From Bacteroidota bacterium (GTDB taxonomy: Bacteria > Bacteroidota > Bacteroidia > Flavobacteriales_E > Vicingaceae): a stretch of 64,000 nt of DNA. The stretch spans positions 1-64,000 of the forward strand of contig JABFGJ010000001.1 of NCBI GenBank assembly GCA_013112545.1, given 5' to 3'. The notes under the pieces are model-generated. The model was not told where the DNA came from, ran no database searches, and worked only from the letters and a program-made list of their open reading frames with translations. Of this stretch, positions 1 through 64,000 are shown one piece after another (position 1 is the first letter of the stretch; every line of letters starts with the position of its first letter). The position numbers and the translations under genes were made by a program.

Positions 1-126
1 CTTAACAAGCTTGCGTCTTACTAATACTTCCCCAACGTTACTCGGGGCGTATAAGGGACTTACACCCTTTGGATTAAATTCAATATTTAAAAGAACTTAT
101 TTATATTTACCATTCAAGGCACACAC
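1..126 (-). mobile_element. Group II intron, 5' part (continues beyond window start)
   Basis: Read on the minus strand this begins GTGTGTGCC at 126, matching the GUGYG 5' end of group II introns. It then contains AAAGGGTGTAAGTCCC, the familiar domain I segment of bacterial group II introns. The first 65 bases or so are nearly identical to the starts of two other intron copies at 1454 and 2559. The rest of the intron lies off the left edge, so whether it keeps a reverse transcriptase is unknown. It sits at the inner edge of an attC-like palindrome, like the other two copies. Confidence 0.72.
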
Positions 127-313
127 ATTATATAAAAATCATAGGGCGTCAGCAGGTTACGAGATTTTTGTGTTTATCTGAAACTCCACAAAATCGCTTT
201 GGCGATTTTTGAAATAAGAATAAGTTAAAAAATACCAAAGCGATTTTGTTAATTAGTAAACCGCAAATTGTATCTTTACTTATCGCCCTACGCTTCTTAT
301 ATGGGCGTTGGCA
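127..313. repeat. attC-like imperfect palindrome, site 1
   Basis: The left arm 127-148 is the imperfect reverse complement of the right arm 284-305 (CGCCCTA and TTATAT blocks pair). A smaller perfect hairpin (AAAATCGC/GCGATTTT, near 191-212) lies between. The right arm runs into GTTGGCAG at 307, which is matched in complement by CTGCCAA at the end of the following gene (near 815-822). This arm, gene, complementary-end geometry is that of an integron cassette recombination site. Calling it attC is inference, because no integrase is in view. Confidence 0.5.
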
Positions 314-338
314 GTAATGCAAAAATGCACAAGAAACA

Positions 339-806
339 TTGACGGAAAATTTGAAACATAGAAGACCTGACCTCCTAAAACCAACTCTGATTTTTTCAGC
401 GGTTGGACTTTTTATACCAGGGTTTACAGCGATTGGAATTCTCAGTTTTCAGATGTTACTTTCTTATTTTGGACTTGAGTGCCATAATGCTTGGTCGGTT
501 CTTTGGTCAATTACAATTATTGGTGGACTGATTCTACCGATACTTTTCTACCGACACTTAAAGACTTTCACAGAAAATAAGCGTGAGAATTTAAAAACTC
601 GACTGACCTTCTTTAATCTAATTGAATACATATTCATTCAAGCCAGTTTAGCTCTGTTCTTCACGAGTGGACAAACTCTTTGCTATGTTTCGGACGGACA
701 AAATGGACTTGAATTAGCATTTACAGCTTGGATAGCACTACCAATACTAATTGGACTTAGCGCCTTATTCAATTGGACTTTGAAATCTCAAAATGAAAAA
801 AAATAA
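339..806 (+). CDS. Hypothetical four-helix membrane protein (cassette 1)
   Basis: A 155-residue protein starting with TTG. It has four hydrophobic stretches (about residues 15-45, 50-72, 92-112 and 127-148), so it is probably a small integral inner-membrane protein. The N-terminus and C-terminus are both polar and basic, which fits an even number of membrane passes. I do not recognise the family. It is the only gene between two attC-like sites, and its flanks GTTGGCAGTA (307) and TACTGCCAA (814) are complementary to each other, so it looks like the payload of a single-gene cassette. No promoter with a clear TAnnTTTG box was seen directly in front. Confidence 0.6.
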   Translation: MTENLKHRRPDLLKPTLIFSAVGLFIPGFTAIGILSFQMLLSYFGLECHNAWSVLWSITIIGGLILPILFYRHLKTFTENKRENLKTRLTFFNLIEYIFIQASLALFFTSGQTLCYVSDGQNGLELAFTAWIALPILIGLSALFNWTLKSQNEKK

Positions 807-821
807 AAGCACATACTGCCA

Positions 822-1454
822 ATCGAGTAGATGGCTCCGACTAATCCTGCGGGATTAGTCGGAGTTCACCTCTCACACCACCGTACGTACGGGTCTCGTA
901 TACGGCGGTTTGTAACCCATCTTTCTAATCGCTCTTTACACCGACTAAAACTATTCTCTATTTTATGATAAGGCTACAGATTTTCTAGGGAATCGGTCAC
1001 CCAATAATGAAAATCAATGCTCCTAATCTAATTTCAAGAAGGGTTACATTCAGTCCTTCCCTAATCGTGAGACCTCCACGCTTTGGCGTGGCTCATTTCC
1101 ATAGGTACTATGACCTCGGCTGACTTCTCTGTTCTGCTACACGTAGCTACAGAGATCTCCCTCGGTAAGATAAATATCCTTTAAACTATGTCTGCTGGAT
1201 CTACTATTTCGATTATCTCTGCTTTCACAGTTTAGGACTTCGCAATGATGTGCTTACTCATCCAATCTAATAGCCTCATATCCAATTCCTGTTCGTCAGT
1301 ACAGTTTACGCAGTCTGGCTTACTTCAGTCTAAACCTCACGGTTAGCAACCTTGCCACTTGCTTTGCTTCGGAGCGTTACCACCGCGCATTCGGGACTTT
1401 CACCCTTTGGGACATTCATGTAAAAGAACTATATTTACCATTCAAGGCACACAC
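822..1454 (-). mobile_element. ORF-less group II intron, apparently complete ends
   Basis: A 633-base element on the minus strand. It starts GTGTGTGCC at 1454 and carries AAAGGGTGAAAGTCCCG of domain I shortly after. It ends with a domain VI-like hairpin (840-866) and the terminal sequence CTACTCGAT at 830-822. Domain V is clear at 909-877: a 9-bp stem ACCGCCGTA/TACGGTGGT, an upper stem TACG/CGTA and a 2-base CG bulge on the 3' side. No reverse transcriptase/maturase frame exists inside, so splicing or mobility would need a protein in trans. It is inserted antisense to the neighbouring genes, immediately next to the cassette end CTGCCAA. Confidence 0.8.
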
Positions 1455-1641
1455 AAAACCTATACGCAATGCGGGTTGACGAGATAAACGAAAGGTCGGT
1501 GCTTTTAGCCCGCCAAAGCTCCGCTTTGACGTTTAAGTTGTTTAAATTTATAAACGCAAAACGCAGCTTTGGCTACCGTTGGTGGCGGTGGACAAGTACG
1601 ATGTTCCAAAATCCGCACTGCGCATAGCCGGAACGTTGTAG
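1455..1641. repeat. attC-like imperfect palindrome, site 2
   Basis: The left arm CCTATACGCAATGCGG (1459-1474) pairs with the right arm CCGCACTGCGCATAGCC (1613-1629) with two mismatches. The site ends in GTTGTAG at 1635-1641. That end is complementary to CTACAAC, which is rebuilt at the far end of the next cassette when intron copy 3 is removed. The loop contains further GC-rich short inverted repeats. It fits a long bacterial attC site interrupted on its left by a group II intron. The interpretation is inference from geometry. Confidence 0.55.
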
Positions 1642-1672
1642 AACACAGTTAACATGCCAATAAAGCAAAATA

Positions 1673-1711
1673 TCCCAAATTGGGAAATATTGATTGGTTT
1701 TTGTATATTTG
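1673..1711 (+). promoter_or_regulatory. higBA promoter and probable HigA operator
   Basis: A perfect 6-1-6 palindrome TCCCAA-A-TTGGGA lies at 1673-1685. It overlaps a TTGG (-33-like) element at 1680, which is 20 bases from TATATTTG at 1704-1711, a match to the Bacteroidota -7 box TAnnTTTG. The ATG of the toxin begins only five bases after the box, so the transcript is likely to be leaderless or nearly so. A palindrome over the -33 element of a toxin-antitoxin operon is the expected place for autoregulation by the HTH antitoxin. Confidence 0.5.
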
Positions 1712-1715
1712 CATA

Positions 1716-2015
1716 ATGAGAATTATTGCTTTTAGAACTTTAAGAGAGTTTTTTGAAAAACCAGAATTCTCAGATTCTGAGGTTTCATTGAGAGCTTGGT
1801 ATCACGATGCAATAATAGCGGATTGGAAAAATTCCAATGAACTAAAAAGACAATATAAAAACGCAAGTATTGTTGGTGAAGGAAGAGTAGTTTTTAATAT
1901 TAAAGGCAATGATTACAGATTAGTAGTTGCCATAGATTATGAATTCCAGGTGATTTTCATAAGATTTATTGGAACACATAAACAATATGATAAAATTGAT
2001 GCAAAAACGATTTGA
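1716..2015 (+). CDS. higB: HigB-like mRNA interferase toxin
   Basis: A 99-residue protein of the HigB/RelE toxin fold (type II toxin-antitoxin). The start is the ATG at 1716, placed just after a TATATTTG box; an upstream in-frame TTG would overlap the promoter. Family features visible are the R-x-L-x-E/FF N-terminus, a central tryptophan-rich helix (RAWYHDAI, ADWKN), and the C-terminal strands with RLVVAIDY, IRFIGTHKQYDKI. The tail HxxYDKIDAKTI is typical of the HigB_toxin group known in Bacteroidota. The family cleaves mRNA on the ribosome. The antitoxin gene follows two bases downstream, in toxin-first order as in other higBA pairs. It is the payload of the second cassette. Confidence 0.85.
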   Translation: MRIIAFRTLREFFEKPEFSDSEVSLRAWYHDAIIADWKNSNELKRQYKNASIVGEGRVVFNIKGNDYRLVVAIDYEFQVIFIRFIGTHKQYDKIDAKTI

Positions 2016-2017
2016 TT

Positions 2018-2368
2018 ATGGAGATACGACCAATTAAAACAGAACAAGATTATAATTCAGCCATGAGCAGGATTGAAGAATTGTGGGGAGCAAAAAAAGA
2101 TACCCCAGATGGTGACGAGCTTGATTTATTGGTGACCTTAGTTGAGTCATACGAAATGAAACATTATCCTATAGCTCCTCCAGACCCAATTGATGCGATT
2201 AAATTTCGCATGGAGCAGATGGGTATGACAAATTCGGATATGGTAAAATATTTGGGCAGTCAAAGTAGAGTGAGTGAGATTCTTAATAAAAAAAGAAAAC
2301 TGACATTAGGAATGATTAAATCACTTTACAAAGGATTAAAAATACCTGCTGAAATATTATTAACCTGA
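2018..2368 (+). CDS. higA: HigA-like HTH antitoxin
   Basis: A 116-residue antitoxin partner. I take the ATG at 2018, two bases after the toxin stop; an in-frame TTG at 2012 is also possible. The N-terminal half is acidic and helical, with the segment DELDLLVTLVESYE that is characteristic of this HigA group. The C-terminal half (about residues 62-116) is a helix-turn-helix of the XRE class (MTNSDMVKYLG, SQSRVSEILNKKR). It should neutralise HigB and bind DNA. The palindrome at 1673-1685 is the natural candidate operator. The gene is followed after 24 bases by the remains of group II intron copy 3. Confidence 0.85.
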   Translation: MEIRPIKTEQDYNSAMSRIEELWGAKKDTPDGDELDLLVTLVESYEMKHYPIAPPDPIDAIKFRMEQMGMTNSDMVKYLGSQSRVSEILNKKRKLTLGMIKSLYKGLKIPAEILLT

Positions 2369-2392
2369 TTGACAAAAAATCAACGTGCTACA

Positions 2393-2559
2393 ATCGAGTA
2401 AACGGCTCCGCCCCTTAATAGGGACGGAGTTCGCCTCTCACACCATCCTGCCTTCTGCGGGACGATTCAATAACCATCAAAAGAGGTCAGGCAACCTTTT
2501 AGATTAAATTCAATATTTAAAAGAACTTATTTTGTATTTACCATATTCAAGGCACACAC
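2393..2559 (-). mobile_element. Internally deleted group II intron remnant (167 bases)
   Basis: Minus strand. It has the same start as the other copies (GTGTGTGCC at 2559, then about 60 near-identical bases) and the same end (GTGTGAGAGGCGAACTCC, a domain VI hairpin and TTTACTCGAT ending at 2393). Everything between the first ~65 bases and a degenerate domain V (near 2433-2465) is missing. If it is removed, the flanking bases join as CTACAAC, the exact complement of GTTGTAG at the other end of the cassette. It is too short to self-splice. Confidence 0.7.
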
Positions 2560-2774
2560 AACATGTATGTGACATGTGCTTCACTGCTTATCTGAAAGAA
2601 TGTGCGTCTTACCGCGCTTTTTTTGTTTTGTATTTCTTGGATGGATTGGTCGTGCTTGCCAGAAGTTATTTCACCAGACTCGCGCAGGCTCGGCTTCTTC
2701 TATTGCGTTAAGTTCTTTGCTAAGCTTTACCGGAACTTGAAGGAAACAAAAAAGCGCTATTTTAGTAGTGACAA
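2560..2774. repeat. attC-like palindrome, site 3
   Basis: A gene-free stretch of 215 bases after intron remnant 3. Two nested arms can be seen. GCGCTTTTTTTGTTTT (from about 2616) pairs with the reverse complement of AACAAAAAAGCGC (near 2743-2755), and TCACTGCT (near 2580) pairs with AGTAGTGA (near 2765). The right-hand core motif is not as clear as at sites 1 and 2, so the boundary of the next cassette is uncertain. Confidence 0.4.
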
Positions 2775-3422
2775 ATGAAAGGTGGCACACGACCACATAT
2801 ATTGGAGTTAGCATTAATTAGAATGAACTTAAAATTTCAAATATTTATTCCTAAGAAACATAGACCTATCCCAATTACAAACATCGTATTGGTTTCTATT
2901 ATCGGATTGGCAGTACTGACTTATCTTTTTGACTATTTCTCTGTTGGCTTTGTTTCTACTAAAACTATTGCGATAGTTATGTTTGTTGGCCTTTTTTTAT
3001 TCTTTCTTCGAGCTGCGATAGTCAGAGGAAAAATTAGACCTTATCACGGGAGACTCGAAGGTTGGATATATTTTAACGATAATGGATTAAAAATTAATAA
3101 TGAAGAAATTGATTTAAAGGATTTGACAAAACTCGATTTTGAATTTGGATCATACTATTCTGAATTTATTCATCATAATACTCCAATAATTGAACCTTGG
3201 AGAGAAAATGGGACAAATAATTTCTTAAAATTAAATTACATAGATGGTACCACAAGAAGCATCCAGTTTCAAAGGATGTATGAAGATCAACAGAAATATC
3301 TAAAGCCATTTTTAGAGTATTCATTTAATATGAACCTTATGTCATTTTTACGATTGACTGATCTCCTTGGTATCACCAAATATGAGGAAATACAAGACTA
3401 TAAAAAGAAAATAGAAAACTAA
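2775..3422 (+). CDS. Hypothetical two-helix membrane protein with PH-like C-terminal domain
   Basis: 215 residues from the first ATG; a second ATG at 2823 (residue 17, MNLKFQIFIPKK) may be the true start because the segment before it is not membrane-like. Two hydrophobic helices (about residues 35-52 and 63-82) are followed by a soluble domain of about 120 residues. That domain has the pattern GWIYFNDNGLKINNEEIDLKDL, LDFEFG, FLKLNYIDGTTRSIQFQR, resembling the strand-rich PH-like domains of bacterial membrane proteins. No catalytic motif is visible. It is the third gene of the cassette-like region and shows no functional link to its neighbours. Confidence 0.6.
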   Translation: MKGGTRPHILELALIRMNLKFQIFIPKKHRPIPITNIVLVSIIGLAVLTYLFDYFSVGFVSTKTIAIVMFVGLFLFFLRAAIVRGKIRPYHGRLEGWIYFNDNGLKINNEEIDLKDLTKLDFEFGSYYSEFIHHNTPIIEPWRENGTNNFLKLNYIDGTTRSIQFQRMYEDQQKYLKPFLEYSFNMNLMSFLRLTDLLGITKYEEIQDYKKKIEN

Positions 3423-3708
3423 TGCTAATAACTAAGTTTCCCTCCACGGCGGGCAAGCTGTTTTGCCGATAGGCTAAAAATGAATATTGTGCCTGACCGC
3501 CGGCAAGAGGTTTGACGAAGTAAATACCTTGGGATAAAACGATTTTCAAAGATTGCCTTCTTGGAATCAAAAGATGATTCGGGTTTTAATAATTAATCCC
3601 TTAAGTTTTTGAAAACAAGAAGAGTTGAGATGCTTATTTATTTTACCAGTCCATTTCCAGAAAAAAAATTGATTTTGATTGCGATACAGACATGAAGGTT
3701 CAAGTCGT

Positions 3709-3751
3709 AACCTAAAACAGAGCCCTTCGGTGGGGCTTCAAATTTTAGGTT
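3709..3751. terminator. Nested hairpin, terminator-like
   Basis: The outer stem AACCTAAAA/TTTTAGGTT encloses an inner stem AGCCC/GGGCT with a TTCGGT-like loop. There is no strong T-run directly after either arm, so it may be a repeat hairpin rather than a true terminator. Confidence 0.35.
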
Positions 3752-3904
3752 TAATAACAATATCTTTAAAGGAAAAACAAGAAGGTTTATAAAACAAAAG
3801 AAATGGTATTGGGGATAGTATTATAGTAGCGTATTTTTAGGATTCGTTGACGAGAAAACAAGTAAAGAGAATGAAACATCAATTAAAGTTTATCAAATAT
3901 TAGT

Positions 3905-3952
3905 GTAACTCATGTATCTTTAACTTTGTAACGCATGTATCTTAACGAACAT
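3905..3952 (+). promoter_or_regulatory. Promoter-like repeat shared with the locus at 54.86 kb
   Basis: TAACTTTG at 3921-3928 matches the Bacteroidota -7 box TAnnTTTG and lies 29 bases before the ATG at 3957. The 35 bases 3918-3952 recur with one difference, in reverse orientation, at 54859-54893 in front of the antitoxin gene there. Within this copy a direct repeat GTAACKCATGTATCTT occurs twice (3905-3920 and 3928-3943), one on each side of the box. This suggests either a regulator site or a duplicated promoter. Confidence 0.4.
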
Positions 3953-3956
3953 TAAA

Positions 3957-4454
3957 ATGACAAGACTCTTACTCTTTTTACTTATTTCGATTATACCTTT
4001 TGGAGGATTCTGTCAAGACCTTGATTATTCATTAGACGGCAGGGAATTAGACGAAAATGACTCTTTGTATTTAACAGCCATAGACAAATTCACTATTGGA
4101 ATTGATTCTTTCTACAATAAATATGGTGACAAGGATTTTAAAGATGTTTTGTACATAAGATACAATGATTACCTGAGCAGTCTTCCTGACTCAATTAACG
4201 GTTATAAAATCATATTCTTAGGACTAGCAAATCGGAAAAAGCATTTTAAAATAAACAAAAATAAATTGATGTTTATTGAAATATCTCCACTTTCGATTGA
4301 GAATGATAAATTTAAAATCACTTTGACACCATACCATGCGGAGCTGAAGAAAAGAAAACACCTTCATCTTGGATTAAGCGATTGGACAACGATTTATTTT
4401 AAATATGTAAATGGTAGAATGATTTATGAATCCACTAAAAATGGAGGGATTTAA
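3957..4454 (+). CDS. Hypothetical secreted protein
   Basis: 165 residues. A Sec signal peptide is clear (residues 1-19: hydrophobic core LLLFLLISIIPFG, cleavage after GFC or before QDLD). C19 could be a lipobox cysteine but the preceding residues (GGF) fit poorly. The mature part is acidic then basic, with a pattern (LPDSINGYKIIFL, KLMFIEISPLSIENDKFKITLTPYHAELKKRKHLHL, GRMIY) seen in small Bacteroidota periplasmic proteins of unknown function. It stands alone on the plus strand, with the promoter-like repeat in front and a dispersed 67-bp repeat starting 33 bases behind. Confidence 0.55.
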   Translation: MTRLLLFLLISIIPFGGFCQDLDYSLDGRELDENDSLYLTAIDKFTIGIDSFYNKYGDKDFKDVLYIRYNDYLSSLPDSINGYKIIFLGLANRKKHFKINKNKLMFIEISPLSIENDKFKITLTPYHAELKKRKHLHLGLSDWTTIYFKYVNGRMIYESTKNGGI

Positions 4455-4486
4455 TGAAAAAAAACTGTACAACATTGGTATCCGTT

Positions 4487-4553
4487 GCACAAGTCCAAAT
4501 CTTGATAAAAATGACCTTATTTAAGCCATTTTAAAGGCCGCATTAATTCAGTT
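4487..4553 (+). repeat. 67-bp dispersed repeat, copy 1
   Basis: The sequence GCACAAGTCCAAATCTTGAT... through ...AATTCAGTT is repeated with a few differences in reverse orientation at 52718-52783. Shared blocks include CAAATCTTGATAAAAA, TTTAAGCC and TTTTAAAGGCC. It is non-coding and lies just behind a gene in both places. It might be a small mobile or REP-like element. Confidence 0.6.
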
Positions 4554-4678
4554 CTAGGCTGTTGTTTGTGATATTTGGCATCCTTATAATTGACTTTACA
4601 AACTCTGCTCAAACTGACATGGAACAAATGGTTTAAATTTGAACTAATAAATTAAAAAATCAACAATACTACAAATAG

Positions 4679-5005
4679 ATGAGGCTCATTGTTATATTAC
4701 TTATTTTCTTCACCTTAACAGCTATATATAGCTGTAATTCTAATAATTGGAATAAGGATTATAAAATAAAAAGCGCTGCTATTAAAGAAGTAAAACGGAG
4801 GCATTGGGGCAAAGGATATTTCATTGAAACAATGATTTTCGAATATTCTATAAATGGTCAATCATATCAAAATGAATTTGAGTCTAATAAAAAGGAACAA
4901 AACTACACCAGCTCATATTCAGTAGGTGACAGTTTAATTTTTAAATATCGACCAGATAATCCAACTGAAATTAAAGTGATTAAAAGCAAACGAATTAAAA
5001 AATAA
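4679..5005 (+). CDS. Small lipoprotein, DUF3592-like
   Basis: 108 residues. It has a signal peptide with a lipobox (TAIYSC, cysteine 19) and so is probably a periplasmic or outer-membrane lipoprotein. The mature part contains FEYSINGQSYQNEFES and then VGDSLIFKYRPDNPTEIKV. The last pattern, a statement of velocity-like 'YxPxNPxxxxV' near the C-terminus, is typical of DUF3592-type domains, but the match is short. Function is unknown. The gene lies at the edge between the accessory region and the conserved core. Confidence 0.55.
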   Translation: MRLIVILLIFFTLTAIYSCNSNNWNKDYKIKSAAIKEVKRRHWGKGYFIETMIFEYSINGQSYQNEFESNKKEQNYTSSYSVGDSLIFKYRPDNPTEIKVIKSKRIKK

Positions 5006-5085
5006 ATAACCGGTCGCTATGCTTAGCAAATACTAATCAAGCACAAATTCCTAAAAAATTCTCCCAGCTATTTTATCCAGCAAAA

Positions 5086-5265
5086 CTAAATACTAAGGAT
5101 AGAAAACAATAAAATACCAAAACCCAAAATAAAGCTTAAACCAATGGGTGCCAATATCAATAGGTTCATGTTATTCGTTTTGCCAAGTCGATTTCGGATG
5201 TATAAAATCGACAGCCCAAATAGCGGGTAAACAATCAATGCCGCTCCAATTAGTAACCAATTCAT
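5086..5265 (-). CDS. Small two-helix membrane protein (59 residues)
   Basis: An ATG at 5265 opens a 59-codon frame ending at 5086. The product has two strongly hydrophobic helices (about residues 3-22 and 33-57) separated by a basic loop RNRLGKTNNMN, so a hairpin membrane protein is likely. It begins 18 bases behind the plsC-like gene on the same strand and probably shares its transcript. Regular codon use and the lack of any competing frame support it as real. Family unknown. Confidence 0.55.
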   Translation of the reverse strand: MNWLLIGAALIVYPLFGLSILYIRNRLGKTNNMNLLILAPIGLSFILGFGILLFSILSI

Positions 5266-5283
5266 CTTTATTTATTTTTATGT

Positions 5284-6036
5284 TTATACTCCATACAGCT
5301 CATTCAAAGGTTCATTTATAGTCGAGCGCAGCTTTGCTAACAATGAATCTGTATCGTCTTTTGTTTTTCCAAGGGTGCTAATTGCAGGATGTATGATAAC
5401 AGTTGAAATCCCTGGCCCTGCTTTTCCTTTAAACATCCCTTTTCGTTGTAGTCTTTTCCAATTGCTTGTAAAAGTAATCGCTTGTATCGGAATTTGGTTT
5501 TTTATGGCTAAAGATACGGCTCCAGTTTTAAAATCTGTCAGCTTTGGCGCTTCTTTAGAAACCGTTCCTTCTGGAAAGATCGCAATTGGATACCCTTTTT
5601 CAACAACTTCCATCATACGCTTAAATCCTTTTAATATTCCTTGTCTGTTGTTTCTATCAACCAATATATTCATTCCAGAAGTATAAAAAATGTGGAATAA
5701 AGGCCATTTCTCAATTTCTTGTTTTCCAGTAAAAACAAAGTACTCGTCGAATAAAGAATACAAACAAGCAGGGTCGATAAAAGAACTATGATTGGAGCAA
5801 ATAATAAATGCCTGATTTTTAATTATATTTTCTTTGCCCTTTACCTTCATAAAAATACCACTGAAGAATAACCATAGTTTAGCATAAATTCTTATCAGTT
5901 TAAAGGCTGTGGGAAATCGTTCTTTTTTGCTTAAAAAAAACTTAAAAAACGGGAAAAAACATACTAAGGAAACTATAAAATAGCTTGCAAAATAGATTTT
6001 ATATAAAAACCGAAATGGGTATAATAAAAAGTTCAT
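5284..6036 (-). CDS. plsC: 1-acyl-sn-glycerol-3-phosphate acyltransferase (PlsC family)
   Basis: 250 residues, a membrane-bound acyltransferase. The HX4D catalytic motif is at residues 83-88 (NHSSFID), and the acceptor-binding motif FPEGT is at 154-158. An N-terminal hydrophobic region (residues 10-35) anchors it to the inner membrane. Family members transfer an acyl chain to the sn-2 position of lysophosphatidic acid in phospholipid synthesis; related proteins acylate ornithine lipids, and these motifs do not separate the two. It is followed by a 59-residue membrane protein. The divergent or preceding gene on the same strand (YhcC-like) is 104 bases upstream, so it probably has its own promoter. 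Confidence 0.85.
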   Translation of the reverse strand: MNFLLYPFRFLYKIYFASYFIVSLVCFFPFFKFFLSKKERFPTAFKLIRIYAKLWLFFSGIFMKVKGKENIIKNQAFIICSNHSSFIDPACLYSLFDEYFVFTGKQEIEKWPLFHIFYTSGMNILVDRNNRQGILKGFKRMMEVVEKGYPIAIFPEGTVSKEAPKLTDFKTGAVSLAIKNQIPIQAITFTSNWKRLQRKGMFKGKAGPGISTVIIHPAISTLGKTKDDTDSLLAKLRSTINEPLNELYGV

Positions 6037-6140
6037 TAAAAAATTTGAAATTTATAGCTCTTAACAGGCATTTATACTAATTTAAATCATGCCTCTCTAT
6101 GTGTTTAATCCTAATTAAATCAACGAATAGCACAGTAAAT

Positions 6141-7073
6141 TTACTTATAATTTTTCCCTTGCCAAAGGTCTTTTTCCATCATGGCTTTATCTATTTTTGA
6201 TACCAATTCAAAGTTTTTTAAGCCGCCCCATTTAGGCGCAATTAATAAATGCGAAGGGGATTCACTGATAAATCGTTCTATGATAATATCTGAACGTAAG
6301 CAGGATACAAAATCGCTAATGAGATCGACATAATCTTCCACAGAAAACAATTGAAACATGGAAGGATTTTCTTTCAACTGCAAGGCCATCTTTGTGTGTT
6401 TCACCACCTGAAGTTGATGTAATTTAAGCGAATCTATCGGCAATAAAGAAACTGCTTTTGCATGATTTAGTATCTCTTCTCTACTTTCTCCTGGCAAACC
6501 AATAATTAAGTGTCCTCCCAAATGAATTCCTTTGTTTTTAGCCAAATCATAGGCGGCTTGAGTTTCTTCAAATGTGTGACATCGGTTCACTAATTCTAAG
6601 CTGCGATTTAAGGTGCTCTCAATTCCAAACTCAAGAGAAATATAATAATCCTTAGCCAATTCTGCTAAAAAATCGACAAGGTTTTCCTGAATGCAATCTG
6701 GCCTTGTGCCAATCACCAAGCCTATCACTTCAGGATGATTTATAGCCTCAAGATATAATTCTTTTACTAAGTCTATTTCAGCATAAGTATTGGTATATGC
6801 TTGAAAATAAGCTAAGTACTTCTGAGTTTTATACTTTTTGGAAAAGAATTGTATCCCCTCATTCAATTGCGCAGTAATGCTTTTACTTGGCTTGCAATAA
6901 TATGGATTGAAGGTATTGTTGTTGCAATAGGTGCAACCTCCTACTCCTTTCGAACCATCCCTGTTTGGACAAGTAAAACCAGTGTCTAAAGAAATTTTCT
7001 GAACGCGTTCAGAAAATTTCTTTTTGATAAACGAGGAGTAATCCTTGTATCTTTTGGATTTAGTAAACGGCAT
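6141..7073 (-). CDS. TIGR01212-type radical SAM protein (YhcC family)
   Basis: 310 residues. The radical SAM cluster cysteines are C35, C47 and C50 (CPNRDG...GGCTYC), the long-spaced pattern of the YhcC/TIGR01212 group rather than CX3CX2C. It also shows FQAYTNTYA, IGTRPDC, SLEFGIES and HLIIGLPGE, all conserved in this group, and it has the normal length of about 310. It should bind a 4Fe-4S cluster and SAM in the cytoplasm; the substrate of the family is not established. It lies 34 bases downstream of the PqqD-like gene, so it may be the last gene of the long molybdoenzyme operon. Confidence 0.88.
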   Translation of the reverse strand: MPFTKSKRYKDYSSFIKKKFSERVQKISLDTGFTCPNRDGSKGVGGCTYCNNNTFNPYYCKPSKSITAQLNEGIQFFSKKYKTQKYLAYFQAYTNTYAEIDLVKELYLEAINHPEVIGLVIGTRPDCIQENLVDFLAELAKDYYISLEFGIESTLNRSLELVNRCHTFEETQAAYDLAKNKGIHLGGHLIIGLPGESREEILNHAKAVSLLPIDSLKLHQLQVVKHTKMALQLKENPSMFQLFSVEDYVDLISDFVSCLRSDIIIERFISESPSHLLIAPKWGGLKNFELVSKIDKAMMEKDLWQGKNYK

Positions 7074-7107
7074 ACTTTAAAAAGCTATTTAATTTATGAC
7101 AAATCAC

Positions 7108-7509
7108 CTAATTAAGATTAACTCGATCTGCCGCTATTTCTTTTTTGGCTCTTTCTATATCCAATAATTCATAAGGCATCGTAAGATAATAAGGGAGCTC
7201 TGTTGGTTCTTCTGTTAGCACAATTAGCCTGCTATCTGCCATTCGTTGAACAACAGATAATATGGTTTCAGCTAAGTTATGAGGTGGTGCTCCCTTATAC
7301 TGTGTAGTCATAAATTGTATTAGCTGATCTATGTTGTGTTGTCCATCAGCCAATTGTAGTACAATGCCAAACCAAGGATCAAACTCCTCTCTTGCCTTGT
7401 TTGGGTTGTGGATATCTATTGCCGAAATCGTTTGACCCTGTTTGGAAAAAATGATGTTTCTATAAAAATATTTCTTTGTGTCCAATCGTCTAAGTTTAAT
7501 CCCAGTCAA
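7108..7509 (-). CDS. PqqD-like small protein
   Basis: 133 residues. It starts with TTG inside the end of the preceding gene (14-base overlap), so translation is probably coupled; no ATG is available. The central part (FGIVLQLADGQHNIDQLIQFMTTQY...LAETILSVVQRMADSRLIVLTEEP) has the winged-helix pattern of PqqD-like domains: a hydrophobic segment, a DG turn, two helices and a short strand. PqqD-like proteins bind peptides for radical SAM enzymes. A radical SAM gene is directly downstream, but it is of the YhcC type and not PqqE-like. Assignment is by pattern only; an unknown partner of the hemerythrin-PAS protein is equally possible. Confidence 0.45.
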   Translation of the reverse strand: MTGIKLRRLDTKKYFYRNIIFSKQGQTISAIDIHNPNKAREEFDPWFGIVLQLADGQHNIDQLIQFMTTQYKGAPPHNLAETILSVVQRMADSRLIVLTEEPTELPYYLTMPYELLDIERAKKEIAADRVNLN

Positions 7510-8476
7510 GCAAACGCTGCTGACCTTCTAGTTTTTGAATATCCGTTACATCTTGCGACATTTCTATAACTCCACGATAGTTTTTTTCTTTATCCCTTAT
7601 CGCAAAATAGCGGATATGTATCATTCTACCTTTAAAATTTATCCAAAACTCCGCCACATCTTTTGTTCCTGCTCTAAATTCGTCCACAATTCGCAATACC
7701 ATGTGAACACTTTTTGGAGGATGGCAGAATTTAACCTCTCTGCCAATAATGCCTTTACTTCTTGGGAAAACTCGATCTTCTCCGCGATTATAAAAAATTA
7801 CTTTATCGTTTTCATCCACATAGGTAAGGTCCACAGGTAAAAACCGAAGCAATAAATTGACTTGCTCGGGTGTCATGTAGCCCTCATCATAATGGAACGT
7901 ATCTTCTAAAGAAAATGATAGTTTACGTTCTGTTTTGTCTTTACTCGGGTGTATGTATTCCTCCTCTTCAATTTCGGGATAAGGCTTAGGTTTTTCTTTA
8001 AGCATCCAGCCTATTTCTTCATCTCCTTCATAAAACTCCTTCCAATCATCTTCGCTTAACAATTGCATGGCATTGGGAAACAAGCGCATGTCCTCAACTC
8101 CCATTAAACGCTCAATCCCTTCTATTATTAAAAAAGTGATGTTTTTCTCTATTCTGTCAAAATCTTTAGCTTCATTTTGAGTATTTATTAATCGGATAAC
8201 ATCTCTTAAATTATCATGAAAAGACCACATTCCTTGACTTGGGCCATCCCAACCATGCTTTTCTAGATAAGGGAACAATTGGTTTTCTTTTCTTGCAAAC
8301 CGTTTTTCTATCGTGGTTAATTCATTAAATAAATTAAAATACTTCTGAAATTCATTTCTAACGCTAACCGTTTTAAGCTCGTCGAGTATTTCTTGAATGA
8401 GTGCTGCTTCTTCATAATAAACTTTTACAGGATGCCCTGTAGGTAGTTCATCAACCTCTTGTATAAAAGTTTTCAT
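7496..8476 (-). CDS. Hemerythrin-PAS sensor-like protein (DUF438-related)
   Basis: 326 residues from the ATG at 8476. Residues about 15-150 form a hemerythrin-like helical bundle with the metal-ligand pattern GHPVK, FARKENQLFPYLEKHG, SFHDNLRD and MRLFPNAM. Residues about 205-315 form a PAS domain (LRFLPVDLTYVDENDKVIFYN, GREVKFCHPPKSVHMV, IRYFAIRDKEKNYRGVIEMSQDVTDI). This arrangement is that of DUF438/PAS_10 proteins, where a diiron or haem-type sensor is expected. No output domain is present, so it may signal through a partner. It is co-transcribed with a NarK-type transporter and another hemerythrin, which suggests oxygen, NO or nitrogen-oxide sensing. Confidence 0.75.
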   Translation of the reverse strand: MKTFIQEVDELPTGHPVKVYYEEAALIQEILDELKTVSVRNEFQKYFNLFNELTTIEKRFARKENQLFPYLEKHGWDGPSQGMWSFHDNLRDVIRLINTQNEAKDFDRIEKNITFLIIEGIERLMGVEDMRLFPNAMQLLSEDDWKEFYEGDEEIGWMLKEKPKPYPEIEEEEYIHPSKDKTERKLSFSLEDTFHYDEGYMTPEQVNLLLRFLPVDLTYVDENDKVIFYNRGEDRVFPRSKGIIGREVKFCHPPKSVHMVLRIVDEFRAGTKDVAEFWINFKGRMIHIRYFAIRDKEKNYRGVIEMSQDVTDIQKLEGQQRLLDWD

Positions 8477-8531
8477 CAATCTATTGATTCTTTATAATAA
8501 TTTTTAATTGTTATGATTTAATTATCTGTTT

Positions 8532-10013
8532 TTAGTGCTTATTAGGAGCTTCATTAAGCCGCATTTTTAGAATTACACGATGCATCCATACGATGCAAAT
8601 GAGTGAGAAAAGAAAGATGAAAATCCAACTAGATGTCCACAAACCTGTATATTCTAATAAATATCCAAAAACGATAGGGCCTAAAAATCCGCCAAAGCCA
8701 CCAATTAGTCCAACCATACCTCCAACAACTCCAACTTCGCTTGGAAAATATTCTGGTATGTGTTTAAAAACAGCCGCTTTGCCTATGCCCCAAATGCTAC
8801 CTAAAATGATTGCTAAAATGGCAAAAATCCAAACATTTGCTTGAAACAAAATATGTGTTTCGCCTTTTGCTAAAAGTTGTTTCTTTTCAATTTTCTCTCC
8901 TACTGTAACAACAGGAGTTTGCCATGCTTTTTTTACAGGAAAAATATGAAACTCCTCTTGATCATACTTGATGTCTTTTACCTCTTTAACCTCAACAACT
9001 ACAGGGTATTCCATATCATTTACAATGATTAAAGAATCAGAAACAAATTTTACTGTTCCAGCTTTTGTTGCCATAATACCATTTCCTGGAGTTGTAATGT
9101 CCATTTTTGGGACACTCATCATTAAGCTAAAAATAACCGAAGTGCTTAATACCCAATACATCACTTTTCTAGCTCCCCATTTATCAGACATCCAACCTCC
9201 TAAAACACGAATAACACCAGATGGAAAACTGAACATTGCTGCGAAAATACCCGCTGTTACTAATGGTAAGTAATACACATTTACAAAATAGGGAATTAGC
9301 CATTGTGAAAAAGAGACAAACATTCCAAAAACTAAGGCATAGTAAATTCCAAATCGCCAAACTCTAACCTTTTTTAAAGGAGCAAACAATTCACTAATTT
9401 TTCTTTCATTAGCAACAGGCTTTTTATTCTTTACTAATACAAAGAATATTATTGCTGTTAAAACAAGCACTCCGGCATAAATTTGAGGTAATACCCTCCA
9501 TGAATCGATTACTTTTCCGCCATCTGTTAAATCGTTTAAGATAGTTGGTGCTAGCATGGTAGTAATAGCTGCACCGGCGTTTCCCGCACCAAAAATTCCC
9601 ATGGCCAAACCTTGGCGTTCTTTTGGATACCAATACGAAGTAAAGGCATTGCCAACTGCAAATCCAGCACCGGTAATACCAAACCCAAAGCTGCAAAGTG
9701 CAAAGCCCATAAAACTATCTACTTTAGACAATAAAAACATTGGAATAGCCGCTAAAAGCAGCAACAAGGTATAAATTGGACGTCCGCCGTATTTATCTGT
9801 TAGAAGTCCAAAAGGCAATCTAAAAATAGCTCCTGTTAATACTGGAATCCCCATTAACCAACCCACTTTGACTGGACTCCAGTCAAACACTTGATTATCT
9901 ACCAGATAAGTTACTAATACTCCGTTTAGCATCCAACATGCAAAACAGATGGTAAATGCAAATGTATTTACAGCAAGCACGAGGTGTGCCCTTTTGTCAA
10001 TCACTGTATTCAT
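8532..10013 (-). CDS. narK: NarK/NasA-type nitrate/nitrite MFS transporter with inserted beta domain
   Basis: 493 residues, major facilitator superfamily, nitrate/nitrite porter (NNP) group. Twelve helices can be outlined. The two glycine-rich NNP signatures are at residues 139-156 (GIFGAGNAGAAITT...P) and 427-446 (VGVVGGMVGLIGGFGGFLGP). Arginines at R65 (FRLPFG) and R269 (VIRVLGG) are placed like the two substrate arginines of NarK. Unusually, residues about 303-391 form a soluble insert rich in valine strands, with VGEKIEKKQLLAKG recalling a barrel-sandwich (lipoyl-like) fold. It probably moves nitrate in, or exchanges nitrate for nitrite. No nitrate reductase is in view. The gene sits between two hemerythrin genes in the molybdoenzyme operon. 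Confidence 0.85.
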   Translation of the reverse strand: MNTVIDKRAHLVLAVNTFAFTICFACWMLNGVLVTYLVDNQVFDWSPVKVGWLMGIPVLTGAIFRLPFGLLTDKYGGRPIYTLLLLLAAIPMFLLSKVDSFMGFALCSFGFGITGAGFAVGNAFTSYWYPKERQGLAMGIFGAGNAGAAITTMLAPTILNDLTDGGKVIDSWRVLPQIYAGVLVLTAIIFFVLVKNKKPVANERKISELFAPLKKVRVWRFGIYYALVFGMFVSFSQWLIPYFVNVYYLPLVTAGIFAAMFSFPSGVIRVLGGWMSDKWGARKVMYWVLSTSVIFSLMMSVPKMDITTPGNGIMATKAGTVKFVSDSLIIVNDMEYPVVVEVKEVKDIKYDQEEFHIFPVKKAWQTPVVTVGEKIEKKQLLAKGETHILFQANVWIFAILAIILGSIWGIGKAAVFKHIPEYFPSEVGVVGGMVGLIGGFGGFLGPIVFGYLLEYTGLWTSSWIFIFLFSLICIVWMHRVILKMRLNEAPNKH

Positions 10014-10029
10014 CGATTGTTTTAAGTTT

Positions 10030-10554
10030 TTATTTTAAACCTTGTATTAGTTTCTCTAATTCCGTTTTTCTTTCTTCACCCAATTCCATGTCAATATCTT
10101 TGAACTTAAAGTAAATGGTTTCTAAATCTGATTCATCGAGTAAAGATTCTGCAAGAACAAACAATTCTTCATTCTCAGCAGCGATGTGATCGAGTAAATC
10201 TTGCAAATAGCTATTTAATTCTTTGTATGATTCTTCAAATTCTTCTTCAGCCATTGCATCTTCTATCACTTTCGAGTATTCTCTAAAATCTTCATGATGG
10301 GTTTCAAATTCTTCCACCATTTCTTGCAACACAAAATCGGGATGATCATTAATTGCGGGAAATAACACCTCTTCTTCTTTATTGTGGTGATAACCATCGG
10401 CATACTCTCTAAAGAAAGTAAGCAAAGTACTTACTGTTGATTTATATTTTTCTGGTTCTTCTTCCCAAGACTTATCAAGTCCTTCTATTATTGCTTCTGT
10501 GCTACAAATTACATCATGCTCGTGAAGCATTACATCTATTGGGTTATTTTTCAT
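10030..10554 (-). CDS. Hemerythrin HHE-domain protein
   Basis: 174 residues, a four-helix hemerythrin domain. The expected histidine and acidic ligands appear in order: MLHEHDVI, DGYHHNKEEEVLFPAI, EFETHHEDFREY and LDHIAAENEELF. Proteins of this family bind a diiron centre that reacts with O2 or NO and may repair iron-sulfur clusters. The C-terminal tail (about residues 145-174) is charged and helical. The ATG overlaps the stop of the FAD-subunit gene by four bases, so it belongs to the same operon. Its position beside an iron-sulfur and Mo enzyme suggests protection of those clusters, which is inference. Confidence 0.85.
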   Translation of the reverse strand: MKNNPIDVMLHEHDVICSTEAIIEGLDKSWEEEPEKYKSTVSTLLTFFREYADGYHHNKEEEVLFPAINDHPDFVLQEMVEEFETHHEDFREYSKVIEDAMAEEEFEESYKELNSYLQDLLDHIAAENEELFVLAESLLDESDLETIYFKFKDIDMELGEERKTELEKLIQGLK

Positions 10555-11486
10555 AATATATTTAATTTATTAAAACTTCTATTTAAAAAAACACTTATCA
10601 TCTCCCTTCTATATTTGCGAGAATACATGTCGTTATCTACTGCTCTTGAACCTTTTACAGCTTGTTTAATCAATTCCGCTTTATCGCTTTCAACTGTTCC
10701 TTCCACCACAATAGCTTTGGGGTCAACTCCTGATAAAGCAATTTTTAGTTTTCCATTTTTATCAACCGCTACAGCGCTTGTAAGTGAGGTAAACTCTAGG
10801 CTCTCTCGTTCTCGTAACTTATGAAAACTGCCTCTAAAGGCTCGGTTTAAAGGCAATATAATGGCTGTTAAAATGGCTGTATCTGTTAAGTTTCTTGGAT
10901 AAACACCGTCTCCAGAATAAATATCTTCAACTTTAATCCTTGTTATTCCATCTACGTCAATCAGTTCTACCTGAGCATCCATTGCTATTAAAGCTGGTGC
11001 AGTATCGGAAACCAATTCCGAAAAACAAGCATTTTTACCTTGTGTGGCAATACAAATATCACCTTCGCATTTTAAGCAATACCCTACAGATTCTCTCCAC
11101 CACTCCGATTGATTGTAAAACAAACAACGATTTTCGCATAACAGGTTTCCTCCAAGTGTGGCTGTTTTTCTTAATAATGGTGAGCCAACTGCTAAGGCGG
11201 CTTCAATCAATAATGGAAATTCTTCTTTAATAAAGGTATTTAGTTTTAAGTCTTCCAATATTTCTAAGGCTCCAATTCTAAGAGTTTCCCCTTCTTTACT
11301 GATTCCTTTTAAGCTTTCTATTTTTGTTAGGTCTATCAGACAAGATGACTCTTCATTCCCCTGAAATCGATTGACCATCACATCTGTACCTCCAGCCAAA
11401 TACTTAAATGTATCTTTATTTATCCTTGCCATTTCTATGGCTTCACCTACTGAATTTGGAATTAAATATGCTTTATCAGCTATCAT
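10551..11486 (-). CDS. Molybdoenzyme FAD subunit with 4Fe-4S loop (HcrB-like)
   Basis: 311 residues, the FAD-binding (CoxM/XdhB-type) subunit of the xanthine dehydrogenase family. FAD motifs are AGGTDVM (31-37) and TLGGNL (110-115). Between the N-terminal FAD domain and the C-terminal CO_deh_flav_C domain is a cysteine-rich loop, residues 117-154, with YNQS and W residues. C121, C137, C145 and C154 have spacings 16, 8 and 9, the same as I recall for the extra 4Fe-4S ligands of Thauera 4-hydroxybenzoyl-CoA reductase beta subunit. Ordinary FAD subunits lack this loop. It therefore probably feeds low-potential electrons to the Mo subunit next door, six bases upstream in the operon. Confidence 0.82.
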   Translation of the reverse strand: MIADKAYLIPNSVGEAIEMARINKDTFKYLAGGTDVMVNRFQGNEESSCLIDLTKIESLKGISKEGETLRIGALEILEDLKLNTFIKEEFPLLIEAALAVGSPLLRKTATLGGNLLCENRCLFYNQSEWWRESVGYCLKCEGDICIATQGKNACFSELVSDTAPALIAMDAQVELIDVDGITRIKVEDIYSGDGVYPRNLTDTAILTAIILPLNRAFRGSFHKLRERESLEFTSLTSAVAVDKNGKLKIALSGVDPKAIVVEGTVESDKAELIKQAVKGSRAVDNDMYSRKYRREMISVFLNRSFNKLNIL

Positions 11487-11492
11487 AATCGT

Positions 11493-14294
11493 TTATTTTA
11501 CGGGCTCGTTTTTTTTATTTTTTTCCTTGATTGCTTTCAACACTTCTTCCGAAGTAATAGGCAATGAGGTAATTCTAACCCCTACAGCATCGTAAATTGC
11601 ATTGGCAAGAGATGGAATAATGGGATGAATTGCACCTTCTCCACATTCCTTGGCTCCAAAAGGCCCTTCTGGGTCTATGGTTTCTATGATGTCGGTATGT
11701 ATTGGCGGTGTATCTTTAGCTGTTGGAATTTTATAATCTACCAGATTGGCATTCAACAACAAACCGTCTCTATATTTCATTTGCTCACTCATAGCTTGAC
11801 CCAAGCCCATGTGCCATGAGCCTTCTAATTGGCCTTCAACAGCCAAAGGATTTAATGCTTTGCCAGCATCGTGAGCACCCCATATATTTACCACTTTCAC
11901 ATGCCCAGTTTCTTGATCTACCTTGACTTCTGTAATTACTGCCCCAAAGCTATAGGAAGGACTTAGTCCTGCTCCAGACCCTTTAAAGTCTCCACCCAAT
12001 TTGGGTGAATTATATGCACCTGAAGTATTGAGTGCCCCAACCTTACGAGTTGCATTTTCAACTGCTTCTACCCAGCTTAAATCTAGCCTGTTATCATTGG
12101 TAAATATTCGTTCGTTTTGAATGTTTAACTCAGATTGATCTACCTTATTTATTTTCGCGACAGCTGAAAGTATTAGCTCTCTGAGCTTTTCTGCAGCCTG
12201 TTTAGCGGCATTTCCTGCCATAAAAGTTACACGGCTAGAATAGCTCCCCAAATCTATTGGGGTTAGCGTTGTGTCTGCTGCAACTACAAAAATATTATTC
12301 ATGCTTAAGCCCAACACCTCAGCCACAATTATAGCCAACATGGTGTCGCTACCTTGCCCAATATCACTTGCTCCAGAAGTAATGAGTACTCTGCCATCTA
12401 AATCTACCTTTAAGTGCACTACCGACTGAGGATATTCATTCCAGTGAATGGGTAATGCACTACCCGAAATAAAAAATCCACAAGCAACTCCCACTCCATG
12501 GCCTTCGGGTAATTTTCCAAATTTTTTACTCCATTCAGATCGTTCCATCACCGCTTTAAGCGATTCAACACTGCCATTGGAAGTAATCCGATATTGTCCA
12601 ACAGTGGTTGATTTTTCATCCAAAAAGTTTTTAAGTCTCAACTGGCATGGATCCATATTAATCTTTTCTGCCAATCGGTCAATAATGGTTTCTACTGCAT
12701 AGCGAGAATTCACCGCTCCATGTCCTCGCATTGCCCCACATTGCGGTTTGTTTGTATAAACCCTTCTAGTTCTAAATCCAAAATTGTCAATTTTGTAAGG
12801 TGCTTGCAGCAATACCCCATTGTAGTAAGTAGTCACAACTCCAAAACTGCCATAAGCTCCACCTTCAATTAGAATATCTGCATCCAATACTTCGAATGTT
12901 CCATCTTTACTAATTCCCATTTCCATGCTCATGCTTGTTGGATGACGCCCATGGTTGGTTAAGAAAACTTCTTCTCTATTGAATCGAACTTTTACAGGTT
13001 GCCCCAACATTCTTGATAAGTGAGAAATGATAATCTCATGTGGAAATGGATCTGACTTTCCTCCAAAACCTCCGCCTACGGTTGGTTTAATTACCCTTAC
13101 TCGATTCATGGGTACTTCCAATACTTTTGCCAAGTAGCGATGCAAGTAATGAGGCACTTGTGTTGCTGTGATAATGCTAAGTCCATTTTCATCCCACCAA
13201 GCAGTAGCTGCGTGTGGTTCTGTAAAACCATGATTAATTCCTTGAAAATCAAAATCTACTTTTACGGTATGGTCAGCCTTAGCCAAACCCTCTTGCTGGT
13301 CGCCAAACCTTAATTCTGCTTTTTTATGGATGTTGTTATTGAATTTGCAATGTGAATGTATCTTTTCGTCCTCTCCCACGTCTTCGCAAGCTTCTTTCAT
13401 GTCGAAAAAAGGGCGCATCGCTTCATAACTTACTTCAACCAATTGACACGCTGCTGTAGCAATTTCAGCAATGTCGGCAGCTATAGCCACCACAATTTCT
13501 CCAATGTATCTAGTTTTCTCAATTGCCATTGCGGTTTCATCTTGAGAAATGGGTAATACTCCAAATTTTACCGGCAATTCCTTTCCTGTAATTACCGCCC
13601 TAACTCCTGCCAAAGCCTTCGCTTTTGAGGTATTAATTGCTTTAATTTTTGCATGTGCATGAGTGCTTCTTACAAACTTGCAATAAAGGGCATTCTTAAT
13701 CTGTATATCGTCTGCATAGTCTGCCAAGCCCTGAACTTTTTTGCTGGCCTCAAGGTAGGGTCGAGCGTGCCCCACCATTTTAAACATGTCCTCTTTCTCT
13801 TTTTTTAATTTGATTGCTGAGGAATTGACAATATTCTTTTCAGCAACATAGGATTCTACAGCTTCAATTATTTTTTTATAGCCAGTGCAACGGCATAAAT
13901 TCCCTGATAAAGCTTCCTTAATTTCTTCTGTTGTTGGGTTTTGATTTTCTTCTAAAAAGTCTAGTGAAGTCATGATCATACCCGGAGTACAATAACCACA
14001 TTGCACAGCGCCCTTTTCAACAAACTTTTCTTGTAATTTGTGCAATTTATTTTGATCGGCTATTCCTTCTATGGTTGTAATTACACTTCCATCTACCCTC
14101 ATTGCTGGAGTGATGCAGCTTTGCACAGCCTTACCATCTACAAAAACAGTACATGCGCCACAGCTCGCTTGTTCGCAGCCCAACTTAGTGCCAGTTAATT
14201 GCACTTTTTCCCTCAAGATTTTTGCTAAACTATCGTGTGATTCTACGATTAATTTATGCTCTTTTCCGTTTACTATAAGTGTAATTATTTTCAT
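11493..14294 (-). CDS. Fused 2Fe-2S / molybdopterin subunit, 4-hydroxybenzoyl-CoA reductase-like
   Basis: 933 residues, two subunits in one chain. Residues 1-155 are the small iron-sulfur subunit: plant-type 2Fe-2S ligands C40, C45, C48, C60, and the second cluster C99, C102, C134, C136. Residues about 173-933 are the Mo-binding subunit, with GGGFGGK at 407-413, AMRGHGAV, SGASDIGQGSD and the active-site GAKECGE near 880. The segment GKELPVKFGVLPISQDETA also resembles HcrA. With the FAD subunit behind it, this makes a complete enzyme. The reaction may be hydroxylation or, given the 4Fe-4S loop in the partner, reductive dehydroxylation of an aromatic thioester. No CoA-ligase gene is nearby, so the substrate is open. 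Confidence 0.85.
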   Translation of the reverse strand: MKIITLIVNGKEHKLIVESHDSLAKILREKVQLTGTKLGCEQASCGACTVFVDGKAVQSCITPAMRVDGSVITTIEGIADQNKLHKLQEKFVEKGAVQCGYCTPGMIMTSLDFLEENQNPTTEEIKEALSGNLCRCTGYKKIIEAVESYVAEKNIVNSSAIKLKKEKEDMFKMVGHARPYLEASKKVQGLADYADDIQIKNALYCKFVRSTHAHAKIKAINTSKAKALAGVRAVITGKELPVKFGVLPISQDETAMAIEKTRYIGEIVVAIAADIAEIATAACQLVEVSYEAMRPFFDMKEACEDVGEDEKIHSHCKFNNNIHKKAELRFGDQQEGLAKADHTVKVDFDFQGINHGFTEPHAATAWWDENGLSIITATQVPHYLHRYLAKVLEVPMNRVRVIKPTVGGGFGGKSDPFPHEIIISHLSRMLGQPVKVRFNREEVFLTNHGRHPTSMSMEMGISKDGTFEVLDADILIEGGAYGSFGVVTTYYNGVLLQAPYKIDNFGFRTRRVYTNKPQCGAMRGHGAVNSRYAVETIIDRLAEKINMDPCQLRLKNFLDEKSTTVGQYRITSNGSVESLKAVMERSEWSKKFGKLPEGHGVGVACGFFISGSALPIHWNEYPQSVVHLKVDLDGRVLITSGASDIGQGSDTMLAIIVAEVLGLSMNNIFVVAADTTLTPIDLGSYSSRVTFMAGNAAKQAAEKLRELILSAVAKINKVDQSELNIQNERIFTNDNRLDLSWVEAVENATRKVGALNTSGAYNSPKLGGDFKGSGAGLSPSYSFGAVITEVKVDQETGHVKVVNIWGAHDAGKALNPLAVEGQLEGSWHMGLGQAMSEQMKYRDGLLLNANLVDYKIPTAKDTPPIHTDIIETIDPEGPFGAKECGEGAIHPIIPSLANAIYDAVGVRITSLPITSEEVLKAIKEKNKKNEPVK

Positions 14295-14309
14295 AATTAT
14301 ATCCTGTCT

Positions 14310-15044
14310 TTAAATTCCCGCCCCTATACTTTTTCCGCCATCTACATAAATGGTTTGCCCAGTTATGAATTGAGTTTTTTCATCACATAAAAAAGCCACT
14401 ACATTGGCGATATCCTCTGGCTTCCCCATGCTTTTTGTAGGTTGAGCTTCTATTAGTTTTTCTAGCACATTTTGAGGTAATTTTTGAGTTAAATCTGTCA
14501 ATATTAAACCTGGGGCAACCGCATTTACCAAAACGCCATATTTCCCTAATTCCAAAGCTAAAACTCTAGTTAATCCCACCACTCCTGCTTTCGAGGCGGC
14601 ATAATTTGACTGTCCTCTATTGCCCAGCCAGGCTCTTGAAGTAATGTTTATGATTCTTCCACTACTTTGCTTCCGCATAATTTCACCAGCCATTTTACAC
14701 ATTAACCAAGTGCCTTTTAAATTTACATCAAGCACTTTGTCAAAGTCTTCCACTGGCATTTTCCAAATCACATTGTCTCGAATAATCCCAGCATTATTGA
14801 CCAATACATCTATTTTTCCATATTCGTGAAGTAGCTCTTCAAACAACAGATTTACCTCTTTCTCACTGCTGATATCGCAATTAAAAAACTTGGCTGAACC
14901 TTCAAACTCTTTGGTCAACTCTTTCCCATTCTCTTGATCTACATCAATTAAAATGCAGAAAAACCCTTCCTTCTTCAATCGCTTTGCAATGGCTTTTCCT
15001 ATGCCTTTTGCAGCTCCTGTTATGATTGCATTTGGTTTATCCAT
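14310..15044 (-). CDS. Short-chain dehydrogenase/reductase, FabG-like
   Basis: 244 residues, a classical SDR. The NAD(P)-binding motif TGAAKGIG is at residues 9-16, NNAG at 83-86, and the catalytic residues are S136, Y148 and K152. D35 and D37 after the second strand suggest a preference for NAD(H), by analogy with the family. The closest known group by motif is 3-oxoacyl-ACP/acyl-CoA reductase. It overlaps xdhC by eight bases and precedes the molybdoenzyme gene by 15, so it is likely to act on the same substrate series (for example an alcohol or ketone intermediate). The specific substrate cannot be read from sequence. Confidence 0.85.
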   Translation of the reverse strand: MDKPNAIITGAAKGIGKAIAKRLKKEGFFCILIDVDQENGKELTKEFEGSAKFFNCDISSEKEVNLLFEELLHEYGKIDVLVNNAGIIRDNVIWKMPVEDFDKVLDVNLKGTWLMCKMAGEIMRKQSSGRIINITSRAWLGNRGQSNYAASKAGVVGLTRVLALELGKYGVLVNAVAPGLILTDLTQKLPQNVLEKLIEAQPTKSMGKPEDIANVVAFLCDEKTQFITGQTIYVDGGKSIGAGI

Positions 15045-15792
15045 TTTTTACTTGAATTAGTTTAGCCATTATGCTTATGGCGATTTCTTCTGGTCCTTCG
15101 GCATTAATATCAATTCCCATGGGCATATCCACTTTCTCTAGTTCTTCATTACTTGATATTTTCCCCTCAATAAACATCTTTTTAGTCAATTGCACCTTGC
15201 GCTCACTGCCAATCATACCAATGTATGCATGCGGTTTATTAATGCAATAAGCCAGTATTTCTCTATCGTAAGCATGCTCATAAGTCATAATCAAGATGTA
15301 TGTATTCTCATCAAATGGCAAGGTTTCTAAAACATCGTTATAAGCCATATTCATTTTGTTGACTCCAGCAAGCTCAAAACTGTTTATATACTCCGCTCTA
15401 TCATCTATAACAAAAATGTCAAAGTCTAAATTTCTAGCTACTCTCGCTAAAGCGTTAGCTGTATGTCCTGCGCCAAATAGATAAAGTTTATTCATTGCTT
15501 TAATGGGTTCAATATAAATTTCAACAGTCCCTCCACAGCACATGTTATGCTGTTGTAATAAGTCGTGTCGAAATAGTTTAGCCTCCTTTTTCTTAATTTG
15601 TTGTAAGGCATTTTCAATCACTTTTTTTTCCAAGTTTCCTCCGCCAATGCTTCCTAAGATACTAGCATCTGCTTTGACTATCATTTTAGCGCCCACCTTT
15701 CTAGGTGTTGATCCTTTGGTTTGCACCACAATACATAAAGCAGCCTTTTCTCTTGCGATTTTCAAGGCCTCTAATTCATTCCACAACTTCAT
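15037..15792 (-). CDS. xdhC: XdhC-family molybdenum cofactor insertion protein
   Basis: 251 residues. The N-terminal XdhC/CoxI domain has GSTPRKVGAKMIV, GSIGGGNLE and CCGG (85-88). The C-terminal half is a Rossmann domain (YLFGAGHTA near 104-112, then DDR) with the conserved HDREIL..-like and YIGMIGSERK segments. Family proteins bind Mo cofactor, help sulfurate it and insert it into xanthine-dehydrogenase-type enzymes. It overlaps the MocA-like gene by 17 bases and the SDR gene by eight, so the operon supplies both the maturation factors and the enzyme. Confidence 0.9.
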   Translation of the reverse strand: MKLWNELEALKIAREKAALCIVVQTKGSTPRKVGAKMIVKADASILGSIGGGNLEKKVIENALQQIKKKEAKLFRHDLLQQHNMCCGGTVEIYIEPIKAMNKLYLFGAGHTANALARVARNLDFDIFVIDDRAEYINSFELAGVNKMNMAYNDVLETLPFDENTYILIMTYEHAYDREILAYCINKPHAYIGMIGSERKVQLTKKMFIEGKISSNEELEKVDMPMGIDINAEGPEEIAISIMAKLIQVKNG

Positions 15793-16402
15793 AATTAAAA
15801 AGCGCTAAATCTTGTGGAGTGTTGATGTTTTGTAATACTGATGCGTTTTCTACTGCTACATACTTTTTAGGAAAGCAAGCAAAAACATCTCTAAGAGTTT
15901 CATAGGATTCATACCTGTTGATAATCTCATTTTTAACAGCATTTGATATCAAAACAGGATGCCCTCCTTTGCCTTTAAATGATGGTATTGTCACTCCATT
16001 TTCTTCAACTTGATTGAGTATTTTATCAATCACTACACTTGGTGTAAAAGGGCTATCGACATTATGAATAAATACAAACTTTGAGGGGCAAAACCTTAAT
16101 CCCAACTGCAAGGAGTATAATCTTCCTTTAGTTGGATAACTATTCTTGACCAATATGGCTGATGATTTTATTTCTAAAAGCTCATTCTCCCATTGTTCTC
16201 GGGTGAACTTTTCATTTAGAACAACCACCACATTTAACACTCCAGCATTTTTATATAAACGTACAATGTTGTTTAAAAAAGTAATCCCTTCAGAAGTCTT
16301 TTTCCAGGTCTTTGGAAAAGCCATCCTAGAGGAGTGACCTCCCGCTAAAATAAGGGCTGTACACTGATTAGCAGATTTTTCCTCTTTTAAAAACATTCTC
16401 AT
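15776..16402 (-). CDS. mocA: MobA/MocA-like molybdopterin nucleotidyltransferase
   Basis: 208 residues, NTP-transferase fold. The nucleotide-binding motif ALILAGGHSSRM is at residues 16-27, followed by a PK lysine (29-30), and the metal-binding HNVDSPF is in the middle. GKGGHPVLIS is the substrate loop typical of MocA/MobA relatives. It should attach CMP or GMP to molybdopterin; for xanthine-dehydrogenase-type enzymes the cytosine dinucleotide (MocA) is expected. It is the first gene of the long minus-strand operon. The start may be either of two ATGs two codons apart. A CRP/FNR-like palindrome lies 28 bases upstream. Confidence 0.82.
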   Translation of the reverse strand: MRMFLKEEKSANQCTALILAGGHSSRMAFPKTWKKTSEGITFLNNIVRLYKNAGVLNVVVVLNEKFTREQWENELLEIKSSAILVKNSYPTKGRLYSLQLGLRFCPSKFVFIHNVDSPFTPSVVIDKILNQVEENGVTIPSFKGKGGHPVLISNAVKNEIINRYESYETLRDVFACFPKKYVAVENASVLQNINTPQDLALFNYEVVE

Positions 16403-16430
16403 AAAATAAGGCAGTTTTAATGCTATTTTC

Positions 16431-16446
16431 TATGATTTAAGTCATA
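16431..16446. promoter_or_regulatory. CRP/FNR-like palindrome upstream of the molybdoenzyme operon
   Basis: TATGA-TTTAAG-TCATA is a perfect 5-6-5 palindrome with the spacing of CRP/FNR-family sites (TGTGA-N6-TCACA or TTGAT-N4-ATCAA). It lies 28 bases upstream of the first gene of an operon with nitrate transport, hemerythrins and a low-potential molybdoenzyme, where an FNR- or HcpR-like regulator would make sense. A single site cannot identify the regulator. Confidence 0.35.
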
Positions 16447-16669
16447 CTATAAATTTGTAATTTGACCATAGATTTCTTTAATAACTGGATGATAAATTAG
16501 AAATTCTTTATGCAGAATGTGTCGATTGTTTAGACTATGAGAATAGTATCTATTTCTAAAACCTAACTAGAAAAATTTTTTGTTATTAAAAAATAGTCAT
16601 AAGGTGTTTGATGTATTTTATTCGATTATGTTGCATTTTTTCTTTAATTATTGATATATTTATCACATT

Positions 16670-17164
16670 ATGAGATTATTGTTAGCCTTAACCTCACTTT
16701 TCCTTATTTTCAGTTGTACCGGGTTTAGTCAAAGTAAAACCTTTACGTTTAAAGGACAGGTTCATTCTTATGGAGAAAATCTGAAAGGAGCAAAAATTGA
16801 AGTTTTGGAAGCGGGGAATTTAATCTATGAAACAACCACTAGTGGTTCAGGAAAATTTAGTATTGACCTTCAATCGGAACGAGAATACACCGTTGAAATT
16901 TCAAAGGAAGAATTGCAAACAAAAATTATCTGGATAAAGACTAAACATACCGAGGAGCTTGAATTTAAAGTGCCGGTATTTGATTTTGATGTTTACCTTA
17001 AAAAAGAAAAGAACACTCCCTATGATGAATTATTAGAAATTCCTGTAACACTAATAAAATACAACCCCGAGAAAAAAGCATTTTATATGGACAAAACCTA
17101 TGAAGATGCTATCGCAAATAAGGAACAAAGGATTAAAGACAATACTCTTCAGATTCGAAGGTGA
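16670..17164 (+). CDS. Hypothetical secreted protein with carboxypeptidase-regulatory-like fold
   Basis: 164 residues. The signal peptide runs over residues 1-20 (LLLALTSLFLIFSCTGFSQ). C16 gives a lipobox-like FSC, though cleavage after GFSQ is equally likely. The mature start FTFKGQVHSYGENLKGAKIEVLEAG...TTTSGSGKFSIDLQSEREYTVEISK is the pattern of a carboxypeptidase D regulatory-like beta-sandwich, common in Bacteroidota surface and gliding-related proteins. The tail is charged (YEDAIANKEQRIKDN). It stands alone, divergent from the molybdoenzyme operon. Function unknown. Confidence 0.6.
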   Translation: MRLLLALTSLFLIFSCTGFSQSKTFTFKGQVHSYGENLKGAKIEVLEAGNLIYETTTSGSGKFSIDLQSEREYTVEISKEELQTKIIWIKTKHTEELEFKVPVFDFDVYLKKEKNTPYDELLEIPVTLIKYNPEKKAFYMDKTYEDAIANKEQRIKDNTLQIRR

Positions 17165-17335
17165 GTATTGAGAAATGTTGTTTTATTAACTTAATAGTAA
17201 CCTTTGGCAGATTACATTTAGCAAATTTTGAATAAATAGAATAATAATTAAAGTGGGCAAATGATATAAAATACAAGCCTTTGGCCTCACTTTGGTACTT
17301 GATGATAAACTTTATGCGAAGGAGATTTTTGTGAT

Positions 17336-17369
17336 AAAAAAAATGCCCAGAATTTATTCTAGGCATTTT
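17336..17369 (-). terminator. Rho-independent terminator of hemL-hemE
   Basis: On the minus strand the stem AAAATGCCTAGAAT pairs with ATTCTGGGCATTTT with one mismatch and a two-base loop, followed by a run of T. It lies 28 bases after the hemE stop. Confidence 0.8.
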
Positions 17370-17396
17370 GTATATTTATATTTTAGATTCTAAATA

Positions 17397-18425
17397 CTAT
17401 AGTCTTCCTTGTACCAATTTCACCAAATTGCCTACATTCTCTTGAGGTGTTCCAGGTAATATACCATGACCCAAGTTAAAAATAAATCCTGGTCTGTTGT
17501 TTACAGATTCCAATAGTGTTTTTGCACGCTTCTCAATCAATGACCAATCGCCAAACAATAAAGTAGGATCTAAGTTACCTTGCACCGCTACTTCATGGTT
17601 CATGTCTGCCCAAGCAGCTGCTAAATCCGTTTTCCAATCGATACCAATTACATCAACACCAGTTGCTTTCATGTCTTGCAATAAATGAGAAGAATTTGTT
17701 CCAAACATAATTACTGGCACATCAGTTTTGGCTTTAATTGCGGCAAACATCTCTTTCATGTGTGGAAAAACATACTCTAAATAATCTGCTCGGCTTAAAG
17801 AGCCTACCCAAGAATCAAAAATCTGAACAGCCATAGCTCCTGATTCCACTTGAAAGTATAAATACTCCGCCATGTTAGTCGCTAATTTCTTCATTAAGGC
17901 ATGCCAAGCTTCAGTTTCTTGATACATAAAAGATTTCATCTTAATGTAGTTTTTTGAAGGCCCTCCTTCTAGCATATAACTCGCTAAGGTAAAAGGTGCT
18001 CCAACAAAACCAATACAAGGAACATTCAACTCTCTTCTCAAAATTTTCATTCCCTCGCCAGTGTATAACAAGTCTTTTCCAAAATCCAAATCCTTAAGCT
18101 TTTCAACATCTGCCTTCGATTTGATGGGATTGTGTATAACTGGACCAACTCCTGGCTTGTATTCAAAATCGATTCCCATAGGCTCTAAAGGAATCATGAT
18201 GTCTGAAAAAATAATAGCCGAATCAAAGCCAAATTGCTGAATAGGTAGTAAGGTTACCTCAGCACAGACTTCTGGAATTTTACATATATCCACTAAGCTA
18301 TGTTTCTTGCGAATTGCCCTGTATTCATCTTGGTATCTTCCTGCTTGACGCATAAACCATACTGGTGGTCTATCGGTTTGTTCTTGTCTGCAAGCTTTTA
18401 AAAATCTATCGTTAAATGCTGTCAT
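17397..18425 (-). CDS. hemE: Uroporphyrinogen decarboxylase
   Basis: 342 residues, full length. The substrate-binding signature PPVWFMRQAGRYQ is at residues 20-32, and the conserved IIFSDIMIPLEPMGI, GFVGAPFTLASYMLEGG and IFNLGHGILPGTP follow in order. It decarboxylates the four acetate side chains of uroporphyrinogen III to give coproporphyrinogen III in cytoplasmic haem synthesis. hemL lies 109 bases upstream on the same strand, with a terminator behind hemE. Haem is needed by the oxidase genes at 33.5-37.4 kb. Confidence 0.96.
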   Translation of the reverse strand: MTAFNDRFLKACRQEQTDRPPVWFMRQAGRYQDEYRAIRKKHSLVDICKIPEVCAEVTLLPIQQFGFDSAIIFSDIMIPLEPMGIDFEYKPGVGPVIHNPIKSKADVEKLKDLDFGKDLLYTGEGMKILRRELNVPCIGFVGAPFTLASYMLEGGPSKNYIKMKSFMYQETEAWHALMKKLATNMAEYLYFQVESGAMAVQIFDSWVGSLSRADYLEYVFPHMKEMFAAIKAKTDVPVIMFGTNSSHLLQDMKATGVDVIGIDWKTDLAAAWADMNHEVAVQGNLDPTLLFGDWSLIEKRAKTLLESVNNRPGFIFNLGHGILPGTPQENVGNLVKLVQGRL

Positions 18426-18454
18426 GTTTTTCTTTTGTTACGTTTTGTATTCAT

Positions 18455-18517
18455 TTCGACTATCACTCTATGTGACAAAACATAGTGCTATTTTCTGTCA
18501 GGCAGAGCGGTGTCGAA
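18455..18517. repeat. Imperfect palindromic repeat between hemL and hemE
   Basis: TTCGAC...GTGACA pairs with TGTCAGGC...GTCGAA; this belongs to the TTCGAC/GTCGAA type of intergenic palindrome common in Bacteroidota. It lies within the 109-base hemL-hemE spacer and could fold into a hairpin in the transcript. Confidence 0.5.
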
Positions 18518-18534
18518 GTCTAAGACAAATCAAT

Positions 18535-19818
18535 TTATCCTATCGCCTCAAAGGCTTTTACAATTCTAGTTTTTACTTTATTCAATTCTTGATCAGTCAT
18601 GTTAATTGGTAAAAACCAAGATTCAAACTGAGAAGGCGGAATGTATAAACCATTTTCGGCCATCGCCCAGAAGAATTTTGAGAATAATTCCGTGTCTGAT
18701 TTTGAAGCAGTTTCGAAATTAGTAACTGGCTCTTTTGTGAAAAAAGGATTTACCATAAGCCCAAATTGATTTACAGTAACTTCAATACCATATTTAACAG
18801 CTGCTTCTTCAAGGCAGGTTTTAATTTCTTTACCCATCCAATCTGCACGCTCGTAATCTTGCTTTTGCAGCTCTTTTAAAGTAGCTAGACCACAAGCCAT
18901 CGCAATTGGATTTCCCGATAAAGTTCCAGCTTGATAAACACCCCCCAATGGAGAAACCAAATCCATTATTTCTGCTCGAGCACCGTAAGCCCCTACTGGC
19001 ATACCGCCACCAATTACTTTGCCCATGCAAGTAATATCGGCTTCAATTCCAAAATAATCTTGTGCTCCGCCAAACTTGCTTCTAAAGCCAGTCATAACTT
19101 CATCAATGACTAATAATATCCCATGCTCTTTTGTAATGGCTCTCAATTGCGTCATAAATGCTTGCTCAGGTACAACAACCCCCATGTTTCCAGCAACTGG
19201 TTCTATAAAAATTGCAGCGATTTCCTTGCCATATTTTTCGATAATTGCCTTAACACTTTCTATATCATTATAGTTCGCAATTAGTGTATCTTTTACTGCA
19301 TCAGCAGGAACTCCTTTACTTCCAGGAATTCCCAATGTCATTAAACCAGAACCGGCTGCAACAAGTAAAGCATCCGAATGGCCATGATAACAACCTGCAA
19401 ATTTCACAATCTTATTTCTTCCGGTATATGCTCTAGCCAATCGTATGGCAGAAAGCACAGCTTCTGTACCTGAATTTACAAAGCGAACTTTATCCATGTG
19501 TGGAAAAGCTACTTTTACCAATTCAGACAATTCAATTTCGCCCAAAGTTGATGCGCCATAAGTAAAACTTTTCTCAACTGCAGCTTTAACAGCTTTGCTT
19601 ACTTCAGGATGTGCATGGCCTAAAATTAATGGCCCATAAGAACCGATTAAGTCGATGTACTCATTTCCATCGACATCAGTAATGTAAATGCCTTCCCCTT
19701 TATCAATAAAAAGTGGGCTTCCGCCAACTGAATTAAAAGCTCGAACGGGACTATTAACACCGCCAACCATCGACTTTTTAGCTCTTTCAAATAAACGCTT
19801 AGATTGCTCTAATTTCAT
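18535..19818 (-). CDS. hemL: Glutamate-1-semialdehyde 2,1-aminomutase
   Basis: 427 residues, full length. Family features include SKRLFERAKKSMVGGVNSPVR at the N-terminus, FVNSGTEAVLSAIRLARA, the Asp of VIDEVMTGFR and the PLP lysine in CMGKVIGGGMPVGA. It turns glutamate-1-semialdehyde into 5-aminolevulinate in the cytoplasm, the C5 route to haem. The first gene of the hemL-hemE unit. A TACTTTTG -7 box lies 17 bases before the ATG, giving a very short leader. Confidence 0.96.
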   Translation of the reverse strand: MKLEQSKRLFERAKKSMVGGVNSPVRAFNSVGGSPLFIDKGEGIYITDVDGNEYIDLIGSYGPLILGHAHPEVSKAVKAAVEKSFTYGASTLGEIELSELVKVAFPHMDKVRFVNSGTEAVLSAIRLARAYTGRNKIVKFAGCYHGHSDALLVAAGSGLMTLGIPGSKGVPADAVKDTLIANYNDIESVKAIIEKYGKEIAAIFIEPVAGNMGVVVPEQAFMTQLRAITKEHGILLVIDEVMTGFRSKFGGAQDYFGIEADITCMGKVIGGGMPVGAYGARAEIMDLVSPLGGVYQAGTLSGNPIAMACGLATLKELQKQDYERADWMGKEIKTCLEEAAVKYGIEVTVNQFGLMVNPFFTKEPVTNFETASKSDTELFSKFFWAMAENGLYIPPSQFESWFLPINMTDQELNKVKTRIVKAFEAIG

Positions 19819-19834
19819 CTTCTAAATTTTGCTG

Positions 19835-19842
19835 CAAAAGTA
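19835..19842 (-). promoter_or_regulatory. hemL promoter -7 box
   Basis: TACTTTTG on the minus strand fits TAnnTTTG. Nineteen bases further upstream is CTGT, only a weak match to the TTTG -33 element. Transcription would start about ten bases before the ATG. Confidence 0.45.
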
Positions 19843-20023
19843 CGGCTTGAAAGCGGATTTAACAGCAGATTTCAGCAAAAAGTTTTTAGGCCTTGCCTTT
19901 ATTCCAAGGCATTGATTTAAGGACATAAAATCTTTGAAATTCTAAAATTTAAAGAGGAATTTATTGAATGTTGTTTTTATACAAACACACCAATTGCTAT
20001 CCATATCAAAAGGATGATAACTA

Positions 20024-22459
20024 TTAAATTTCTCCTGCTACAGCCTCAGAAACATTTATGATATGATCGCCAACTTTTTCTAATGAAGAAAATACATTGG
20101 AATAAATTAAAGCACCTTGCATGTTCACCTCTCCAGACTCTAAGTCTTTTAAGTGTTTTTTCCTTAATTTATTTCTCAATTTATTTATTCGATGCTCTAT
20201 ATCGATAGCACTTTGCATAGAGATACTTCTATTTTCTGCTTCTAAATTTTTATTCATAATTGTAAAAGCTTCCCTAACCAATTCGAGCATTTCGTTTAAA
20301 CCTTCCCTTTGCTCTGGAGTAAAATAAATTTTCTCATCTTCTTTTTTCTCTAAAGACTTGCTTATTTGATAAAAGATATCGCCTACTCGCTCTAGGTCAT
20401 TTGTAATACTCAGCATTCCACGCATTTTAATAGAAGCCAAATCACTCATTTCCAATCGTGAAACTTTCGCTAAATAATCTGCGATTTCCACCTCAACTCG
20501 ATCTGTAATTTCTTCATATTTCTGAAGTTTAGAAAACAGCTTTGCCTTTTTCTTCTTACTAGAATTATTGATAGCATTATAAACAAACTCATTCATTCGA
20601 GCAGTTACTTCACCAAATTTTGAAACCTCTTTTTGAGCTTCTAAAATACATAACTCAGCTGTAGAGCCAATAGGGCCTCCAATAAAATCCAACTTAAATT
20701 CTTCATCAGAATCTCCTTTTGATTTTACTGTTCTTTCTGCTAGAGTAACTAATTGTGGAACAAACCAAACCATTAACACAACATTTGCAAGGTTGAAAAA
20801 GGTGTGAAAAACAGCAATTCCTGTTGCAGCCATATCTGGATTGGCAAGGTCAAATTCTTCTCCGCTAGTTATGCCAACTAATGCACCGACTATATCTAAG
20901 AAATATGGAAAAATCAAGAGCATCCAACCAACTCCAATGAGATTAAACAAGGAGTGAATTCTAGCAGAACGCTTTGCATGTACATTCGCAATTAGAGAAG
21001 CTAATTCCGCGGTAATTGTTGTCCCAATATTTTCTCCCAAAACCATAGCACAGGCAACTTCAAAAGGAATTGCCCCTTTGGCAACCATGGCTAAGGTAAG
21101 TGCCATAGCCGCTGAAGATGATTGAATAACCACAGTTACAAATGCACCTAAAAGCACAAACATAACTGGGCCATACCAAACTCCTTTAAAGTCGATAAAG
21201 AACTGAATGATAGCAGAATCTCGATCTAAAGAAGGCACTGCATCTTTTAATTCGCCAAGTCCTATAAATAAAATACAAAACCCAACAATTGTTGTTGCCC
21301 AAGCTTTGGATTTTCCGCTTTTTATAAATAATAAAGGGAAAGCAAAGGCAATTAACATATAAGCGTAACTACCTACGTTTACCTTAAATCCTATAATAAG
21401 TATAACCCATGCTGTAATGGTAGTACCGATGTTAGCACCCATCATAACACCTGCAGATTGCCTTAATGTCATCAAACCGGCATTCACAAAACTAACCGTC
21501 ATAACGGTTGTTACGGATGATGACTGCACCAAAGAAGTAATTCCAAATCCTGTAAGCACTCCTTTTAGTCGATTCGAAGTCATTGAGCCAAGCATAGACC
21601 TAAGCATGCTTCCAGAAGCTTGTTGCAAGCCCTCGCTCATTAACTTCATACCATAAATAAAGAAACCTAAAGATCCAATTAAAATCAACAGCTTAGCTAC
21701 ACCCCAACCTCGATCTGTTTTTTCCTTAATAGTGTCAGACCAAACCATTTCAGCATTGTTTTCTTGATTTGCTAAAATATCTCCCGAAGGTGAAAACCCA
21801 ATTTTAAAATGGTACTTTTCATTGCCTATTAGACCATCTAGTTTGAACTTATTATCAAGTATTGGAAAAGGCTTTGATAGTATCCAATCATTGCCCTCCA
21901 TTCCACTTTTATTTCTCTTATCGCCAATTTCAGTGTTGTATTTTATTACCGCATTGATGTTATTTTTAGCTAAATACTCAGAAACATGGTAATTAATGCT
22001 CCAAGTTATTTCAAATCCTTCTTCAATTGGGTGTACAACTATGTTTTCAAAAACATGCTTGCCAAATGTTGGAAAAGCCATGGTGCTTGTCCATGCATTA
22101 CCATAACCAATTGACCAATTTAAGATTCGATTTTCCTCTATGTTTTCAAGATTAATAGATAAAGACTCGGCTTGCACATCTTGGCTGTAATTCCATGTTG
22201 TATCTCCTGCATAGTTGTAGCGCACTTTTATAGGTCCGTTAACCGATATTGCAGTCCAAGTTATTTCAACAGAACCTAAAGAAATTAAATCGTTTTCTTC
22301 GTTTTTATAATTCTTAAACGCTGCTACATTCAGGTTTTCAGCGGTAATTCCATTTTCAGAATCTATTTGTTGCTGAAGATTGATCTCTTGAGTTTGTCCC
22401 ACCGTTACAAATGGGAACAACATCATTAAGACAGTAATTATTGAGAATATTTTTTTCAT
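20024..22459 (-). CDS. Na/phosphate cotransporter with periplasmic N-domain and PhoU-like tail
   Basis: About 811 residues from the ATG at 22459 (MKKIFSIIT..., signal peptide to about residue 22). Numbering from there, about residues 25-250 form a beta-rich exported region with fibronectin-like repeats (VEITWTAISVNGPIKVRYNYAGD, GFEITWSINYHVSE). Then come two NaPi-II repeats with the QSSS signatures (TSLVQSSSVTTVM and VVIQSSSAAMALT) and GxNIGTT motifs. The C-terminal ~190 residues are helical and PhoU-like. It should carry phosphate into the cell with sodium. Ordinary bacterial NptA/YjbB proteins lack the long exported N-domain. Next door are a phosphate-type porin and a PhoBR-like pair. Confidence 0.85.
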   Translation of the reverse strand: MKKIFSIITVLMMLFPFVTVGQTQEINLQQQIDSENGITAENLNVAAFKNYKNEENDLISLGSVEITWTAISVNGPIKVRYNYAGDTTWNYSQDVQAESLSINLENIEENRILNWSIGYGNAWTSTMAFPTFGKHVFENIVVHPIEEGFEITWSINYHVSEYLAKNNINAVIKYNTEIGDKRNKSGMEGNDWILSKPFPILDNKFKLDGLIGNEKYHFKIGFSPSGDILANQENNAEMVWSDTIKEKTDRGWGVAKLLILIGSLGFFIYGMKLMSEGLQQASGSMLRSMLGSMTSNRLKGVLTGFGITSLVQSSSVTTVMTVSFVNAGLMTLRQSAGVMMGANIGTTITAWVILIIGFKVNVGSYAYMLIAFAFPLLFIKSGKSKAWATTIVGFCILFIGLGELKDAVPSLDRDSAIIQFFIDFKGVWYGPVMFVLLGAFVTVVIQSSSAAMALTLAMVAKGAIPFEVACAMVLGENIGTTITAELASLIANVHAKRSARIHSLFNLIGVGWMLLIFPYFLDIVGALVGITSGEEFDLANPDMAATGIAVFHTFFNLANVVLMVWFVPQLVTLAERTVKSKGDSDEEFKLDFIGGPIGSTAELCILEAQKEVSKFGEVTARMNEFVYNAINNSSKKKKAKLFSKLQKYEEITDRVEVEIADYLAKVSRLEMSDLASIKMRGMLSITNDLERVGDIFYQISKSLEKKEDEKIYFTPEQREGLNEMLELVREAFTIMNKNLEAENRSISMQSAIDIEHRINKLRNKLRKKHLKDLESGEVNMQGALIYSNVFSSLEKVGDHIINVSEAVAGEI

Positions 22460-22646
22460 CAGTATGAATTTAATCTGGCGCAAAAATAAAACTCTGATTC
22501 AATTGTTAATGAAGTCTATTGTTAAGGTAATATTAACTTTCACTTTTAAGTGTTATGTATTGCTTGATTTAAATCCTGAAAACCTTATTTATGTTTAACT
22601 TCAACAAGTTATTATATTAATTTAAAGTTAAGTTTGAATAAAATAA

Positions 22647-22677
22647 TTGTCCATTCCCAAAAATCGAAACAATTTTG
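22647..22677 (+). promoter_or_regulatory. Promoter of the OprP-like porin gene
   Basis: TTGT at 22647 and CAATTTTG at 22670 are separated by exactly 19 bases, close to the Bacteroidota TTTG-N19-TAnnTTTG promoter. The porin ATG is 27 bases further on. Confidence 0.4.
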
Positions 22678-22704
22678 CGATAGAAATTTATTTTGATTAA
22701 TTCC

Positions 22705-23904
22705 ATGAAAAAAATAGCATCATCCCTATTATTATTCTCAATTGCTTATTTAACTATAGGCCAAACACCTGTAAATCAAAAATTTGGTGACGGCATTTTT
22801 AATGTAATTGCTGTAGATTCCAGCTGGAGCATGAAATTTGGCGCAAGATTCCAAACGCTTTTTGTAGGAGATTTTCAAGTTAGCGAAAAAGAAGGCATTC
22901 AAGAGGCAAATTCGAATTTTCAAGTTAGAAGAGCCAGGCTTAAGTTTAATGGTTTTGCTTATTCTCCCAAATTAGAGTATAAGATAGAGTTGGGGCTTTC
23001 TAGTGGAGATTTATCAGGAGCAAGCATAGAATCGAGCCATTCTTCTAGAATGGTCTATGATGCCGTATTGAAATGGAATTTTCATTCTAACTTTTATTTG
23101 TGGGCTGGACAAACTAAACTTCCAGGAAATAGAGAGCGAGTTGTATCTTCAGGCAATCTTCAGTTTGTTGATCGTTCATTATTGAATAAGAATTATAACA
23201 TTGATCGTGACATTGGAATTCAATTGAGACATCACTTTACACTTGGAGAGCAGTTTTTAGTTAGAGAAATTCTAGCTATTTCGCAAGGAGACGGCCGCAA
23301 CGTTAACGTTGGAAACTTAGGTGGATACGAATACACCGGAAGAATTGAATTCTTGCCTTTCGGTAATTTTTCTAGTAAAGGAGATTATGTAGGCTCTGAC
23401 ATTAAACGAGAGCAAAAACCAAAACTAGCCATCGGCATCTCTTATGATATAAACAATCGCGCAGTTAGAGAACGCGGTAATATGGGCTCATTTATGAGAA
23501 ACGATGTTGGCTATCATGAAGCAGATATAGAAACTCTTTTTGCTGATTTAATGTTTAAATACAAAGGATTTTCAATTATGGCCGAATATGCAGACAAACA
23601 AACTGACATTCATTTTGCCAGCCATAGTGATGGCAGCCTAACCGGTGATCATGTAAATGCCGGAACAGGACTAAACCTTCAAGCTGGTTATTTATTCATG
23701 AGCAATTGGGAATTAGCTGCTCGCTATACAAGCATAGAACCAGCTAAAGAAATAAATCAGAGCATCGTGAATCAATATACCTTGGGAACTTCGAAGTACA
23801 TTGTTGGACATAAACTAAAAGTTCAAGCAGATATAAGCTATACGACCCAAGATCGGATTGACGACCATTATCAATATCGATTACAATTTGATATTCATTT
23901 TTAA
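22705..23904 (+). CDS. Phosphate-selective porin O/P-like outer-membrane protein
   Basis: About 399 residues from the ATG at 22705 (an in-frame TTG at 22693 is less likely because the signal peptide fits the ATG). The signal peptide is MKKIASSLLLFSIAYLTIGQ. The mature protein alternates strands in the pattern of a 16-strand barrel, with family landmarks NFQVRRARLKFNGFAYSPKLEYKIELGLS, LWAGQTKLPGNRERV, RDIGIQLRHHF and the terminal YQYRLQFDIHF ending in phenylalanine. Porin O/P proteins take up phosphate or polyphosphate across the outer membrane. Divergent from the Na/Pi cotransporter and upstream of a PhoB-like regulator, which supports the role. Confidence 0.87.
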   Translation: MKKIASSLLLFSIAYLTIGQTPVNQKFGDGIFNVIAVDSSWSMKFGARFQTLFVGDFQVSEKEGIQEANSNFQVRRARLKFNGFAYSPKLEYKIELGLSSGDLSGASIESSHSSRMVYDAVLKWNFHSNFYLWAGQTKLPGNRERVVSSGNLQFVDRSLLNKNYNIDRDIGIQLRHHFTLGEQFLVREILAISQGDGRNVNVGNLGGYEYTGRIEFLPFGNFSSKGDYVGSDIKREQKPKLAIGISYDINNRAVRERGNMGSFMRNDVGYHEADIETLFADLMFKYKGFSIMAEYADKQTDIHFASHSDGSLTGDHVNAGTGLNLQAGYLFMSNWELAARYTSIEPAKEINQSIVNQYTLGTSKYIVGHKLKVQADISYTTQDRIDDHYQYRLQFDIHF

Positions 23905-23969
23905 AACGCTAGTATGATTCGTTTTTAGATGTATTTTTACTTAACAGATAAATTCATTTTATATCCATT

Positions 23970-24659
23970 TTGATAAATAAAGAAACCATATTGCTCGTTG
24001 ATGATGAACCAGACATCATAGAAATTATTCAATATAATTTAGAAAAAGAGGGATATAAGGTGATAACCGCAAACAATGGCAAAAAGGCTATAGAAATCGC
24101 AGAAAATAAAAACCCAGACCTCATTATTTTAGATGTAATGATGCCCGAAATGGATGGTATAGAAACCTGCATGCTATTGAGAGAAATACCTACAATTCAA
24201 AACACCCTCATCACATTTTTATCAGCAAGAGGAGAAGATTATTCTCAAATTGCGGGTTTTGAAGCAGGAGCTGATGACTACATCACTAAACCTATCAAAC
24301 CCAAAGTGCTAATCAGTAAAATAAAAGCCATATTAAGAAGGAAAGACTCCAACACTGTTTCCACAGAAAAAATTGAACATGATGGAATCATATTAGATAA
24401 AGTTAGCTACCTTGTCACTAAAGACAATACAGCATTCACTTTGCCAAAAAAAGAATTTGAATTGCTCCATTTATTAATGAGCAATCCAGGCAATGTGTTT
24501 ACTCGTGAGGTTATTATGAATGAAATATGGGGAAATGATGTAGTGGTTGGCGAAAGAACGATTGATGTTCATATTCGAAAACTAAGGGAAAAATTTGGCG
24601 ACAATCACATTCAAACAATTAAAGGAGTTGGGTATAAATTCAAAACTAAGGAGGATTAA
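23970..24659 (+). CDS. PhoB-like response regulator (OmpR family)
   Basis: 229 residues, TTG start (no nearby in-frame ATG). Residues 5-120 are a receiver domain with DDEPD at 11-15, the phosphorylated aspartate in LIILDVMMPEMDG, and the switch lysine in DDYITKPIKPKVL. Residues about 135-228 are an OmpR/PhoB winged helix ending RTIDVHIRKLREKFGDNHIQTIKGVGYKF. It is followed after two bases by the kinase. Neighbouring phosphate transport genes suggest control by phosphate starvation, but the sequence alone does not prove PhoB orthology. Confidence 0.9.
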   Translation: MINKETILLVDDEPDIIEIIQYNLEKEGYKVITANNGKKAIEIAENKNPDLIILDVMMPEMDGIETCMLLREIPTIQNTLITFLSARGEDYSQIAGFEAGADDYITKPIKPKVLISKIKAILRRKDSNTVSTEKIEHDGIILDKVSYLVTKDNTAFTLPKKEFELLHLLMSNPGNVFTREVIMNEIWGNDVVVGERTIDVHIRKLREKFGDNHIQTIKGVGYKFKTKED

Positions 24660-24661
24660 AA

Positions 24662-25702
24662 ATGACTGGTTTAACACCTAGAGCTTTATCTTTCCGATTA
24701 GCTATTGCTATTTCACTAGCCTGTGGAATAGTCTCAACTTTTGTTTGGTTGTATTATAATGAATTCAACTTTTTTTATACAACTTCTATAATAATTATCA
24801 TATTCATAGTTAGTTACGGCTTATTAATATGGGGAATCAAGGTCTTTTTAGAAAACAAATTTCGTTTGATTTTCAAAACCATTCACAGCCTGAAAGTAGG
24901 TTTAAAAAAAGAAGCCTATAAAGTTGACACGAAAGAAGATGTTTTCGGCAAGATAAGAGAAGAAGTAATCGAATGGGATAGTAGCAACAGGGCAGAGATT
25001 GAACGACTAACAGGACAAGAAAAGTTCAGAAAAGAGTTTATCGGAAATTTTTCGCATGAATTAAAAACCCCCCTCTTTAGTATTCAAGGTTACATTTTAA
25101 CCCTACTCGAAGGAGGCTTAGAAGATCGAAAAATCAATCGTACTTTTTTATTAAAAGCAGAAAAAAGCATTAATCGAATGATTGATATGGTAGAAGACTT
25201 AGATGATATTTCGAAACTAGAATCCAATCGAATTCAATTAAAAATTGAACGTTTTAATCTCGTAAAACTAGCCCACGATGTTTTAGAATCGCTTGAATAC
25301 AAAGCCGAAGAAAAAGGAATTAAGTTAAAAATTGATTTCAAAGACGAAGCAATTTATGTAAAAGCAGATGCTAGCAAAATCGCACAAGTATTTACTAATC
25401 TTATCGCCAATTCTATCCATTATGGCTCAAAAGAAGGGAAAACAAGCATTAAGTTTTTTGATTTAGATGAACACATCCTAATCGAAGTTAAGGATACGGG
25501 TAAAGGGATAGAGCAAGAACATTTGCCACGTTTATTCGAGCGGTTTTATCGAGTTGATAAAGGCCGATCAAGAGCCGATGGTGGTTCGGGCCTGGGGCTT
25601 GCCATTGTGAAACATATTTTAGAAGCCCATAACCAAAGCATAGATGTTAGAAGTACACCCGGAAAAGGAAGTGTTTTCTCATTTACATTAGCTAAAGCAT
25701 AA
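24662..25702 (+). CDS. PhoR-like sensor histidine kinase
   Basis: 346 residues. Two N-terminal membrane helices (about residues 9-29 and 35-57) with almost no periplasmic loop between them are followed by a linker, the HisKA box NFSHELKTPL with the phosphorylated histidine, then the N box (NLIANSIHYGS), the G1 box (VKDTGKGI), the F box (LFERFYRVDKGRSR) and the G2 box (GGSGLGLAIVKHI). The lack of a sensor loop is like PhoR, which senses phosphate through the transporter and PhoU. It should phosphorylate the preceding regulator. Confidence 0.9.
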   Translation: MTGLTPRALSFRLAIAISLACGIVSTFVWLYYNEFNFFYTTSIIIIIFIVSYGLLIWGIKVFLENKFRLIFKTIHSLKVGLKKEAYKVDTKEDVFGKIREEVIEWDSSNRAEIERLTGQEKFRKEFIGNFSHELKTPLFSIQGYILTLLEGGLEDRKINRTFLLKAEKSINRMIDMVEDLDDISKLESNRIQLKIERFNLVKLAHDVLESLEYKAEEKGIKLKIDFKDEAIYVKADASKIAQVFTNLIANSIHYGSKEGKTSIKFFDLDEHILIEVKDTGKGIEQEHLPRLFERFYRVDKGRSRADGGSGLGLAIVKHILEAHNQSIDVRSTPGKGSVFSFTLAKA

Positions 25703-25804
25703 GGGTATAATTATTTTTGTTTTATTAACAAATGGGATGCAACCTTAAACAAGCAAATTGCATCTTTAAAGGGAATTAATCTTGACAATACAGCAAGCAA
25801 ATTG

Positions 25805-26350
25805 ATGAGCGAAGATGAAATGCTGGAGGGCTGCAAAGCAAATCAAGAGGCCGCACAAAAGCATCTTTTTGATAGATATGCTCGAGTGATGACTGGGGTA
25901 TGCATGCGATATGCAGATCGATTTGAGGAAGCTCAAGATATAGTTCAAGATGGATTTGTTAAAGTTTTTAATAAAATTGAAACTTATTCAGGTTCTGGTT
26001 CTTTGGAAGGTTGGATTAGGAGAATAATGGTAAATACAGCTCTGGATTATTTGCGAAAAATAAAACATGAGCGTTTTAATTTATCTATAGATGATGTTGA
26101 ATATTCCTTAAAAGATTCGCAAGTAATTGAGTCAAATATGCAAGCGGATGATCTTTTGAAAATAATAAAAACATTGCCCCTTGGATATAGAACGGTATTT
26201 AACATGTATGCCATAGAAGGATTTTCGCATAAAGAAATTGCTGATGAATTAGGAATATCTGAAAACACTTCGAAATCACAATACTCTAGGGCTCGCACCC
26301 TACTTCAAAAGAAATTAGTACAAATTGAAATAGAAAACGATACGCTTTGA
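25805..26350 (+). CDS. ECF-type RNA polymerase sigma factor
   Basis: 181 residues from the ATG at 25805 (a TTG one codon earlier is in frame). Region 2 contains HLFDRYARVMTGVCMRYADRFEEAQDIVQDGFVKVF and GWIRRIMVNTALDYLRK. Region 4 contains LPLGYRTVFNMYAIEGFSHKEIADELGISENTSKSQYSRARTLL. This is the common Bacteroidota ECF group. The stop overlaps the next gene, which is therefore a probable partner or anti-sigma factor. Confidence 0.92.
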   Translation: MSEDEMLEGCKANQEAAQKHLFDRYARVMTGVCMRYADRFEEAQDIVQDGFVKVFNKIETYSGSGSLEGWIRRIMVNTALDYLRKIKHERFNLSIDDVEYSLKDSQVIESNMQADDLLKIIKTLPLGYRTVFNMYAIEGFSHKEIADELGISENTSKSQYSRARTLLQKKLVQIEIENDTL

Positions 26351-27306
26351 AAAAGCTTGATAACATAGAAGAATTATTTAGAGAGACATTTAAAGGTTTT
26401 GAAGCTGACCCTGGTGCAAAGGCATGGTCAAGTATTCAATCTCAACTAAATGCTCCAATTGCAAATGCGAGTGTTTCTGCTGGTTCAAATTCTGGCATCC
26501 TTGCTACTGCTGGATCAAAAATAATAACTGCAATCATTGCAGCTAGTATTTTGGGAATTAGTGTTGGCGCTTATTTCTATTTTAACCCCAAAGCAGAAAA
26601 TCAAAAAACAGAACAAGTAAAAATCGAAGCTAAAACAGTAATAGAACAAGAACCTACAACTGAAACGAAAGTCACTCCTGTAATTCAAGAGCTATCTGAA
26701 GAATCTATTGAAACGACTACGAAAGCCGAAAATAAAAAAGTACAAATTAACACGGCACATAAAGAAGAAGCTAAACCCACAGAAACAATAAAAAAAGTTG
26801 AAGAAATCACTTCAAGCATAATTGCTGATGAAGTGAATGAAGCAACTAAAAACACAGAAAAAACAGAAGGTTTAAACAAAAAGGACAATCAGGCAAATTC
26901 CGATATTAAACCAGAGCAAGCCTCTAAATCAATCAATACTAATCCAGAAAAACAAGAGCCTAATATAGTCGAAAGTAATCCTAGTAATAGAGGTTCGCAT
27001 GAAGACACCAAGCCTGTTGAAAATATAGATAAAGTAAGCTTTATTGTTCCCAATATCTTTACACCCAATCAAGACGGTGTAAATGATGTATTCAACATTG
27101 AAGACGATGCTGTTGAGAATCTAAGAGTTCAAATTTTCACTAAATCAGGCAAATTAATACATGAATGGTCGGGAAATTATGGATTCTGGGATGGAACACT
27201 ACCCAATGGTTCTATTGCACCAAACGATGTCTATGTCTATCAAATTTCTGGCATCAAATCAGGCCAAGAAATAAATAAAAGAGGCTTGGTAACTTTGACA
27301 AGGTAG
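26347..27306 (+). CDS. Probable membrane anti-sigma protein with gliding/T9SS type B C-terminal domain
   Basis: 319 residues, TTG start overlapping the sigma-factor stop by three bases, so translation is probably coupled. Residues 1-55 are cytoplasmic by position, with the helix NIEELFRETFKGFEADPGAKAWSSIQSQL typical of proteins encoded after ECF factors. A single membrane helix spans 59-79. Residues 80-230 are a low-complexity, Glu/Lys/Thr-rich stretch. Residues 234-319 are a gliding-motility C-terminal (CHU_C, T9SS type B sorting) domain: VPNIFTPNQDGVNDVF, KSGKLIHEW, WDG, PNDVYVYQI. There is no cleavable signal peptide. How a membrane-anchored protein uses a T9SS-type domain is unclear. Confidence 0.72.
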   Translation: MKKLDNIEELFRETFKGFEADPGAKAWSSIQSQLNAPIANASVSAGSNSGILATAGSKIITAIIAASILGISVGAYFYFNPKAENQKTEQVKIEAKTVIEQEPTTETKVTPVIQELSEESIETTTKAENKKVQINTAHKEEAKPTETIKKVEEITSSIIADEVNEATKNTEKTEGLNKKDNQANSDIKPEQASKSINTNPEKQEPNIVESNPSNRGSHEDTKPVENIDKVSFIVPNIFTPNQDGVNDVFNIEDDAVENLRVQIFTKSGKLIHEWSGNYGFWDGTLPNGSIAPNDVYVYQISGIKSGQEINKRGLVTLTR

Positions 27307-27353
27307 TTGATATCTACCCTTCGATTTCTATAGATTATTCTTTTAGCTTAACC

Positions 27354-27379
27354 CTTCCAAAGTTTGAAACTTTGGAAAG
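27354..27379. repeat. Palindromic repeat, copy 1
   Basis: CTTCCAAAGTTT-GAAACTTTGGAAAG, a near-perfect palindrome, followed by a T-poor tail. The same element recurs at 28521-28553 and 29370-29401. It may act as a transcription terminator after the preceding gene. Confidence 0.7.
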
Positions 27380-27451
27380 CTTGGTAAAATAAGCTTGCAA
27401 ACGCTCTAATTATACTGTACATTTATAACCAACTAGGTCAAATAACCATCC

Positions 27452-28144
27452 ATGAAAAAAAGAAAACACCTCCTATTTTTACTCTTGGGTTTTTCTATCC
27501 TTTTTTTTAGCCAATGTGATCCCGATAAACCCATACTACCCGGAACGGGCGGAGGAGTTAGCGATTTACCGCCACCGACCGATACATTTTATGTTGACCA
27601 AGAATTAAAAAGCTATTACTTTTTTCCACAAGGCTCTTGGTGGGTTTATAAAATGTTAGATACCAATGTGCTTATTTATGATACAGCCTTAGTTACAGCA
27701 GGTGGTAGCAGGCTTATGTATGATAGATTTTTTCCCTTTGCGTGGGAAGCTGTTGGTCTTGTAATAGAACATTCTCACTACCCTTCTCCCCCAGGATTTG
27801 TAAGCCCACATTTAAGTGTTTCTATTGGTAATAGTGATGCCTCTTTAGACAGAATTAGTATGACTTCGCAAGGGAAATTGTTTCCGAATCTACGTTACTT
27901 TTTTTCCGTCCCCATCGACTCAACTTCAATGGCTAATAAAACTCCCGGACTTATAAAAACGACTTTAATAGATACAAATGCTTTCCATTTTAATAACAAT
28001 ACAATAAATAATGTGGTTCACTTGAGGTTTGGTAGTCCAGATTTTGAAGATGAAATATGGATGGCCAAAAACATTGGATTATTAAAGTATTTCAATGCAG
28101 AAGATCAAACTACATGGGAATTAATAAACTATCATATCAATTAA
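27452..28144 (+). CDS. Hypothetical lipoprotein, duplicated (copy 1)
   Basis: 230 residues. Signal peptide with lipobox FFSQC (cysteine 22), followed by DPDKP. The mature N-terminus has a PPPTDTFYVDQELKSYY segment and then YFFPQGSWWVYKML, which reads like the start of a small beta-rich Bacteroidota lipoprotein domain. It is closely related to the product of 28662-29357, with long stretches nearly identical at residue level and the middle third divergent. Function unknown; a surface or periplasmic location is likely. Confidence 0.7.
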   Translation: MKKRKHLLFLLLGFSILFFSQCDPDKPILPGTGGGVSDLPPPTDTFYVDQELKSYYFFPQGSWWVYKMLDTNVLIYDTALVTAGGSRLMYDRFFPFAWEAVGLVIEHSHYPSPPGFVSPHLSVSIGNSDASLDRISMTSQGKLFPNLRYFFSVPIDSTSMANKTPGLIKTTLIDTNAFHFNNNTINNVVHLRFGSPDFEDEIWMAKNIGLLKYFNAEDQTTWELINYHIN

Positions 28145-28155
28145 AAATCAAAATC

Positions 28156-28521
28156 ATGAACAAACTAAAACAAATTACACTTTTACTCTTATTATTCATT
28201 TCTGTAAATACATACTCAACTGAATGCTGTAAATCTTCGTTAGCACTAGAAGTGCAAACGAAAACAATAGCACAAGGAAATGGCAACTTAACCCTGCAAT
28301 TTAATTTAGAATACCTAGTTGGGCAAGATTCTTTATTTATTGACTCTGTATGGTACAATGTTGTGAATAATGAAGGAATCAATATTGGCGAAACAGTTAT
28401 CCCAACTGGATTAATTACAGGAGAATCGCCACAATTGCATCAATTAGACTTAAGTTATAATACAGAAATCCCTCCTTTTTACTTGCAAGAGTTTCAAGTT
28501 TATATGCGGATTAATAAATGA
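28156..28521 (+). CDS. Hypothetical small secreted protein
   Basis: 121 residues from the ATG at 28156, 11 bases after the lipoprotein gene (a longer frame upstream only re-reads that gene). It has a signal peptide (MNKLKQITLLLLLFISVNTYS) and then TECCKSS. The mature part is a single beta-rich domain (LTLQFNLEYLVGQDSLFIDSVWYNVVNNEG). Its stop codon overlaps the start of a palindrome. It is probably co-transcribed with the lipoprotein, and no copy of it follows the second lipoprotein gene. Family unknown. Confidence 0.6.
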   Translation: MNKLKQITLLLLLFISVNTYSTECCKSSLALEVQTKTIAQGNGNLTLQFNLEYLVGQDSLFIDSVWYNVVNNEGINIGETVIPTGLITGESPQLHQLDLSYNTEIPPFYLQEFQVYMRINK

Positions 28522-28553
28522 ACCCTTCCAAAGTTTAAAACTTTGGAAGGGTT
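28521..28553. repeat. Palindromic repeat, copy 2
   Basis: AACCCTTCCAAAGTTT-A-AAACTTTGGAAGGGTT, perfect over 16 bases on each side. It starts at the last base of the preceding stop codon and could terminate transcription. Confidence 0.75.
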
Positions 28554-28661
28554 GGGCTAATAGCATTAGTAGTGCAAACTTATATTTATTACCAATCTGA
28601 CAGCCTTGTAATTACAAATTTTTTTAACTAAAGTTAACACCATTATTAAAACCCTAAACCC

Positions 28662-29357
28662 ATGAACAAAACAACAATAAGCCTCCTTTTTTCATTTGCT
28701 TTCTTAATGCTATTTTTTAGCCAATGCGACCCTGATGAACCCATATTTCCCGGCACAGGAACAAATGGTGGCAATGATTTACCGCCACCGACCGATACTT
28801 TTTATGTTGACCAAGAACTAAAAAGCTATTACTTTTTTCCACAAGGCTCTTGGTGGGTTTATAAAATGCTAGATACCAATGTGCTTATTTATGATACAGC
28901 GATTATTGCCTACGTTGATAATGAATTAAAATACAGTAGAATTTTACCATTTGCTTGGGAAGCAGCTGGTGTAGTTATAGAACATTCTCATTACCCTTCT
29001 CCACCTGGTTTTGTAAGCCCTCATTTAAGTGTTGGAATAGGAAATAGTGATGCCACTTTAGACAGAATTAGTATGACTTCGCAAGGGAAATTGTTGCAAA
29101 GTTTATATAATTTCTTATCGGTTCCCATTGACTCAACTTCTATGGCAGAAAAGAGTGCAGGAACCATAAAAACAGAATTGTTAGATACAAATTCAATTCA
29201 GCTCACCAATCAAGTATTTCATCAAGTGGTACATTTAAAACATGGAATACCATCGTTTAAGTATGAAATCTGGATTGCTAAGAATATTGGTCTATTAAAA
29301 TACTTTAATGCAGATGACAGTACTACTTGGGAATTAATAAACTATCATATCAATTAA
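28662..29357 (+). CDS. Hypothetical lipoprotein, duplicated (copy 2)
   Basis: 231 residues, paralogue of 27452-28144. Lipobox FFSQC (cysteine 22) and DPDEP. The sequence from PPPTDTFYVDQ to DTNVLIYDTA is identical in both proteins, as is much of the DNA. The bases after the stop codon (TTAAAAATCAAAATCA) are also shared, showing that the duplicated unit extended past the gene. In copy 1 these bases lead into the small secreted protein; here they run into the palindrome instead. Confidence 0.7.
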   Translation: MNKTTISLLFSFAFLMLFFSQCDPDEPIFPGTGTNGGNDLPPPTDTFYVDQELKSYYFFPQGSWWVYKMLDTNVLIYDTAIIAYVDNELKYSRILPFAWEAAGVVIEHSHYPSPPGFVSPHLSVGIGNSDATLDRISMTSQGKLLQSLYNFLSVPIDSTSMAEKSAGTIKTELLDTNSIQLTNQVFHQVVHLKHGIPSFKYEIWIAKNIGLLKYFNADDSTTWELINYHIN

Positions 29358-29369
29358 AAATCAAAATCA

Positions 29370-29401
29370 AGCCTTCCAAAGTTTGAAACTTTGGAAGGCT
29401 T
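29370..29401. repeat. Palindromic repeat, copy 3
   Basis: AGCCTTCCAAAGTTT-GAAACTTTGGAAGGCTT. It lies between the convergent ends of the lipoprotein gene and metH (stop at 29418) and may terminate both. Confidence 0.75.
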
Positions 29402-29417
29402 GGTTAGAATAACATCA

Positions 29418-32400
29418 TTAATAATTCAAGCTAGGTCTTAACCATCGCTCAGTTTCTTCTATCGATTGTCCTTTTCGTTTAGCATAATCCTCAATTTGGT
29501 CTTTTTGTATTTTCCCTAAACCAAAGTACTTAGAATTTTCGTTGGCGAAATACAAACCACTCACTGCAGCAGTTGGCAACATCGCGAAACTTTCGGTTAA
29601 AGTAATTCCTATTTCTTCTCCTTTCAATAATTCAAAAATCGTTGCTTTTTCTGTATGGTCAGGACAAGCCGGGTAACCAGCTGCGGGTCTAATTCCCTTG
29701 TACTTTTCTTTTATTAATGCTTCTGCATCTAAGTCTTCTGTTGGTTCATAAGCCCAAAATTCCTTTCTGACTCGTTCATGCAGTCTTTCTGCAAATGCTT
29801 CGGCCAAACGGTCGGCTAAGGCTTTTAATAAAATGCTATTGTAATCATCATAATCAGCTGCAAAACGAGCCAAATGCTCTTCAATTCCAATGCCTGCAGT
29901 TACTGCAAAAGCACCCACATAATCCGCTTTACCAGATTCTTTTGGTGCAACAAAATCAGCTAAAGCGAAATTGGGCAAAGTTCCCGCTTTTTTACCTTGT
30001 TGTCTAAGCGTATATAATGTTTCAAATGATTCATTTCTAGCATCATCTTGGTATAATTTAATATCATCCCCAACTGAATTGGCAGGCCAAAAGCCAAAAA
30101 CTCCTTTGGCAGTTAACCAGTTCTCAGCAATTATTTGATCCAACATCTTGTTGGCATCTTCAAACAGTTTTTTCGCTGCATCTCCAACCAATTTATCTTC
30201 AAAAATATTGGGGTATTTACCTATCAATTCCCAGGTGCTAAAAAAGGGTGTCCAATCGATATAAGCTCTTAATTCTTTAATCGAATAATTTTCTAATACT
30301 TTTCTACCAATAAAACTTGGCTTTGTAATTTTTTGAGAATTCCAATCTAGATTAAATTTATTGTTTTGGGCTTCTTTTAAGCTTATCATTTTCTTAAAAT
30401 CTCTCTTCTTATTGAATTGATCTCTTAAGTTTTCATACTCTTGGTTTATGTTATCTAAAAATTCGGTATTGGCTTTCACATCTTTTGTCAACAAACTGCC
30501 TGCCACTGGAACACTTCTGGAAGCATCTAATACGTGAACAACTGGAGATTTATAGTTTGGAGCAATTTTTACAGCAGTGTGTGCTTTAGAAGTTGTAGCT
30601 CCACCAATTAACAGTGGAATCGTAAATTTTTGTCGTTGCATTTCACTAGCAACATGTGCCATTTCGTCTAAAGAAGGGGTAATCAAACCACTCAAGCCAA
30701 TCATATCAACATCTTGCTCAATGGCTACCTTTAGTATTTTTTCTGCTGGCACCATCACGCCCATATCAATCACTTCGTAATTATTACATGCAAGCACAAC
30801 TCCTACAATATTTTTCCCAATATCATGCACATCTCCTTTCACAGTTGCCATCAATATCTTACCTGCATTTTTAGCCGTATTTCCCGATTTCTTTTTTTCG
30901 TCTTCTATATAAGGCAATAAAATGGCAACAGCTTTTTTCATCACTCTAGCGCTTTTTACCACTTGTGGCAAAAACATTTTCCCCGCGCCAAACAAGTCTC
31001 CAACTACATTCATCCCATCCATCAATGGGCCTTCAATTACCTCAAGAGGCTTGTCGTATAGCAACCTCGCTTCTTCAGTATCTGCATCTATAAATTCAGT
31101 AATTCCCTTAACCAAGGAATGGCTCAAACGCTCTTGAACAGTTCCATTTCGCCAGGCTTCGTCTTTCACATTTACTTTTCCAGCAGATTTTACATTTTCA
31201 GCAAAGTCTGTTAAACGCTCTGTAGCATCTGGTCTTCGATTTAATAAAACATCTTCAACATGTTCTAACAAGTCTTTAGGAATATCATCGTAAACTTCAA
31301 TCATGCCTGCATTGACAATGCCCATGTCCATCCCATTTTTAATCGCATGAAATAAGAAAGCAGAGTTCATTGCTTCTCTTACAGTATTATTCCCTCTAAA
31401 GGAAAAGGAAACATTACTCACTCCACCACTTACTAAAGCTCCAGGAAGGTTTTCTTTAATCCATTTTGTCGCTTTTATAAAATCAACTGCATAATTATTA
31501 TGTTCATCTATTCCAGTGCCTATGGTCAATATATTGGGATCAAAAATGATGTCTTCGGCAGGGAAGCCAACCACTTCAGTCAATATTTTATAAGCTCTTT
31601 CACAAATCTCGATTCTTCGCTCGTAATTATCAGCTTGTCCTTTTTCATCAAAAGCCATTATAATTACTGCTGCTCCATAATTACGAACTGCTTTTGCTTG
31701 TTTTATAAAGACTTCTTCACCCTCTTTTAAGCTGATGGAATTTACGATTGACTTTCCCTGAACGCATTTCAATCCTTCTTCAATTACTGTCCATTTAGAA
31801 GAATCAATCATAATTGGAACCTTTGAAATATCAGGTTCAGAGCCAATTAGGTTTAAAAATGTTTTCATAGCAAGTTCAGAATCTAACATGCCTTCATCCA
31901 TGTTTACATCTATAATCTGAGCTCCGTCTTCCACTTGCTGCAAAGCCACAGAAAGTGCTTCTTCATAATTACCTTCTTTGATTAGTCTTTTAAATTTAGC
32001 GGAACCAGTAACATTGGTTCGCTCTCCAACATTAACAAAATTGCTTTCTTTAAAAATGGTAAGCGGTTCTAAACCACTAAATTTAGGAAGTTTATCAATT
32101 ATGGGTTTCTTTCTTGGTTTATGCTTTTGAGCAATCTTTGCTATTTCTGCAATGTGTTCTGGTGTAGTTCCACAGCAACCTCCTATTATGTTTACAAAGC
32201 CACTTTGAATAAATTCTTCAATAAAGCCACCCATTTGTTCAGCAGTTTGATCATATTCACCAAAGGCATTTGGCAAGCCGGCATTTGGATGAGCACTAAC
32301 AAAAAACTCAGTTTTATTGGAAACTATTTCCAAGTAAGGTCTCAATTCCTTAGCGCCTAGAGCGCAGTTGAAACCAACACTTAAAAGCGGAAGATGTGAA

Positions 32401-33089
32401 ATAGAAATTAAAAAAGCTTCAGCAGTTTGACCAGAAAGTGTTCTACCACTTGCATCTGTAATTGTACCTGAAACCATAATCGGTACTTCTTTTCCCGACT
32501 CTTCAAAATACTGCGAAATTGCAAACAACGCGGCTTTGCAGTTCAAGGTATCAAACACGGTTTCCACCAAAAGTAAATCTGATCCACCTTCTACCAAGCC
32601 TTTAACTTGAAGTAGATATGCTTCTTTTAATTCATCAAAACTGGTGTTTCGGAATTCAGGTCGATTAACATCTGGCGACATGGATGCGGTACGATTTGTA
32701 GGCCCAATAGAACCTGCAACAAATCTTGGCTTATCTGGATTCTTTAAGGTGAATTCGTCGGCTACTTCTTTAGCAATCTTAGCCGAATCGTAGTTTATTT
32801 GATAAACAGCCTCTTGCAATCCATAATCTGCTTGAGCAATGGTCGTTCCCGAAAAGGTATTGGTTTCAACGATATCAGCACCAGCATTAAAATAGGCTGC
32901 ATGAATCTCTTTTATTATATCAGGGCGGGTAATAGACAACAAGTCATTATTTCCTTTTAAAGCCATATGATGATCTTTAAACTGCTCTCCCCTAAAATCT
33001 TCCTCTGTCAGTTTATGCCTTTGAATCATAGTACCCATAGCCCCATCTAAGACTAAAATTCGATTCTCTAATATTTTTTTAATATCCAT
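29418..33089 (-). CDS. metH: Cobalamin-dependent methionine synthase
   Basis: 1223 residues, full length with all four modules. The homocysteine domain (1-~330) has its zinc cysteines in VGFNCALG and [10 protein letters not shown]. The pterin domain (~345-620) starts [11 protein letters not shown]. The cobalamin domain (~640-890) has the cobalt-ligand motif DVHDIG and the SGLITPS loop. The activation domain (~910-1223) has the SAM-binding [12 protein letters not shown]. It transfers the methyl group from methyltetrahydrofolate to homocysteine. No separate MetE or MetF is visible. A SAM-I riboswitch with a terminator lies directly upstream, so expression should fall when SAM is plentiful. Confidence 0.97.
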
Positions 33090-33100
33090 AGCTACATTAT

Positions 33101-33146
33101 AAAAAAAGCTCTAATCTTCTGAATTAAGTTCAGAGCGATTAGAGCT
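33101..33146 (-). terminator. Riboswitch-controlled terminator of metH
   Basis: On the minus strand AGCTCTAATC pairs with GATTAGAGCT, enclosing an inner hairpin TCTGAA/TTCAGA, and is followed by seven T. It ends 12 bases before the metH ATG. The loop-side sequence TGAACTTA (33132-33125) is the exact complement of TAAGTTCA at 33165-33158 in the riboswitch P1 strand, which gives the antiterminator. Confidence 0.85.
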
Positions 33147-33157
33147 AATTATTTCTT

Positions 33158-33266
33158 TGAACTTATCTTCGCTCCGAATACATCGGAGCCAGGAATTGGC
33201 ACCTTTTCCATTTCTGAAAAGGTTGCCAAGGCTTCACAGGGCCTGTCCCTCTGCCTTTCTTGATAA
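33158..33266 (-). promoter_or_regulatory. SAM-I (S-box) riboswitch controlling metH
   Basis: The minus strand shows the S-box core in order: TTATCAAGAAAGG (P1 5' side), AGAGGGACAGGCCC, GAAGCCTTGGCAACC, AAGGTGCCAATTCC and GAAGATAAG (P1 3' side). TTATC and GATAA pair to close P1. The 3' strand of P1 runs on as TAAGTTCA, which can instead pair with the terminator loop. So SAM binding keeps P1 closed, frees the terminator and turns metH off. The aptamer begins almost at the stop of the upstream small gene (33269). Confidence 0.93.
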
Positions 33267-33268
33267 AA

Positions 33269-33514
33269 TTAATTTAATGAACGATCTTTATTCTTAATAT
33301 GATGTTTGTATAAAAAATACCCAACAGTTGCCATTAGAATATAAGGAACAAACATAATATAAATAATGCCAGAGTTTATTCCTTTTCCAACTGCATCTTC
33401 TCCATTTTGCATATTTGATTCTAAAACAGCTTTACACATGGAGCATTGAGCTTCAACATCAAGCGAGAGCACAATAAAAAACGCAACAATAATAAAAGGA
33501 ATTAACTTTTTCAC
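33269..33514 (-). CDS. Small secreted/membrane protein with CxxC
   Basis: 81 residues. A signal peptide (residues 1-22, ending VEAQ) precedes CSMCKAVLES, a CxxC pair just inside the mature protein. A second hydrophobic helix spans residues about 47-67, then a basic tail KHHIKNKDRS. This short protein is often found beside SCO and oxidase genes in Bacteroidota. The CxxC may be a redox or copper site in the periplasm, which is inference. It is separated by 35 bases from the DUF420 gene and is directly followed by the metH riboswitch. Confidence 0.6.
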   Translation of the reverse strand: MKKLIPFIIVAFFIVLSLDVEAQCSMCKAVLESNMQNGEDAVGKGINSGIIYIMFVPYILMATVGYFLYKHHIKNKDRSLN

Positions 33515-33549
33515 GCGATAAAATTAAGCAGTATAATCGTGTTAAACAA

Positions 33550-34071
33550 TTAATAGTAGGGCGATATCATTAAATAAACCAGAACTCCCGTAATGGTAAC
33601 ATAAAGCCAAAGTGGCAAGGTGATGCGAGCTATTTTACGATGTTTGTCAAATCGCTGAGTTAGCGCTCTTGAAAAAGTAATTAAAACAAGTGGAACGATA
33701 ACAATTGCCAGTAAAATGTGACTGATTAAAATAATATAATATATCGTTTTCATCAGCCCTACTCCACCATATACCGTTGACTCGGCTATAGAGTGATAAG
33801 TCAGATAAGAAATTGAAAAAAGCACTGAAAGTATTAATGCAGTTAACATAAATCGCTTATGTAGCTCTACATTCTTATTTTTTATCGCAATAAAACCTAA
33901 AATGAGCATTAAACTCGCAAAAGAATTTATAATTGCATTTATTTTAGGTAATAGCATCACTTCAGCTATTACTGTTTCACTTTTGGGAAGGAAATACAAC
34001 ATAGCAACCACTACTGGAAAAGCAATGGAAACTACAACAATTAGTAGTCTTAAAGAACTATTTGATTTCAT
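33550..34071 (-). CDS. DUF420 membrane protein (YozB/CtaM-like)
   Basis: 173 residues with five hydrophobic helices. DUF420 landmarks are INAIINSFASLMLILGFIAIKNKNVELHKRFM with the histidine, SYLTYHS and LLAIVIVPLVLITFSRAL...HRKIARITLPLWLYVTITGVLVY. The family includes CtaM/YozB, needed for assembly of haem-copper oxidases; histidines H71, H97-type and H115-type may bind haem or metal. It follows the SCO gene by five bases in the oxidase accessory operon. Confidence 0.85.
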   Translation of the reverse strand: MKSNSSLRLLIVVVSIAFPVVVAMLYFLPKSETVIAEVMLLPKINAIINSFASLMLILGFIAIKNKNVELHKRFMLTALILSVLFSISYLTYHSIAESTVYGGVGLMKTIYYIILISHILLAIVIVPLVLITFSRALTQRFDKHRKIARITLPLWLYVTITGVLVYLMISPYY

Positions 34072-34076
34072 TTAAC

Positions 34077-34745
34077 TTACTTTAAAGGCGCAAATTCTTC
34101 TTTATAAAGAATCTCTATCGCATCAAACAAACTATTCACTTCAGTTGTGCTAGTGCCATCAAAATAGCCTCTAATGTGGCCTTTCTTATCAACTAAAATT
34201 AAAAATTGGGAATGCAAAAAGCCCCCAGGAGCAATTTCGTCAGGTAGTGCATTTACAAAATATCCTTTAAACGCGATATCATAAAGTTCTTCTTTGGGTC
34301 CAGTTACAAAACTCCAGATATCATCGTTGGCGTGAACTTTCTCTGAATATGCTTTTAAAACTGCTACAGTATCATGTTCGGGATTAACCGTGTGCGATAA
34401 AAGCGCAAAATCTTTACGGTCGTAAAAGTGTTTTTGAACCTCTAACATGTGGGTTGCCATTTGTGGGCAAATGGTAGGACAGGTAGCAAAGAAAAAGTCG
34501 GCTACATATATTTTCCCTCTATAGTCATCTTGAGTTACTGTGTCTCCGTTTTGATTTACAAATTTAAAATCAGGAATCTTATGATAAATCGTATCCGAAT
34601 TATTTAACTCAGAAACTACTTTAGGGCCGTAGAACTGCGGTCTTTTAAAGTTATTTTCTCCAGTATATAAAAGGAGATATAATAAGGAAGGGAGCAATAG
34701 TATTGAAACTAATATTACTCCCTTCTTAATTGTTTTTTGTGACAT
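34077..34745 (-). CDS. SCO1/SenC copper chaperone
   Basis: 222 residues, one N-terminal membrane anchor (about residues 9-27) and a periplasmic thioredoxin-like domain. The copper ligands are the CxxxC of ATCPTICPQM and the downstream histidine of GGFLHSQFLILVD. SCO proteins deliver copper to the CuA site of cytochrome c oxidase or keep its thiols reduced. It is six bases behind the subunit IV gene in the same operon. Confidence 0.93.
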   Translation of the reverse strand: MSQKTIKKGVILVSILLLPSLLYLLLYTGENNFKRPQFYGPKVVSELNNSDTIYHKIPDFKFVNQNGDTVTQDDYRGKIYVADFFFATCPTICPQMATHMLEVQKHFYDRKDFALLSHTVNPEHDTVAVLKAYSEKVHANDDIWSFVTGPKEELYDIAFKGYFVNALPDEIAPGGFLHSQFLILVDKKGHIRGYFDGTSTTEVNSLFDAIEILYKEEFAPLK

Positions 34746-34751
34746 GAATAC

Positions 34752-35111
34752 TTACAAAAACTTATCCACTTCGTTTATATAAATAGCTTCGATTAAAACC
34801 ATAATCACTAAATATATTGCCAAGACAATATAAGGAGCCAAGGCCATGTATATAAAGCTTTTAAACTCGTGTTTTAAGTGCATATAATAGGCTACAATAT
34901 AATAAGCCTTAATGAGGGTTAACAAAATAAATGTCCACTTAACAAAAGACCAAGCAATTCCAAAGTCTTTCCAATACAAGCCAAGAGTTACCTCAAGACC
35001 CGTAATTCCTAAAAGCAACCAAAAGACTACCCAAATTGTTTTTCTTTGTTTTTTTCCCTCCTCTTCGGTGTGGTGTTGAACATATTCTGCAGTTCTATCA
35101 AAATCTGACAT
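34752..35111 (-). CDS. Cytochrome c oxidase subunit IV
   Basis: 119 residues with three membrane helices, COX4_pro type (TEEEGKKQRKTIWVVFWLLLGITGLEVTLG, KWTFILLTLIKAYYIVAYYMHLKHE, VLAIYLVIMVLIEAIYI). YYMHLKHE is the family landmark. It is a small structural subunit of an aa3-type oxidase and lies between subunit III and SCO. Confidence 0.88.
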   Translation of the reverse strand: MSDFDRTAEYVQHHTEEEGKKQRKTIWVVFWLLLGITGLEVTLGLYWKDFGIAWSFVKWTFILLTLIKAYYIVAYYMHLKHEFKSFIYMALAPYIVLAIYLVIMVLIEAIYINEVDKFL

Positions 35112-35131
35112 GATCGTATCTTTTTAAAATA

Positions 35132-35935
35132 TTAAATTAAGTAAAAGAAGGTAAATACAAATACCCAAACTAAATCTACAAAGTGCCAATAAAGTCCTAC
35201 TTTTTCGACCATTTCGTAGTGACCTCTTTTCTCGTAAGTTCCTTTTAATACATTAACAAACACAATGAAATTAATTAATACTCCTGAGAAAACGTGAGTT
35301 CCGTGAAATCCAGTTATAAAAAAGAAAAAGTCAGCAAATAAAGGCACACCATATTCGTTCACCGTTAGGTTTGCTCCTTGAATGTGAGTAGCTGTTTCCA
35401 TTGCTGCAGCTAAGTCAGCGCCCATTAATTCAGTTCCATTGGGCAGTTTTAAAGCAGTCATCGCTTCATTAGCCCATTGTGCTATTGTTCCATCAGCTAA
35501 CTGATAGGCTCCTGCCTCTGTGCCATGAATAAAGTGATACCACTCCCAAGCTTGTGAACCTAGAAAGATTAAACCACCAACAATGGTTAAAGCCATCCAT
35601 AAAATCACCCCTTTTCGGTTCATTCTGTGCCCTGATTCAACGGCTAATACCATTGTTACAGAACTCATAATCAAAATGAATGTCATTAAAGCGACATACA
35701 GCAATGGATGATCTCCATGCAAAAATGGAAAATGTGTAAAAACTTCTTCGGCAACTGGCCAAGCTTCTTCAAAACGATGCCTCATGAAACCATAAGCAAC
35801 CAAAAATCCAGAAAAAGTAAGTGCATCTGAAACTAGGAAAAACCACATCATCATTTTTCCGTAACTCACTCCAAGAGGAGATGTTCCGCCACCCCAAAGG
35901 GTCTTTCTATCAATAGAAGGAGAATGTCCTGCCAT
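35132..35935 (-). CDS. Cytochrome c oxidase subunit III
   Basis: 267 residues, seven membrane helices. Family landmarks: MMWFFLVSDALTFSGF near the N-terminus, SSVTMVLAVESGHR, WEWYHFIHG, FFFITGFHGTHVFSGV and the final WHFVDLVWVFVFTFFYL. A soluble loop of about 50 residues (near 140-185) is inserted after WEWYHFIHG, as in some Bacteroidota oxidases. Subunits I and II are not in this window, so they lie elsewhere or beyond the operon. Confidence 0.92.
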   Translation of the reverse strand: MAGHSPSIDRKTLWGGGTSPLGVSYGKMMMWFFLVSDALTFSGFLVAYGFMRHRFEEAWPVAEEVFTHFPFLHGDHPLLYVALMTFILIMSSVTMVLAVESGHRMNRKGVILWMALTIVGGLIFLGSQAWEWYHFIHGTEAGAYQLADGTIAQWANEAMTALKLPNGTELMGADLAAAMETATHIQGANLTVNEYGVPLFADFFFFITGFHGTHVFSGVLINFIVFVNVLKGTYEKRGHYEMVEKVGLYWHFVDLVWVFVFTFFYLI

Positions 35936-35945
35936 AACGTGTTAG

Positions 35946-36539
35946 TTAAATAATTGTTTTAAAAAAAAGGTATAAATAAATCCACATAGCACCTAAAAAA
36001 TGCCAATATGTGGAACACACTTGCAAACCTAATAATTTTTTTGAGTTGTATCGTTCTTTAAAAGCATTAAAAACAACATAACTTAATGCAACAAGTCCAC
36101 CCACTAAATGTAGAATATGAACCCAAGCAATTACATATAAAAAAGAACCTGAAGCATTATGCCCTTCTCCAGACATGTATATTCCGTTTGAAACAAGCTG
36201 ACCAAAGCCTTCAAACTGCGTGAAAATAAACGCTATTCCCAAAATTAAAGTAGCCAAAACGCTGTATTTTACAAGGGCTAAATTATTTTTTTTGGCTGCT
36301 TGAGTTGCAGAAAACATAAATAGACTACTGATAGCAATTATAATGGTGCTATACAAAAACATAGAAGGAATGTCATAATGAAACCAATTGCCATCTCCTT
36401 TTCTAACAATAACTGCGCTAGTGAGGCCGGCAAAAAACATGATTATGCTAATAATGCCAATCCACAATAGGGGTTTTGCAACTTTTTCTCTTTTCGCTTC
36501 CTGAAAATCTTTTTCAGACAAAGCATATTGATTTTCCAT
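35946..36539 (-). CDS. Haem-copper oxidase subunit III-like protein
   Basis: 197 residues, five membrane helices. It is a second subunit III homologue of the short kind (WIGIISIIMFFAGLTSAVIVRKGD, LYSTIIIAISSLFMFSATQAAKK, WVHILHLVGGLVALSYVVFNA, TYWHFLGAMWIYLYLFF). The short form lacks the first two helices. It lies ten bases before the long subunit III gene. Two adjacent subunit III genes are usual in Bacteroidota. Confidence 0.88.
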   Translation of the reverse strand: MENQYALSEKDFQEAKREKVAKPLLWIGIISIIMFFAGLTSAVIVRKGDGNWFHYDIPSMFLYSTIIIAISSLFMFSATQAAKKNNLALVKYSVLATLILGIAFIFTQFEGFGQLVSNGIYMSGEGHNASGSFLYVIAWVHILHLVGGLVALSYVVFNAFKERYNSKKLLGLQVCSTYWHFLGAMWIYLYLFFKTII

Positions 36540-36551
36540 ACTTATTTTTTA

Positions 36552-37448
36552 TTAAATTTTATCGAAATACCAAGCCACTAAAACAATTGGCACATATATA
36601 AATGAAGCAAACATCACTTTAGTAGCTGCCTTATCTGATTTATCTTTGAATAGTTTTATTGAAGGAATTAACATTAAAAGCCCTCCTAATAAGAAAAAGA
36701 CACTGGAGATTGGACCTGTTAGTCTAAACGCCATAGGCAACAAACTTACCATAATCATAAATAAAGTGTAAATTAATATTAAGAAAGCAGAGCTTTTATC
36801 TTTTCCACCTTTTGAGGGCAACAAATAAAATCCAGCCTTTTTATAATCCTGATCAACTTTCCAGGCGATAGCCCAAAAATGCGGAAACTGCCACATGAAT
36901 TGTAGGGCAAATAACAAGCCCGCTTCTAAACCAAACTTGCCTGTATATGCTATATATCCTAACATTGGTGGAATTGCTCCAGGAAAAGCCCCAACAAAAA
37001 CTGCCCAAGGTGTAATTCTTTTTAATGGAGTATAAAGTAAAACATACATGAACAGCGCAAACAATCCTAAAATACCTGAAAGTGGATTTAGAAAAAACCA
37101 AAGTATAGCAACTCCAACAATTGCAGACAAGGTAGCTACAATAAATGCTTCCGGCTTGGACATTTTCTTGGTAACTAATGGTCTCTTTTTCGTTCGATCC
37201 ATCAATTTATCCAAATCAACTTCTATCATTTGATTGTATCCATTTGAAGCACCAGTAACAAGAAAACCTCCAATAGAAAGCCATATAAAGCTTTGCCAAT
37301 CAATAGTATCGGCGGCAATTAAATAACCAAAAGCAGCAGAAAAAACAACTAGAGATGCTAAACGCAACTTAAAAAAAGCCGCATAACTTCGAAGTTTATC
37401 AGTGATAAGACCAGTTATGCTAAGCTCATTTTCTTGTATTAAGTCCAC
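36552..37448 (-). CDS. ctaB: Protohaem IX farnesyltransferase (haem O synthase)
   Basis: 298 residues, GTG start. UbiA-family prenyltransferase with about nine helices. The first Asp-rich motif is NGYNQMIEVDLDKLMDRTKKRPL, the second lies in WKVDQDYKKAGF. It converts haem B to haem O for the oxidase, using farnesyl diphosphate in the inner membrane. First gene of the operon ctaB-coxIII-coxIII-coxIV-SCO-DUF420. A TACTTTTG -7 box lies 25 bases upstream of the start. Confidence 0.93.
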   Translation of the reverse strand: MDLIQENELSITGLITDKLRSYAAFFKLRLASLVVFSAAFGYLIAADTIDWQSFIWLSIGGFLVTGASNGYNQMIEVDLDKLMDRTKKRPLVTKKMSKPEAFIVATLSAIVGVAILWFFLNPLSGILGLFALFMYVLLYTPLKRITPWAVFVGAFPGAIPPMLGYIAYTGKFGLEAGLLFALQFMWQFPHFWAIAWKVDQDYKKAGFYLLPSKGGKDKSSAFLILIYTLFMIMVSLLPMAFRLTGPISSVFFLLGGLLMLIPSIKLFKDKSDKAATKVMFASFIYVPIVLVAWYFDKI

Positions 37449-37472
37449 GAATTATTTTCAAATTTTGTGCAA

Positions 37473-37480
37473 CAAAAGTA
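37473..37480 (-). promoter_or_regulatory. Promoter -7 box of the ctaB-oxidase operon
   Basis: TACTTTTG on the minus strand (TAnnTTTG), with TTTT nineteen bases further upstream as a possible -33 element. The distance to the GTG start of ctaB gives a leader of roughly 17 bases. Confidence 0.45.
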
Positions 37481-37504
37481 ATTAATTTCTTTAGGGAGAA
37501 AAAT

Positions 37505-39082
37505 CTAATAATCAAAATATCGATTGAAAAGATTTGTTTTAACATTTAAATAAATAAATTGATTGGTAGTTGATGATGTTTCAATGGTCGATTTTCTGTA
37601 GCTTGCCCCTAGTGAAACTGTTGCATTCCACTTTTCTTGAAAGCAATAAGCGATTGAAGCATCTGCAAAAATTGTTTGCTGGAAAAGCCCTTGCTTGGTA
37701 TAGTTTTCATACTCTTTTGTCCTGCTGACGTTAGAAAGTTGGATGTTTTCGCCATAATTGGTGCCGGGTAAAGAAAGGCCATTTTCGGCATAATTGATAT
37801 GAATTCTTCCAAACCATTTATTACGAGAATAATTAGCAACAAATAAGATCTCTTCAAAATTGGCTCCTAATGGATGTGCCAGCGAGATATTATAGTTAGA
37901 ATATGATTGTGTTGAACTAGAATGTGCATAGGTGTATGGTCTAACGAAATTGTATTCTAAGCGAGTATCTAAACCTTTTATTTTAAATAAATCAAATTTC
38001 TTCCACCCCATTTGAATTCCATACTTATTAGCCCACCAACCAGACTTAATGTCCTGATCCGGATTTTGCCATTGTCTGAAATCAGCCTGAAGCTCAGACA
38101 ATAAGAATTCGTCTAAAACAACTTGAAAATAAAAAATATGCTCTTTTGGCAAGGTGAATTTAATATTTGTACCAACTAAAGCGTTATCTGAAGAACCTAC
38201 TGAAAACTCTATAGGTCTATAAAAAATAATAGGATTTAAATAATTTGGATCAAAACCTCTTTTGAATGTACCTTCTTGGTCTTGCCAAACGATCGTTTCA
38301 AAAAGGCCAAGACTTAGCCACTTTGTAATTTGCCAATCTAAAAAATGACTTGCGGTATATTTTCGTTGATAAAGCTCTGGCTTGCCTTCCACATTAAAAA
38401 TATTTTGGTGACTTGCGAATAAGTTGGTGTATTTAATCTTCCAAACTTTTGTGGTTATTTTAAAATATGGTGAAGCGTTAGTTGCATCAGATAACAACAA
38501 AGACCTATATCCATCTCCAATAAATTGCCTACCATACCCCAATTCGAAATTGAAGTATTTCTTTGATTCATAGTTAATGAATCCTGACAAATAATTTGAA
38601 GAAAAAATATCAACGCCATGTTGTACTCCGACACCAGGACTAACCCTATTATTTACAATAAAATTCCGTTGGTAGTCTATATACTTACTTCGATAATTCA
38701 AAAAAGTAAACCCTAAATTCAACCTTTCTTTAATTTCACCTCTAAAATTAATTCCCAATCCAACTCCGGGAACAAAATCATCTTCAGTATTTTGTAGTGC
38801 GGAACTAAATTCAAAAGCTGGATTTAGAATAAAATAATAAGGGGCTTTAGTTGAGTCTTTTGAGCCTGCTATTGTAATCAGATTCGATTCTAAAAAATTA
38901 GACCCAGCCTTTTCCTTTTTTAATTTGATAAAGGTAGGTTTGAAAGCCGTGTGGGTGAACTTACTACTGTAAAGCGATTGCTCATAGGGTGCGTTAATTC
39001 CACCTTTTAGTAATGGGTTTTGCTGTGAATTTCCAACAAAAACTACAAATACAAATCCAAGCAGAAGTCCTAATCGAATCAA
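37505..39082 (-). CDS. Wzi/RemB-like outer-membrane protein 1
   Basis: 525 residues, TTG start overlapping the stop of the glycosyltransferase gene by four bases. A signal peptide (residues 1-19, ending GNSQ) is followed by a long beta-barrel-like protein. FNFELGYGRQFIGDGYRSLLLSDATNASPYFKI is the landmark shared by the capsule-assembly Wzi family and by Flavobacterium RemB-type motility proteins. The protein ends NLFNRYFDY with a terminal aromatic. Wzi proteins attach capsule to the cell surface. A paralogue lies on the other side of the glycosyltransferase gene. Confidence 0.72.
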   Translation of the reverse strand: MIRLGLLLGFVFVVFVGNSQQNPLLKGGINAPYEQSLYSSKFTHTAFKPTFIKLKKEKAGSNFLESNLITIAGSKDSTKAPYYFILNPAFEFSSALQNTEDDFVPGVGLGINFRGEIKERLNLGFTFLNYRSKYIDYQRNFIVNNRVSPGVGVQHGVDIFSSNYLSGFINYESKKYFNFELGYGRQFIGDGYRSLLLSDATNASPYFKITTKVWKIKYTNLFASHQNIFNVEGKPELYQRKYTASHFLDWQITKWLSLGLFETIVWQDQEGTFKRGFDPNYLNPIIFYRPIEFSVGSSDNALVGTNIKFTLPKEHIFYFQVVLDEFLLSELQADFRQWQNPDQDIKSGWWANKYGIQMGWKKFDLFKIKGLDTRLEYNFVRPYTYAHSSSTQSYSNYNISLAHPLGANFEEILFVANYSRNKWFGRIHINYAENGLSLPGTNYGENIQLSNVSRTKEYENYTKQGLFQQTIFADASIAYCFQEKWNATVSLGASYRKSTIETSSTTNQFIYLNVKTNLFNRYFDY

Positions 39083-40128
39083 GTTTGTTTTTTTTGTTTG
39101 ACGGGTATTAAAAACAAGCCTCCCATCGCTATAAAAACAATTGCTGCAAGTATTATAAAGGTATAACTTGTATTAAGCCCTTTGACTAAAATGGAATATG
39201 CGATTAAAGAAACATTGAATAGATAAATTACACCTACCGTTTGTGCATGAGATAAGCCTAAGAAAATTAAGCGATGGTGAATGTGGTTTTTATCTGCAGT
39301 AAATGGAGAAGTTCCCTTTAACATTCTATATACAAATATTCTAAGCGTGTCTAACAAAGGATATGAAAGAACAGCCATAGCAAATATTGGTTTTGAAATA
39401 AATTTCATTTCAACTGGCATAACATCTGGTCTAAATTCTATAACTCGAATTGCTAAAACACATATTATTAAACCAACAGTTAAAGAGCCAGAGTCGCCCA
39501 TAAAAATATTAGCAGGGTGAAAGTTAAATCTTAAAAAACCTAGGAGCGAGCCAGCTAATGAAAATGCAATAATTGCATCAACCATACTACCTAATAATAA
39601 AAACCAAATTCCGAAAGAAGTTGCAGCTATACAACCAACACCTGCAGCTAAGCCATCAACTCCGTCAATAAGGTTAAAGGCATTAATAATCACCACATAT
39701 GTAAATATTGAAAGCGAGATACTAGCCCAATCTGGTAATTCTCTAACTTCAAAAATTCCGTATAAGCTTGTAATTTTTACTTCAGCCATTAGCACCATAA
39801 TAAATGCAACTAACAAATGACCGAGTAGTTTTTTTACAGGAGCAGTACCTATAATATCATCTTTAATTCCAATAAAAAACAGCACTAGAATGCTTGGTAC
39901 TAAAAATTTAATGTAGCCGATATCTTCACTGGGAAAACAAATAAAAAAAGAGAATAAAGTGCCTGCAAAAATCATGATACCACCCATGGAAGGAATTCTT
40001 GTTTTATGTAGTTTTCTTTGATCGCCTGGCTCGTCAAACAAGTTTTTTAGCTCTGCTACCTTTATAAAAGAAGGAGTTGCGAATAAAACGATGAAAAACG
40101 AAATCATTATTGCTGCTGCTATTGCCAT
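39079..40128 (-). CDS. WecA/MraY-like polyprenyl-phosphate sugar-1-phosphate transferase
   Basis: 349 residues, about ten membrane helices. Catalytic motifs are GIKDDIIG (the Asp pair), NAFNLIDGVDGLAAGVG, HPANIFMGDSGSLTVG and the His motif DKNHIHHRL. The lack of the MurNAc-pentapeptide-specific loop favours the WecA/Rfe side of the family, which loads GlcNAc-1-phosphate or a similar sugar onto undecaprenyl phosphate to begin O-antigen or exopolysaccharide. It sits between two Wzi-like genes and next to GDP-fucose genes, so it probably starts the polysaccharide made by this locus. A TATATTTG box lies 18 bases upstream of the ATG. Confidence 0.87.
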   Translation of the reverse strand: MAIAAAIMISFFIVLFATPSFIKVAELKNLFDEPGDQRKLHKTRIPSMGGIMIFAGTLFSFFICFPSEDIGYIKFLVPSILVLFFIGIKDDIIGTAPVKKLLGHLLVAFIMVLMAEVKITSLYGIFEVRELPDWASISLSIFTYVVIINAFNLIDGVDGLAAGVGCIAATSFGIWFLLLGSMVDAIIAFSLAGSLLGFLRFNFHPANIFMGDSGSLTVGLIICVLAIRVIEFRPDVMPVEMKFISKPIFAMAVLSYPLLDTLRIFVYRMLKGTSPFTADKNHIHHRLIFLGLSHAQTVGVIYLFNVSLIAYSILVKGLNTSYTFIILAAIVFIAMGGLFLIPVKQKKQT

Positions 40129-40159
40129 AAATCCTATTCTTTTCGCAAATATAGAGTTA

Positions 40160-41632
40160 TTAATAATTAAAATATAAATTTTGAAGGTTGGTGCTTAAAC
40201 CGAAGTAGATGAATTCCATTTCTGTTTTTGATAAAACTTCAAGTCGGTATTTGATTCCCCCTTTTATGGCTAAGTTACTCGCCTGATTAATTATAAATGA
40301 TTGCTGAAAATCAACATAATTTACTTCAGTTTTATATTGATTATCCATGATTCTGTTTCCCTCTATTTTAGTCAGCCACCTTTTTTTATGAAATACGATT
40401 GAGGTGTATAATTCGTCTGTATTTTGACCATAAGGCACCGTTAAAGACTCGTTATAATGCGTGAAAAGTGTTGGCAACTTATTTTTAGCTATTGAATTGT
40501 ACTCCACTTGTAGGCGAATTGGTTGCTGCTTAAAATAATATTTTGACCCAATTTGTAAAGAAGGTTTTTCTGAACTTAAGCCATAGCTAGCAAGTTGACC
40601 ATAAATTTGCAGACTTTTAAAAAGTTTGACGTTGTAGTTTATACCGACTAGGCTATTGTTTGTGTTTTTATCCTTTTCAACAATGGAGTTGACAAACATA
40701 ATGGGTACCCAATAATTAACTGGAATTGAAACATTGCCGCTGGTATCTACACTCGGGAAAATAACACTTTCAAAAATGCCAAAGTTGACATTTTGGTGTA
40801 TAGCATAATCCAAGTTATGAGTTGCAGCTTGTTTTCGTTCAAGTAAACCTTCACTTTCTGCATTTGTTTGTAACCTCACCAAATTTTGATAAATGGAGTA
40901 AGTATTTTGATATTGAAGTCGCTCGTTAAACCAAGTACTGTTGAGTTTCAAGTAGGGATAATTAAAACTTAAATCTGACAACAATAGCGATCGATGGCCA
41001 TAGCCGACAAACAATTTGCCATGTCCTGCCTGAATATTAAAGCGTTGGGAAGGAGAGTAACTAAGAACTGAAGATGCCATAGCATAGTCAAATCCATCCT
41101 TATTAAAGGCTTTCACTCTACCTTGTCCGTAGGCCGATCTCGTTTTCCTTGTCCTCAGATGAAGGTATGTCGGCATAATTGATTGGTTTTCTCTAAATGT
41201 AGATTCAACTGAAATTTTCTTTCCTAAATTTAGTCTAAATAGAAAACCTCTCATATTTACATAGTGATTTACATCTCTTGCACTTTCACCACGATCTTCG
41301 GCAAACTCGAAATTAAACAAGGGGTCTAATGACATTGAAATATCTCCAGAATCATAAAGTATTAAGTGCTCATGAAACAATTTCCTTGACAGTCTAGATT
41401 TCTCATCTAGTTTATTAAACTTTAAATTTTCTGGTGGATTTGACTTGACTCTGCTTTGCAAAATTGGCTGAAATCCAATGTGTTGAAAATTCGAATCAGC
41501 TATCAATGCTTTCTCAAATTTTATTTGAAAAGAGTTTTGGAGTGAAATGTTTTGCTGCTGAGAAAAACCTTTTGTTCCTATAAAAATTAGGAGAACCAAA
41601 CATAAAAGGGCATGTGTTTTATGCCTTTTCAA
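40160..41632 (-). CDS. Wzi/RemB-like outer-membrane protein 2
   Basis: 490 residues, TTG start overlapping the end of fcl by 14 bases. Signal peptide to about residue 24 ([11 protein letters not shown]). The landmark [31 protein letters not shown] matches that of the paralogue at 37505-39082, and the rest is strand-rich with a terminal NLYFNY. Probably an outer-membrane barrel for surface polysaccharide assembly or gliding. The overlap with a GDP-fucose gene ties it to polysaccharide synthesis. Confidence 0.72.
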
Positions 41633-42566
41633 AACTCATTTGTTTTACTTCTTCATACACCCTTCGAATACCATCTTCTATAGAAATTTTGTGTTTCCAT
41701 CCGAATTCATGCAATTTAGAAACGTCCATTAATTTTCTAGGTGTACCATCAGGCTTTGATGTATCAAACACTAATTCTCCATGAAAACCTACAATTTCTT
41801 TAATTAATAAAGCAAGGTCTTTAATAGAGATGTCTTCTCCGGTTCCAACATTAAACCAATCGTCACCATTGTAATTAAGCATAAGCTCAAAACAAGCACT
41901 TGCCAAATCGTCAACATGCAGAAACTCTCTTTTAGGACTACCTGAACCCCACACCTCTACTTTAGGGCTATTTTCCAATTTTGCAGTATGAAACTTTCGT
42001 AATAAAGCGGGTAAAACATGTGAATTATTTAAATCATAATTATCATTGGGTCCAAACAAATTGGTTGGCATAGCAGAGATAAAGTTACACCCATATTGCT
42101 TTTTATAATTTTCACATAACTTAATACCGGCAATCTTCGCAATTGCATAAGGCTCATTTGTATATTCCAATTCATCGGTTAATAAATACTCCTCTTTTAA
42201 TGGCTGTGGAGCCAATTTAGGGTAAATACATGAAGAACCAAGAAACAATAGTTTGTTTACCTTATTTACATAAGAAGCATGGATAACGTTGGCCTCAATC
42301 ATTAAGTTATCATAAAGGAAATCAGCGCGATAAACATTATTGGCATGAATACCTCCAACTTTAGCTGCAGCTAAAAAAACAAAGTTTGGCTTTTCTTTTT
42401 CAAAAAACGCATTGACTTCTGCCTGATTTCTAAGATCTAATTCTTTAGAGGTACGAAGAACTAAGTTTTTGTAACCCTCCTCAATTAGTTTCCTAACAAT
42501 AGCAGAGCCCACCATTCCTCGGTGACCTGCAACATAAATTTTACTGTCTTTATTCATAAGTATCAT
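41619..42566 (-). CDS. fcl: GDP-L-fucose synthase
   Basis: 315 residues, extended SDR. NADP-binding GHRGMVGSA is near residue 14, then the GSSCIYP serine, the catalytic YAIAK (YxxxK) and the C-terminal [14 protein letters not shown]. It carries out epimerisation and reduction of GDP-4-keto-6-deoxymannose to GDP-L-fucose. The start overlaps the gmd stop by 17 bases (ATG at 42566, or 42557), so the two are translationally coupled. Confidence 0.94.
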
Positions 42567-43638
42567 AAACTTGATGTCCGCCCTCTAATAAGTATTTATC
42601 TCTTTTAAAGAGCTCTAAATCAGCTTTAACCATATCTTTCACCAAGTCTTCTACTGTAAAAGTTGGTTCCCAACCTAATTCCTTTTTAGCTTTACTTGCA
42701 TCGCCAATTAATAAATCAACTTCCGTAGGTCTGAAATATTCTGGGTCAACTCTCACTAGTACCTGACCATTGGCTTTATTTGTACCAATTTCATCAACAC
42801 CTTTTCCACTCCACTCTACTTCTATATTCAACTCTTTAAAAGCTAAATTTATAAATTCTCTAACTTCTGTAGTTCTATTCGTTGCTAAAACATAGTCATC
42901 GGCTTTTTCAGCCTGCAACATTCTCCACATTCCCTCTACATAATCTTTAGCATGTCCCCAGTCTCTTTTTGCATCTAAATTTCCCAAATACATTGTATCT
43001 TGCATTCCAAGTTTAATTTTTGCTGCAGCTCTTGTTATCTTTCTCGTAACAAATGTCTCTCCCCTCAATGGACTTTCGTGATTAAATAAAATTCCATTAC
43101 AAGCAAACATATTGTATGCTTCTCGATAATTTTTCACAATCCAGAAACCATATAGTTTTGCAACTCCATAAGGGCTTCTTGGGTAAAATGGTGTTTTTTC
43201 GGTTTGAGGCACTTCTTGAACTTTGCCGTAAAGCTCAGAAGTAGATGCTTGATAAAATCTTGTTTTTTCAGTTAAACCTAAGATACGGATGGCCTCTAAA
43301 ATTCGCAAAGTACCCATTGCGTCAGAATTGGCAGTATATTCAGGAGTTTCAAACGAAACCTTTACATGCGATTGTGCCGCTAGATTATAAATCTCATCTG
43401 GCTGAACTTCTTGAATAATTCGAGTTAAATTAGATGAGTCTGTCAAATCTCCAAAATGTAATTTAAATTTCACATTACTCTCATGCGGATCTTGATATAA
43501 ATGATCAATTCTACCAGTATTAAAGAGTGAGCTTCTTCTTTTAATTCCATGAACCTCATAGCCTTTTTTTAGTAATAATTCTGCTAAATAGGCTCCATCT
43601 TGGCCTGTTACTCCTGTAATTAATGCAACTTTACTCAT
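42550..43638 (-). CDS. gmd: GDP-mannose 4,6-dehydratase
   Basis: 362 residues, full length. It has [16 protein letters not shown] at the N-terminus, the catalytic [12 protein letters not shown] and the YGVAK (YxxxK), plus [18 protein letters not shown] and [17 protein letters not shown], all typical of Gmd. It makes GDP-4-keto-6-deoxymannose for the next gene, fcl. The cysQ gene starts the strand 34 bases upstream, so the whole stretch from the SLC13 permease to the Wzi gene may be one operon. Confidence 0.96.
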
Positions 43639-43672
43639 ATTCGTGTTTTAAAAACTTACAATATTAACCTTT

Positions 43673-44479
43673 TCATTTGGTGACTAAAAACCAATCGTTC
43701 AACAAATTTTCCCGATTATAAAGCATGGTTTCTTTCGTTTTCCAATTTATAACACTACCACCCATGCTTTCTACTATAGCCTGTCCGGCTGCAGTATCCC
43801 ACTCCATTGTAGGAGCAAATCGCGGATATGCATCTGCTTTCCCTTCTGCAACCATACATAACTTCAATGAGCTTCCCACTGAAATCATTTCAATATCTCC
43901 AACTTCTTTACGTTTTTCTGCAATGTATTCTTCAGTTTCTGCTGACATATGTGAACGACTTCCAACAATGGTGTATTTACGATCCATTTTAAAGGGCAAT
44001 TTGTTGACTGAAGACATCCATTCTTTTATACCTTCAGACTCAACCTTCTTATAGTTAGACACTTTAAAAGAACCAACTCCCTCTGCGCCAAAATACATTT
44101 CATCTTTAACTGGAACATATATGACGCCTAAAACTGCTTTTCCATTTCGAACTAAAGCGATGTTAACTGTAAACTCTCCGTTTCGTTTTACAAACTCTTT
44201 TGTTCCATCTAGAGGATCAACAATCCACAAGTACTCCCAATCTTTTCGCTCCTGAAATGCAATCCCTCTTCCCTCTTCACTCAACACTGGAAAATCTGTC
44301 ATTTTTAATGCTCGATCAATAACTTCATGCGACTTTCTATCTGCCTCCGTCAAAGGTGATTTATCATCTTTTTGGTCAACTGAAAATTCTGAATCATACA
44401 CTGTTAATATGGCATCCCCTGCCTGTTTTGAAATTTTGCAAATCTCTTCTAATAAGCTTGTTTTGTTCTCTATAGTCAT
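43673..44479 (-). CDS. cysQ: 3'(2'),5'-bisphosphate nucleotidase
   Basis: 268 residues, inositol monophosphatase fold. Metal-binding motifs are LSEEGRGI with E, WIVDPLDGTKEF and EWDTAAGQAIVESMGG. It hydrolyses PAP (adenosine 3',5'-bisphosphate), the product left after PAPS is used by sulfotransferases or PAPS reductase. It lies five bases behind the SLC13 gene and near cysCDN, so it should recycle PAP from the same pathway. Confidence 0.92.
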   Translation of the reverse strand: MTIENKTSLLEEICKISKQAGDAILTVYDSEFSVDQKDDKSPLTEADRKSHEVIDRALKMTDFPVLSEEGRGIAFQERKDWEYLWIVDPLDGTKEFVKRNGEFTVNIALVRNGKAVLGVIYVPVKDEMYFGAEGVGSFKVSNYKKVESEGIKEWMSSVNKLPFKMDRKYTIVGSRSHMSAETEEYIAEKRKEVGDIEMISVGSSLKLCMVAEGKADAYPRFAPTMEWDTAAGQAIVESMGGSVINWKTKETMLYNRENLLNDWFLVTK

Positions 44480-44484
44480 TATGA

Positions 44485-46260
44485 TTAAATATTAATCTGG
44501 TAAATATATGTTAATATATATGCACTAACTAGCATGTATATCAAAGTTAAGGGCAATCCTATTTTCATGTAATCTTTGAAGGAATACCCTCCAGGACCAT
44601 ACACCATCAAGTTAGTTTGATAGCCAATTGGTGTTATAAAATTTGCTGCTGCACCAAAGGATACAATTAAGATAAAAGGTACAGGATTTAAATTGAGTTC
44701 TGCTGCAATTGCGACAGAAATAGGAAATAATATTGCTACAGCTGCCTTGTTAGTAATGTAGGCTGCTAATACATTTGTTACAATAAATATGAGCATTAAA
44801 TAACTCAAGGGGTTTAATATGTTGTTTAACGATAAAAAGATATCGGCTAAAAAAATTGAAGCACCAGAATTTACCATGGCTTTTCCAAATGCCAATCCAA
44901 AAGCAATTAGTAAAATCAACTCGAAATCTAAGCCTTTACGAATCTCATTAAGCGGAACAATTCTCATGAAAATGGCAATCAACAAAACAACTGCAAGACT
45001 AGTTAGTAGAGAAATGGAAGTAAGTGCTGATAAAAACACAGCACTGATTAAGGCTGTAAATAATACATAAACTTTAACAACATTAATGTCCTCAGGTTTT
45101 TCGGTATGAGTTAACACATAAAATGCTTGGTTATTTTTAGTTCGGCTTAAAAAATCGACCCCACTAAAAACCAATAAAACATCTCCTGCTCTTAATTCTA
45201 TTTCTCCAATTTTTCCTTTTAGTTTTTCTCCATTTCGATGAATGGCAACAATGGCTGCATCAAATCGAGCTCTAAAGTCAGTCTCTTTTACCATTTTCCC
45301 AATCAAGGAAGAATTAAAAGAAACAACTATTTCATTCATGCTTTTTCTTTTCTCTATCATCCTTTTGACAGATTGTGGTAAACTCAGTCCTAAATTTTTA
45401 CTTGTAATTTCTTCAACAGCAGCAATCTCACCTGCAAAAATCAAAGTGTCATTTTCATGAATTAACTCTTCAGGAGAAATTGGAGATATACTGTGTTTAT
45501 CTCTAACTATTTCTACAATATAAACCCCTTTTAAATTTCTAAAGCCTGCATTTGCAATGCTTTTTCCAATTAATAATGAATTGGGGCTCACTTTTGTTTC
45601 TACCAAAAATTCTCTGTTCTTTTGAATTTCTGTTTTATCTTTATTACCATTATTTGGCAGTAATTTGTTCCCAAAAAGTACGATATAAGCAATTCCAATT
45701 ACAAGCATTGGAAGGCCAACAGCTGTAAAATCAAAAATCCCTAAAGGTTGGAAACCTGCATTTACAGCTAATCCATCCACGATTAAGTTGGTACTTGTGC
45801 CAATTAAGGTAACGCATCCTCCTAGAATTGCTGCATAAGAAAGCGGAATTAGCAGTTTAGCTGGTGAAATTTTTCTACTTTTTGACCACTTATTCACATA
45901 AGGCATCATCATGGCTACTAAAGGGGTATTGTTGAAAAAAGCAGAAAAAGCAGCAACAACAGTCATCATTGTTAACTTAAATGAGCTCAATTTTTCTTGA
46001 CGCCCAAAAAGTTTGTTAAAAATTACATCTATAACTGATGACTTTCTGAAAATATCACTTATTATCAGCAGAAGAATTATTACTGCTAGCTGCTCATTGG
46101 CAAAACCTTCTAGAGCTTCTTTAGGAGTTAAATTCCCTGCAATTACCAAAGCCAATATGGCAATAAAAAAAGTAACCGTTGGTCTAAACCATTCGAGGTA
46201 TAATGCGGTTAATAAAAATACAATGATAGCAAGTATTGCTATGATAGAAGGTGTAAGCAT
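44485..46260 (-). CDS. SLC13/DASS-family permease with RCK_C domains
   Basis: 591 residues. It has membrane helices in the N- and C-terminal halves (Na+/anion symporter fold, with the SNT motifs FFNNTPLVAMMMPYV and AYITNKAAVAILFPI) and a soluble middle (residues about 205-380) holding two TrkA_C/RCK_C domains (SPNSLLIGKSIANAGFRNLKGVYIVEI; NSSLIGKMVKETDFRARFDAAIVAIHRNG). This arrangement is found in sulfate permeases of the SAC1-like group. With cysQ directly downstream and cysCDN close by, sulfate is the most likely substrate. Confidence 0.88.
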   Translation of the reverse strand: MLTPSIIAILAIIVFLLTALYLEWFRPTVTFFIAILALVIAGNLTPKEALEGFANEQLAVIILLLIISDIFRKSSVIDVIFNKLFGRQEKLSSFKLTMMTVVAAFSAFFNNTPLVAMMMPYVNKWSKSRKISPAKLLIPLSYAAILGGCVTLIGTSTNLIVDGLAVNAGFQPLGIFDFTAVGLPMLVIGIAYIVLFGNKLLPNNGNKDKTEIQKNREFLVETKVSPNSLLIGKSIANAGFRNLKGVYIVEIVRDKHSISPISPEELIHENDTLIFAGEIAAVEEITSKNLGLSLPQSVKRMIEKRKSMNEIVVSFNSSLIGKMVKETDFRARFDAAIVAIHRNGEKLKGKIGEIELRAGDVLLVFSGVDFLSRTKNNQAFYVLTHTEKPEDINVVKVYVLFTALISAVFLSALTSISLLTSLAVVLLIAIFMRIVPLNEIRKGLDFELILLIAFGLAFGKAMVNSGASIFLADIFLSLNNILNPLSYLMLIFIVTNVLAAYITNKAAVAILFPISVAIAAELNLNPVPFILIVSFGAAANFITPIGYQTNLMVYGPGGYSFKDYMKIGLPLTLIYMLVSAYILTYIYQINI

Positions 46261-46262
46261 AA

Positions 46263-47153
46263 TTAATAACCTGAGCTAGCTCCACCAATTTGTTCAATTG
46301 GATGCCATGTTGTTTTAACTTCTAAAAATTCTTTAATCGAATAAGGGCTTTCAAATTCTGAGGATAGTATGGATTTGTTATCCCATACACGTACTCTTTT
46401 TAAATTTTCAGCTGATTTATTTTTTATAGATTCAATCACCTTTTTATCAGAGCCTAGGTATAATATTGAGTTCACATCCATGTGTGTGGCAAAATGCTCT
46501 TCTAATTCTGGTAATTTGCCTGTTAAGATATTGATTACACCACCAGGTACATCAGAGTTATTTATAATTTCTGCAAATGTAATGGCGGTCAATGGCGTAT
46601 TTTCACCTGCCATGATAACCATAGTATTTCCTCCAACTATCACACTTGAGATAGCGCTTACTAATGCTAAAAAATTCGAATCTGAATCGGAAAGACATGC
46701 TACAACCCCAGTTGATTCTAACATGGAAAAATTAAAGTGACTGCTTGAAACAGGATTTACACCGCTAAAAATTTGTTGAAATTTATCACTCCAGCCAGCA
46801 TAATAAATCAGTCGATCTATCGCCTGATTTACTTGTTCTTTTGCTTTTGCAGATGAAACACCCTCTTCTTGCATCAATAAGGTTACGAATTGTGCTTTTG
46901 CACCCTCTAGATTTTCTGCAATCCGGTAAATTATTTGTCCGATGTTATAAGCAGATCTTCCTGCCCAATCTCCTTGAGCTTTTCTAGCAGCAACTACTGC
47001 ATTTCTAAAATCTTTTCTAGAGCTTAAACAAATGTTACCCAAAACTTCCCCATTTGAATTCGTTGGCTTATAATATCTCCCAGATTCCGTTCTGGGAAAT
47101 TTTCCGCCAATATATATTTTATAAGTCTTCAAAACTTCAATCCTGTTTTCCAT
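46263..47153 (-). CDS. Short aldehyde dehydrogenase homologue lacking the catalytic cysteine
   Basis: 296 residues, much shorter than the usual ~480. The N-terminal region matches an ALDH (KIYIGGKFPRTESGRYYKPTNSNGEVLGNICLSS, then ARKAQGDWAGRSAYNIGQIIYRIAENLE). The cofactor region is degenerate (GGNTMVIMAGENTPLTAITFAEIINNSDVPGGVINILTG), and neither the catalytic Cys nor the ELGGK glutamate motif is present. It ends with HPIEQIGGASSGY, resembling the extreme ALDH C-terminus, so the catalytic domain has been deleted internally. It lies six bases after a full ALDH gene and is probably a non-catalytic partner. The same full-plus-short ALDH pair beside deoC is known in other bacteria. Confidence 0.78.
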   Translation of the reverse strand: MENRIEVLKTYKIYIGGKFPRTESGRYYKPTNSNGEVLGNICLSSRKDFRNAVVAARKAQGDWAGRSAYNIGQIIYRIAENLEGAKAQFVTLLMQEEGVSSAKAKEQVNQAIDRLIYYAGWSDKFQQIFSGVNPVSSSHFNFSMLESTGVVACLSDSDSNFLALVSAISSVIVGGNTMVIMAGENTPLTAITFAEIINNSDVPGGVINILTGKLPELEEHFATHMDVNSILYLGSDKKVIESIKNKSAENLKRVRVWDNKSILSSEFESPYSIKEFLEVKTTWHPIEQIGGASSGY

Positions 47154-47159
47154 CTTTTA

Positions 47160-48632
47160 TTATTTAATCGATAAATAAGCTTCCAAACCGTGCATTCCGC
47201 CTTCTCTACCAAAACCACTTTCTTTAAATCCACCAAATGGAGAAGCTGGGTCAAACTTATTAAATGTATTAGCCCAAACCACTCCAGCTTTTAATTGTGA
47301 GCTCAAGTTAAATGCTTTTGAACCTTTATCAGTCCACACACCTGCCGATAAACCATAAGGTGTATTGTTTGCTTTTTCAATTACTTCGTCAACTGTTCTA
47401 AAAGTTTGAATGGCCAAGACTGGACCAAAAATTTCTTCTTTTGAAAGTCTGCTGGATTGAGACACATCAAAAAATAAAGTCGGTTTGCAGTAATAACCTT
47501 TTTTAGGCAAACTGTAGCTAGGCTGAAAAGATGTTAGACCCTCTTGTTTGCCAATTTCCAAATAGGCTTCAATGGTTTCTAGCTGACCTTTAGAATTTAT
47601 CGCTCCAATATCTGTGTTTTTGTCAAGTGGGTCGCCAATTCTCAGAGTCTCCAATCGCATTTTAAGTTTCTTTTCTACCTCGTCTTTAATTGATTCTTGA
47701 ATAAAAAGTCGTGAACCTGCACAACATACATGCCCTTGGTTAAAAAATATTCCGTTTATTACCCCTTCAACAGCTTGGTCGATTGGAGCGTCTTCAAAAA
47801 TAATATTTGCCGCTTTTCCTCCAAGCTCTAATGTTGCTTTCTTGTTTGTTCCAGCAATAGCTCTTTGTATAATTTTACCAACTTCGGTAGAGCCAGTAAA
47901 AGCTATTTTATCAATATCCGGATGATTAACGATAGCTGCACCAGTTTTTCCAGCTCCAGTTACTATATTCACTACGCCTTCAGGCAAATCAGAATCAGCA
48001 ATCAATTCTGCTAATTTTAGAGCTGTTAAAGAAGTTGTTTCTGCTGGTTTTAAAACTACAGTATTACCACAAGCTAAGGCTGGAGCAATTTTCCAAGCGG
48101 CCATTAACAATGGAAAATTCCAAGGAATAATTTGACCAGCAACTCCTAAAGGTTTTATTTTTCGGTTTGGAAAAGCATATTCTAATTTATCGGCCCAACC
48201 TGCATAATAGAAAAAATGTGCTGCAGCTAAGGGAATGTCTATGTCTCTAGACTCCTTTATAGGCTTACCTCCATCTAATGATTCGATTACAGCAAATTCT
48301 CTTGCCCGCTCTTGAATTAATCGAGCGATTCTAAAAATGTATTTTGCTCGTTCACTTGCTGGCAATTCCGACCAAGGCTTAAATGCTTTTCTAGCGGATT
48401 TTACAGCAGAATCAACATCTTTTTCATTTGCTTCGGCAACTTTAGCCAACGATTTTTCTGTAGCAGGGTTTATTGTGTCGAAATACTTGCCTGATTTTGG
48501 TTTTACAAATTTGCCTCCGATAAATAAATCATATTTTTCTTTAATCTCAACATGACTTGTACTTTCTGGTGCTGGAGAATAATTCCAATCTGTGTCAAAA
48601 TTGAGGGAAAATGAATTCTGTTTTTTAGCCAT
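47160..48632 (-). CDS. Aldehyde dehydrogenase
   Basis: 490 residues, full length NAD(P)-dependent ALDH. The cofactor motifs PWNFPLLMAAWKIAPALACGN and FTGSTEVGK, the general base in TLELGGKAANI and the catalytic cysteine in FFNQGHVCCAGSR are all present. It oxidises an aldehyde to the acid. Its position directly behind deoC suggests acetaldehyde from deoxyribose-5-phosphate as substrate, giving acetate. Upstream spacing to deoC is 29 bases. Confidence 0.92.
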   Translation of the reverse strand: MAKKQNSFSLNFDTDWNYSPAPESTSHVEIKEKYDLFIGGKFVKPKSGKYFDTINPATEKSLAKVAEANEKDVDSAVKSARKAFKPWSELPASERAKYIFRIARLIQERAREFAVIESLDGGKPIKESRDIDIPLAAAHFFYYAGWADKLEYAFPNRKIKPLGVAGQIIPWNFPLLMAAWKIAPALACGNTVVLKPAETTSLTALKLAELIADSDLPEGVVNIVTGAGKTGAAIVNHPDIDKIAFTGSTEVGKIIQRAIAGTNKKATLELGGKAANIIFEDAPIDQAVEGVINGIFFNQGHVCCAGSRLFIQESIKDEVEKKLKMRLETLRIGDPLDKNTDIGAINSKGQLETIEAYLEIGKQEGLTSFQPSYSLPKKGYYCKPTLFFDVSQSSRLSKEEIFGPVLAIQTFRTVDEVIEKANNTPYGLSAGVWTDKGSKAFNLSSQLKAGVVWANTFNKFDPASPFGGFKESGFGREGGMHGLEAYLSIK

Positions 48633-48661
48633 TTTAAATTTCTCTGATTATATATATATCC

Positions 48662-49612
48662 TTAATCTTTTGAGATATAATCTCCAGATTGATAAATTCC
48701 TTTTTCTTGTTTTAACAACTGCAATATAATGTCATTTGCTAGCCTGCTCGCTCCAAAGCGAAACCATTGATTGCTCATCCATTCTTTGCCTAATGTTTCT
48801 TGCAGCATAACTAAATAATGCAAAGCTGTTTTAGAATCTGAAATCCCCCCTGCTGGCTTCATGCCTATCATTTTACCTGTTTTTAGGTAATAATCTCTTA
48901 TGGCCTCCAGCATCAAAAGTGTGACTGGCATAGTTGCCGCTGGCGAAATTTTACCAGTTGAAGTTTTAATAAAATCTGCTCCGGCATAAATGGCAATATC
49001 ACTCGCTTTTCTAACTTGGTCTGCTGTTCCCAACTCTCCGGTCTCTAAAATCACTTTTAATCTGGCTTTGCCACATGCCTCTTTAATACTCGCAATCTCA
49101 TCATATACATAATTATACTCCCCTTGGTGAAATTTTCCTCTAGAAATAACCATGTCTATTTCATCTGCGCCGGCATCAATTGCCATTTTAGTATCTTCTA
49201 ATTTAACTTTCAGGTTAGACATCCCACTTGGAAAAGCTGTTGCAACTGAAGCAATTTTAACTCCAGAATCTCTTAAAGTTTCTTTGGCAACAGCAACCAT
49301 ATTTGGATAAACACAAACTGCAGCAACAGTTGGCAAATTCATTCCCTCGTGTGGATTCATTGCCTTATAGCACATTTGTCTAACTTTCCCTACAGTGTCT
49401 TTCCCTTCTAGGGTTGTTAAATCTATCATGTTTAAAGCTAGTTTCAAACCTTGAATTTTAGCTTCTTTTTTAATGCTTCTAGTTCTAAACTTAGCTGCCC
49501 TTTCAATTAGTCCAAGCTGATCGATAGTGGGGGTATTTTTAATATTAAATGGAATCTCTTTCAATTCTTTACTTTTTAAAAAATCAAAGATAGAATAATT
49601 GTAGTAATGCAC
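48662..49612 (-). CDS. deoC: Deoxyribose-phosphate aldolase
   Basis: 316 residues, GTG start, the long DeoC form. The catalytic lysine region is DFIKTSTGKISPAAT, with ADEIDMVISRG, KVILETGEL and GMKPAGGI as further barrel motifs. It splits 2-deoxyribose-5-phosphate into glyceraldehyde-3-phosphate and acetaldehyde. It is the first gene of the deoC-ALDH-ALDH group, divergent from cysC across only 72 bases. Confidence 0.94.
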   Translation of the reverse strand: MHYYNYSIFDFLKSKELKEIPFNIKNTPTIDQLGLIERAAKFRTRSIKKEAKIQGLKLALNMIDLTTLEGKDTVGKVRQMCYKAMNPHEGMNLPTVAAVCVYPNMVAVAKETLRDSGVKIASVATAFPSGMSNLKVKLEDTKMAIDAGADEIDMVISRGKFHQGEYNYVYDEIASIKEACGKARLKVILETGELGTADQVRKASDIAIYAGADFIKTSTGKISPAATMPVTLLMLEAIRDYYLKTGKMIGMKPAGGISDSKTALHYLVMLQETLGKEWMSNQWFRFGASRLANDIILQLLKQEKGIYQSGDYISKD

Positions 49613-49668
49613 CTTTATTTATAAAAGAGAATAGTGGAGTAACAGCTATTTAATGCAATTTAAATTAT

Positions 49669-49676
49669 TAAATTTG
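49669..49676 (+). promoter_or_regulatory. cysC promoter -7 box
   Basis: TAAATTTG fits TAnnTTTG and lies eight bases before the cysC ATG, so the transcript would be nearly leaderless. No clear TTTG is seen 19 bases upstream. Confidence 0.4.
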
Positions 49677-49684
49677 CGGCCTTT

Positions 49685-50296
49685 ATGAAAAACGAAGGAA
49701 GAAATATCTATTCAGTTTTTGACGAAATGTTACCAAAATCGGCAAAAGAAAACCTGCTTCAGCAACATGCAAAGGTACTTTGGATGACCGGTTTAAGCGG
49801 TTCTGGCAAAACAACCATTGCAAAACAGTTGGAAAAAATACTGCATGAAAAAGGCTATTTGACTCAACTTCTTGATGGAGATAATATTCGCGCAGGTATA
49901 AACAACAACCTAGGATTTTCAGATGCAGATCGAATAGAGAACATTCGCAGAATTGCAGAAATTTCTAAGCTTTTTTTAAATTGTGGCATCATTACCATCA
50001 ATTGTTTTGTAAGTCCAACCGAAGAAATTAGAAGGCAAGCAAAAGAAATAATTGGCGAAGAAAATTTCATAGAAGTGTTTATCAATACACCACTTTCGGT
50101 GTGTGAAACTAGAGATGTAAAAGGACTATATAAAAAAGCTAGAGCAGGAGAAATAAAAGATTTCACCGGAATCTCTGCTCCATTTGAAGCTCCTATTTCT
50201 CCTGAAATAAGCGTAAAAACAGAAAATAAATCAGTAGAAGAATCTACTGAAGAAATAATAAATTATTTAATTCCACTTATAAATTATAAAGCATAA
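49685..50296 (+). CDS. cysC: Adenylylsulfate (APS) kinase
   Basis: 203 residues. The P-loop GLSGSGKTT is at residues 38-46, with LLDGDNIRAGINNNLGFSDADR, the FVSPTEEIR and the DVKGLYKKARAGEIKDFTGI lid typical of CysC. It phosphorylates APS to PAPS in the cytoplasm. The stop codon overlaps the cysD ATG (ATAATG). No PAPS or sulfite reductase gene lies in this cluster. Confidence 0.95.
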   Translation: MKNEGRNIYSVFDEMLPKSAKENLLQQHAKVLWMTGLSGSGKTTIAKQLEKILHEKGYLTQLLDGDNIRAGINNNLGFSDADRIENIRRIAEISKLFLNCGIITINCFVSPTEEIRRQAKEIIGEENFIEVFINTPLSVCETRDVKGLYKKARAGEIKDFTGISAPFEAPISPEISVKTENKSVEESTEEIINYLIPLINYKA

Positions 50297-51201
50297 TGCA
50301 AGCATATAATTTAACACATTTAAAAGAATTAGAATCAGAAGCCATTTACGTTATACGTGAAGTAGCTTCTCAATTTGAAAACCCTGTATTGTTGTTTTCT
50401 GGAGGAAAAGATTCTATCGTTTGTGCTCACCTCGCAAAAAAGGCATTTTTCCCTGCAAAAATTCCTTTCTCATTAATGCATGTTGACACAGGCCACAATT
50501 TCCCTGAGACCATCGAATTTCGTGATAAATTTGTAAAAGAACTAGGTGTAAACCTAATAGTCGCTTCGGTTCAAGATTCGATAGACCAAGGAAAAGTTGC
50601 AGAAGAAAAAGGCTATAGTGCCAGCAGAAATGGACTTCAGACAGTAACCTTATTGGAAGGTATTGAGACCAATAAATTTGATGCCGCCATGGGTGGAGCA
50701 AGACGAGATGAAGAAAAGGCCAGAGCTAAAGAAAGGTTTTTTTCTCACCGTGATGAATTCGGCCAATGGGATCCAAAAAACCAAAGACCTGAGCTGTGGA
50801 ACATTTTTAACGGCATGAAAAATTATGGTGAAAACTTTAGAGTTTTCCCAATTAGCAATTGGACAGAGATGGATGTTTGGCAATATATTTTAGCTGAAAA
50901 AATTGAACTTCCTTCATTATACTTTTCTCATCAAAGAGATTGCTTTATCAGAGATGGGGTAGTCATGTATGCAACAGATGTAATCGAAAGAAGAGATTCT
51001 GAAAAAGTTGAAAAAATGCAAGTCCGATTTAGAACAATTGGTGACATGACCTGCACGGGAGCAGTCTTTTCTGATGCAGACAGTTTAGAAAAAATTATAG
51101 AAGAGGTTGCTGCAACTCGAACTACTGAAAGAGGAACTCGGTCAGACGATAAACGCTCTGAAGCAGCAATGGAAGACAGAAAAAAACAAGGATATTTTTA
51201 A
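50296..51201 (+). CDS. cysD: Sulfate adenylyltransferase subunit 2
   Basis: 301 residues, full length. PP-loop motif LLFSGGKDSIV near residue 34, then MGGARRDEEKARAKER and the C-terminal RGTRSDDKRSEAAMEDRKKQGYF that is diagnostic of CysD. With CysN it makes APS from sulfate and ATP. It lies between cysC and cysN. Confidence 0.97.
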   Translation: MQAYNLTHLKELESEAIYVIREVASQFENPVLLFSGGKDSIVCAHLAKKAFFPAKIPFSLMHVDTGHNFPETIEFRDKFVKELGVNLIVASVQDSIDQGKVAEEKGYSASRNGLQTVTLLEGIETNKFDAAMGGARRDEEKARAKERFFSHRDEFGQWDPKNQRPELWNIFNGMKNYGENFRVFPISNWTEMDVWQYILAEKIELPSLYFSHQRDCFIRDGVVMYATDVIERRDSEKVEKMQVRFRTIGDMTCTGAVFSDADSLEKIIEEVAATRTTERGTRSDDKRSEAAMEDRKKQGYF

Positions 51202-51248
51202 TCAATTAAACAATCTTATAATTTTTAATTGAGCATTTAACATATACA

Positions 51249-52517
51249 ATGGAGACAAACTCATATTTAGACATGGAGCTTTTAAGATTTTCTACAGCTG
51301 GTAGCGTAGATGATGGAAAAAGCACATTAATAGGCCGATTATTATACGATTCAAAATCTATTTTTGAAGACCAATATGAAGCCATAGAAGCAACAAGCAA
51401 AAAGAAAGGAGACGAACACGTTAATTTAGCATTGTTAACTGATGGCTTGCGCTCTGAAAGAGAACAAGGAATTACGATTGATGTTGCTTACCGATATTTT
51501 GCTACACCAAAGCGAAAGTTTATTATTGCAGATACCCCAGGTCATATTCAGTACACCAGAAACATGGTTACTGGAGCATCTACTTCTAACCTTTCTATCA
51601 TTTTGATAGATGCCAGAAAAGGAATTATAGAACAAACTCATAGGCATACTTTTATTGCTTCTTTGCTTGGAATTCCGCATGTTGTATTCTGCATCAACAA
51701 AATGGATTTGGTTGACTATAGCGAAGAGGTTTTTAGTAAAATTAAAAAAGAGGTTGAGTCATTCGCTACTAAGTTGGATGTAAAAGACATACACTTTATT
51801 CCAATTAGCGCACTTAAAGGCGACAATGTTGTGAATAAATCTGACAATATGGACTGGTATAGAGGTGGTACATTGATGTATTTACTCGAAAATATCCACA
51901 TTGGAAGTGATTACAATTTAATAGATTGTAGGTTTCCAGTGCAATATGTAATTCGACCACAGTCTGACAAATATCATGATTATAGAGGTTATGCAGGTAG
52001 AATTGCCGGTGGTATTTTTAAACCAGGAGATGAGGTAGCTGTTTTACCTTCAGGCTTTACTTCTAAAATTAAAAGCATCGACACCCTTGATGGTCCTTTG
52101 GAAAAAGCATTCGCTCCCATGTCGGTTACGATGACTCTTGAAGATGAGATTGATATCAGCCGCGGAGACATGATTGTTCGTGTAAACAACCAGCCTAAAG
52201 TATCTCAAGACATCGAATTGATGATTTGTTGGATGAATGAAAAAGACCTACAATTGAATGGAAAATATGCTTTAAAACACACTTCAAGCGATGCACGTTG
52301 TGTGATTAAAGAAATAAGATACAAGGTTGACATCCGAACATTGCATCGAATTGAAGATGACAAGCAAATAAGAATGAATGAGATTGCTCGAATTTCTATT
52401 CGGACAACGAAACCTTTATTCTTTGATAATTACAAAAGAAATAGATCTACAGGTAGTTTAATTTTAATTGATGAAGCAACCAATGAAACAGTTGGTGCAG
52501 GAATGATTATAGATTAA
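51249..52517 (+). CDS. cysN: Sulfate adenylyltransferase subunit 1 (GTPase)
   Basis: 422 residues, an EF-Tu-like GTPase. G-domain motifs are GSVDDGKST (G1), ADTPGHIQYTRN (G3), NKMDL (G4) and SALKG (G5). GTP hydrolysis drives sulfate activation by CysD. It is CysN only; CysC is a separate gene here rather than fused. A strong bidirectional terminator lies 46 bases downstream. Confidence 0.96.
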   Translation: METNSYLDMELLRFSTAGSVDDGKSTLIGRLLYDSKSIFEDQYEAIEATSKKKGDEHVNLALLTDGLRSEREQGITIDVAYRYFATPKRKFIIADTPGHIQYTRNMVTGASTSNLSIILIDARKGIIEQTHRHTFIASLLGIPHVVFCINKMDLVDYSEEVFSKIKKEVESFATKLDVKDIHFIPISALKGDNVVNKSDNMDWYRGGTLMYLLENIHIGSDYNLIDCRFPVQYVIRPQSDKYHDYRGYAGRIAGGIFKPGDEVAVLPSGFTSKIKSIDTLDGPLEKAFAPMSVTMTLEDEIDISRGDMIVRVNNQPKVSQDIELMICWMNEKDLQLNGKYALKHTSSDARCVIKEIRYKVDIRTLHRIEDDKQIRMNEIARISIRTTKPLFFDNYKRNRSTGSLILIDEATNETVGAGMIID

Positions 52518-52562
52518 GCCATTGTTAGTTATTCAATAGCAATTGATTTTTTGATATAAATA

Positions 52563-52597
52563 AAAGCCCAAGGAGTATAAACTCCTTGGGCTTTTTT
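52563..52597. terminator. Rho-independent terminator after cysN
   Basis: AAAGCCCAAGGAGT-ATAA-ACTCCTTGGGCTTTTTT: a 14-bp perfect stem with A and T runs on the two sides, so it may work in both directions. Confidence 0.92.
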
Positions 52598-52627
52598 GTT
52601 TAAAGTTTTTAGGTTGGCTGATTTTCA

Positions 52628-52688
52628 GAAGACCTCCAAGGTTTTCCTCCAAAAGCGGACAAGTGATAACCTCTTGGAGGTCTGGCTA
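52628..52688. repeat. Hairpin repeat family, copy A (short)
   Basis: GACCTCCAAGGTTTTCCTCC...ATAACCTCTTGGAGGTC, a hairpin with about 14 paired bases. The same core occurs at 53757-53880 and 56352-56475, where it is longer on the left. Confidence 0.7.
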
Positions 52689-52717
52689 ACTGATAAAATT
52701 AAGGCAAACAGACTATA

Positions 52718-52783
52718 ACTGAATTAAAATGGCCTTTAAAACGGCTTAAATTTTCTCGTTTTTATCAAGATTTGGGCTTGTGC
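52718..52783 (-). repeat. 67-bp dispersed repeat, copy 2
   Basis: This is the reverse-orientation copy of the repeat at 4487-4553. It lies just before the end of the dinD-like gene (convergent side). It has a few base differences and a small indel from copy 1. Confidence 0.6.
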
Positions 52784-52813
52784 TACGATTAAGATTGTTG
52801 TGGTGTCGTTTTT

Positions 52814-53653
52814 TTATTTCAATTTATCTGGGTTTTTTCCAAGCTTTTTTGGTTCAGAAGTTACACGCCTTTCTAATTTTTTAATATCCTCTTCAGCGGG
52901 TAGTTCTTCTGGTTTAATTCCTCTTTTTAATAAAATGTCTCTAACTCCTCTATTGTTGGTTATGTGTTCTGCAGAAATTTGTCTTTCAGAACGCAAGCCT
53001 TTTTCTTTTGTATTAAATACAGTTATCTCTGTGGCAAAATCTTTTGCTTTTATTGTAATTGTTGGTAAAAAGTCAGCTAGAGCCCTGCCTTTTGGGACTC
53101 CTAGTAAATTTTTCATTTGCTGGGTAGATTTCCCAAATAGAGCTTGGTCGCCTTTACTCCTTATCAGTCCAAAATTTTTATCATTTCCCGTTTTTTCATA
53201 AATCAATTCGGAGAGTTCCTTTTCTGACAATGTCAGTTTTTGTCTTGCTTGAAGCCTTTCCCAATCTTTTATTCTCTGTTCAATAACTTCAAGCTTCCTT
53301 GTCTGAACAGCAAAATAATTCTGTGCAAATGCTATTGGCTCCTTTCTTGGGTCTCCATTTTGAGCAATTAGATAACAAGCGTATCTTGTCAACATAATAT
53401 CCTCAATCTCCCTTTCACTTCCGGAACCAAGTTTGACCATTTTGTTGACGTCAACAAAATGGTCCGATATATAATTATCAGTCGCTTCACAAGAAGTCTT
53501 GGCTTTTACAATTACTTTTTGGAAATTACGCCATTCAGAATATCCCAATAAATGCTGAATGTCTCTTGCAAACCAAAACTCAATTCCGTTTTCAGTCGTT
53601 TGTGAATGGTCTTCGAATGTGTTGGATAGTGATTTAATTATATCTGATTTCAT
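52814..53653 (-). CDS. dinD: DinD-like DNA-damage-inducible protein / antirepressor
   Basis: 279 residues. The N-terminal BRO-N-like domain has ENGIEFWFARDIQHLLGYSEWRNFQKVI, HFVDVNKMVKLGSGSEREIEDIMLTRYACYLIAQNGDPRKEPIAFAQNYFAVQTRK, the DinD hallmark. The C-terminal half is helical with QMKNLLGVPKGRALADFLPTITIKAKDFATEITVFNT. In E. coli DinD is SOS-induced and inhibits RecA strand exchange. In Bacteroidota dinD homologues often sit inside type I restriction loci. Here only a possible remnant of such a locus is visible just upstream. Confidence 0.85.
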   Translation of the reverse strand: MKSDIIKSLSNTFEDHSQTTENGIEFWFARDIQHLLGYSEWRNFQKVIVKAKTSCEATDNYISDHFVDVNKMVKLGSGSEREIEDIMLTRYACYLIAQNGDPRKEPIAFAQNYFAVQTRKLEVIEQRIKDWERLQARQKLTLSEKELSELIYEKTGNDKNFGLIRSKGDQALFGKSTQQMKNLLGVPKGRALADFLPTITIKAKDFATEITVFNTKEKGLRSERQISAEHITNNRGVRDILLKRGIKPEELPAEEDIKKLERRVTSEPKKLGKNPDKLK

Positions 53654-53662
53654 GTCTTAAAA

Positions 53663-53755
53663 TTAAGCTGTTTTTAAGGAATTTAATAATTCCAAAAATT
53701 TTTGTTCTAGAATTATTGGTGGATAAACATGCAATGTTCCAACTGCCACTATAAC
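53663..53755 (-). pseudogene. Possible C-terminal fragment of an HsdS-like protein
   Basis: The last 31 codons of a frame on the minus strand read VAVGTLHVYPPIILEQKFLE (then LLNSLKTA). A PP-x-x-x-E-Q motif near the C-terminus is typical of type I restriction specificity subunits, and a dinD gene directly downstream is the usual neighbour. Upstream the frame runs straight into a non-coding repeat (copy B), so the rest of the gene is gone. The match is short and the call is weak. Confidence 0.25.
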
Positions 53756-53756
53756 C

Positions 53757-53880
53757 TGTCTGGTTCCATGTATGTTAAATGTAACAAAATAGATTGAATT
53801 ATAGCAGAAGACCTCCAAGGTTTTCCTCCAAAGGCGGACAAGTGAAAACCTTGGAGGTCTGGCCAATTGCACTATCCATA
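53757..53880. repeat. Hairpin repeat family, copy B
   Basis: About 124 bases shared with copy C at 56352-56475. It has a left part (TTCCATGTATG, AAAATAGATT) and a hairpin ACCTCCAAGGTTTTC...GAAAACCTTGGAGGT. The order of the parts is the same in both copies; copy A has only the hairpin half. Confidence 0.75.
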
Positions 53881-53882
53881 TT

Positions 53883-53915
53883 AGACCTAACAGGTTTCTA
53901 AAACCTGTTAGGTCT
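53883..53915. repeat. Perfect palindrome AGACCTAACAGGTTT
   Basis: AGACCTAACAGGTTT-CTA-AAACCTGTTAGGTCT, 15-bp arms. This is a common Bacteroidota intergenic palindrome. It lies in the gene-free stretch 53881-54238. Confidence 0.75.
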
Positions 53916-54238
53916 CAAACACAATCTGTCCGCCGTCAGTTGAATTACAAACAAAGAACTGCAACTCAATGGTTCTGCTTTTTCATTTAAAGATGGGAAT
54001 ACTTCCTAAAAAAAGTCACAAAAAAGCTATCTGAAAGCGAACGTTATCTATTAAATCCCCATAGCAAAAAAAAGTAGGCAGACCGAAGGGTGTTATCCTG
54101 AGCTGCGCCGAAGGTGATACCCTAAGCTGCGCCGAAGGGGCTGAGCTCAACACAGGCCCTATTGATTACGTCCTTCTTGTCCCGTTTTTCGGGAAACGCA
54201 AACTGCATTAGAGCCTAATTGTTGGCAGTAGTACTTTA
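53916..54238. other. Gene-free stretch with short tandem repeat and cassette-edge motif
   Basis: No coding frame. It holds two direct copies of AGCTGCGCCGAAGG (near 54100 and 54125), a repeat often seen in Bacteroidota spacers, and the motif GTTGGCAGTA at 54221-54230. That motif is the same as the cassette-start motif at 307-316. Confidence 0.5.
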
Positions 54239-54553
54239 TTATTCAATCTGATTTTCATCATTCATTTTAGTCGGATTTTGTCGTGTGTCAAAGACATCAT
54301 TAATTATAATTTCATTATCTACAATTCTGTAAATAAGTTTATAATGTCCACTTATTAAGTATCGGTGATTTTTATTTAGAATTGTTAAATTAAGTTCTAC
54401 TGGACCAGAATTCGGGTTTTTTATTAATTGTTTCGAGGATTTAAGTATTTGTTTTCTGATTTTATGAGCAAGTTTTTTATTTACTTCAATTGAATAATAA
54501 TCAAAAATGTCTTTTAAATTTCTGATAGCAAAATCAGTCCAAACTATTTTCAT
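54239..54553 (-). CDS. ParE/RelE-family toxin
   Basis: About 104 residues from the ATG at 54553 (three codons inside the longest frame, two bases after the antitoxin stop). RelE/ParE fold: MKIVWTDFAIRNLKDIFDYYSIE, KIRKQILKSSKQLIKNPNSGPVE, HRYLISGHYKLIYRIVDNEIIINDVFDTRQNPTKM. The terminal D-x-R-Q-x-P is typical of ParE-like members in Bacteroidota, which target gyrase or mRNA; the target is not decidable here. It is the second gene of the pair with the antitoxin upstream. Confidence 0.87.
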   Translation of the reverse strand: MKIVWTDFAIRNLKDIFDYYSIEVNKKLAHKIRKQILKSSKQLIKNPNSGPVELNLTILNKNHRYLISGHYKLIYRIVDNEIIINDVFDTRQNPTKMNDENQIE

Positions 54554-54555
54554 TG

Positions 54556-54792
54556 TTACCAATTTGCTGATATTCTCTCTAAATCTTCTTGGCTTTTTAC
54601 ATTCCCATTATTGAAATCCAATTCAGATTTTTCAATTCGATTAACTAATTCCTCGACAGTGAATGGTTTTAATTCAGGATTGTGTTCAATCTCTCTTTTT
54701 AGGATATAATTTTCCAATTTTTCAAAAAATATCTCGTCCTTAATTTGGGCTAGATAAGTTATTAAATTGAGTTTTCGAGTTTGTAAATCCAT
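54556..54792 (-). CDS. Antitoxin of the ParE/RelE pair
   Basis: 78 residues: an N-terminal helical segment (MDLQTRKLNLITYLAQIKDEIFFEKLENYI) and a C-terminal acidic tail (ELKPFTVEELVNRIEKSELDFNNGNVKSQEDLERISANW) of the kind that wraps ParE-type toxins. No clear DNA-binding domain is visible. The promoter-like repeat at 54859-54893 lies 67 bases upstream. Confidence 0.82.
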   Translation of the reverse strand: MDLQTRKLNLITYLAQIKDEIFFEKLENYILKREIEHNPELKPFTVEELVNRIEKSELDFNNGNVKSQEDLERISANW

Positions 54793-54858
54793 AATTCGCG
54801 TATTTAATCAAAAATACAGTTTTTTACTAAATGTTTATTTGAAAAACAATTTTCTGTA

Positions 54859-54893
54859 TGTTCATTAAGATACATGCGTTACAAAGTTAAAGG
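54859..54893 (-). promoter_or_regulatory. Promoter-like repeat, copy 2
   Basis: Minus-strand copy of 3918-3952 with one base difference, containing TAACTTTG (-7-like box). It lies 67 bases upstream of the antitoxin ATG, in the same relation as copy 1 to its gene. Confidence 0.4.
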
Positions 54894-55361
54894 TAGATAA
54901 AATTAACACTTTCAATTTACTAAATAACAAAAGCCGTGCAGCGGCTTTGTATATTTCTCATTTTTTACAAAACTGCAAACGGATTTTGTGGGATTGCAAA
55001 TAGGGAAGAAGCCAACCAAACTGCCTTACCCACAATGAACTATACAGCGTGTTATGGGCAGTTATTTTTTATTAGCCTTGTTCTCAGTCCGTCAATTGGG
55101 TGTCAGATTATCAGTCCATACGTTAAGTAATTGAAGCAAATACGTTGCCAACTTGAAAATCTATAATCGGCTGATTTTGTTTGTTCAAAATCGAAATTGA
55201 TGAAGTCAATTTAGTCAAATAGTTAAGTAAGTTTTGAGTTTAATTATCAGTCGAAGTGTTAAAGCGAAGTTGAAAGGTTGGATGTTTTGCAGAAAACTTA
55301 AATGAACAACTGTTTGGAAATTTTCATGAGATATTAAAAGATGGCAAGTGACTTAAAGTGA
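54894..55361. other. Gene-free stretch with hairpins and the left end of a cassette
   Basis: No convincing gene. A hairpin AAAGCC-GTGCA-GGCTTT-like element lies near 54930-54948, and another AC-AAAA...TTTT-GT type near 54968-54990. GTTATGGGCA at 55051-55060 is the exact complement of TGCCCATAAC at 56171-56180, so it is the left end of a cassette holding the next gene. The remaining 300 bases show no feature I can name. Confidence 0.5.
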
Positions 55362-56093
55362 TTATACCCCATTTTTCCCTTTATTGAAAATAGTTCTTAA
55401 TTCGTTTGCCTTCATATAAATCATAGATTCAGAGTTCAAATTTTTCTCTAATTCATTTAAAGTTTCTTCAAAAGTCTTATTTTCAGAATTATTTTTTAGG
55501 TACCCATCTAATTTGTTAAAGTTGGCTTGGTTGAGATGTTTAAATGCTCTCAAAACATTATTTAAAATTGGGACTATTCTGTCAGTTCTGTCACACTGTT
55601 TAAGGAGTAGAGCAGATTTAAGACTACTACCAATACTACCCATAAAATTCTTTTCGATAAATAGAGCCCTGCCTTGCAAATAGTAGGTATTTGCATCTAA
55701 TTCAACTAATGCTTTTTCGTTTTTATTTTCTAGTCTCTCAATCCTATCCTCGTATTTCTGAATCAACAAATCAACTTTTAAATCATTGGTCTCTTTTAAA
55801 TTATTAAGTTTAGAATCAAACTTATCTTTAATACCATCTGTTAATTCTTTTAGGTCTTTCCTTTGAAAATATTGAACGACTATTGGAACTATTATTCCGA
55901 GTAAGGTGATAACAAAAATGAGCTTTAACCAGGCAGAATCGTAAAATGAATTTACTTCAGATATGATGGTATTTTGATTCTCAATTTTATATATAAGTTT
56001 ATCTAGTTGATTTTGAATTTGTAATGAGTCAATCGCTTGAGTCAGAATTTTGTTTTTTTGATTTAGTATGTCTATTGTACTGTCTTGTTTCAT
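55362..56093 (-). CDS. Hypothetical membrane-anchored coiled-coil protein
   Basis: About 243 residues from the ATG at 56093 (MKQDSTIDILNQ). Residues about 5-50 form a coiled coil. One membrane helix is at about 56-77 (WLKLIFVITLLGIIVPIVVQYF). A second long coiled coil follows to about residue 130 (KDLKELTDGIKDKFDSK..., IQKYEDRIERLENKNEK). The remainder is helical (YYLQGRALFIEKNFMGSIGSSLKSALLL), with the look of TPR-like repeats. No catalytic motif is seen. It is the only gene between the two exact 10-bp inverted ends at 55051 and 56171, in antisense to the cassette direction. Confidence 0.62.
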   Translation of the reverse strand: MKQDSTIDILNQKNKILTQAIDSLQIQNQLDKLIYKIENQNTIISEVNSFYDSAWLKLIFVITLLGIIVPIVVQYFQRKDLKELTDGIKDKFDSKLNNLKETNDLKVDLLIQKYEDRIERLENKNEKALVELDANTYYLQGRALFIEKNFMGSIGSSLKSALLLKQCDRTDRIVPILNNVLRAFKHLNQANFNKLDGYLKNNSENKTFEETLNELEKNLNSESMIYMKANELRTIFNKGKNGV

Positions 56094-56170
56094 GTTTTTA
56101 ATATGTATTAAAACCCACATTGGAGTTTATTTGCTATTTATGATTAATAGAATTACCAAATTTTATCAAT

Positions 56171-56211
56171 TGCCCATAACACCCGAATAAAGCGAAAAGT
56201 ACGTTTATTCG
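56171..56211. repeat. Cassette end and attC-like hairpin
   Basis: TGCCCATAAC (56171-56180) is the complement of GTTATGGGCA at 55051. It is followed at once by a hairpin CGAATAAA(G)CG/CGTTTATTCG (56184-56211). A matching right-hand core was not found afterwards, so this may be the end of an array or a decayed site. The rest of 56121-56351 has no gene. Confidence 0.45.
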
Positions 56212-56351
56212 CCCTATATGATGCTATTGTTTTTTTCAAATATAAGGTATCTATCGGATTTTTAATGCTTCATACCAAAATGAACAAATTTGCAGCCCAA
56301 TTTCGGCTAGCCCCTCATTGTATTATTAATTGGTATAAATGTGATAAAACT

Positions 56352-56475
56352 TGTCTGATTCCATGTATGCTAAATGTAGCAAAATAGATTAAAATATAGC
56401 AAAGGACCTCTAAGGTTTTCCTCCAGAGGTGGACATGTGAAAACCTTGGAGGGCTAGCCTATTAATCTATCCACA
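56352..56475. repeat. Hairpin repeat family, copy C
   Basis: Same order of parts as copy B: TTCCATGTATG, AAAATAGATT, then ACCTCTAAGGTTTTC...GAAAACCTTGGAGGG. It has more mismatches in the stem than copy B. It lies 26 bases from the end of the antiporter gene. Confidence 0.75.
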
Positions 56476-56501
56476 TCAAATTCAGCATCCTATTTCTTAA
56501 A

Positions 56502-58484
56502 TTATTTCACCAATTTATGAAACTGCTCAATTTTGCTTTGATTTCCTTGTATATAAAGAATATCGCCTTGTTTAATGATTTCATCGGGCTGCACACTTTC
56601 TAGCATTTCCTCTTTTCGCTTTATGCCCAAAATGTTTATGCCATAATCAGCTCGTAGGTTCAATTCATTTAATGGTTTTCCAAGAAATTGATTGCTGTCT
56701 GCAAGCATCCGCAAACAAGTGATGTTAAAATCAACTAAGTCGCTTGGTCGATAGGTTGTAGGACGTTTAAAATCGCCTTTGAATAATTGATAATTATCTG
56801 CCCTAACTTTTTCTATTAAGTCCTCTATATCGTCTTCTGGAACAAGGAAATTTTGAAGCACTCGGGTAAAAATTTGTAAAGAGGTTTCAAACTCTTCTGG
56901 AATTACCTCATCGGCACCTAATGCAATCAATTCGGAAGTTTCCTTAACGTATCGAGTTCTTACCACCAAATAAAGGGAATCAGAATGTGAACGAATATTT
57001 TTAATTATGCTTCTGGTGGCATAATTGTCAGAAATAGCGATAACCGCAGCTCTTGCATTAGAAAGACTTACCGTTTCAAGTATATGATCTTGAGTAGCAT
57101 CACCAAAAATTATAGGTACTCCTTTTGCTTTTTCTAACTTTACTGTTTCCGCGTTCATCTCAATTACGACATACGGAATATTACTTGCCGCAGCTGCTCT
57201 AGCTAAGTTATTTCCATTGATTCCATAACCTATAATTACTAAATGATTTTCCAAGTCATGATTGACTATTTCTGCTTTATCTTTTTTGGAAACCAATGTG
57301 CTGTCGAGCCCTAGTTTCTTTGTCACTCCAATAAACCGATCTGCAATATGCTCTGAAAAAATGATGACAAAAGGTGTTAAAATCATAGAAACGATAGAAA
57401 CAGACAAGAAATATTGATTGGTTTCGGCGGTTAATAATTCGTATTCTATCCCAACTTTTGAAAGTATAAATGCAAATTCTCCAATTTGAAACAGTGAGAA
57501 ACCTGTCAACAATACCGTTCGAGTGGGATACTTTAAAATGGCCACTGCCGCCGCTGCTATTGCAGATTTTACAACAAACACAACCAAAAGCAAAAGTGAA
57601 ATAACAGGTATATTATCTATAAAGAAACTCAAATCGAGCAACATGCCCACTGAAACGAAAAAGAAACTAGTAAAAAGCTCGCGAAAAGGTAGAATAATAC
57701 TTGTAGCCTGATGACTATATTCTGACTCAGAAACAATTAACCCTGCAATAAAAGCCCCCAATGCTAATGACAAGCCTGCTTCGGAAGTCAAAAATGCAAT
57801 TGCAAAACAAAGGGTAATGGTTACCAATAAAAAAAGCTCTTTACTATTTGTTTTTGCTACGGCATGCATTAAACGCGGCACGATATACCTTGCACTTACA
57901 AAGGTGATGGCTAGCACTATAACCGTTTTAACAATTAAAGACAAAATACTCATTCCAAGATTGTTAGATTCCCCTGCTATCATTGGTGTAATGAGCATCA
58001 TCGGCACTACAATAATGTCTTGAAAAATTAAAATTGCCAAAGCATTTCTGGCATGTGGTGCGGAAATCTCTTGTCTATCTTGTAAGGTTTTTAAAACGAT
58101 AGCAGTGCTTGACAATGAAAATAGAAACCCAACAAACACTGCCTCACTCCATGAATATCCCATGAGGTAATAGGTCAATGCTGAAACTGCTACTGTTACT
58201 CCAACTTGGAATGCCCCTCCAACAAATACTGTCTTGCGTATAGAAATTAATTGCTTTATAGACATCTCCATACCAATGACAAAAAGCAGTAAAATCACCC
58301 CAATTTCTGATAAGATCTCAACTTGTTCTACTTCATTTATAAGACTAAGCCCATAAGGGCCGATAATAACTCCAGTTAGAAGAAAACCAATAATAGAAGG
58401 AAGTTTGAGTTTTTGCAGCACAAAAACGATTACAACTGAAAAACCTAAAAGGATGAGTATGTCTTGTAATAATGGTAAATGCAT
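56502..58484 (-). CDS. Kef-type cation:proton antiporter (CPA2) with RCK domains
   Basis: 660 residues. About twelve membrane helices in the N-terminal 385 residues form a Na+/H+ exchanger domain (PYGLSLINEVEQVEILSEIGVILLLFVIGMEM, LFSLSSTAIVLKTLQDR, FRELFTSFFFVSVGMLLD). Then an RCK_N domain with the NAD-binding HLVIIGYGINGNNLARAAAASNI (about 413-530), and an RCK_C domain at the C-terminus (LNELNLRADYGINILGIKR). This is the YbaL/KefB group: potassium or sodium exchange for protons gated by ligand binding to the RCK. It stands alone. Specificity for K+ rather than Na+ is inferred. Confidence 0.9.
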   Translation of the reverse strand: MHLPLLQDILILLGFSVVIVFVLQKLKLPSIIGFLLTGVIIGPYGLSLINEVEQVEILSEIGVILLLFVIGMEMSIKQLISIRKTVFVGGAFQVGVTVAVSALTYYLMGYSWSEAVFVGFLFSLSSTAIVLKTLQDRQEISAPHARNALAILIFQDIIVVPMMLITPMIAGESNNLGMSILSLIVKTVIVLAITFVSARYIVPRLMHAVAKTNSKELFLLVTITLCFAIAFLTSEAGLSLALGAFIAGLIVSESEYSHQATSIILPFRELFTSFFFVSVGMLLDLSFFIDNIPVISLLLLVVFVVKSAIAAAAVAILKYPTRTVLLTGFSLFQIGEFAFILSKVGIEYELLTAETNQYFLSVSIVSMILTPFVIIFSEHIADRFIGVTKKLGLDSTLVSKKDKAEIVNHDLENHLVIIGYGINGNNLARAAAASNIPYVVIEMNAETVKLEKAKGVPIIFGDATQDHILETVSLSNARAAVIAISDNYATRSIIKNIRSHSDSLYLVVRTRYVKETSELIALGADEVIPEEFETSLQIFTRVLQNFLVPEDDIEDLIEKVRADNYQLFKGDFKRPTTYRPSDLVDFNITCLRMLADSNQFLGKPLNELNLRADYGINILGIKRKEEMLESVQPDEIIKQGDILYIQGNQSKIEQFHKLVK

Positions 58485-58786
58485 TCGCTTATTTAGTGTT
58501 TTAAAATTTATTGTTCATCTTGATTATCCCTATTATTCAACGCTTAGTACAAAGGTTAAAGCGCTTTATACTTCATTTAAACAAAATCATGAAACAAATC
58601 AAAAATGTAATTTTGCAAATATAATTGGGTTCTATTGCAAATTCAATCTAATTTTTATCTGTTTGTTGCTAAGTATAAAGTTTAGGTCTTTTTAATTGAA
58701 GCTTAAATTCGAGTCGAAAGATAATGATTTGATTTCCTTTTTACCGGAATAATAATAGATAGTTCAAATCGTAAAACCAGTTTGTA
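58485..58786. other. Gene-free spacer
   Basis: 302 AT-rich bases between the antiporter and the NYN gene. Frames that cross it have no start context and no family resemblance, and no repeat or hairpin longer than a few bases is seen. It should hold the antiporter promoter; no clear TAnnTTTG box could be chosen. Confidence 0.4.
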
Positions 58787-59572
58787 TTATTTTAGTTTAA
58801 CTAGTGGATGATTTAAGCCATTAACCTCATTTTTTATAATGGTGTATTTTCCCAAGCTTTCAAAAAGCTGTGTCAGTGTCTTAAATCCGTAGGTTCTTGA
58901 ATCAAAACTCGGGTCAATTTTTCGAAGTGATAAACCAACTTTTGCGATGTATGCTTCTTCTTCTTCATTATTGATTGAAATTTCAAAAGCTTTGTCTATA
59001 ATGCTAATATCAAGCTTGGGCTTTTTGGGTTTTCTTTCAGTTTTCTCATTCGCAATCGCGCTTGTTTTCTTTACACTAGTTTTTTCATTTGAGTCTATAT
59101 TTGTATCCGTATTATCCTCTGTAAGCTCAAGATCGGGCAATAAATTTTCGCTAAATGTAAAAATCTCACAAGAATTCACAAATGCAACTGGGGTCATTTT
59201 TCTACCGATTCCCATTACAAAAAGTCCTTCTTCTCGTATTCTTTTGGCAAGCCCTGTATAGTCACTATCGCTTGAAACTATGCAAAAGCCATCAACACTC
59301 TTGCTGTGCAGAATGTCCATTGCGTCAATAATTAATGCGCTATCAGTAGAGTTTTTGCCAGTTGTGTAAGAAAATTTTTGAATTGGATTAATGGAATGCT
59401 GATTGATAACTTCTTTCCAACTATTCATTTGCGGAATGGTCCAATCTCCATAAATTCTTCTTATCGTAGCTTTCCCATATTTAGAAACTTCCGCTAAAAG
59501 CTCCTTAATTAATTTTGCCTGAGCATTATCACCGTCAATTAAAACTGCAATGTTAAACTTTGAATCATTCAT
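58787..59572 (-). CDS. NYN-domain (LabA/DUF88-like) protein with OST-HTH/LOTUS domain
   Basis: 261 residues. The N-terminal NYN (PIN-like nuclease) domain has acidic residues in AVLIDGDNAQ, STDSALIIDAMDIL and GFCIVSSDSDYTGLAKRIRE, a usual metal-binding set. A linker rich in Glu, Lys and Thr (about residues 145-180) leads to a LOTUS/OST-HTH domain (about 185-261; LSLRKIDPSFDSRTYGFKTLTQLFESLGKYTI). Such proteins are thought to bind or cut RNA. It is a single-gene unit between the antiporter and aconitase genes. Confidence 0.86.
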   Translation of the reverse strand: MNDSKFNIAVLIDGDNAQAKLIKELLAEVSKYGKATIRRIYGDWTIPQMNSWKEVINQHSINPIQKFSYTTGKNSTDSALIIDAMDILHSKSVDGFCIVSSDSDYTGLAKRIREEGLFVMGIGRKMTPVAFVNSCEIFTFSENLLPDLELTEDNTDTNIDSNEKTSVKKTSAIANEKTERKPKKPKLDISIIDKAFEISINNEEEEAYIAKVGLSLRKIDPSFDSRTYGFKTLTQLFESLGKYTIIKNEVNGLNHPLVKLK

Positions 59573-59683
59573 TGTATTCTGATTTTTTAAATTACAGCAT
59601 TACTCACTGCGTTTTTAGCAAGAAAATCAGTTTTAAATCAACCGACTTATTTGATTGTGAATCGTTTTAATACCTAAAAGCAA

Positions 59684-62410
59684 TTATTTCTGTTTTAGAA
59701 AGTCCCTTAAGATATACTGTAAAATTCCACCGTTTTTATAATAAACGACTTCAATTTCAGAATCTAACCTTGCTTTTGCATTAAATGCTATTTTATCACC
59801 TGAAGAATTTTTAGCCATTACCTTTATTATAGAACCTGGTTGAATATCTTCAATACCAATAAAACTAAAACTTTCATCTCCTTTTATACCAAGGCTTTCA
59901 GCATTTTCTCCATTCATAAACTCTAATGGCAATACACCCATTTGCATGAGGTTACTGCGGTGAATTCGTTCAAAACTTTCTGTTAACACTACTTTTACTC
60001 CCAACAAAGAAGTTCCTTTCGCTGCCCAATCTCTGGAAGAACCACTGCCGTATTCTTTTCCTGCAATGACAATTAAAGGAGTTTCATCTTGCTGGTATTT
60101 CATTGCTGTTTCAAACACACTAAGTGTTTCATTCTTGGGGAAATAAGTAGAAAATCCACCTTCTTTTTCGGTAATCTTGTTTTTAATCCGAACATTGGCA
60201 AAAGTTCCACGCATCATCACTTCGTGGTTTCCTCTTCTAGATCCGTAAGAGTTGAAACTTCCTTTTTTCACTCCTTTGTCAATTAAGTATTTTCCTGGAG
60301 CGGAATCTTCACTAAATGCACCAGCTGGTGAAATGTGATCTGTGGTTACAGAGTCGCCAAGATAAAGCAAAACTCTAGCATCGTGTATGTCTTTTAAAGC
60401 TTCAGGCTTTTCACTCAAATCTTTAAAAAATGGCGCTTCTTTGATGTAAGTTGAATCATCGCCCCAAGCATAATCTGTGCCTTCAGCAATTTGCAATTTT
60501 TGCCATTGCTCTTCTCCATCAAAAATAGTTTTATAAACTTCTTTGAAATCTTCAACCGTCATGCAATCTTCTATGGTTTTATTGATTTCTTCTTGGCTTG
60601 GCCAAATGTCTTTCAAATACACGGGCAATCCATTAGGATCAAAACCCAATGGGTCGTTTATAATGTCTATGTCAACTCTTCCCACCAATGCATAAGCAAC
60701 CACAAGCATAGGCGACATCAAGAAGTTCATCTTCACCTGAGAATGTACTCTGGCTTCAAAGTTTCGATTACCAGAAAGCACAGACGCAACCACCAAATCA
60801 TTATCAACTACTGCATCTGCTATATGTGGTGGCAATGGTCCACTGTTTCCTATACATGAAGTACATCCATAACCTACGGTATGAAAACGCAAGGCATCTA
60901 AATCTTCTGAAAGGCCTGAGCGATTTAAGTAATTTGTAACTACTTTAGAGCCAGGCGCCAAACTTGTTTTCACCCAGCTTTTTGTTCTTAAACCCCTTGC
61001 TAGTGCTTTACGAGCCACTAAGCCCGCTCCTACCATTACAGTTGGATTTGAAGTATTGGTGCAAGATGTAATTGCGGCAATCACAATGCTTCCATCACTT
61101 AAGCGGTATTCTGAATTCTTTAATTTAATGTTGACCGTTCTTAAGCCATTTTTAGTTTCAACGGAAACTCCTGGTGAGTTACGTGTATCTACTTTAACAT
61201 ATTGGGTTCCTGAACCACCTTCTTCCATCCAACGATTTACATATCGTTTTTCTATCGATACATATTCTCTACTGAACTCTTTTTTTAATAGTTCTGCAAA
61301 CTTTTTATCTAAATCTTCTGCAAATATTTTATCTTGAGGTCTTTTTGGTCCTGAAACGGTAGGTCTTAAAGAGTTTAAATCCAGTTCTACCACCTCAGAA
61401 TATTCAATTTCTTCTTTACCAGTTCGCCACAATAAATTCTCTTCACAATATGTTTTCACCATATTTCGATGAGCTTCCGATCGATTGGTTTTTTTCATAT
61501 AGTCCAATGTTTGCTCGTCAATTGGAAAATAAGTTACCGTGCAACCAAATTCTGGTGACATGTTGGAAATAGTGGCACGATCGGTAACAGTTAAATGATT
61601 AAGTGCATCGCCAAATACTTCAACAAATTTTCCTACCACTCCAACATTGCGCAGTAATTGAGTGATGGTTAACACCATATCTGTAGCCGTACATCCTTTT
61701 GGTATTTTACCACTAAGTTTTAACCCTACAACCTCTGGACAGGCAAAATAAATGGGTTGACCCAACATGGCTGCCTCAGCTTCAATACCACCTACGCCCC
61801 AGCCTACAACACCAATTCCATTAACCATTGGAGTGTGAGAATCTAATCCTACTAAACTGTCAGGAAATATCCAGCCATCTCTTTCAATTACTCCTTTCGC
61901 TAAGTATTCTAAGTTAACTTGATGGCAAATGCCCATGCCTGGAGGAACTACGGTGAAATTATCTAATCCTTTTTGCCCCCATTTTAGTAAATTATAGCGT
62001 TCACTATTTCGTTCATACTCCTTTTCAACATTTTTTTGAAGTGAATAATCTGTTCCGTAATAATCTACTTGAACCGAATGATCTATAATTAAATCTACTG
62101 GGATTTTTGGGTTTATCTTACTCCCATCTCCTCCCTTTCGAACAACTTCGGAACGTAAAGAAGCTATGTCAACTACAGATGGAACTCCTGTAAAATCTTG
62201 CATCAAAATTCGAGCGGGCTTAAAAGGAATTTCTTTGTTTTGTCCTTTAGATTTCCAATGCTTTAACGTGTTTAGATGCTCTTCAGTTATCGCAAAATCA
62301 TCTTGATTGCGCAAAACGTTTTCTAATAATATTCGAATAGAAAAAGGTAAACGATGAATATTTACACCTTCTTGCTCTAATTTTCTAAGTGATGCTATTT
62401 TTTGATTCAT
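59684..62410 (-). CDS. acnA: Aconitate hydratase A
   Basis: 908 residues, full length, AcnA/IRP type. The 4Fe-4S cysteines are in ITSCTNTSNPTVMVGAGL and GYGCTSCIGNSGPL. The C-terminal swivel domain contains YLGDSVTTDHISPAGAF and GKEYGSGSSRDWAAKG. It interconverts citrate and isocitrate in the TCA cycle. The upstream small secreted protein gene ends 79 bases before it on the same strand, so it may share a promoter or have its own. Confidence 0.96.
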   Translation of the reverse strand: MNQKIASLRKLEQEGVNIHRLPFSIRILLENVLRNQDDFAITEEHLNTLKHWKSKGQNKEIPFKPARILMQDFTGVPSVVDIASLRSEVVRKGGDGSKINPKIPVDLIIDHSVQVDYYGTDYSLQKNVEKEYERNSERYNLLKWGQKGLDNFTVVPPGMGICHQVNLEYLAKGVIERDGWIFPDSLVGLDSHTPMVNGIGVVGWGVGGIEAEAAMLGQPIYFACPEVVGLKLSGKIPKGCTATDMVLTITQLLRNVGVVGKFVEVFGDALNHLTVTDRATISNMSPEFGCTVTYFPIDEQTLDYMKKTNRSEAHRNMVKTYCEENLLWRTGKEEIEYSEVVELDLNSLRPTVSGPKRPQDKIFAEDLDKKFAELLKKEFSREYVSIEKRYVNRWMEEGGSGTQYVKVDTRNSPGVSVETKNGLRTVNIKLKNSEYRLSDGSIVIAAITSCTNTSNPTVMVGAGLVARKALARGLRTKSWVKTSLAPGSKVVTNYLNRSGLSEDLDALRFHTVGYGCTSCIGNSGPLPPHIADAVVDNDLVVASVLSGNRNFEARVHSQVKMNFLMSPMLVVAYALVGRVDIDIINDPLGFDPNGLPVYLKDIWPSQEEINKTIEDCMTVEDFKEVYKTIFDGEEQWQKLQIAEGTDYAWGDDSTYIKEAPFFKDLSEKPEALKDIHDARVLLYLGDSVTTDHISPAGAFSEDSAPGKYLIDKGVKKGSFNSYGSRRGNHEVMMRGTFANVRIKNKITEKEGGFSTYFPKNETLSVFETAMKYQQDETPLIVIAGKEYGSGSSRDWAAKGTSLLGVKVVLTESFERIHRSNLMQMGVLPLEFMNGENAESLGIKGDESFSFIGIEDIQPGSIIKVMAKNSSGDKIAFNAKARLDSEIEVVYYKNGGILQYILRDFLKQK

Positions 62411-62489
62411 GATGTATTTTTTACTGGATTTGATAAAGATAACCTTAGTATCTAAGATAAAGTACAGATTAAGAAAGTTTTTATACCTC

Positions 62490-62993
62490 TTACTTATCTA
62501 TTGCCTTTCTTAATTTTTTAATTAACAGCTTGGAATCATAGACCTTCATTTCATCAAGCTCAAAAACTTTGTATGCTAAATCAGCATTCAAGTCATAAAT
62601 AAAGTATTCGAAAACAATTAACACATCTTCATCAGGATGCTTTTTAAGGTAGTTGTTTTTATACACTTCGCTAATTAAGGCATATTTATAACCAGCTTTA
62701 GCTAAGCTTTTATAAGTTGATTGAGTAGCAAGAGCATACTGATAAGGATACTTCATTGCCTCAACAGTTAATTTCTTATTTGACTCTTTAATGACTTTAT
62801 TGTGATTGTTTTGCCGGTGAAAGATGTATTTGTCTTCCTTGCTATTTTTAGGGTCAACTGTAATTTTAACTGGCTCATGTTTTAAAATAATGAGTTTATT
62901 GCTCTCAAGATTTTCAGGTGCTCCTTTCAGATAAACTGTTTGAGAAAATGCTGTAGTAGTAAAAAGAGATAATGCGATTAGTAAAATTTTCAT
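62490..62993 (-). CDS. Hypothetical small secreted protein
   Basis: 167 residues. Signal peptide MKILLIALSLFTTTAFSQ. The mature part is basic and mixed alpha/beta (LKGAPENLESNKLIILKHEPVKITVDPKNSKEDKYIFHRQNNHNKVI, DEDVLIVFEYFIYDLNADLAYKVFELDEMKVY). I do not recognise a family. It lies 18 bases after the ClC gene stop and before acnA, all on the minus strand. Confidence 0.55.
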   Translation of the reverse strand: MKILLIALSLFTTTAFSQTVYLKGAPENLESNKLIILKHEPVKITVDPKNSKEDKYIFHRQNNHNKVIKESNKKLTVEAMKYPYQYALATQSTYKSLAKAGYKYALISEVYKNNYLKKHPDEDVLIVFEYFIYDLNADLAYKVFELDEMKVYDSKLLIKKLRKAIDK

Positions 62994-63011
62994 TGTTATA
63001 ATTTTTATTTT

Positions 63012-64000
63012 TTATTCGTCAGAGAAGTCTTGTAACACTTTGCGATAAGCATTAAAAAGTTTTGATTTAGAAACAAATCCTATGTATTGTCCTTGATCAA
63101 TTACAGGTAAGTTCCAAGCACCAGTTTTATTAAATTTTTGCATCACCATATCCATAGAATCATCTGAAGAAATACTAGCTGGAAAACTACTCATTAGTTC
63201 TGAAACCAACACTTTATCATATTGTTTAGGTTCAAACATAATTTGACGGATGTCGTCTAGCAAAACAATGCCCTGTAATTCATTATTAGAGTTAGTTACA
63301 GGAAAAATATTTCTGTTCGATTTTGAAACAACTTTCACTAGTTCTCTTAATGAATCCTCGGGCTGTATGCACAAAAAGTCATTTTCAACTTCGGTTTTAA
63401 GGCTCATTAAAGTAAGTACTGCCTTATCTTTATTGTGCGTAATTAATTCACCTTTTCTTGCCAACAACATGGTATAAAGCGAATGTTTTATAAAAAATTT
63501 AGATGTCATAAACGAAATAGCAGCTGTAATCATCAGCGGCATTATCAATTCGTAACCACCTGTTATTTCTGCGATTAAAAAAAGTGCCGTAAGTGGAGCG
63601 TGAATCACTCCGGCAATTACACCTGCCATACCTACAAGTGTAAAATTGCGCTCAGACAAACCAACAAACTCAAATACATTCATGGCTTTTGCAAAAACAA
63701 ATCCTACCGTAGAGCCAATAAACAAGGAAGGTGCAAAGACACCACCAACTCCACCTGCTCCGAAAGTTACAGAAGTAGCGATGGCTTTCATAAAAATCAT
63801 GGCCGCCAAAAGGCCTAAAATGATAAAAGTTGACTCTCTGTATTCATAAAAGAAGCTTCCTTCTAATAGCGAAACTTCATTGCCATTTAACAAGCTTTTT
63901 ATGGTGGCAAATCCTTCTCCATACAATGGAGGAATAAAGAAAATGATAACACCAAGCATAATTGAGCCCACTAAAGCTCTTGTATAAATGCTTTTTACTT
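63012..64000 (-). CDS. ClC-type chloride channel/transporter with CBS domains (5' end cut by window)
   Basis: About 329 codons are visible and the frame is still open at base 64000 (reading VKSIYTRALVGSIMLG...), so this is the C-terminal part. It contains the ClC helices with FGAGGVGGVFAPSLFIGSTVGFV (selectivity and gating region), the glutamate-linked GMAGVIAGVIHAPLTALFLIAEIT and, after the last helix, two CBS domains (about the last 120 residues: DFLCIQPEDSLRELV..., VSELMSSFPASISSDDSMDMVMQKFNKTGAWNLPVIDQGQYIGFVSK). It moves chloride, probably in exchange for protons. CBS domains may bind nucleotides. Confidence 0.93.
   Translation of the reverse strand, partial: VKSIYTRALVGSIMLGVIIFFIPPLYGEGFATIKSLLNGNEVSLLEGSFFYEYRESTFIILGLLAAMIFMKAIATSVTFGAGGVGGVFAPSLFIGSTVGFVFAKAMNVFEFVGLSERNFTLVGMAGVIAGVIHAPLTALFLIAEITGGYELIMPLMITAAISFMTSKFFIKHSLYTMLLARKGELITHNKDKAVLTLMSLKTEVENDFLCIQPEDSLRELVKVVSKSNRNIFPVTNSNNELQGIVLLDDIRQIMFEPKQYDKVLVSELMSSFPASISSDDSMDMVMQKFNKTGAWNLPVIDQGQYIGFVSKSKLFNAYRKVLQDFSDE

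Follow-up and report, generated by a model that had tools for sequence, protein, structure and literature searches.

In integrons, the I2 helix of the integrase is needed for cassette capture; it is known only from IntI, and integrons are held to owe their origin to it (PMC7790495). A protein is called IntI only if it has the IntI-specific domain (PMC9668308). A recombinase family such as the one described below would therefore be passed over. In the IntegronFinder 2.0 survey, one complete integron was reported from Bacteroidetes, in Salinibacter ruber, and integrons are regarded as almost absent there (PMC9024848). Published group IIC-attC introns insert in antisense orientation in R'' of the attC, at TTGT/T, and known IIC introns insert behind terminators as well as attCs (PMC7923331).

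Here, we analyze a window that comprises the first 64 kb of one contig (C1) of a Bacteroidota draft genome (3.27 Mb, 24 contigs). We propose, with a probability of roughly 0.86, that the start of this window belongs to an integron-like cassette system whose recombinase, attI, and attC-specific intron lineage are those of another contig, C13, of the same genome. We found no published description of the present system in the open-access literature (preprints lay outside the scope of the search).

Cassettes with intron-filled joints at the start of the window

Three cassettes occupy positions 1-3430 of the window. The two ends of each are complementary to one another, and every joint is interrupted at the equivalent point by a minus-strand group II intron (Table 1). 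An earlier note on this DNA had placed three minus-strand group II intron starts at 126, 1454, and 2559. All three are confirmed, and Rfam recognizes the middle intron (RF02001, 98 bits, 1170-1346 on the minus strand; RF01998, 1053-1147 on the minus strand). The element TATATTTACCATTCAAGGCACACACA is common to introns 1 and 2 (100%) and to intron 3 (77%, ungapped). Intron 1 is inserted on the R''/spacer side of site 1, and intron 2 interrupts the attC bottom strand at TTGT/TG. Intron ends of the form GTGTGTG/CTCGATT were dropped, since GTGTGCC/CTCGAT restores the CAACAA consensus in both complete sites of the window as well as elsewhere, in other genomes.

Table 1. Introns, attC-like sites, and cassettes at the start of the window. 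Fold z scores were computed against mononucleotide shuffles.
Feature	Position	Strand	Evidence and remarks
Group II intron 1, 5' part only (5' end at 124)	1..124	-	Remainder beyond contig start
attC-like site 1, right part (long imperfect hairpin)	125..306	+	Covariance model R1 match 117-315(-), E 0.0011; fold z -5.75
Cassette 1	307..821	+	Start GTTGGCAGTA, end TACTGCCA, AC after intron; exact own-end complementarity
Group II intron 2, 631 nt, ORF-less, antisense to cassette genes	822..1452	-	Rfam matches; boundaries
attC-like site 2, right part	1453..1634	+	R1 match 1445-1643(-), E 0.001; de-introned fold z -4.13
Cassette 2	1635..2392	+	Start GTTGTAGAACACAG, end CGTGCTACA, AC after intron; one mismatch in 9
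Group II intron 3, deletion derivative (165 nt, both ends kept)	2393..2557	-	Repeats D2, D12, D13
attC-like site 3, right part, degenerate	2558..2806	+	Outer arms still complementary; fold z -0.41; without R1 match
Probable cassette 3	2807..3428	+	Start GTTAGCATTA; end-like TAATGCTAA at 3420-3428

Cassette-specific complementary ends, an observation of the earlier note, are borne out in cassettes 1 and 2. Once the intron is removed, GTTGGCAGTA at 307 pairs with TACTGCCA plus the AC beyond the intron, and GTTGTAG at 1635 pairs with CTACA/AC. In silico removal of the introns (GTGTGCC...CTCGAT) rebuilds joints that read ...TACTGCC-AACAAAACC and ...CTACAACAACATG. Both fit nnnnnYAACA[AC]YGTATA, the consensus of intron-free sites in other genomes. 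An imperfect palindrome had also been claimed for each of the three sites. Sites 1 and 2 fold and match R1, a covariance model trained on 31 sites without introns from other genomes; the degenerate site 3 lacks an R1 match and folds no better than shuffles.

Cassette 1 carries a 155-amino acid ORF (339-806) for which family scans returned no Pfam or NCBIfam match. The gene pair of cassette 2 is HigB/HigA-like: a toxin ORF at about 1716-2015 (PF09907 HigB_toxin, E 1.8e-31) and a helix-turn-helix (HTH) antitoxin ORF at 2012-2368 (PF01381 HTH_3, E 1.6e-4). Cassette 3, absent from the earlier note's list, has an ORF within 2775-3422 that lacks a Pfam match.

A recombinase without I2 on another contig

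The window's genome encodes one recombinase of the system, a 380-amino acid tyrosine recombinase on C13. Behind its gene come an attI-like inverted repeat (the sequence there reads AATAAACGTACCTTTCGCTTTATTCG, GAT, and GTTGCCCACA) and one cassette. This cassette ends TGTGGGCA, and its attC is filled, before the contig end, by an intron that encodes a 420-amino acid reverse transcriptase (RT)/maturase (TIGR04416, 382 bits; cut-off 300). C13 and the window are separate contigs of a fragmented draft whose contigs end in introns, and a physical link between them was not seen.

The best NCBIfam match of the C13 recombinase is the XerA-like model NF040815 (225 bits; cut-off 220). Against the IntI model TIGR02249 it scores 191, below the cut-off of 265. 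A canonical IntI was rejected for the window's genome, as no match there exceeds the NCBIfam cut-off. The integrase that the earlier note did not see is thus present at genome level, as a noncanonical tyrosine recombinase on C13.

The Bacteroidota recombinases lack the IntI-specific additional domain. In an alignment of 23 of them with 13 IntIs, approximately 40 residues common to 13/13 IntIs are absent from 23/23 Bacteroidota recombinases, at the location of the integron-specific domain, and no I2 is found beside PF00589. Similarly, the sequence of the IntI4 structure 2a3v aligns with the recombinase except for residues 178-244. A fold search with a predicted model returned Xer and IntI as nearest; the model has a pTM of 0.46, so I2 was judged by sequence alignment instead. 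In a phylogenetic tree, IntIs (99) and Bacteroidota recombinases (99) form separate clades on long branches, with no firm order between them. The lack of I2 leaves the proposed folded-strand step without a known enzymatic basis.

Relatives and their cassette arrays across Bacteroidota

Using an alignment of 16 recombinases, we found at least 571 places in GTDB genomes that encode relatives. The 80 relatives that were kept are all from Bacteroidota and mostly from Flavobacteriales, with Fulvivirga outside that order. Genomes with matches at E<=1e-60 (91 of 296 in the phylum) were not counted as members, because many of these matches span the Xer-like part only. The system is thus not peculiar to the window's genome.

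An inverted repeat followed by GTTR lies directly 3' of the recombinase in 78 of 101 related loci, and the similarity between relatives ends there. This places an attI next to the recombinase gene. Contig breaks show no excess downstream of the recombinase (13, versus 14 upstream, of 75 within 400 nt; unique set).

In 50 of 59 unique loci, the 9 nt that open the first cassette have their exact complement downstream; swapping the starts among loci gives an expectation of 2.24. A chance origin of the complementary ends can therefore be rejected. This first-cassette test is the only unbiased test of the rule; the 203 chained cassettes, of which up to 12 occur in a row, were themselves selected by complementarity. 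Cassettes have a median length of 697 nt, and their attC sizes cluster near 54, 118, 156, and 181 nt. The longest ORF lies on the cassette strand in 152/157 cases and starts a median of 27.5 nt after GTT. Among 105 cassette proteins scanned, matches fall into 56 distinct Pfam families, almost every one seen once, as expected for cassette pools. The genes include toxin-antitoxin systems, methylases, SLATT proteins, RTs, and many unknown families. The R' consensus GTTRRRY fits just 10 of 188 cassette starts (GTTR being invariant by construction).

attCs fold with a bottom-strand bias

The cassette joints of relatives show the imperfect palindrome, R and L stems, and bottom-strand fold of attCs, as judged from covariation and strand stability. 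In the 118-nt class (31 sites), double compensatory changes occur at 13 of 20 consensus pairs, and at two pairs the bottom strand almost invariably has G.T. Of 163 attCs, 140 fold more stably as bottom than as top strand (p 9e-21), since stem mismatches are mostly top A.C, that is, bottom G.T (382, versus 42 top G.T). This asymmetry is of the kind that strand choice needs. R1, which was built from these 31 sites, finds intron-free sites of the same kind in 44 of the 46 genomes of the order.

Cassette exchange between related loci

The earlier note had named two outcomes that would speak against its reading: de-introned sites that fail to fold, and a lack of cassette exchange among relatives. 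Neither refuted the reading: sites 1 and 2 fold, though site 3 does not, and cassettes are exchanged at attI. All 18 locus pairs whose recombinases share at least 75% nucleotide identity carry unrelated first cassettes, including the closest pair (97.1% identical, from Oceanihabitans and Aequorivita). Within each of two arrays, one cassette also occurs twice among different neighbors (773 and 593 nt, 100% identical). Furthermore, an Aquimarina array and a genome of the window's family share a 943-nt cassette at 90.6% identity, and this similarity stops at the cassette boundaries.

Group II introns target the attCs

The introns of this genome resemble IIC-attC introns in that they combine a group II ribozyme with an RT/maturase and are inserted in antisense in the attC R'' at TTGT/T. 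Because an attC-specific intron recognizes these sites, it provides independent support for their attC nature. The earlier note's proposal of an integron-like array with antisense, attC-targeting group II introns is thus supported.

The window's genome holds around 20 copies or fragments of the intron. Many of its contigs end in a 5' end of the window type, and this recurrence accounts for the fragmentation of the assembly. Many sites are filled, and most visible joints in the window stretch are likewise occupied by this selfish intron. Nevertheless, contrary to the earlier note, the intron is not a standard part of every site, given that intron-free attC matches occur on four contigs of the same genome (C3, C8, C15, and C18). 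Among the 46 genomes of the order, 10 have related introns, and those introns with readable ends occupy the same attC position (...YA/ACA). By filling attCs, the introns add a second, already known form of parasitism, here in a new host system.

Proposed mechanism and alternative readings

In the system that we propose, an attI-like inverted repeat and GTTR come immediately after the recombinase gene, and each cassette is a circularizable unit that consists of an attC and either a single gene or a gene pair. The 9 to 13 nt at the start of a cassette (GTTRnnnnn...) pair with those at its own end (...nnnnnYAAC), and an inner stem formed by GTATATA... and its complement closes a bottom-strand hairpin of about 54, 118, 156, or 181 nt. 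The recombinase may join this folded bottom strand to the double-stranded attI beside GTT; cassettes would then enter behind attI and be stacked, excised, and reshuffled. The intron lineage, with its maturase encoded by the copy at the first C13 attC, inserts in the attC bottom strand at TTGT/T, between R'' and L'', and has occupied many attCs of the genome, three of them in the window. An intron-filled attC would be disabled until intron loss. The anatomy, complementarity, covariation, strand bias, cassette exchange, and intron target are legible in the sequences themselves; catalysis on a folded single strand by the C13-type recombinase is an inference. The system works like an integron; we do not file it as a canonical one, given its lack of the integrase domain and of GTTRRRY starts.

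The swapped-start test refutes the idea that group IIC introns simply sit beside unrelated terminator hairpins, with coincidental complementarity of gene ends. Intron-free sites of the same kind elsewhere in the order and the compensatory changes in the attC stem point the same way, so that this idea is practically negligible, even though known IIC introns also insert after terminators (PMC7923331) and a few insertions in the genome (e.g., L046, L050, and L043) lack a clear cassette. It is also very improbable that the cassettes are the remnant of an ordinary IntI integron (CALIN) beside an incidental recombinase. The overall anatomy is alike, the introns use the known IIC-attC target, and 84 of the 296 phylum genomes have an IntI above the NCBIfam cut-off. 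Yet among the matches listed, just one (G082) is from the window's class, the window's genome has none, a non-IntI recombinase adjoins attI in nearly all sampled loci, and GTTRRRY starts are rare.

A Xer/dif-like module system, with a recombinase that works on inverted repeats in double-stranded form and hairpins that merely bind protein, deserves more weight but is still unlikely. The XerA-like best match, the near-perfect inverted repeat of attI, and the missing I2 helix would all suit it. In contrast, cassette ends that vary yet keep pairing with their own partner indicate selection for a fold rather than for a sequence, and the stem mismatches are skewed to G.T on the bottom strand. Within the integron-like reading, the introns might in addition act as locks that block attC folding and freeze cassettes, the many filled sites then representing an immobile condition that is either selected or drifting. 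The two hairpin arms are separated by insertions of 165 to over 1,700 nt, and the first cassettes on C4, C5, C10, C13, and C16 are all intron-filled. Conversely, loss of the intron at the RNA or DNA level could restore sites, and a ribozyme loop might still let the outer arms pair. We regard the lock idea as tentative, at slightly less than even odds.

Implications and comparison with known systems

Taken beyond the window, the integron-like reading leads us to favor, by a modest degree, the view that Bacteroidia carry their own widespread class of integrons, whose Xer-like recombinase lacks the I2 helix yet recombines attCs as folded single strands. Functional integrons would thus have arisen twice, or would need no I2. 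The recombinase is without the part thought to make integrons possible, and systems of this kind are found repeatedly within one large group of bacteria. A large integron-like family without I2 would explain why standard tools miss it and would represent a sizeable additional pool of mobile cassette genes. With two lineages to compare, what an integrase needs for a folded strand becomes directly testable.

The system shares with integrons (IntI/attI/attC), including sedentary chromosomal ones, a recombinase gene, an adjacent attI, and tandem cassettes in one orientation, usually with one ORF. Cassette-specific complementary ends at GTT/AAC, hairpin attCs with an unpaired spacer and a variable terminal part, bottom-strand bias, and cassette exchange are also common to both. 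Unlike IntI, the recombinase here lacks the IntI-specific domain, falls in a separate clade, and carries an extra N-terminal domain of about 100 amino acids. Its attI is an inverted repeat, cassette starts are rarely GTTRRRY, complementarity is longer (9 to 13 nt), and conserved G.T pairs stand in place of the described extrahelical G/T.

The recombinase family and catalytic residues are shared with XerA, XerC, and XerD, whereas dif and pdif modules differ in having one conserved 28-bp dif-like site, rather than cassette arrays with variable hairpins. The introns share with group IIC-attC introns both the antisense R'' insertion at TTGT/T and the group II RNA with its RT/maturase, a likeness that rests on the insertion point and on RNA and RT family matches. 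They differ from these in that their host attCs belong to a non-IntI system, and in their abundance of around 20 copies or fragments within one genome.

Dispersed attI-like repeats and RNA elements

The window contains a copy of the attI-like inverted repeat that lies far from any recombinase, with a fragment of the recombinase 3' end upstream and a cassette-like start, GTTATGGGC, downstream. At least eight dispersed copies of this kind occur in the genome (e.g., on contigs C3, C4, C6, C7, and C10). The cassette that follows is intron-filled on both C4 and C10. An additional upstream repeat (about gagctagccgaaattnggctgtataattgtacattttggca) is common to three copies: those of stretches L042 and L045 and that at 56.2 kb in the window. 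It looks as if attI and the recombinase tail had been disseminated together within a family of repeats. Where contig C14 begins, a second, different group II intron adjoins the intron-filled site.

Coordinates of the attI-like copy and of the RNA elements
Feature	Location	Strand	Accession (score)
attI-like inverted repeat copy (AATAAACGTACTTTTCGCTTTATTCG)	window 56184-56209	-	
Second, different group II intron	L041 551-1219	-	RF00029, RF01999
SAM riboswitch	window 33160-33269	-	RF00162 (96 bits)

Recombinase diversity and domain structure

A more distant group of Bacteroidota recombinases has 35-44% identity (L096 342-560, L080, and L082). Behind the recombinase, GTTR cassettes with complementary ends were found in 3 of the 10 cases checked, several of which were too short for testing. 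The integron-like system may thus extend more widely.

Residues 1-105 of the L037 recombinase form a conserved N-terminal domain with the predicted order beta-beta-alpha-beta-beta-alpha-beta and no Pfam match. This domain, absent from the IntIs of integrons, is a candidate for extra DNA binding that would stand in for the IntI-specific domain I2.
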